DNA of 25,376 nucleotides from a virus. The notes below the pieces were generated by a model. The model had not been told where the DNA came from and did not search any database. It saw only the letters and a program-made list of their open reading frames with translations. A program made the position numbers and the translations under genes. This document shows, in pieces, positions 1 through 25,376 of the stretch. The stretch's first letter is position 1; every line of letters starts with the position of its first letter. The stretch is taken from IMG/VR virus record IMGVR_UViG_3300025030_000390, positions 1 to 25,376 of that record; one strand, given 5' to 3'.

Positions 1-37
1 GATAATCATTATTCATTTCAATGGTTCCGTTAAACAT
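1..37 (-). CDS. Hypothetical protein, 5' end only
   Basis: The first 12 codons of a gene that continues beyond the window edge. The ATG is preceded by an AGGAAG ribosome binding site at a suitable distance, and the peptide begins MFNGTIEMNNDY. It lies about 30 bases downstream of the stop of the 67-aa gene on the same strand and so is probably in the same transcript. Too short to assign a family. Confidence 0.5.
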   Translation of the reverse strand, partial: MFNGTIEMNNDY

Positions 38-68
38 TTTACATCTTCCTTTCTTGATTTAAACTAAA

Positions 69-272
69 TTAATAAGACCAAGTATAAACATACCATTTCC
101 CATTCTTAATCAGTTCTGGAGTTATATTTTGATTTACTTCATCAGGAATATTAAACAAATATCCTTCATCATTTACTTTACATTTTACAATAGAACCACA
201 TTTAATATTTTTCATTGCCAATGAAATATCAATAGAATACCAAGTTTTTGCACAATGTTCCCACGATTTCAT
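69..272 (-). CDS. Hypothetical protein, 67 aa
   Basis: Small basic, aromatic-rich protein with no domain I recognise. The sequence shows scattered Cys, Trp and Tyr, and the C-terminus ends WYVYTWSY. The ATG follows an AAAGGG site and lies only four bases after the stop codon of the upstream 64-aa reading frame, a spacing typical of translational coupling. No transmembrane segment or signal peptide is visible. Its placement among short phage early-type genes suggests an accessory function; none can be named. Confidence 0.55.
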   Translation of the reverse strand: MKSWEHCAKTWYSIDISLAMKNIKCGSIVKCKVNDEGYLFNIPDEVNQNITPELIKNGKWYVYTWSY

Positions 273-276
273 ATAA

Positions 277-471
277 TTACCCTTTCACTATAATCCCAAC
301 CTTATAATCAGCATAATAACTGGTAGTACCTGCACTATTTTCTTCACACCATTTATCCAATAATGCTTGAAGTTCCTCTTGGTCTTTATTTGAAATATTA
401 TCCATAGCGTCTTCATGCAAATCACTACAAGCATCTTCAATAATATTAGAAGCATCCATAGATAATTCCAT
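277..471 (-). CDS. Hypothetical acidic protein, probably the 3' fragment of a gene split by the TnpB element
   Basis: A 64-residue acidic reading frame (MELSMDASN, then LQALLDKWCEENSAG and ADYKVGIIV). From memory, this kind of C-terminus (helical ED-rich segment, LDKWC, then YYADYK) belongs to longer phage proteins that begin with a zinc-ribbon-like part; I could not check this. The frame stays open upstream of the ATG to about position 507 (KPNNPFLCKNKV), right up to the hairpin at the right end of the TnpB element, and the ATG has no good ribosome binding site. I therefore think this is the 3' remnant of the gene whose 5' end begins at 1943. It may still be translated from the internal ATG. 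Alternative: an independent small gene with a weak start. Confidence 0.5.
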   Translation of the reverse strand: MELSMDASNIIEDACSDLHEDAMDNISNKDQEELQALLDKWCEENSAGTTSYYADYKVGIIVKG

Positions 472-504
472 TACTTTATTTTTACATAAAAATGGATTGT
501 TAGG

Positions 505-712
505 TTTACCCTTTGCAAAGGTTAAAAATTATTATCGCCTACTTGAAGTCCAGTGCCGTTGTATAAAACTTATAAAAAGTATAACTTTCATGTTTATTTC
601 CTTATTCATCCTACTCACTTTCATATTTCTACTACTCATGTTTGTTAGTAGTCCAAAGGTGTTAATTCCCGTACAACTTACGGTACATATAGCATAATTT
701 ATGTAAATAAAC
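505..712 (-). ncRNA. Probable omega RNA / right end of the TnpB element
   Basis: Non-coding stretch immediately 3' of tnpB on the same strand. It contains a hairpin CCGTA-loop-TACGG just after the stop codon, a CTACT ... AGTAG stem further on, and ends at the CCTTTGCAAAGG palindrome. In IS605/IS607-type elements this is where the guide (omega) RNA bound by TnpB is encoded, with the guide copied from DNA just beyond the right end. Here the guide would be the sequence below about position 505, the remnant of the split phage gene. Boundaries are inferred. Confidence 0.45.
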
Positions 713-1846
713 CTATATTATTTCATATCGCGATAAATTAATCGCCGCATTTAAATCTCTATCTATTATAAAACCACAACTTTCACAAATAAATTCTCTT
801 TCTCCTAAGCTTAATTTTGGTTTTTTATAACCACATTCTGAACAAGTTTTCGAAGAAGGATACCATCTATTTGCTTCTATGAATTCAATTTCATCCCTTA
901 TACTTTTATATTTTAATAATGTTTTGAATTCATATAATTTTTGCTGTTGTATTGCTTTAGATAAATATTTATTTTTCATCATTTCTTTTATATTCAAGGT
1001 CTCCATTATTATTTGAGACGGTTTGGATTTCACAATCTCTGTGGAAACTTTTTGAATATAATCGGTACGAATGTTACTAAGTCTTTTATAAACCTTTCGT
1101 ATTTTAACTTCAAGTTTCCTAATATTATTTGTTTTAATGAATTTTTTACCATCTTTATTCATTAAATATTTTTTAGAAACTTTTCGTTGTAATCTTTTTA
1201 ACTTCTTCTCTAATTTCTTAATTGTTTGGGACTTATTAATGTTTTTATATTTACTACCATTGCTTACAATTGCCAAATCTTTTACACCAAGATCTATCCC
1301 TAATTTTTCATTAGTTAAAATAGGTTTAATTTTATCTTCAATTTCAATTCCAATAGATAAATACCAATGTAATCCGTCAAACGTGATTCTTGGATTCATA
1401 TATTTAATATCTTTACCTATTGGTATTCTATTGTATTCAGATAATTTTATTCTACCTATTTTCTCTAATCGTACATGTGTTGATATAAAAGATATTCTAT
1501 CATATCTACTATAAAAACTAGGTTTTGATTTCTTTTTGCTTTTGAATTTTGGATATTTACTTATTCCTTTGAAAAACCTTTTATAAGCATCGCAAGCATC
1601 TTTAACATGTTGAGATATAGTAGCCGCACTATATTTATATAACCATTTATATTCATCAGTTTTCTTTAGTTGAGTAAGTTGTTTTCTAATTTCTCCATCA
1701 TTTAAGAATTTACCTGTTTCTTTATAATATTCCTGTATTTTAGCAATAGCAAAGTTATAAGTCCATCTTCCTATTCCTGCACAACCAAAAAGTAGAGAAT
1801 TTTGTTTATTATTAGGTTCTAACCTAATTTTAAAAGACTTAATCAT
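713..1846 (-). CDS. tnpB: TnpB, RNA-guided endonuclease of an IS605-type element
   Basis: Full-length TnpB (377 aa). Members of this family are guided by an omega RNA to cut DNA next to a short target motif, which helps the element persist. The N-terminal strand SFKIRLEPN begins a normal TnpB, followed by helical DNA/RNA-binding regions and a basic coiled segment (about 207-260). RuvC active-site residues are present: D185 in GIDLGVKD, E282 in IIMETLNIKEM, and the Asp of DRDLNAA (about 364). A zinc ribbon with C335/C338 and C354/C357 lies between the second and third RuvC motifs. No frameshift or lost catalytic residue is seen, so the protein may be active. The ATG follows GGAG at good spacing and overlaps the stop of the short reading frame that starts at 1943. 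Confidence 0.9.
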   Translation of the reverse strand: MIKSFKIRLEPNNKQNSLLFGCAGIGRWTYNFAIAKIQEYYKETGKFLNDGEIRKQLTQLKKTDEYKWLYKYSAATISQHVKDACDAYKRFFKGISKYPKFKSKKKSKPSFYSRYDRISFISTHVRLEKIGRIKLSEYNRIPIGKDIKYMNPRITFDGLHWYLSIGIEIEDKIKPILTNEKLGIDLGVKDLAIVSNGSKYKNINKSQTIKKLEKKLKRLQRKVSKKYLMNKDGKKFIKTNNIRKLEVKIRKVYKRLSNIRTDYIQKVSTEIVKSKPSQIIMETLNIKEMMKNKYLSKAIQQQKLYEFKTLLKYKSIRDEIEFIEANRWYPSSKTCSECGYKKPKLSLGEREFICESCGFIIDRDLNAAINLSRYEII

Positions 1847-1943
1847 ATTTCACTCCACAATGAGAACAGATGATTTCATGTTCTTGGAGGTCTTTTTGAA
1901 GTTTTAGGTTAAATGATATGTCTATTTGTTCGGTTCTTAACAT
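1839..1943 (-). pseudogene. 5' fragment of a phage gene interrupted by the TnpB element
   Basis: A 34-codon reading frame with a strong AAAGGAG site and an ATG six bases downstream of it, much better start signals than its length would warrant. The peptide starts MLRTEQIDISFNLKLQKDLQ and then has a half zinc motif, CSHC (residues 26-29). The frame runs into tnpB, overlapping its start. I read it as the beginning of a phage gene whose 3' part is the reading frame ending at 277, split by the element, possibly with loss of the middle. Alternatively it is a short leader cistron that couples translation into tnpB. Confidence 0.5.
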
Positions 1944-1963
1944 TTTATTTCTCCTTTATAATT

Positions 1964-2302
1964 TTAATACCATTCATAATAATCTTTAAAATTTCTGTCA
2001 TAATTCCAATAATCATCAGTATCATACTCAGGTATAAATTTACAATATACAACATTATCAAGTGCTTCTTTACTAATATCCTTATCTATATAAGCATATT
2101 GCCATCTATATCCTCTAGCATTATCGCTTGCTCGTATTGCTTTATAGTAATCTCCATTATTTAATTCAATAGTAAATATGCCAGTATTAGGAGATGTTTT
2201 TGTAACTTTTCTAATATCTTTTGGATTCATATTGTCAAGTAATTCCTGTAATTTATTGAATGCTCTTTCTACTGTTGATCCATATACGATTATGTTTTTC
2301 AT
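1964..2302 (-). CDS. Conserved-looking phage hypothetical protein, 112 aa
   Basis: Protein of unknown function. It opens with MKNIIVYGSTVERAFNKL and has a central ASDNARGYRWQYAYID segment. The aromatic, charged C-terminus (DDYWNYDRNFKDYYEWY) is unusual. No membrane segment or cysteine pair is seen. The ATG is preceded by AGGATG. The stop is separated by only a few bases from the ribosome binding site of the disrupted gene at 1943. I cannot assign a role. Confidence 0.7.
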   Translation of the reverse strand: MKNIIVYGSTVERAFNKLQELLDNMNPKDIRKVTKTSPNTGIFTIELNNGDYYKAIRASDNARGYRWQYAYIDKDISKEALDNVVYCKFIPEYDTDDYWNYDRNFKDYYEWY

Positions 2303-2323
2303 TTTTCACATCCTAATAAAATC

Positions 2324-2488
2324 TCATTTCTTGGTATTTAATTTATCCTTTTCAATCATTTTTATTTTATCTAAAATTTCTAAACAAGCTTTATTATACC
2401 CTTTTGCCCATGCGTATGTACTTTCATTGTGTGAGTCTTTATTAATAGAATTTATTTCATTAATTAACCATTCTTTCAACTCTTTCAT
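2324..2488 (-). CDS. Small helical hypothetical protein, 54 aa
   Basis: Short gene starting with ATG after AAAGGAG, ending TGA. The peptide begins MKELKEWLINEIN and ends with a lysine-rich tail (KMIEKDKLNTKK). It looks entirely helical and has one cysteine. Spacing to its neighbours on both sides is typical of the operon. Function unknown. Confidence 0.65.
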   Translation of the reverse strand: MKELKEWLINEINSINKDSHNESTYAWAKGYNKACLEILDKIKMIEKDKLNTKK

Positions 2489-2564
2489 TAGAACTATTCT
2501 CCTTTCTTTTTATGCACCTCCCTTCTGTCAGATTTTATTTTGTTTTATGTTTAAATTGTGAATA

Positions 2565-2726
2565 TTATAATTCGTCTCTGATGAAGGTTATGTACTCTGC
2601 GATTTGACAAAGATGGCAAACAAATTGCCTATCTAATAAATATCCATCATAATCTTCAATTCCTTCTTTGCTAGGACAATAATAATTACAGAATTTTTCT
2701 TTTAATTCTAACAATTTATCTTCCAT
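2565..2726 (-). CDS. Small cysteine-containing protein, 53 aa (possible zinc binding)
   Basis: The ATG directly abuts the TAA of the upstream gene (TAAATG), and its ribosome binding site (GAGGA) lies inside that gene's end, implying coupled translation. The peptide contains C13-x3-C17 and later C-x2-C (CHLC, 37-40), a layout that could hold a metal ion. Function unknown. Confidence 0.65.
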   Translation of the reverse strand: MEDKLLELKEKFCNYYCPSKEGIEDYDGYLLDRQFVCHLCQIAEYITFIRDEL

Positions 2727-2906
2727 TTAAAATTCCTCATCCAGTGCTAATTTCCAACATTCAGAACATTTATATTCTCCTTCACCACATTTATTGTGCT
2801 GATTTTCATTTAAGTTTATATGACTTGGACATACGCCAATTAATTTATACAATTGAGAATTTGGTTCTAATTGTATAAATTCTATTAATTTATCTTTGCC
2901 TGTCAT
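2727..2906 (-). CDS. Small cysteine-rich hypothetical protein, 59 aa
   Basis: The ATG follows GGAGG, which lies within the last codons of the upstream 148-aa gene. Cysteines occur as VCPSH, KCG and CSEC (residues 26-50), suggesting a small zinc-binding fold. The ending CWKLALDEEF resembles that of small zinc proteins in Firmicute phages. Translation is coupled to the next gene by the TAAATG junction. Function unknown. Confidence 0.7.
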   Translation of the reverse strand: MTGKDKLIEFIQLEPNSQLYKLIGVCPSHINLNENQHNKCGEGEYKCSECWKLALDEEF

Positions 2907-2910
2907 TTAA

Positions 2911-3357
2911 TCAATCCTCCTTAATAAATTCAATAATATCCATCATTGCATATGTTCTTAGAGCATCTTTTTCTACATCAAATACATCAATTAACCATTG
3001 CTCTGTTTTGTGATAATCTGTTTTTCCATAATGTACTTTTAAAGGAATGATAGTTCTAATACCAATCTCGCCTTTCCAATTCTTATATTTTACTTTGAGT
3101 GGAATTTCTACTGGTTGAGTTTGCATTCTATTTACTTTTGTTTCTACTTTGGTTTCAATTAATTCTAACATCTCGTTTGACCATGAAAAGAGATTATCGT
3201 CAATATCTAAACCATACTGCCAATCACTATATACTATTTCAACAATAATTGCTTCTTTACCTAAATATTTAACCATTTCTTCAACAAAATCAACATTATT
3301 ATAATCTTCTCCAGATTTTAAATCTGATTTGATTATTACTTTATCTCCAATTTTCAT
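2911..3357 (-). CDS. Hypothetical protein with SH3/KOW-like N-terminus and WYL-like C-terminus, 148 aa
   Basis: The N-terminal half (MKIGDKVIIKSDL, then YLGKEAIIVEI, then SWSNEML) looks like a small beta-barrel of the KOW/SH3 sort common in phage hypotheticals. The C-terminal half (YKNWKGEIGIRTIIP ... EQWLIDVFDVEKD ... IIEFI) resembles the WYL-like ligand/nucleic-acid binding segment. I chose the start at 3357 because AAGGA lies at correct spacing before it; 13 further residues could be read upstream but have no binding site. Function unknown; a regulatory or nucleic-acid-binding role is an inference. Confidence 0.7.
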   Translation of the reverse strand: MKIGDKVIIKSDLKSGEDYNNVDFVEEMVKYLGKEAIIVEIVYSDWQYGLDIDDNLFSWSNEMLELIETKVETKVNRMQTQPVEIPLKVKYKNWKGEIGIRTIIPLKVHYGKTDYHKTEQWLIDVFDVEKDALRTYAMMDIIEFIKED

Positions 3358-3404
3358 TGTTGCATCCTTCTTTCTAAAATTAATTATAAGATTCATTTTA
3401 AGTT

Positions 3405-3815
3405 TTATTTCATTTGTGCAATAATTTTTTGAATTATAATATTAAGTCTTATTAAATCTGATTTATTAAGTATAAGATCAGGATTATCATCAAAAATATT
3501 TGTAAATAACTTTACCTTTTCATCTGAAATAGAGAAATTTAGTGTATTCTTATTAAGAAATTCCAAACTTATTGATGAAAATTTTTTTCCTGCATTTTTG
3601 TAAATATGATTAATTTCATCAGCAATACACCATGAGAAATATTTTTCACTATATCTATTCTTATCAATAATATCTGTGATCAATTTCATTTTATTAATTG
3701 GATTATAAGTTATTTTAATAGAACTAGATTCTTCTTTGGGATACCCTTCAGAAAGAGCTTGTAGAAGACTATCTATTTCTTCGCTGGTTAATATTTCTGA
3801 ATTATATTTATTCAT
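3405..3815 (-). CDS. Hypothetical protein, 136 aa
   Basis: Clean gene with AAAGGAG before its ATG. The N-terminus contains LTSEEIDSLLQAL, which resembles the short CheY-binding helix at the N-terminus of FliM/FliY; the rest (helical, Ile/Asn/Lys-rich, ending IIIQKIIAQMK) does not look like FliM. It lies between the dCMP deaminase and the SH3/WYL-like gene. Function unknown. Confidence 0.7.
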   Translation of the reverse strand: MNKYNSEILTSEEIDSLLQALSEGYPKEESSSIKITYNPINKMKLITDIIDKNRYSEKYFSWCIADEINHIYKNAGKKFSSISLEFLNKNTLNFSISDEKVKLFTNIFDDNPDLILNKSDLIRLNIIIQKIIAQMK

Positions 3816-3850
3816 TTTGTTTTACTCCTTTTAAAAGTCAATTAGAATGT

Positions 3851-4327
3851 TTATTTCGAAGTATTACTCAGATTAATCTCAATTTTAGTATCACTAACCA
3901 ATTGCCTATATTTCACTCCTGCCATATTTAAGATAAACCTAGAAGCAATTGTTTGTTCCATGTTTTTATATTTATCACTTAGATATACTACTTCAGATAT
4001 TCCAGATTGAATTATTGCTTTTGAACATTCATTACAAGGAAATAATGTGGCATAAAGAGTGCATCCTTGAAGGTCATTTTTACCATATAAGATAGCATTA
4101 AGTTCTGCGTGGACTACATATAAATACTTACTTTCTAATCCTTCTTTTGGTTCCCAAGGCATTTCTGAATCATTGCAATTGTCAGGCATTCCATTGTAGC
4201 CTGTACTGATAATTCGATGATTATTATCCACTATACATGCTCCAACTTGTGTTCTTGGATCTTTACTGCGTAATGATGATATGTATGCTACTGACATGAA
4301 ATAGTCATCCCAGTTTATTATTTGCAT
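3851..4327 (-). CDS. Deoxycytidylate (dCMP) deaminase
   Basis: Zinc-dependent enzyme converting dCMP to dUMP, which feeds thymidylate synthesis. The 158-aa length is normal for phage dCMP deaminases. The zinc site is complete: H73-A-E75 (VVHAELNAI), with E75 as the proton shuttle, and P-C98-x2-C101 (LFPCNECSK). The N-terminal DPRTQVGACIVD and GYNGMP segments are also typical. An AAAGGAG lies upstream of the ATG, slightly far (13 bases). It is separated from the MazG-like gene by a perfect hairpin and belongs with it and the ribonucleotide reductase in a dNTP-supply block. Confidence 0.93.
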   Translation of the reverse strand: MQIINWDDYFMSVAYISSLRSKDPRTQVGACIVDNNHRIISTGYNGMPDNCNDSEMPWEPKEGLESKYLYVVHAELNAILYGKNDLQGCTLYATLFPCNECSKAIIQSGISEVVYLSDKYKNMEQTIASRFILNMAGVKYRQLVSDTKIEINLSNTSK

Positions 4328-4358
4328 TTTGTTTTTGTTGCTCCTTTCTAGGAAGGTA

Positions 4359-4381
4359 GGAGAGGTATTTTAAACCTCTCC
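4359..4381. repeat. Intergenic hairpin, 8-bp perfect stem
   Basis: Inverted repeat GGAGAGGT / ACCTCTCC with a 7-base loop, between the stop of the MazG-like gene and the ribosome binding site of the dCMP deaminase. No U-run follows on the transcribed strand, so it is more likely an RNA processing or stability element than a strong terminator. Similar hairpins occur at 19482-19505 and 20700-20727. Confidence 0.6.
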
Positions 4382-4392
4382 ATATTAAATTT

Positions 4393-4791
4393 TTACTTCA
4401 TAGAATCAATAACTTCTATGATTTTATTATGTGGGTCTTGCCAAGTAGGAGGCTTGATTACCTTGCCATCACCTTCACGAAATCTTGGTTTACCATCTTC
4501 CCATAATTTACTCATATTTGCATTTTGAACTACTTCGAATACTTTAGCAGGAGGAACGCCAATTTGGACTAAGGTTCCCAATGCAAAATACATCACATCA
4601 ATCATAGCATCAACTTGTTCATACATATCTCCATTTTCCGTTGCTTCTAGAAACTCATCAATTTCTTCCTTCATCCATTTATATCTATTTTTTGCTGTTT
4701 CCATTTCCATAAATGTTGGAGTTTCCGCATAGGGATGATTAAATGCTTTATGAAAGTCTTGCACCATTTTATATTCTTGATTAATACTCAT
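4393..4791 (-). CDS. MazG-like / PRA-PH superfamily NTP pyrophosphatase
   Basis: All-alpha NTP pyrophosphohydrolase, expected to hydrolyse (d)NTPs or a nucleotide analogue to the monophosphate. The 132-aa protein has the metal-binding ExxE (E43-E46, in EEIDEF) and ExxD (E58-D61, in EQVDAMID) pattern, followed by the family's VMYFALGTLVQIGV and ANMSKLWEDGKPR segments. The ATG shares its A with the TAA stop of the broken homing endonuclease frame (TAATG), and its AGAGGAG binding site lies inside that frame, so translation may depend on ribosomes finishing the downstream half of that frame. Confidence 0.88.
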   Translation of the reverse strand: MSINQEYKMVQDFHKAFNHPYAETPTFMEMETAKNRYKWMKEEIDEFLEATENGDMYEQVDAMIDVMYFALGTLVQIGVPPAKVFEVVQNANMSKLWEDGKPRFREGDGKVIKPPTWQDPHNKIIEVIDSMK

Positions 4792-5046
4792 TAAATTATC
4801 TCCTCTTTACAAATTTTATTAAAGGTTACTAACTCATTTAATACATAATGATCAATAATATTACTTATAAATTGTTCAAATAAAATTTTCTTTCTTGGCA
4901 AATAACGAGTTGCATCTTTATATAAGAAGGCATATAATCTGCTAATATATTGTTTATTACCTGTATGAAGAGCATATAAACCTTTTGTACGTTTATCTGC
5001 ATACATTTTTAAATTAATTTTCGTTTCTTCTTCTATTAGAGTTTTT
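4791..5046 (-). pseudogene. C-terminal part of the frameshifted LAGLIDADG endonuclease
   Basis: This frame carries the missing C-terminus of the endonuclease that stops at 5014. Read in this frame, the sequence gives LIEEETKIN, then KGLYALHTGNKQYIS, FLYKDATRYLPRKK, a recognisable LAGLIDADG-enzyme C-terminal helix pair. It joins the upstream frame if one A is removed from the A-run at 5048-5053 (or the one at 5042-5046). The first ATG inside it is at 5006 but has no clear ribosome binding site. The TAA overlaps the MazG-like start. Confidence 0.75.
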
Positions 5047-5670
5047 ATTTTTTATTAAAAACTCCTCTTGACCAACTATTTGAAATATTAAACTTTTGTC
5101 TTTATTAAAATTTACTGAACCATCTCCATCGAAGTAACCTCTTATAAAATGACTTATAAGGTTATATGGAACACCATTTGGAATTGAATCAATTTTAAAT
5201 GTTTTTCTAGGAATACAATTAAGATTACCTAAATCATTGAAAATTTTGTCACTAACAATAAAAATTCCTGACATCATTGATTTTGAACGTTTATCTATTC
5301 TTTCTTCAAATACAGGATTTTCTGCTTCAATATCTTTTTTAAATAATTCCAAAAGAATTTTATCTTTTTGATTAAGTTTAATTGACAATGAACCTTGTTG
5401 ATTTTCTCTTTTACCAACATTGCCATCAGCATAAATAAACCCTAACCAATATGCTTTTTCTGAGGTATCAATAGTTTCAAAATAGCTAAAATTTGCTTGA
5501 TACTTTCTATTCTTTTCTATTTTTGTTCCATGTAACTCTAATTGTTTAACAGTATCTTGAATTTTTTGAGTTTTGCAATTTAAATCTATTGCTAATTCCT
5601 TTGCTGTTTTGAAAGGATATTGACAAATAATATAATCCTTTTCTTCTTGTGTAAAATATCTTTTAATCAT
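5014..5670 (-). CDS. LAGLIDADG homing endonuclease, N-terminal part, frameshifted
   Basis: Free-standing homing endonuclease, a selfish enzyme that cuts DNA lacking its own gene. The start at 5670 has an ideal AAAGGAG-4-ATG and lies 14 bases beyond the ribonucleotide reductase stop. The protein has an N-terminal helix-turn-helix-like segment (about 5-45, TQEEKDYIICQYPFKTAKEL) and two LAGLIDADG motifs, YWLGFIYADGNV and HFIRGYFDGDGSV. The frame ends abruptly in an Asn/Arg-rich tail (NSNRRRNEN). The true C-terminus lies in the next frame (4791-5046), so the reading is shifted by one base in an A-rich run. Full length would be about 292 aa. Either a real decay mutation or a sequencing indel. Confidence 0.85.
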   Translation of the reverse strand: MIKRYFTQEEKDYIICQYPFKTAKELAIDLNCKTQKIQDTVKQLELHGTKIEKNRKYQANFSYFETIDTSEKAYWLGFIYADGNVGKRENQQGSLSIKLNQKDKILLELFKKDIEAENPVFEERIDKRSKSMMSGIFIVSDKIFNDLGNLNCIPRKTFKIDSIPNGVPYNLISHFIRGYFDGDGSVNFNKDKSLIFQIVGQEEFLIKNKNSNRRRNEN

Positions 5671-5684
5671 TTTTCTCCTTTCGA

Positions 5685-8321
5685 TCACCCACACTTTGAA
5701 AAACCACAATCTGGATTAGAGCACACAGAACATCCTTCTGCTAATTGCATTGGACTATGACATTCAGGACAGTCATTCTCATTAGAAATATCTTCAATTA
5801 TACTAATGATTTCTGATGTAATTTTCGTTTTATTTTTATATTCTTCTTCTAATGCTTTAGCAATAATGTCAGGACAAGATAAACCATTAATTTTCTTCTC
5901 ACCTTTAGTTTTTACTCTTGTGCAAGCAGAACAAGTAATTCCTTTCAGTTGATCTACTATTTCATCTACTTTTGTGCCTGATCTTAATGCTAATGAAATA
6001 AGTCTATTTAAGCCATCAATATTAGATTTACATGTTCCATTTTTACTTGTATTTACAAATGATTCAACTATGTTTCCTTCTTTGTCACGATTAATTGTTA
6101 GATAAAATGAACCGCAAGCTGTGGTATATTTGTCGGTAACTCCATATGTTTTACCAATAGATGAACGACTTAATGGTTGAATTGAATCAAGATTAATACC
6201 GTGACCTACTTCATTGTTTCCAATTTGCATTGTCTGATTTTTACGTGAATTATTGCGATAATATGTTACACCTTTAATTCCTAGTTTCCATGCAGTAATC
6301 AATAATTCAAACAATTCATCTTTTGTTGCATTTTCAGGGGCATTAACAGTTTTACTTATTGCATTGTCGTAATATTTTTGGAATTGTGCTTGTGTCTTAA
6401 TATGCCATTCAGGTGAAATATCATTAGCGCATCTAAATAAGTCTCTTAATTTTTTTGGTACAGAACTAATTTGTGCTGTTCCTTTTTCATAACACTCTTT
6501 TATTATTTCAAGTTCTTTTTTTGTATCTTTTATAATGCTATGTAACATAGTTGCAAATAGTTCACTAGCTTCATATATTTCACCAGTAATAATTCTTCTA
6601 AGTATAGCAACCCCAAATAATGGTTCCACACCGTATGCAGTAGTATTTAAAATACCAGCAATTGATCCAGTGGGAGCTTGTGTACTAATAGTTGCACATC
6701 TTGCAGGAGTATTGGTTAAAGCAAAAATACTTTCATTCCAACTAGGGAAATTACCTTTTTCTAATGCAAGTTCCGTATTGTATAATTTCTCAATCTTTTG
6801 TTTAAATCCAAATACTTTGTCAATGAATTTAAGACATTCTTCACTATCATACCTAATACCCATTTTAATTAATAAATTAGCCCATCCTGCCACACCTACC
6901 CCAATTTTTCTATTTGCTAAAACTTTTTCTTTGAATTCAGGAAGAACATATTCATTAACATCAATAACATCATCTAGAAATCTTATTGCATTTTTGATTA
7001 CATATTCAAACATAACCAAATCTACATCTTTTGTTTTTTTATCATATAGATTTTCTAAGTTAATACTCCCTAAATTGCAAAATTCATATCCTTCAAGGGG
7101 TTGCTCTCCACAATTATGGACTATTACATTTTCTACTACTCCCCAATGTGCTAATGGTTCCATAAAATCATAAACTTTTTGCTTTCCAATATTTTGAATA
7201 GATATTACTGTTGGACATTGATCTTTGAACGCTAATAACTTTTTATTTAAAGAATTTTGTGCTTCACATTCATATCCATCGTTTAACATAAATACATGGT
7301 TTGGAGTACATTTAATTGATTTATTATTACTTAATTTTAATTCTACAACTTCTTTTTCTCCATTACACCAAACTTTTTTACTGAATACATTGCCATTTGA
7401 ATCAATAATGTTAATTTCTTTACCATCTAACTCTTCAAATGTTTGATATCCATCAGATGTCAATAAATTCATATCACCTGTAAAGCAAGGATTGGTCGTA
7501 CTCATATAATGCTCATTACTACTATTAAATTTACCATCTTGAAGATTGAAAGGATTGTCACGGTTGATAGAATCAGTCCATAACGCCCCAGGTTCTCCGT
7601 TTTCCCATAATCCATCAATAATATCGTTAAATAATTCTTTTGCTTTCACAGTTTTATATGTTTTGCCATCCCAAACTAAATCAATATCTTCATCATTAAT
7701 AATTTTACGCATTTCTTCATCTGTAATCGTAACAGATATATTCATTGCATTAAGACTACCATCATCTTTTTTACTATGTATAAAATCATTAAAGTCCGGA
7801 TGCGAAAATCTTAAACTTGCCATATTAGCTGCTCTTCTAGCTTTATCTCCTTGAATAGTTGTATTCGCTACAGTATTAATTAAATGCATCCAATTAACTA
7901 CTCCTGCCGAAGTTCCACCAGATGATTTAATGATTTCTCCTTTTGGCCTAATATCAGATAAATCTTGACCAACACCACAACCATATTTTGTAAGTTTTGC
8001 ATTATGCCACATATGTTTATAGATACCTTCTAAATTATCTGGTATTCTAGGTAACACTGAGCAAGCACTAAGACATTTATTATAACCAGACCCAATAAGA
8101 GTAGGTGTATTTGGCATGAATAATTGTCGATCCATTAGGTCATAGAATATTTTTTCATATTCTTCTTGTAATTCTGGAGTTTTTTCTGCTTTTGATATTG
8201 TTTTTGCAACGCGCATGAACATTTCTTCTGCTGTTTTTTCAATAACCTCGCCTGTATTTGTATCTTTAAAGAAATACCTATCTTCTAGTAGTCTTTGTGT
8301 ATTCTCATTAATTACTGCCAA
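5685..8321 (-). CDS. nrdJ: Class II (adenosylcobalamin-dependent) ribonucleotide reductase with mini-intein
   Basis: Reduces ribonucleotides to deoxyribonucleotides using vitamin B12, without oxygen. The 878-aa precursor would be 753 aa after splicing, normal for NrdJ. Hallmarks: MPNTPTL (69-75), LSACSVLP with C87, RPKGEIIKSSGGTSAG (125-140), NPC-GE with the thiyl-radical cysteine C404 directly after the intein, C415 in FCNLGSIN (the redox partner of C87, spaced 11 from C404 as in the Lactobacillus enzyme), and a C-terminal cysteine-rich tail (851-878, CPEC ... GCSVC ... CGFSKC). I place the start at a TTG (8321) with GGAGG eight bases upstream. The open frame extends to 8459, but those residues do not look like NrdJ and overlap the upstream small gene. 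It heads the dNTP block with the MazG-like and dCMP deaminase genes. Confidence 0.93.
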   Translation of the reverse strand: MAVINENTQRLLEDRYFFKDTNTGEVIEKTAEEMFMRVAKTISKAEKTPELQEEYEKIFYDLMDRQLFMPNTPTLIGSGYNKCLSACSVLPRIPDNLEGIYKHMWHNAKLTKYGCGVGQDLSDIRPKGEIIKSSGGTSAGVVNWMHLINTVANTTIQGDKARRAANMASLRFSHPDFNDFIHSKKDDGSLNAMNISVTITDEEMRKIINDEDIDLVWDGKTYKTVKAKELFNDIIDGLWENGEPGALWTDSINRDNPFNLQDGKFNSSNEHYMSTTNPCFTGDMNLLTSDGYQTFEELDGKEINIIDSNGNVFSKKVWCNGEKEVVELKLSNNKSIKCTPNHVFMLNDGYECEAQNSLNKKLLAFKDQCPTVISIQNIGKQKVYDFMEPLAHWGVVENVIVHNCGEQPLEGYEFCNLGSINLENLYDKKTKDVDLVMFEYVIKNAIRFLDDVIDVNEYVLPEFKEKVLANRKIGVGVAGWANLLIKMGIRYDSEECLKFIDKVFGFKQKIEKLYNTELALEKGNFPSWNESIFALTNTPARCATISTQAPTGSIAGILNTTAYGVEPLFGVAILRRIITGEIYEASELFATMLHSIIKDTKKELEIIKECYEKGTAQISSVPKKLRDLFRCANDISPEWHIKTQAQFQKYYDNAISKTVNAPENATKDELFELLITAWKLGIKGVTYYRNNSRKNQTMQIGNNEVGHGINLDSIQPLSRSSIGKTYGVTDKYTTACGSFYLTINRDKEGNIVESFVNTSKNGTCKSNIDGLNRLISLALRSGTKVDEIVDQLKGITCSACTRVKTKGEKKINGLSCPDIIAKALEEEYKNKTKITSEIISIIEDISNENDCPECHSPMQLAEGCSVCSNPDCGFSKCG
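7113..7487 (-). other. Mini-intein within ribonucleotide reductase, 125 codons
   Basis: In-frame protein-splicing element replacing nothing in the host protein: TTNP is followed by intein residue C1 (CFTGDMNLL, block A), a block B TPNH (residues 61-64, with the conserved Thr and His), a block F VYDF ... H, and ends VIVHN followed by the host Cys (C+1). Removing it restores the NPCGEQPL motif of NrdJ. There is no endonuclease domain between blocks B and F, so it is a minimal intein, among the shorter ones (the classic small one, from the Methanothermobacter ribonucleotide reductase, is 134 aa). All nucleophiles for splicing are present, so it is expected to splice. Confidence 0.92.
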
Positions 8322-8439
8322 TTGTGTATCCTCCAATAATTTTATTTTAATATTTATCCCAAGCAAAAATCTTATTTTATTGCCTTTGAATACGTTCATA
8401 TTCTTTTTCATATTTCTCCATAATTTTAGTATCATACTG

Positions 8440-8589
8440 TCAACCTGAAATCTCTGCACTTAAATTATTAGAAAGTATCCTCACTTCTTCCATTTCTACT
8501 TTATTTAATTCAGAAAATTTATGTAATAGTCTTTTCAATTCTCTAACAATATCTAAGATATCCATATTTCCATAATCCATTGTCATCAT
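8440..8589 (-). CDS. Small hypothetical protein, 49 aa
   Basis: Short gene with a strong GGGAGGTG site before two consecutive ATGs, and a TGA stop. The peptide MMTMDYGNMDILDIVREL continues as an amphipathic helix (RLLHKFSELNKVEMEEV). It lies about 120 bases before the TTG start of the ribonucleotide reductase, and its stop overlaps the over-long open frame of that gene. Function unknown; it could be a leader or a small regulatory protein. Confidence 0.6.
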   Translation of the reverse strand: MMTMDYGNMDILDIVRELKRLLHKFSELNKVEMEEVRILSNNLSAEISG

Positions 8590-8609
8590 ATTTCTATCAC
8601 CTCCCTTCT

Positions 8610-8873
8610 CTACATATCCCAGTGCCTATTCTTCTTCAAAATCTCAATAACCTCACCTGCATATGGTTCATCAATATTTATAACTAAATACTGATTGCTA
8701 GGTTTTTTATTAAATTTAACTCTGCTAACCCTAATATTTTTAATAATTCTTGCTAAATCAATACTATCTTGTTCTGATGCGTGTTTGTATAAATCATCCT
8801 GTTTTATGACTACATATTTGTGAAAATCAATACCATGTAAAGAAATATTATTTAAATTATTTATATAAATTAT
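8610..8873 (-). pseudogene. Open reading frame without a usual start codon
   Basis: An 87-codon open frame with protein-like composition (LHGIDFHKYVVIKQDD, then YLVINIDEPYAGEVIEILKK, ending RHWDM) and a normal TAG stop next to the ribosome binding site of the 49-aa gene. No ATG, GTG or TTG occurs in frame before the conserved-looking part, and no ribosome binding site is placed for one. A 13-base tandem repeat (8854-8890) lies exactly where the start should be and may have destroyed it. Either a recent pseudogene or a gene using ATT/ATA. Confidence 0.4.
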
Positions 8874-8890
8874 TTATATAAATTATGTAT
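8854..8890. repeat. AT-only tandem repeat, 13-base unit, about 2.8 copies
   Basis: AAATTATTTATAT occurs at 8854-8866 and exactly again at 8867-8879, followed by a partial, altered third copy (AAATTATGTAT). It overlaps the stop codon of the 62-aa gene and the expected start of the next. Thirteen is not a multiple of three, so copy-number change alters frames. Confidence 0.8.
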
Positions 8891-9071
8891 CGCCTTCTTT
8901 CTCAACAATAAAATTATTTGGTGCCTTCCAGTACCATTGATATTGATTAAATTCACCACAAATATTCTTAAATTTCATGTAAACTTGCTCTGCATCAGGT
9001 GGTGCTAATATTCTCAAACAACTAGAAGATTTTTCACAATCAGTAAATTGACACATTGATATGTTAGCCAA
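8883..9071 (-). CDS. Small cysteine-rich hypothetical protein, 62 aa
   Basis: Starts with TTG, preceded by an AAAGGATGGAAG stretch and by an in-frame TAA, so no longer form is possible; an internal ATG (codon 6) lacks a binding site. Cysteines are grouped near the N-terminus (MCQFTDC, SSSC) with another at KNIC, followed by FNQYQWYW. This looks like the small Cys-rich proteins often found in Firmicute phage early regions. Function unknown. Confidence 0.6.
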   Translation of the reverse strand: MANISMCQFTDCEKSSSCLRILAPPDAEQVYMKFKNICGEFNQYQWYWKAPNNFIVEKEGDT

Positions 9072-9074
9072 ACT

Positions 9075-9269
9075 TTAATCTTCCATCCTTTCATTTTTAA
9101 TTTCTGATTCTCTATCTAACACTTCAATTGTTACCTTTTTATAATAATGTCCTTTGTTAGTGTCTTGATCGACAATAAATGCATAATTAACTTTATCCGT
9201 ATAATTTTTCTCATACTCTTCAAAACTACACTGAATCCAATCGCCATCTCGACCATGTAAAATTTTAAT
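9075..9269 (-). CDS. Small protein with probable AUU start, 64 aa; paralogue of the next upstream gene
   Basis: The frame has no ATG, GTG or TTG near its beginning. An ATT at 9269 lies seven bases after a perfect AGAGGTG ribosome binding site, and the peptide from there (KILHGRDGDWIQCSFEEY ... HYYKKVTIEV) aligns with the 48-aa protein at 9398-9544 (KILNRIDGQWTTC ... YYKKIG) from its third residue on. That homology supports the frame and the start region. No family name is known to me. The gene follows a large hairpin at 9290-9344, which could affect its expression. Confidence 0.6.
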   Translation of the reverse strand: MKILHGRDGDWIQCSFEEYEKNYTDKVNYAFIVDQDTNKGHYYKKVTIEVLDRESEIKNERMED

Positions 9270-9289
9270 ATGTATTCACCTCTTTTGAT

Positions 9290-9344
9290 TTAGCAAGAAT
9301 TTGATTAGTATCGTAATTAATCTGTGTTATCAAATTCTTGCTAA
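9290..9344. repeat. Large inverted repeat, 16-bp perfect stem, 23-base loop
   Basis: TAGCAAGAATTTGAT and its exact reverse complement at 9329-9343, plus one more outer pair. It lies between the two paralogous small genes and ends ten bases before the AGAGGTG of the second. No U-run follows on the minus strand, so it is not a standard terminator; it could block or expose the downstream ribosome binding site region, stabilise mRNA or be a protein-binding site. Confidence 0.85.
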
Positions 9345-9397
9345 TATTATGATATTTATTTTATGATTTGTGTTTATGAATTATGAATTATGATTAT

Positions 9398-9544
9398 TTA
9401 ACCAATCTTTTTATAATATGTAGTTGTATTGGTTAGATCACTTTTGCTAAACATGAAGTTTGCTTTGTCTTGGGAATTGTATTCTTGAGAAGTGCAGGTA
9501 GTCCATTGACCATCGATGCGATTTAGGATTTTTGTAGGATTCAT
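9398..9544 (-). CDS. Small hypothetical protein, 48 aa; first gene after a strong promoter
   Basis: ATG eight bases after a full AAAGGAGGTG site, directly downstream of a perfect sigma-A promoter, so it should be highly expressed. The peptide MNPTKILNRIDGQWTTC ... TTTYYKKIG shares the KIL...DG.W..C and T..YYKK pattern with the next gene, suggesting an old duplication. No membrane segment. Function unknown. Confidence 0.75.
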   Translation of the reverse strand: MNPTKILNRIDGQWTTCTSQEYNSQDKANFMFSKSDLTNTTTYYKKIG

Positions 9545-9571
9545 TGTTTGTTTCACCTCCTTTCTATTTAT

Positions 9572-9600
9572 ATTATAGCATGTGGGGAATTTTATGTCAA
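9572..9600 (-). promoter_or_regulatory. Perfect sigma-A promoter (TTGACA-17-TATAAT)
   Basis: Minus strand TTGACA (9595-9600) and TATAAT (9572-9577) with exactly 17 bases between. It lies between the RecD2-like helicase stop and the 48-aa gene and should drive the small-gene and dNTP block. The match to consensus is complete, as at 22707-22735. Confidence 0.92.
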
Positions 9601-9606
9601 GGAATT

Positions 9607-11868
9607 TTATTTATTGGTTTGAGATAGCAATAATTCTTTTAAATAAGTCTTCCTATCAAAGTCTGCTTTTTTCTTTATTGCTCTATTAACCGTTTCTATC
9701 TCTCCAAAATGAAACACTTTTTGTTTTGCTCTTGTTAATGCTACATATATCAGATTACTATTAAGCATAAATGTATGGGCTTTAGGAGTAATCATTATGA
9801 CTATTTTTGCCTGACCTCCTTGAGCACGATATGTACTAATGGAATATCCAAGTTTTACATTCAATAAATCATTTTTAGTATAAACAACCAATTCATCAAA
9901 CATTATAATTACTTTACCATATTCAATTTTAACTATTTTACCAATTTCTCCATTTGCAACGAATGTTTTATCATTTTCATCTATCCATTCTTCGTTGTAT
10001 CTTATTGCTTTATAATTATTTACTGATTGGATAACTAAATCATTGACATAAAATTTTGTATCTCCAATTTGAACATTAATTCCTTTCAATATTACATTAG
10101 GATTTGCAATAGGTTGTAAATGTTTATTTATTGCTACCGTACCATAATCACCTACATTATATGACGATAAAATCATAATATCTTCTATAGAGTTTCTTGA
10201 TTCCAATAGTTTTTTGTATAAACCTACTACGTTTTTCATTACATTTTCTTGTTGTGTTGGAACAAACATATAACCTTTATCGTCGCCAAATATTTGTGGT
10301 TTTTGGGAATCTTCTAAGAATTTTTCGCTATTTCTTGTTTTTGTTGCAACTGTTAAAATTCCTCCTGTACCATATCTAAATATCTGCGTAAGAGAAATTA
10401 TAGGAATGATATTTGAATTAATCAAATCATAGAACGCATTTCCTGCACCAACAGAAGGTAATTGGGCCGAATCTCCAATCATTAATAATTTAGTTTTCCT
10501 AAAATCAATTGCTTCTAAAAGATGTTTCATTAAAAATACATCACACATCCCGAATTCGTCTACTGCCACTACGTCATATGGTAATTTATGTTCTTCATTA
10601 TAACCCCACTCAGGAGGCATATAAGCCAAACCTCTATGAATTGTAGAAGCGTTTTCTTTTGTAAATTCAGAGAGAACCTTTGCAGCTCTGCCCGTAGGTG
10701 CAAATAAGCAAAATGACTTATTATTATCTTTGAGCATATCAATTACTGATTTAGTTGTTTGGCTCTTACCAGAACCACTATAACCATTCAGTATAGACAC
10801 ATTAGAATTACACACCATAGGTAAAACTTTATATTGTTGATCTGTAAGAGTTACTTCAGAATTTATCTTATATTTTTCAGTATCAATATCCCAGTTATTT
10901 TCTACCTTTAATCCTTCTAAAATCCTATTAGCAATGTATAATTCTGTTTGATATGTTTCTTCTAATGCAACTGTATTTGTTGCTTTGCTAAAATGAATAT
11001 CTTTATCATTCTTAATAATATCAACAAAGTGTTCAATACATTTCTTTGCTAATGCTTCTGATTGTTTTCTTAATACTTTTACATCAATTTTTGTATTACC
11101 ATCGTTCTCATTTTCTTCTAGTAAAAACATGATTGCAGATTTTTGTCTTTGACTAGAAGTTTGTAAATCAAAAGTAAAATCAATTGGAGGAATTTCTCCT
11201 TTTTTCTTTGTTGCGATACAATCTTTATTAAATTCAAGGAGTATCTTATCTGCTGTTTTGAAGGCTATTCTGGATAATCCGCACAAACACTTATACGGAT
11301 TATCTTGTAGTTTCTCTTTGATTATATCGACTGACCCATATTTATCATACAATGCCTTTAAGACTTTAAATTCTATAAATCCTTTAAATTCCGTAACCAT
11401 CTCTGCTAGTGCAAAATTTTCAATTATTTTACGTTTAATAACATCGAATCTAAACTTTCCAATATTATAGAGTTTGTTTAAATCAATATCTTCCAAACGA
11501 TTATTAATAACTCTGTCAATAATATCTGGATATTCACGCATAACCTCATCGACTTGACTATAACTATCTAATATACTTTGTAAGAATAATCTAGTTGACG
11601 CTTCTGTTTTAGGTCTATCTCTTTTGATGTTAATAAACTTATATTGGATACCACTTTTACCATTGACCTCTTCCGCATTTACAGTATATTCAATTCCATC
11701 TTCAAGGTCTGGAAGGTTTCCAACTAAACTTACATTTTGATATTTGTTCGGTTTAATATTAGGGAATTTATCATAATCAACCTTTAATCCATATATTTTA
11801 TAATCTTCTTCATTGAATGGATTAGAAATTACTGTACCTTCAAACTCAACTAATACTTTATTTGCCAA
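9607..11868 (-). CDS. RecD2-like SF1B DNA helicase
   Basis: 5'-3' DNA helicase of the RecD2/TraA type, probably acting at the replication fork or in recombination. The 753-aa protein has an N-terminal OB-like and helix-hairpin-helix region (about 1-230), then the motor: Walker A NGYSGSGKS (361-369), motif Ia PTGRAAKVL, Walker B VDEFG (436-440), motif III GDSAQLPSVGAG (465-476), STYRAQGG (678-685) and motif VI YVALTRAKQKV (708-718). All key residues are present. It starts with TTG directly after the polymerase TAA (TAATTG), with GAGGTG inside the end of that gene, so it is translationally coupled to the polymerase. Confidence 0.9.
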   Translation of the reverse strand: MANKVLVEFEGTVISNPFNEEDYKIYGLKVDYDKFPNIKPNKYQNVSLVGNLPDLEDGIEYTVNAEEVNGKSGIQYKFINIKRDRPKTEASTRLFLQSILDSYSQVDEVMREYPDIIDRVINNRLEDIDLNKLYNIGKFRFDVIKRKIIENFALAEMVTEFKGFIEFKVLKALYDKYGSVDIIKEKLQDNPYKCLCGLSRIAFKTADKILLEFNKDCIATKKKGEIPPIDFTFDLQTSSQRQKSAIMFLLEENENDGNTKIDVKVLRKQSEALAKKCIEHFVDIIKNDKDIHFSKATNTVALEETYQTELYIANRILEGLKVENNWDIDTEKYKINSEVTLTDQQYKVLPMVCNSNVSILNGYSGSGKSQTTKSVIDMLKDNNKSFCLFAPTGRAAKVLSEFTKENASTIHRGLAYMPPEWGYNEEHKLPYDVVAVDEFGMCDVFLMKHLLEAIDFRKTKLLMIGDSAQLPSVGAGNAFYDLINSNIIPIISLTQIFRYGTGGILTVATKTRNSEKFLEDSQKPQIFGDDKGYMFVPTQQENVMKNVVGLYKKLLESRNSIEDIMILSSYNVGDYGTVAINKHLQPIANPNVILKGINVQIGDTKFYVNDLVIQSVNNYKAIRYNEEWIDENDKTFVANGEIGKIVKIEYGKVIIMFDELVVYTKNDLLNVKLGYSISTYRAQGGQAKIVIMITPKAHTFMLNSNLIYVALTRAKQKVFHFGEIETVNRAIKKKADFDRKTYLKELLLSQTNK

Positions 11869-14800
11869 TTAATACACCTCATAATCAAATAATATATCTT
11901 CTATTTCATTTGTTTTTTGCCATTTTCCTCCGATATTCTTTGTCTTAAACTGCTGTTTAAATTCATTAACTTTTAATACATCATATAATTTGAATGGATT
12001 TTCAACAAATATCTTTCCATCTTTAATTTTAGTTTTCATATCAGTTCCTGTTTTTACATGACGCAAGGTTACATAAGGTTTAGTTTTATCTTTATATACT
12101 TCAAATTTAGTAATTATATAAAATTTATCACCTGCACTTTCATTTTGATAATCAGTGTATTCAAGAAATTCCATTTCAAATTTTACTTGTTCTTTAATAG
12201 ACAATGGTTTGTCTTCGATATCGTTAATTACTGCTTTAATATATTCAATCATATTCAATTCTTTATAAAGAGTTTTTGTTGTTTTTTGTGAGTATCTTTT
12301 TAAGATATCTTCATTAATTTTAAGTTTTTCTATATCTTTAAAATTAATTTGTTTGGAATAAGCGAACTTATCATATAGTTCTATAATTTGAAGAAGTTTT
12401 TTATTTTTTCCAAAACATCTAAAGAAATTTAGTCCAGTTAATATTTTAAGTTGACGAGAATTTACTGATGTATTTTTTATATCACTTAATAACTCAATAA
12501 AATCTGTATATTTTTTTTGTTGTGCTAAAGCATATAATTCATTTGGTACTTGTTCGTTAAGAAATTTAATTGAAGAAATACCTTTATAGATGCTATTTTC
12601 TTTTTTATCAAATGTGTATTTTGCTATTGATTTACCAAATAAAATAGGATTAATTTTTGCATTCAATTGATTAGCTAACGATACGCCTCTATTTGTATCT
12701 TCTTTATTTTCTGATCTGTCTAGGTAAGCCGTAGCAAATTCCAATGGGTAATAAGTCCTTAATCTAGTCTCTGCGTATCCATTCATACTGTAACCAGTGG
12801 AATGATTATATCCAAATTGATATTCCGAGCTGTCGTCGATTATTTGAAGAAATTGTTTTGCCTCTTCTTCTGCTGATTCTCTTGATTTATCAGATTTTGC
12901 ACAATATCCATCAAGTATTTTAGGCAATTGCTCTTGTAGTTCGGCATGTAATTTTTTTCCAATAGCCCTTCTGGTGGAATCTGCAGTAGCACCACTAAAA
13001 CCACAAATATCTGTTAGAAATTTAATAGTATCTTCTTGATATACTAAATATCCATAATTATCTTTCAGCAAATCATCTAATTGCTTTGATGGATTTACAT
13101 TAATTTCTTTTTTAATCAATCTATCTCTATATGATTTACCTGATGGACGTAGTGCAGCATTTACTAAAGACATATCATTAATAAATCTAGGCTTAAAATC
13201 TTTAAGTAGTGAAAAGGCATAGTCTCCTTCAAATTGAAAAACTCCCACATTTGAAGTAATCATATTATCCCAAACTTTATTATCATTCCAATCAATTTCA
13301 TGAGCTTTAAGATAATGAGAACCTATTGATTTATACACATCTTTCATTATTCCAACGGTTTTTAATCCTAATATATCGAATTTTACAAAGTTTACCGAAT
13401 CTACTGCTTTCATAGAACATATTGATACTGGATGGGACTCATCACCATCTTTATAGTAAACTCCTAAATTATCTGCAAGCGTAATTGGGGAACCTATTAT
13501 ACCTGCTGGATGAGTACCTTTTGCTATAATAGTTCCTTTTAAACCATCAAAATAATAAAATAAATCTTTATTATTGTCTTTAAGATTTTGAAATTCTTTC
13601 TTTAAATTATTTGCTCTTGTTAATGATTTATTATTTCTAATTCTATTACAATAAACTTCATGATAATCAAAATCAATAGACTTTGCATCTATTTCATCTA
13701 ATTCCTCTAAATTAACCTCTTCTTGAATTATCTTAAAATATTCATCAAATAATTTATCAAATTCATTTTTAATATTCATTACTATATCTAGGTTTTCATA
13801 TTTTAAACCTTTAGCCAATACATCAATTGTTCCTCTGTCTCTCAATGTTGAGAATGCTGATATATATGCCGTTTTTTCTGGAGTAAATCTTTTGATTATA
13901 TACTCATAAACTTTAACGCGATCTTCTGGAGCAAAATCTATGTCGATATCAGCTAGAGAAACCCTGTCTGCATTACAAAATCTTGAAAAAACAGTATTCC
14001 ATCTGATAGGGTCTACGTCAGTAATATCTGTAATAAAAGCAATTTCACTACCACCTACAGAACCACGACAAAAACCATATGGTATTTCATTATCATTACA
14101 ATAATCAACCAATTCAGACATAAACATCATGAAACTTTCCATGTTTTGATTCTTCATTGCATCAAATTCTTCATTAATTTTTTTCTTATACTCATCAATC
14201 TTATTAATATCAATGATATTATTTTTCTTTTTATGTTTAAACTTTCTTGCTATAGTCTCCCTCCAAATATCTACAGCATTATTACCATAAAGATTAGGAT
14301 ACTTAAATGACTTATCTAATTTAAATTCTTCGATCATATCAGCAAACTTATTTGTGTTGGTTATAGCCTCCATCCAGACATCTTCTGGCAACGCATTTTG
14401 AATTCTAAAACATTCTACCAATTCATCAAAACTTTTCCACGTAAGGTCAAATTCGTCCTCTTCTCCATAAAAACTATCTTTTGATATTTGGAGAATTTTT
14501 CTACACTCTGCTTTATATTTTGAAGATGAATGTGTGTCTGTGCCAGCTATTAGCGGTATATTATACTGTTTACTCCATTCCCATAGTAATTTATTATATT
14601 CTATTTGATGTTCATGTGTGTGATATTGAATTTCTAAAAAACACCTATGACTATTTTTAGACATCCACTCTAAAAATCTCTGTACATAGTCATCTTCATC
14701 ATCTTTTTTTCTCCATAACATCGAAGCTAAACAAGCAGTTGTAATTATAATATTTTCGCTTGTATTCATTAAGTCTTCAAACGATATTCTAGGATTATAA

Positions 14801-15165
14801 TACATATGCCTATCTGTTTTGTTCTCAAGTTTTCCCTTAGAGGTAGATTTAGAATTCAAAGTATTTAATTCTAATACTCCATCATAATTCTTAGCATATA
14901 ATCCTATGTGATATCCTCTTTCGTCTGCTTCATATTTAGTACACATATATGATTCAATACCATGTATGTATTTAATTCCTGCTTTATCACAATCTTGTTT
15001 CTTTTTTATCCAATCATACATTCCTCCGTGGTTAGAAAACGCTAATGCTTTACATTTTTCTTTTTTAGCAAGTTTAATATACTCTTTATAACTAGTGCAC
15101 GAATCAGAATAACCATTACAATTACTCGTATCGTCATGAATATGATATCTAATGTAATTTTCCAT
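11869..15165 (-). CDS. dnaE: DNA polymerase III alpha subunit (C-family, DnaE-type)
   Basis: Replicative DNA polymerase of 1098 aa, so the element probably copies its own DNA. An N-terminal PHP domain (about 1-260) has HIHDD (8-12), NHGG and GTDTHS (208-213), partly keeping the metal ligands. The polymerase core shows CRGSVGGS (366-373), the two catalytic aspartates in ADIDIDF (405-411), HPAGIIGSP (552-560) and the third aspartate in VKFDILGL (D597). The C-terminal part holds the tandem helix-hairpin-helix-like region (STRRAIGKK, YPLEFATAYL). No separate proofreading exonuclease domain of PolC type is present, which argues for DnaE rather than PolC. The ATG follows AAGGAGG five bases upstream, just after the nuclease gene stop. 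Confidence 0.95.
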   Translation of the reverse strand: MENYIRYHIHDDTSNCNGYSDSCTSYKEYIKLAKKEKCKALAFSNHGGMYDWIKKKQDCDKAGIKYIHGIESYMCTKYEADERGYHIGLYAKNYDGVLELNTLNSKSTSKGKLENKTDRHMYYNPRISFEDLMNTSENIIITTACLASMLWRKKDDEDDYVQRFLEWMSKNSHRCFLEIQYHTHEHQIEYNKLLWEWSKQYNIPLIAGTDTHSSSKYKAECRKILQISKDSFYGEEDEFDLTWKSFDELVECFRIQNALPEDVWMEAITNTNKFADMIEEFKLDKSFKYPNLYGNNAVDIWRETIARKFKHKKKNNIIDINKIDEYKKKINEEFDAMKNQNMESFMMFMSELVDYCNDNEIPYGFCRGSVGGSEIAFITDITDVDPIRWNTVFSRFCNADRVSLADIDIDFAPEDRVKVYEYIIKRFTPEKTAYISAFSTLRDRGTIDVLAKGLKYENLDIVMNIKNEFDKLFDEYFKIIQEEVNLEELDEIDAKSIDFDYHEVYCNRIRNNKSLTRANNLKKEFQNLKDNNKDLFYYFDGLKGTIIAKGTHPAGIIGSPITLADNLGVYYKDGDESHPVSICSMKAVDSVNFVKFDILGLKTVGIMKDVYKSIGSHYLKAHEIDWNDNKVWDNMITSNVGVFQFEGDYAFSLLKDFKPRFINDMSLVNAALRPSGKSYRDRLIKKEINVNPSKQLDDLLKDNYGYLVYQEDTIKFLTDICGFSGATADSTRRAIGKKLHAELQEQLPKILDGYCAKSDKSRESAEEEAKQFLQIIDDSSEYQFGYNHSTGYSMNGYAETRLRTYYPLEFATAYLDRSENKEDTNRGVSLANQLNAKINPILFGKSIAKYTFDKKENSIYKGISSIKFLNEQVPNELYALAQQKKYTDFIELLSDIKNTSVNSRQLKILTGLNFFRCFGKNKKLLQIIELYDKFAYSKQINFKDIEKLKINEDILKRYSQKTTKTLYKELNMIEYIKAVINDIEDKPLSIKEQVKFEMEFLEYTDYQNESAGDKFYIITKFEVYKDKTKPYVTLRHVKTGTDMKTKIKDGKIFVENPFKLYDVLKVNEFKQQFKTKNIGGKWQKTNEIEDILFDYEVY

Positions 15166-15175
15166 AAAAACCTCC

Positions 15176-16306
15176 TTAATCCATTAAACCTTCTAACCAA
15201 CTCATATCCTCATTGCTATCTGCCGATTCTATATGTGATTTTCTTTTTTCTAAATATACAGCATAAGGCTTATGTAAAAAACTACTATAACCACTTAGAT
15301 TTGCAAAGAAATAAGATTTTTTATCAGTAATTTCTTCCCACCATACATTTTCATCTTTTGTTTTTATATATTCTGTTTCTTTTTTATCAATATCAATAAT
15401 AGCATCGACAATATCTAATTTTAAATTCTCTATTTCTTCTTCTGTAAAATCTATATAAACATAACAATCTTTAATTTTATATTTAACTTGTATTGATTCT
15501 GGAAGACACAATATATCGTTTGTCATAGATAATAAATCTAAATACGAATTTATTTCTTCTTCTGAATATAGTTTTTCTTTACTTAACCACATTTTAACAT
15601 TGGATTTTAAACTTTTACCTATTTCGTTTCTTGCAATATTTCGCTCAGTTATTTTTCCATTGGCTTGCAAAACTTCAACGATTACATATTTAAGGAAATT
15701 CCATCTTATTTTTATATTTTCCAAAGGAACACCTAACTGCTTAATTCCTTCTGCATATAAAATTAGTTGCCCCTTTTCACTATCTATCTTTTTACCAGAG
15801 TAAATGCTTGATGTCTTCCAATCTGTAATTATAAAACAATTATCTTCCTTATGTATAAAATCAATATACCCCTGAAATACAAATCTATCTATTTTTATAA
15901 TAATAAATTTCTCTATTTCTACTTTTTTATTAATTATATTATGATTCTGAAAGAAATGTCTAATACAATTTTCATATTTATTTGCTATATTGCTATTTTT
16001 TTCTTCATTAGTTCTATCATATTTTAATTCTCCAGCATTAAATGTAAACAAAGCATTTTCGTATTCTTGTAACATATCTTCATATTCAATTTTTTTAGAA
16101 TAAAAATTTTCAAGAATTCCATGACACGCATTACCACTAACTCCATAAATCCCATCATCTCTATCTTCTTTTACTCTTGCTATATATTTAAGGTAATACT
16201 CGTAAATAGAATTTTTGTATGTATTATATCTTGACCAACTCCATAACATATTTGTATTATATTTTTTCTTTAATTTCTCTAATTCTTCTTTGCTTTTTCG
16301 AGCCAT
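15176..16306 (-). CDS. PD-(D/E)XK nuclease, RecB/Cas4-like
   Basis: Probable DNA exonuclease working with the replication proteins. The 376-aa protein has the RecB-family pattern: H62 in GNACHGILENF, D149 in FQGYIDFI, D162-x-K164 in ITDWKTS, and Q180-x3-Y184 (QLILY). The cysteines of the Cas4/AddB iron-sulphur cluster are not seen. The N-terminus is basic and coiled; the C-terminus is acidic and ends NEDMSWLEGLMD, resembling the tip of the ssDNA-binding candidate. The ATG lies inside the end of the primase gene (28-base overlap) after AGAAGG, so the two are coupled. Confidence 0.85.
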   Translation of the reverse strand: MARKSKEELEKLKKKYNTNMLWSWSRYNTYKNSIYEYYLKYIARVKEDRDDGIYGVSGNACHGILENFYSKKIEYEDMLQEYENALFTFNAGELKYDRTNEEKNSNIANKYENCIRHFFQNHNIINKKVEIEKFIIIKIDRFVFQGYIDFIHKEDNCFIITDWKTSSIYSGKKIDSEKGQLILYAEGIKQLGVPLENIKIRWNFLKYVIVEVLQANGKITERNIARNEIGKSLKSNVKMWLSKEKLYSEEEINSYLDLLSMTNDILCLPESIQVKYKIKDCYVYIDFTEEEIENLKLDIVDAIIDIDKKETEYIKTKDENVWWEEITDKKSYFFANLSGYSSFLHKPYAVYLEKRKSHIESADSNEDMSWLEGLMD

Positions 16307-17358
16307 TTTAAATATAACCTTCTTTCTTTTTCGTCATATGAAATTTTATATTTTAACAAATAGCCAAATATTTTATTGACTGCATCTGCTGGAGACTCCT
16401 TACCTTTTAATAAATCATATTTATCATAAATGTAATATATATTTCTTACGCCATAGAAGTGTTCACACGTACTTCTTATATGCTCAATTGATATTCCCTT
16501 GTCAAAAGCGATAACTATATCCACGTTTAGACCTATTAATATTTTTACTTGTTCATCAGATATATCATGACAACATATAGCCACTCCAGTACCATCATTT
16601 CTACTATGTCTTTTTAATACTGATTTTTCAGCTTCATAAACCAAAACATATCCTGCCTCTTGAATTGCTTGATAGTTTTCTTGAAGTCCATATATATTCA
16701 TGCTTTTTGGAAAGTTTTTTAATGGGAAGTATTTTGGTATATCCAACATTTCATGTTCTTTAATAACCGTCCTACCCATAACTCCTACATAATCATTTTT
16801 GCCTCCACTCCAAAAACGATGAGGAATAACTATTCTCTTTCTGTTTACGCTATATCCTATATTAAATACTGTAGAAGTCCAAGGCATAATGCCATCTATT
16901 CTCACCCAATCTATATGTATATATGGAATGTACTCGCTTAAGCAATCTTGGTTAATAACCTCTAGATCGTTTAGATCGTAAGAATGTCTTTTACTTTTTA
17001 CTTTCTTGAAAATCTCTAAAGGATCATTAAATTTCACCTCGTCTTTCTTTTTATGATTAAATTTGTATTCTAGACCAAACAAATTATGGATATATCTATT
17101 TGAATCTGAGAAAGATATATTCTTTATATTCATACATAAAGTAAAAATATTACCTCGAATAATATTACTATCAGATTGATATATCTTAGTTTTTAGTGTC
17201 TGTTTTTTCACAGATATAGCATCTTTACTTGAATGAGATGGTAATCCACATCTATATTCTTTACTATATTCCTTGAGATGATGGCAACCTAAATTTTCAA
17301 GTATGTATACAGTCTTATCATTATCAAGAATATATTGAATTAATTCATTAGCATTCAT
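16279..17358 (-). CDS. DnaG-type primase
   Basis: Makes RNA primers for the fork. The 359-aa protein is shorter than bacterial DnaG (about 600), as usual in phages. An N-terminal zinc-finger-like part has GCHHLKEYSKEYRCGLP (24-40). The TOPRIM domain has the acidic YEAEKS (241-246), with E242/E244, and IAFDKG (283-288), with D285. The ATG follows GGGGATGGTGAT, just after the helicase stop, and the 3' end overlaps the nuclease start. The lack of a helicase-binding C-terminal domain suggests contact with the helicase by another route or partner. Confidence 0.85.
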   Translation of the reverse strand: MNANELIQYILDNDKTVYILENLGCHHLKEYSKEYRCGLPSHSSKDAISVKKQTLKTKIYQSDSNIIRGNIFTLCMNIKNISFSDSNRYIHNLFGLEYKFNHKKKDEVKFNDPLEIFKKVKSKRHSYDLNDLEVINQDCLSEYIPYIHIDWVRIDGIMPWTSTVFNIGYSVNRKRIVIPHRFWSGGKNDYVGVMGRTVIKEHEMLDIPKYFPLKNFPKSMNIYGLQENYQAIQEAGYVLVYEAEKSVLKRHSRNDGTGVAICCHDISDEQVKILIGLNVDIVIAFDKGISIEHIRSTCEHFYGVRNIYYIYDKYDLLKGKESPADAVNKIFGYLLKYKISYDEKERRLYLKWLEKAKKN

Positions 17359-17371
17359 ATCACCATCCCCT

Positions 17372-18886
17372 TTAAAAATCTACTGGAACAACTGTATATC
17401 CAATTTCTTTATAAACGTTGCGCGAAAGGTCGTGTTCTACAATAATTTGATAATCATTAGTGCTACCTTCACGATTTTTAACAATGAATATTATTTGATA
17501 ATTCTTACCTTTTTTTAGTTTTACAGGAATTTGAGATTCAATATTACCTTGTCTTTTTTCTTTTCTATAAACATTTAATTCGCGTTTTCCACCTTCTATT
17601 TCATCATCAAGAACTTTTCTAACCATTAAACAAGTTGACGCGACATCTACAATATTTTTTGCCATACCAATATTATCTTGATCATAATATCTTTGTTTTG
17701 AACTACCTTTACTTAATTGGAATGTAATCCAAATATGTACATTTTTTGATTCTGGTTTAATAACATCATTAATTTCAACCATGTTCTGTTGCATACTAAA
17801 CCAAAAAGCTTCACTGCTTGATGCTTTTGAATCTGCTTTGTATGTATCAAGCATGAAATATTTTACACCCATACTAGAGTATTTTTTTATTGTTTTGATT
17901 GCTTTAGCTGTAGTATATTGTGTAAATGGTTTTAGTATTATTGTATTTTTATATTGCTTAACCCATTCTGAACACTTTTTTAGTAATTCTTTTACCTCTG
18001 GTTTATATTTACCATCACGTACAATATATTTTTGTAAATCTTCCTTAAAAACATTATTAGCCACCCAAACAAGAAATTCACGTTGCCATTTCTTCTTCCC
18101 TTCTTCGTTTATCATTATGACTATTTTCTCTTTATGTTCCAAAATTCCTGGAAGAATTAAAATTCTACTTAACGCTGTCTTTCCCACACCACTCAGACCA
18201 CCAACCAAAGTAATATTACCTTCAAGATTACCTCCGACTTCCTTGTTTAACATAGGTGAATTGTATAATGGTAAACCTACTGCTGCGCCTTGATCTAATT
18301 CTTCAATCAATTCATCTAGCCCATCAGAAATATCATGAGTAATATCTTCTCCTTCAACATTAATAAAAATATGATTCAATATTGCCTCTTCTTCGTCATA
18401 TATTTGTTCAGATGTCATATCTACAAAATCTTTAATTCTTTCTGATATTGGTTTCTTTTTCAATAAACCTAATACAGCATTCCATTTGTAAAGTTCATTA
18501 ATATATCCACTAAGATTATCAATTTTTACATATGTTTTTGCGTTTTCAATTGTTTCATAACCTTTATATTTTTCATATTGCTCCTTTAGTTTTAAATGTT
18601 TTTCAAGATATAATCCTACGGTAATATCGTCAAGGACTAATTTTTTCTCTTTTATAACTATATCATAACCTATCTGCCAATAGACCTTCCAACAGTTTTC
18701 TGTAAAATTAGATAATTTTAGTTTATCATATGTATAATATAAATCAGGTTGTTTCCACAATATTGAGACGATATTTGCCTCGCAAGCCTTTTTATATTCT
18801 CTAATCTTTTTACCTGTTGCCAACATTTCTTCTTCGAATGGAGTTAATTTATTTGTTGCACTTTTACTTTTAACGGCTTGTGTAAT
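17372..18886 (-). CDS. DnaB-type replicative helicase, probable AUU start
   Basis: Hexameric 5'-3' replicative helicase. An N-terminal helical domain (about 20-160) precedes the RecA-like motor with Walker A GGLSGVGKTA (about 229-238), NEEGKKKWQREF after strand 2, LDTYK (Walker B region) and the arginine-finger segment VYRKEKRQG. A GTG at 18895 would give 507 aa, but that GTG is part of the GAGGTG ribosome binding site itself. The ATT at 18886 is six bases beyond that site and is the best-spaced codon, giving 504 aa. The next ATG (about 24 codons on) would cut the N-terminus and has no binding site. The next gene downstream is the primase. Confidence 0.88.
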   Translation of the reverse strand: MTQAVKSKSATNKLTPFEEEMLATGKKIREYKKACEANIVSILWKQPDLYYTYDKLKLSNFTENCWKVYWQIGYDIVIKEKKLVLDDITVGLYLEKHLKLKEQYEKYKGYETIENAKTYVKIDNLSGYINELYKWNAVLGLLKKKPISERIKDFVDMTSEQIYDEEEAILNHIFINVEGEDITHDISDGLDELIEELDQGAAVGLPLYNSPMLNKEVGGNLEGNITLVGGLSGVGKTALSRILILPGILEHKEKIVIMINEEGKKKWQREFLVWVANNVFKEDLQKYIVRDGKYKPEVKELLKKCSEWVKQYKNTIILKPFTQYTTAKAIKTIKKYSSMGVKYFMLDTYKADSKASSSEAFWFSMQQNMVEINDVIKPESKNVHIWITFQLSKGSSKQRYYDQDNIGMAKNIVDVASTCLMVRKVLDDEIEGGKRELNVYRKEKRQGNIESQIPVKLKKGKNYQIIFIVKNREGSTNDYQIIVEHDLSRNVYKEIGYTVVPVDF

Positions 18887-18899
18887 AGATATCACCTCT

Positions 18900-19454
18900 T
18901 TACCATAAATCTTTTAATGTATTGTTTATAATTTTTGTTTTTGTCTTGTATTCTGCTCCTTCGTGAAATATATTATCTGTTTCTATATTTTCTGCTTTAC
19001 TTTTTGCGGTTTCTACATTTTTCAATCTAATAACCATGTCATTAATGTTGCTTTCGATAATAACCATTGCATAATTGAATTTATGTTGTTCGCCAGTAAA
19101 TTTAGTATTATTAGTTCTAAATCCAATTAATATGTCTTGTTTGCATAGTTTAAATGTATACAGAATCGTTTTAAAATCATAACTTGCCATAGGAGTTATT
19201 TTTTTATTTGCAAGAAATTGACCTTTAGATAATCCCTTAAGTCTTAGTAATACATAGTTAGGCAATTTTAAATCTGGTTCGTATTCTAAAATATCTTTTT
19301 TTACATATTCGTAAAGTTCGCACCATTCCTTATATATTTTTGATTTTATATTTTGTTCTTTTTTTAATTCTTCTTGTTTAATTTGTTTTAATCTTTTCTT
19401 TTCTAAATTTTCCAGTTTCTCTTTTTCTATTTCTTCCTTGCTTCTTTTTGTCAT
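18900..19454 (-). CDS. Unknown protein between recombination ATPase and helicase, 184 aa
   Basis: Basic, strongly charged N-terminal coiled-coil (residues 1-45, Lys/Glu-rich) followed by a compact part with LPNYVLLRLKGLSKGQFL and ILYTFKLCKQDIL. I recognise no family. The ATG has AAAGGAG 11 bases upstream, preceded by a GGGAGG/CCTCCC hairpin. The stop is immediately before the helicase ribosome binding site. Position between the ATPase and the DnaB-type helicase makes a helicase-loader or replisome-organiser role possible; that is inference from order only. Confidence 0.75.
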   Translation of the reverse strand: MTKRSKEEIEKEKLENLEKKRLKQIKQEELKKEQNIKSKIYKEWCELYEYVKKDILEYEPDLKLPNYVLLRLKGLSKGQFLANKKITPMASYDFKTILYTFKLCKQDILIGFRTNNTKFTGEQHKFNYAMVIIESNINDMVIRLKNVETAKSKAENIETDNIFHEGAEYKTKTKIINNTLKDLW

Positions 19455-19481
19455 AAATATTTTATCTCCTTTAAACGTACA

Positions 19482-19505
19482 GGGAGGAAAAATTAATTCC
19501 CTCCC
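19482..19505. repeat. Intergenic hairpin, GGGAGG/CCTCCC
   Basis: Six-bp GC stem with a 12-base AT loop between the ATPase stop (19517) and the ribosome binding site of the 184-aa gene. One of three like-placed hairpins in the window. No U-tract follows on the transcribed strand. Confidence 0.55.
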
Positions 19506-19516
19506 ATTATTTATAT

Positions 19517-20653
19517 TTATTTTCCGTCTATTAAATCGAACAAAATATTTGCATGTTCTAAGTTATCAACTTTTGTAGGATTTACATATCCTAACTCTTT
19601 ACTTTTTAAAAGTAGCGGTTTTAATTTTTCTGGATTTGTTTTATTTGTTTTTACAAAACCAGTGATCATTGCTACAAGTTGTTCTACTTCTTTTGTTTCG
19701 AATTCTGCTTTTTTGTCAATTGCGTTGATTTCATCAATTTTTTCTTTTTCTACTGCTTGTTCTATCTTAGTATCTTCAATAGATTTTATTCCTGCTTGCT
19801 TATCATGTTCAATTTTAATTGCTTCCTCAACTGCTTTTATAAATTCTTCTGGACTAAAAAGTATTGAGTCCGTAATTTCAGAAAATCTTGACTTAGAATC
19901 AATATTAAAATTATCATCTCTAAAAGTAATCTTTCTTGTTTCATTTTCAATAGATCCTTTTATTTCGTCTTTTCTATCTTTACCTTTTCCTACTTTTCTT
20001 CCTGTTTTTGTTTGTGTAATTTCTCTATCGATAGATGCTACACCCAGTACATGTAATTTTGTCTTTAACGCACTAAAATATCTATGAGACATATTAGTAG
20101 TTAACATATCATATTCAAGACCAGTTGCCACATCTGTCATAGTTCTCTTTTTTGTATGACCAATAATAAACATACTAATTCCTATTTTCTTAAGCTCCCA
20201 CATTCTAGTTAAGATAATTTCAGCGGCCTTGTCTTCTCCGGCCATATATCCACCGAAAGTTGCTTTAATAGATTGAGTTGGTTTTTCTGGATTTTCTTTA
20301 TTATGTAATCTAATTACTTCTGGTTCGGCAATTTCAAACAATTCGTCTAATGTATCATAGATAATAACTTTTAAATCTTTATAATCTGTAAGTTTATTCT
20401 CTAATATATCATCAGTTACTTCTTCAAAAGCATCCCAGTCAGGGATATCTTCATATATAGCTCCAGCAATGGCATCAATACCATCTTCTTTACCAATATT
20501 AAAAATCATGTATCCGTCTTCGCCTACAAGTTGCTCACATACTTCTTTTGCTAGAGTTGTTTTGCCAATTCCACTTTCTCCAATTAATCCCAAGTTATAA
20601 GCCAATGGATCTACTTTGATTACATTCTTTTTACCATATTTTCTTTCTGCCAA
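19517..20653 (-). CDS. Sak4/RecA-like AAA ATPase
   Basis: Phage recombination ATPase of the Sak4 / AAA_24 type, expected to work with the neighbouring ssDNA-binding protein in annealing or strand exchange. The 378-aa protein has Walker A GESGIGKTT (25-33) and Walker B VIIYDTLDE (D100), then MFIIGHTKKRT, the sensor region. The family core spans about 250 residues; the rest is a charged, probably coiled C-terminal extension (about 270-378). It starts with TTG, seven bases after AAGGA, and lies downstream of a perfect 10-bp hairpin. Confidence 0.85.
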   Translation of the reverse strand: MAERKYGKKNVIKVDPLAYNLGLIGESGIGKTTLAKEVCEQLVGEDGYMIFNIGKEDGIDAIAGAIYEDIPDWDAFEEVTDDILENKLTDYKDLKVIIYDTLDELFEIAEPEVIRLHNKENPEKPTQSIKATFGGYMAGEDKAAEIILTRMWELKKIGISMFIIGHTKKRTMTDVATGLEYDMLTTNMSHRYFSALKTKLHVLGVASIDREITQTKTGRKVGKGKDRKDEIKGSIENETRKITFRDDNFNIDSKSRFSEITDSILFSPEEFIKAVEEAIKIEHDKQAGIKSIEDTKIEQAVEKEKIDEINAIDKKAEFETKEVEQLVAMITGFVKTNKTNPEKLKPLLLKSKELGYVNPTKVDNLEHANILFDLIDGK

Positions 20654-20699
20654 CTAAAATTCCTTCTTTCGATTAATTTATTATACTATTTTTATTATC

Positions 20700-20727
20700 T
20701 AGGGGTAAGAATAGATCCTTACCCCTA
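20700..20727. repeat. Intergenic hairpin, 10-bp perfect stem
   Basis: TAGGGGTAAG / CTTACCCCTA with an 8-base loop, between the stop of the ssDNA-binding candidate (20746) and the ATPase start. The sequence after it on the transcribed strand (GATAATAAAAAT) is A-rich, not U-rich, so full termination is unlikely; it may tune expression between the very abundant binding protein and the ATPase. Confidence 0.7.
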
Positions 20728-20745
20728 ACTATCAAAGAATAATTA

Positions 20746-21942
20746 TTATTCTTCGTCTAGTGCATCCATCCAAGATGTATCTTCTGTAGCATCTTCATTT
20801 TCATCAGAATCTTCTGTATCAGTAGTTTCTAAATCTTCTTCCTCCTCTTCTTTATCTTCAATCATAAAGTCAAAAAAGAAATCTTCTTCTTTATATTGAC
20901 CCTCTGTTTTAAGAATTACAGGTTTTTTATTATCTTCCTCGCCAACCATTTTAATAGCTGGTTTTCTAATTACCATTTTCTTTTCTTTACTACCACCAAC
21001 GGCAAGTTTATTTATTGCCTCTTCCATAGTATAAGCTCCCATTTCAATAAGATCCATAATATCTTCGGGGATATCTGCTTCTGTAATATTAACTAAAGAC
21101 TGTCCTTCTACAATATCACCGTCAATAACAACTTCTGTAATATCTTTTTTTACCTTTAATACTTTATCAATAAATTTTTTAGTATTTTCAGGTTTAATCT
21201 TATCTACTTCGAGTTCAAATGTTTTCTTAAAGGTTATATTTTGTTTAACTACTTTACCATTGTATTCTTTTGTATAGTCAATAACTCTTGCGTAAATAGG
21301 GTAAATAGCTTTTTCTTTATCTAGTTTTCCAACACTGTCTTTATCAAGAAGAATTGATTGTGTAAATGTTGCTTTGTATTTAGACACATCATCTACTTTA
21401 GATAAAAATATACTCTTTATTTCTTTTGTTACTGTAGTTGAGTCATTATATATTTTGAATACAAATCCACCTTTAACATTAACAACCATTCCTTCTTTGA
21501 GATGTTCTTGAACATATTCAATAGCATCATAGGCAGACAAAAACTTTTTAGGAAATGTTTTTTCTTTATCGTCTTTTTCAAGTCCGATAGTAATAAAACA
21601 TTGATCTCCAATTGTTTTAAGAATATCATCGTCAAACCTATCTTCCCATGCAATTGTATATTGATTACCAAAATCATCAATTATTTTACCTTTATCATTT
21701 TCTTTTTGACCATGGACATAGAGAATATTATCTCTTTCAGAACCATAACCACCCATTAAATCAGCATAAACAACATTTCCACCACCGCAATCCACTCCAA
21801 GATTTAGTTGATTCCAAACCCAATCTGATTTCTTTGTGGTTTCGTCCATCTTAAATGTGAAATCAGTAATTTTTGCTTCTCCAATTAATTGAAATAACGA
21901 TTGTCCTTTTTTAAGTTGTTTTTTATCTTCTTTCTTTGCCAT
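20746..21942 (-). CDS. Probable single-stranded-DNA-binding protein with acidic tail
   Basis: A 398-aa protein with no obvious catalytic motif. The N-terminal half is beta-rich with repeated short strands (residues about 15-130), and the last 50 residues are extremely acidic (EDKEEEEEDLETTDTEDSD), ending DTSWMDALDEE. Acidic tails that recruit partners are typical of SSBs, and phage SSBs often sit beside a Sak4-type ATPase, as here. The OB fold cannot be proven by eye. I chose ATG 21942 because GAAGGA lies at correct spacing before it; a seven-residue longer form is possible. Alternative: another replication scaffold protein. Confidence 0.65.
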   Translation of the reverse strand: MAKKEDKKQLKKGQSLFQLIGEAKITDFTFKMDETTKKSDWVWNQLNLGVDCGGGNVVYADLMGGYGSERDNILYVHGQKENDKGKIIDDFGNQYTIAWEDRFDDDILKTIGDQCFITIGLEKDDKEKTFPKKFLSAYDAIEYVQEHLKEGMVVNVKGGFVFKIYNDSTTVTKEIKSIFLSKVDDVSKYKATFTQSILLDKDSVGKLDKEKAIYPIYARVIDYTKEYNGKVVKQNITFKKTFELEVDKIKPENTKKFIDKVLKVKKDITEVVIDGDIVEGQSLVNITEADIPEDIMDLIEMGAYTMEEAINKLAVGGSKEKKMVIRKPAIKMVGEEDNKKPVILKTEGQYKEEDFFFDFMIEDKEEEEEDLETTDTEDSDENEDATEDTSWMDALDEE

Positions 21943-22001
21943 TATATGTATTCCTTCTTTCAATATTTTATTTTATTTTATTACTTAATGCACATGATCT
22001 T

Positions 22002-22079
22002 TTAAAATATATTGAAAGAAGGAGGTGGTTTGCTTCTACAGATAGGAACTTGACCCCATGCTTTTGTTTTAATAAACAT
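22002..22079 (-). CDS. Small peptide, 25 aa
   Basis: Short frame with AAAGGAAAG before its ATG: MFIKTKAWGQVPIC, then RSKPPPSFNIF. It fills most of the gap between the HD protein and the ssDNA-binding candidate. The good binding site and the neat fit argue for translation; the length argues for caution. No function known. Confidence 0.4.
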   Translation of the reverse strand: MFIKTKAWGQVPICRSKPPPSFNIF

Positions 22080-22099
22080 CTTTCCTTTCTATTATTATT

Positions 22100-22675
22100 T
22101 TATCTTACAACCTTAACATCGAAATTGAATTCTAAGCATTTTCTACTAGCTAAATAATCACACCAATGTACAAAATGTTGTATTTTGCTTTTTGGAGTAG
22201 GCATTATTTTCTTCTTTGTTTTATAATCAAAGCACCATTGGCCCATATGTGATTCAATATTACCAACAATCATGTTCAAAGTATTATCATCTACACAACT
22301 ATTTATTTCTTGATTTGTCTTAAGCATATTAGTAACAATTAATGGATGTTCTGTGACGGTATGAGAACTATTATCTAATCCTGATTTACAACCATCATGT
22401 AATATTAAAGACGCTATAATTATGTCTTTATCATCTTCTGTATACTTAAAAATATCTAATCTAAACATTTCTACTGCAATTCTAACTGCTGCTTGTGTGT
22501 GTTTTACCAAACCTCCTTCTCCCAAAGCATATTGAGGGTGATATTTACCTGAAGATGATGCAGGAATTGAAAAGAAATATTCTGGTAAGTTATTTAATGC
22601 CTTTTCTGTAAATTCTTTGATCTTAGGATTTTTTATGTATGATAGTTCTATTTCGAAAATATTTAATCTATCCAC
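22100..22675 (-). CDS. HD-domain phosphohydrolase
   Basis: Metal-dependent phosphohydrolase of the HD superfamily, 191 aa; substrate unknown (nucleotide or nucleic acid). Metal ligands are visible: H59 in GGLVKHTQ, H93-D94 in LILHDGCK, H110 in TEHPLIV, H143 in ESHMGQW and D173 in HWCDYLASR. The start is GTG, six bases after AAAGGAG. It is the first gene downstream of a perfect sigma-A promoter and so heads the replication operon. Similar HD genes occur early in phage replication blocks. Confidence 0.88.
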   Translation of the reverse strand: MDRLNIFEIELSYIKNPKIKEFTEKALNNLPEYFFSIPASSSGKYHPQYALGEGGLVKHTQAAVRIAVEMFRLDIFKYTEDDKDIIIASLILHDGCKSGLDNSSHTVTEHPLIVTNMLKTNQEINSCVDDNTLNMIVGNIESHMGQWCFDYKTKKKIMPTPKSKIQHFVHWCDYLASRKCLEFNFDVKVVR

Positions 22676-22706
22676 TCGCTACTCCTTTCAATAACTCCAC
22701 TTAATA

Positions 22707-22735
22707 ATTATACCACACAACTAAAACCATGTCAA
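22707..22735 (-). promoter_or_regulatory. Perfect sigma-A promoter (TTGACA-17-TATAAT)
   Basis: Minus strand TTGACA (22730-22735) and TATAAT (22707-22712), 17-base spacer, about 30 bases upstream of the HD gene GTG. It lies just outside the right end of the TnpB element and should drive the whole replication operon down to the RecD2-like helicase. Confidence 0.93.
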
Positions 22736-22789
22736 CAAATTTTATTTCTTACTTCTAACAAACCAAACCACTTAAAATTCCACTTCTAT

Positions 22790-22807
22790 CGGAATTTTTC
22801 TATTCCG
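22790..22807. repeat. Hairpin at the right end of the second TnpB element
   Basis: CGGAAT and ATTCCG separated by six bases, about 12 bases after the tnpB stop. It may be part of the omega RNA or the transposon right end. No U-run follows, so a terminator is less likely. Confidence 0.5.
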
Positions 22808-22818
22808 TTCCTGATAAC

Positions 22819-23985
22819 TCATGCAGTTTTCACTACATTTATAATCACAGGGGTTAGGCACCCCTTTATTCCATCAGCAAAAGCGTTTGGAAATACCTTC
22901 TTCATAATTTGAAATGATCCATTTACATCACTGTTAATTAACTGACCATTATTAGATTTAAATAAACCTCTATATACTCTTCTAGATTTATCATAGTTTT
23001 GTTTTTCTGGGGTTTCACTATCTAAAAATGATGTGCCACTTGTATAACTCTCTTCATTCATTATCAACCTAATTCCATTATCTTGGCATTTATACGTCAA
23101 TTGTTTAATCAACATATTATAAGGAATGGAAACGAAATTTTGTGTGGTTGATCCATTTAATTTGCAATTTTGTTTCCATGTTTTATTTAACCCAATAACC
23201 AATGTATTAATATTATTTTTGTTACAGTATTTAATTATGTAATGACTTGTATGGTGAATAATATTTTTAATCTTATTTCCTCTTTTGAGTGTAATGGCAT
23301 TTAATTTATTACTCCAATGTTGATTGTGTCGTATTTCTAGTTCGGATTGCAATTTTGCTCTTTGTTTATTATAGTGTTGATTAATAGATTTTAACCCTTT
23401 GCCATTAATAATAATTGGTTGTAACCCAATATTATTTACCATAGTTACAAAGTTATTAACTCCTAAATCAATACTACAAATATTTTTAATTTCAGGGATA
23501 TTTTCAGAAACTTCCACCTCATAAACAATTTCTAAAACATAAACACTTCCCCTTGGTACAAATCTGACTGAAATTAATCTGCCTCTAACATTGGTTTTAA
23601 ATTTATAACCATTAAATACTTTCAACCTAAAACAAAGATACTCATCTTTAATATAAGTTTGATTATTTTTCAGAAACCATGCAAATACACCTCCTTTCTT
23701 TTTATATTTTGGTATTTTAGGTTTCCCTAAATATTTTTCTGGATGTTGAGTCCAATCTTTAATAGATGCGAAAAATGATTTCCAACTCCTATCTAACACT
23801 TGTAATAGACATTGAGATGATTGAGACATTAATGCCTTATATTCTTTTGTTTGCTGTAGTATTTTATCCATTTCTCTATACTTAATATAGTTATGGTTAT
23901 TGATAAACTCTTGACGGATAATATAATTCGCAACATTGTAAAGATTTTTTGATCGAAAGCAAAATTCGTCAACCAATTTAAACAT
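22819..23985 (-). CDS. tnpB: TnpB variant lacking zinc-ribbon cysteines
   Basis: TnpB-family protein, 388 aa from the first ATG. RuvC motif I is intact (D173 in SIDLGVNNF) and the third aspartate is in NSDVNGSF (D353). At the usual RuvC-II site there is VIGLNKTWKQ with no glutamate; glutamates occur instead at EESYTSGTSFLD (311-312), the position used by the rearranged-site TnpB subgroup. The CxxC pairs of the zinc ribbon are absent. The frame remains open upstream of the ATG (NRTEQHQINKNHP) and that part looks like the true family N-terminus, yet has no ATG/GTG/TTG and the ATG at 23985 has no binding site. So it is either N-terminally decayed or starts at a non-standard codon. Confidence 0.8.
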   Translation of the reverse strand: MFKLVDEFCFRSKNLYNVANYIIRQEFINNHNYIKYREMDKILQQTKEYKALMSQSSQCLLQVLDRSWKSFFASIKDWTQHPEKYLGKPKIPKYKKKGGVFAWFLKNNQTYIKDEYLCFRLKVFNGYKFKTNVRGRLISVRFVPRGSVYVLEIVYEVEVSENIPEIKNICSIDLGVNNFVTMVNNIGLQPIIINGKGLKSINQHYNKQRAKLQSELEIRHNQHWSNKLNAITLKRGNKIKNIIHHTSHYIIKYCNKNNINTLVIGLNKTWKQNCKLNGSTTQNFVSIPYNMLIKQLTYKCQDNGIRLIMNEESYTSGTSFLDSETPEKQNYDKSRRVYRGLFKSNNGQLINSDVNGSFQIMKKVFPNAFADGIKGCLTPVIINVVKTA

Positions 23986-24033
23986 GGGATGATTTTTATT
24001 AATTTGATGTTGTTCGGTTCTATTAACTAATAT

Positions 24034-24042
24034 ATTATATCA
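24034..24042 (-). promoter_or_regulatory. Extended -10 promoter (TGATATAAT)
   Basis: A TATAAT preceded by TG-N on the minus strand, with no recognisable -35, about 50 bases upstream of the first ATG of the second tnpB. The predicted RNA start would fall only a few bases before the conserved N-terminal codons, leaving no room for a ribosome binding site. Confidence 0.5.
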
Positions 24043-24069
24043 CATCCTTTTAATAACTTACTAATTCTA

Positions 24070-24693
24070 TTATTTGATATCTGAATTCCAATTACTTTCC
24101 ATAACTCCCTTACCTCTATAATCACTAATTCCTCTACTTAAACTAGTATATAAAGAATCAGTTCCAACACTATTGGCAGTATAATTTGAAGCAAATTGCC
24201 CCTTAATACCAAAACTTTGAGCAGTTCCTACTGCGTCAATATTTGCACCTAAGAATAAAAACTGCCAATTGTAAGTATTAGTTTGATGTTCAATCATTTC
24301 TTTAATTTGTGATTGTTTAAATTCTTTACTTGTATTTTCTTGACCATCAGTAGTAATAACAAAAATTACTTTACTTGGTTTATCTTTATCATCTGTTTTG
24401 TTAAGTCTATCTCCTACATTATTAATTGTTTTACCAATTGCATCTAATAAAGCTGTCATACCCCTTGCTGAATATTCTTTTGTAGTCATTGGTTTAACGT
24501 TTTTAATATCTACTCCATTGTGTAAAATTTCATATTGATCATCAAATAGGATTGTGGTTAAAACTGCTTCTCCGACTTCTTTCTTTTGAGTTTCAATGAA
24601 TGAGTTAAATCCTCCAATTGTATCTTCTACTAATCGAGACATAGAACCACTTCTGTCAAGGATAAAGACGATTTCAGTTAAATTGTTTTTCAT
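24070..24693 (-). CDS. von Willebrand factor A domain protein
   Basis: Single-domain vWA protein (207 aa), a metal-dependent protein-binding fold. The MIDAS site is complete: D13-x-S15-x-S17 in LDRSGSM, T80 in RGMTALLD and D116 in ITTDGQEN. It resembles cytoplasmic TerY/TerF-like vWA proteins found in phages and plasmids; no signal peptide or membrane segment. A GAGG lies before the ATG. It follows the MmcB-like gene closely. Partner unknown. Confidence 0.88.
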   Translation of the reverse strand: MKNNLTEIVFILDRSGSMSRLVEDTIGGFNSFIETQKKEVGEAVLTTILFDDQYEILHNGVDIKNVKPMTTKEYSARGMTALLDAIGKTINNVGDRLNKTDDKDKPSKVIFVITTDGQENTSKEFKQSQIKEMIEHQTNTYNWQFLFLGANIDAVGTAQSFGIKGQFASNYTANSVGTDSLYTSLSRGISDYRGKGVMESNWNSDIK

Positions 24694-24717
24694 AATTTTC
24701 TACCTCTTTCTTATATT

Positions 24718-25287
24718 TTATTTCTTACCACTAAACTCAATAAAGTTTCTCCAGAACAACAACTCTGAACTACTTCTATAAGCAACCCTTTCTAAACACT
24801 TTTCACACCATTTGCGATATACTTCTTCTGATTTAAATCTTGAATCAATTCGCTTCTTTGCTCTTTTAACCAGTTCAACTCCTTTTATATCAGATATCTT
24901 TTGTGAATACTTCTTTAACTCAAAGTTATCAATATTCACCTCAATCAATCCAATATCTTTTGGTATTAATTCAATAGGAATAGTATTAACAGTACTTATG
25001 ATATATGTATAGGCACTTGCACAACAAAATCCATTCTTAAAATCACTCAGAGTTGCTTTTGCTTCAATTCCTTTAATATCATAATGAAACTTTCTTGGTG
25101 CTATTCTAACCTTTTTAATTCCTACACAATCAATGATTTCTTTTCTCTTTTTACCAATATCTAAGTCCCACATGCCACCTACCTCAGTAGCTATTATTTT
25201 GTAACCCCAACCGAATAGAATATATTTAGATATTTCTTTTAGTAGAAAATGTGTTTCTGTTTCGTTCTTTGGTCTGTTAAAATCCAA
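24718..25287 (-). CDS. PD-(D/E)XK-like protein (MmcB-like)
   Basis: A 189-aa protein whose centre reads FHYDIKGIEAKATLSDFKNGF (70-90 region): D70, E75-A-K77 fit a restriction-endonuclease-like active site, and the segment matches the pattern of MmcB-family DNA repair-like proteins common in phages. An upstream TEVGGMWDLDI may supply another acidic residue. The C-terminus carries a CEKC pair. The start is TTG, directly after an in-frame TAA, with GAGGTG 11 bases upstream. Role in phage DNA processing is inferred. Confidence 0.7.
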   Translation of the reverse strand: MDFNRPKNETETHFLLKEISKYILFGWGYKIIATEVGGMWDLDIGKKRKEIIDCVGIKKVRIAPRKFHYDIKGIEAKATLSDFKNGFCCASAYTYIISTVNTIPIELIPKDIGLIEVNIDNFELKKYSQKISDIKGVELVKRAKKRIDSRFKSEEVYRKWCEKCLERVAYRSSSELLFWRNFIEFSGKK

Positions 25288-25325
25288 TTATATGTAATCA
25301 CCTCGATTCTTATGTAAAATATTTA

Positions 25326-25376
25326 CTAATCTTCTTCTCTTACAACATCCCATAATTTTAGATCGTCGCTATTTTT
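25326..25376 (-). CDS. Hypothetical protein, 3' end only
   Basis: The last 16 codons and stop (TAG) of a gene continuing beyond the window edge; the peptide ends LKLWDVVREED. Same strand and close spacing to the MmcB-like gene, so probably the same transcript. No family can be assigned. Confidence 0.5.
   Translation of the reverse strand, partial: KNSDDLKLWDVVREED

Follow-up and report, generated by a model that had tools for sequence, protein, structure and literature searches.

The window, as we call the whole stretch of DNA analysed here (an IMG/VR virus record of 25,376 bases), encodes on its minus strand a 64-aa protein that very probably starts at an AUU codon (ATT, positions 9269-9267), and AUH codons (AUU, AUA or AUC) behind strong Shine-Dalgarno sites recur in conserved open frames of related phages. 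The gene (9075-9269 including the stop codon) comprises 64 codons from 9269 to 9078, followed by TAA at 9077-9075. A preliminary description of this DNA had pointed to the motif AGAGGTG followed after seven bases by ATT, and exactly this arrangement is found on the minus strand at 9283-9267; the coordinates given there were three bases short, as the Shine-Dalgarno site (9277-9283) extends to 9283. It scores -14.4 kcal/mol (simple stacking score, own script), allows extended pairing as GAGGTGA and has an aligned spacing of 9 nt to the ATT, the seven-base spacer being AATACAT (9276-9270). In frame above the ATT are CAT, ATA and then a TGA (9278-9276), which closes the frame three codons upstream; the ATA (9275-9273) is just 3 nt from the GAGG core. 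The earliest in-frame alternative is GTG at codon 50 and the next ATG is codon 62, in agreement with the earlier remark that no ATG, GTG or TTG is available nearby. The gene thus shares two features with infC-type genes, namely an AUU/AUA/AUC start without a usable ATG, GTG or TTG, and an extended Shine-Dalgarno at good spacing. The residues behind the ATT align, as had also been noticed, with an upstream 48-aa paralogue (9398-9544, minus strand; frame 9544-9401) that starts conventionally, with ATG behind AAAGGAGGTGA; in a search restricted to the fetched loci, the identity was 44% across 45 residues and the E-value 3e-7.

Relatives were collected from IMG/VR with the 64-aa protein (19 loci) and the neighbouring helicase (20 loci) as queries, and starts were taken from 24 copies including the window; exact duplicates, among them L006, L009 and L019 (identical to L005), were omitted, and L012/L013 and L020/L021 are near-duplicates. 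The start is ATT in 15 copies (window, L003, L004, L005, L007, L010, L011, L012, L013, L016, L017, L020, L021, L033 and L038), ATA in three (L008, L018 and L026) and ATG in four, and two distant copies have ATG (L039) and GTG (L031). The 22 near copies therefore always have ATT, ATA or ATG at or beside the codon used in the window, which lends strong support to the earlier proposal of AUU as the start; this conservation of a non-canonical start (AUH in 18/24 copies) is a further feature of the infC type. An ATG elsewhere in frame in related phages had been regarded as evidence against the AUU start. ATG relatives do exist, but their ATG lies at the same codon (L032, L034 and L014, the last with two extra bases five codons on, after which the remainder is in another frame) or, where the N-terminus is longer, a little upstream (L015), and at no alternative place shared by the window. 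The spacer between Shine-Dalgarno and start is 6 or 7 nt among the copies, in all 18 AUH copies the frame stays alignable over 22 or more codons past the start, and changes within codons 1-14 (13 loci) are mostly third-position. A dN/dS of 0.096 (53/55 pairs of 11 intact sequences) points to purifying selection. Frameshifts occur late in L017, L020 and L021 and early in the ATG copy L014, so retention of the gene is not universal, unless these assemblies contain errors. Taken together, the restriction to ATT, ATA and ATG in the 22 copies, the dN/dS ratio and the group-wide excess of AUH over controls (see below) argue for an AUH start beyond chance.

The GTG inside AGAGGTG could be imagined as the start in the relatives, the window copy being a frame-broken remnant, and nine of the 18 AUH copies do have it in the reading frame of the gene. 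In the other nine, however, it belongs to another frame and is directly followed by a TGA, and since its frame varies in this way while the frame past the AUH codon holds in all 18, this GTG cannot be the common start. It also overlaps the Shine-Dalgarno itself, which leaves zero spacing, and the window copy is one of nine of its type with an intact frame; together with the low dN/dS this makes a GTG start very unlikely. That an ordinary ATG was misread in sequencing or assembly is less probable still: although the window is a single contig of a metagenome assembly and three relatives have ATG at the same codon, 15 ATT and three ATA among the 24 copies come from separate contigs with differing sequences, and many other genes behave alike.

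The 64-aa protein has no named relative among 50,697 phage records and matches no Pfam or PHROGs family at E-value 0.1. Its AlphaFold model is modest (mean pLDDT 69.9, pTM 0.47), with strands at residues 3-6, 9-14, 29-34 and 39-46, and a Foldseek search of the PDB with this model gave a best E-value of 1.3 and nothing at 0.001. A hairpin lies before the Shine-Dalgarno (9290-9344, minus strand; arms 9344-9329 and 9305-9290) and ends 6 nt short of it. Its 14 consensus pairs are unbroken in 19 sequences; two pairs show one double change each, the remaining changes yield G-U pairs on the gene's own strand, and in the window this stretch folds better than its shuffles (z -2.5). The more distant copy L026 seems, by eye, to have a different, unrelated hairpin at the same place. 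We rejected the idea of a dispersed repeat, as the paired arms were found at the 64-aa locus only. The 5' mRNA stabilisers of Bacilli offer a parallel for a stem just before a strong Shine-Dalgarno.

Three neighbouring frames on the same strand deserve mention in their own right. The 49-aa frame at 8440-8589 ends at an in-frame TGA where the L004, L005 and L012 types have a tryptophan codon, and its relatives continue for about 20 residues further, so the window copy looks truncated. The conserved gene at 8610-8846 (PHROG 5992) likewise has no ATG, GTG or TTG; its relatives have ATT or ATC behind AAGGTGAT, or TTG in another subtype, and in the window AT-rich repeats displace the frame relative to its Shine-Dalgarno, a sign that this copy may be disrupted. 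The frame at 5685-8459 is ribonucleotide reductase-like and, judged by eye, contains an apparent intein (CFTGDMNLL...VIVHNC).

To find out which codon stands behind strong Shine-Dalgarno sites in conserved open frames, we analysed a target group of eight related phage records in full, parts of five others and eleven sequences (the window and ten loci). The anchored test was confined to columns where ATG stands in a relative behind a site scoring at least as well as -8 kcal/mol, the gene's own site reaching this level too; 200 target genes with a site weaker than -8 were set aside, as were 69 with another ATG, GTG or TTG plus site within four codons. The remaining columns hold ATG in 443 cases, TTG in 40, AUH in 24 (15 ATA and 9 ATT, from 13 families), GTG in 13 and another codon in 8 (6 families). 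AUH thus makes up about 24/520 of the ATG/TTG/GTG/AUH columns, and the earlier statement that AUU starts are rare stands for bacteria in general, but not for this phage group. Many of the AUH counts are repeated members of few families, and one of the 24 (L022, codon 37) proved to be a misalignment, which was dropped before the comparison of Shine-Dalgarno sites; some of the 8 others are suspect in the same way. Clear ATG/AUH pairs are MAKGK/IAKGK, MDILLYN/IDILLYN, MQKVKFLKDF/IRKVRFLKDF, MKTLNPQKSEEL/IKTLNPQKSEEL and MLINQIKSDALIARK/ILINKIKSDALIARK, as well as MKKISFLIGTLILSVALTGCG/IKKISLIIMTVILSVTLTGCG with a lipoprotein-like signal. Our first start-codon counts were discarded as too loose, because they took the GTG inside GGAGGTG as a start or accepted misaligned columns; such a count had given 25 genes without ATG, GTG or TTG near the aligned column (8 ATA, 5 ATT, 12 other).

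Two tests that do not use the anchor gave a similar picture. Sites of -14 or better in the target group lead to ATG in 195 cases, TTG in 49, GTG in 7, AUH in 27 and another codon in 5 (by families: 116, 32, 6, 18 and 5, respectively). In a homology-free scan, AUH was found at start distance in 36 of the 61 cases with a strong Shine-Dalgarno but without ATG, GTG or TTG (25 other), versus 46/183 in controls taken from stretches further down the same frames (P-value 2e-6). At a threshold of -10 the target group gave 57 AUH versus 37 other (in-frame controls 66/282).

Among other phages, sites of -14 or better led to ATG 62, TTG 19, GTG 2, AUH 10 and other 3 in three Clostridioides phages, to ATG 3, GTG 2, TTG 1 and AUH 1 in one Thomasclavelia phage, and to ATG 50, TTG 21, GTG 2, AUH 0 and other 1 in six Bacillales phages; the difference in AUH between target and Bacillales has a P-value of 0.002 by gene and 0.008 by family. 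The homology-free scan yielded 13 AUH versus 10 other (control 16/69) in the Clostridioides phages and 3 versus 16 (control 12/57) in the Bacillales phages. At -10 the Clostridioides phages had 14 AUH versus 12 other (controls 17/78) and the Bacillales phages 7 versus 26, with no excess over controls (15/99); looser thresholds blur the AUH contrast between the groups. The anchored test found 1 AUH among 4 non-canonical columns in the Clostridioides phages, so that their AUH signal rests on the unanchored and homology-free tests, and 1 among 3 in the Bacillales phages, a doubtful case at an internal codon. Thus, the Clostridioides phages have some AUH starts and the six Bacillales phages few or none, with the reservation that the latter are less AT-rich (31-42% GC versus 27-32% in the target group) and include two close relatives of each other, FADO and 2S-4. 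A sample of 400 kb from four Clostridia genomes, too small for such a comparison, contained 1 AUH and 19 other. The closest named phage, LIBA6276 (56.5% in DnaE), suggests a clostridial affinity of the phage group. The window's TnpB was tried as a guide to the host and rejected: the one locus that it matched in the genome_contigs collection, in a Lachnospiraceae metagenome genome, is 46% identical and too distant to name one.

The TnpB-like gene (22819-24033, minus strand; Pfam OrfB_IS605) is itself a second AUH candidate in the window, with an ATA (24033-24031) behind AAAGGA, 16 codons above the first ATG and aligned with the ATG of the 46% identical relative L102. A weaker candidate is the DnaB-like helicase (17372-18886, minus strand), with ATT at 18886-18884 behind GAGGTGAT; a GTG at 18895 falls within its Shine-Dalgarno, and with the start of the family poorly anchored an AUU start is not firmly supported here. 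Some observations were made outside the window. The primase of LIBA6276 (MF547662.1, 79599-80660; L103) is annotated from 80450, apparently about 70 codons too short, and its frame extends up to an ATA that follows AGGAGGTGATT and takes the place of the relatives' ATG in the alignment. In the anchored test of the Clostridioides phages, a DnaB-like reverse-strand frame of CP067347.1 (W09, 111634-113221) showed ACG behind GAAAGGAG, aligned with the ATG of a 90% identical relative, which makes it a possible ACG start. Finally, in one of the loci L220-L224, on a bacterial chromosome (G045), there is an AUA-start candidate behind GGAGGAGGTG, perhaps a host AUH gene beyond infC, whose N-terminus we take to resemble RNase Y.

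The Shine-Dalgarno sites of AUH genes are stronger than those of ATG genes in the anchored test (median -14.4 versus -11.8, P-value 8e-4 by gene and 0.014 by family), and a 3'-extended GGUG is present in 13/23 AUH sites versus 51/443 ATG sites, where members of a family are not independent. TTG starts, which are weak as well, likewise follow strong sites (median -13.9). Stronger and extended sites look like compensation for a poor codon, but they could equally permit drift of its third base. Hence we regard it as a serious possibility, if not quite a probable one, that the AUH starts are true but unregulated, a strong Shine-Dalgarno leaving the third base free to drift among ATG, ATT, ATA and ATC. 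ATG alternates with ATA within the MAKGK, MDILLYN and MQKVKFL families and with ATT or ATA in the 64-aa family, AT-rich genomes (such as those of the target group) push mutation away from G, and the Bacillales controls with few AUH are the less AT-rich ones; against such free drift, AUH is retained in 18 of the 22 near copies of the 64-aa gene. The abundance of AUH starts in this phage group could also be explained by a phage-borne means of reading them, e.g. an altered initiator tRNA or initiation factor. We consider it highly improbable: in the 24 target contigs, mostly fragments, we found no Met or Ile tRNA genes, the only tRNA genes being those of G004 (Thr) and G018 (Thr, Asn), and a search for the IF3 C-terminal domain in 25 phage records, again mostly fragments, gave none over the cut-off and two weak matches with internal stops. 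With neither found, AUH starts would have to be read by the host machinery.

The best-known gene of this design is infC, which codes for IF3 and is autoregulated. It was present in 59/59 genomes sampled from the class to which a Lachnospiraceae genome belongs (presumably Clostridia), and in all 30 loci read, of 60 places found, its best Shine-Dalgarno leads to AUH (ATT 17, ATC 7, ATA 6); in L199 and L207 there is, far upstream, an additional TTG whose site is weaker. The likeness to the window lies in an AUH codon behind a GGAGGTG-type Shine-Dalgarno, with ggaggtgaatccat-ATT (L188) close to the window's agaggtgaatacat-ATT, whereas the product of infC is IF3 itself and the phage protein is that of a predicted gene without assigned function or link to IF3. 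The pcnB gene of Escherichia coli also has an AUU start, which limits its expression, but it is a single chromosomal gene of a distant host. In Staphylococcus aureus, according to Kohl et al. (PMC13009471), AUU (cvfC1) and AUA (ccpN, infC) starts accompany extended Shine-Dalgarnos. With AUU or AUA and such sites, reporters for the three sites tested yielded roughly 10% of the expression seen with AUG in poor medium, and the one for ccpN up to 30% in rich medium. As described there (PMC13009471), cvfC1 (AUU, 61 aa), ccpN (AUA) and citZ (AUA) resemble the phage genes in their conserved non-canonical start and extended Shine-Dalgarno, and cvfC1 resembles the 64-aa gene also in being a small protein with an AUU start. 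In contrast, the S. aureus starts are proven by ribosome profiling and reporters, and four initiation sites are described for its genome (PMC13009471), compared with 13 families by the anchored test in the phages. An article of 2018 about a holin of C. difficile (PMC6200909) states that no ATT start was known from this species. We found no report of AUH starts in phages in the open-access literature, which by itself does not prove absence.

We consider quite probable the reading as a whole, i.e. a true AUU start that is inefficient, discriminated against by IF3 and rescued by the extended Shine-Dalgarno. The comparisons support the position and conservation of the start, purifying selection on the gene, the spread of AUH codons and their stronger Shine-Dalgarnos; from these and the known systems we infer translation from the AUU, a reduced level and a response to IF3. 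The ordinary initiator tRNA of the host would read the ATT with a third-base mismatch, which the strong, 3'-extended Shine-Dalgarno at good spacing would make possible, and IF3, which discriminates against AUU, AUA and AUC starts, would hold the product at a fraction of the AUG level. Such a reduced level is probable, and it is rather likely that expression of the gene responds to IF3, in which case it would probably depend, like that of infC, on how IF3 and ribosomes are balanced; some dozen other families of the phage group appear to share the design of AUH plus Shine-Dalgarno. By analogy with infC and the S. aureus reporters (PMC13009471), the IF3 sensitivity and deliberate low-expression device proposed in the preliminary description are plausible, though the exchange of AUH and ATG within families weakens the claim of a deliberate device, because plain tolerance behind a strong Shine-Dalgarno also fits. 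A bolder reading, which we think unlikely, is that the phage AUH genes and the host's infC belong to a single translational regulon, in which the output of the phage genes tracks the IF3/ribosome balance; if true, the phage would sense the state of translation in its clostridial host, or take its timing from it, without a dedicated regulator.

Devices of this kind are already known; the apparent novelty is that a single phage group has so many of these genes. Gene finders commonly accept only ATG, GTG and TTG, so that up to about 1 in 20 Shine-Dalgarno-led genes of these phages (24/520) may be missed or given a wrong start. A natural set of AUH genes in one genome would allow asking what the discrimination by IF3 serves.
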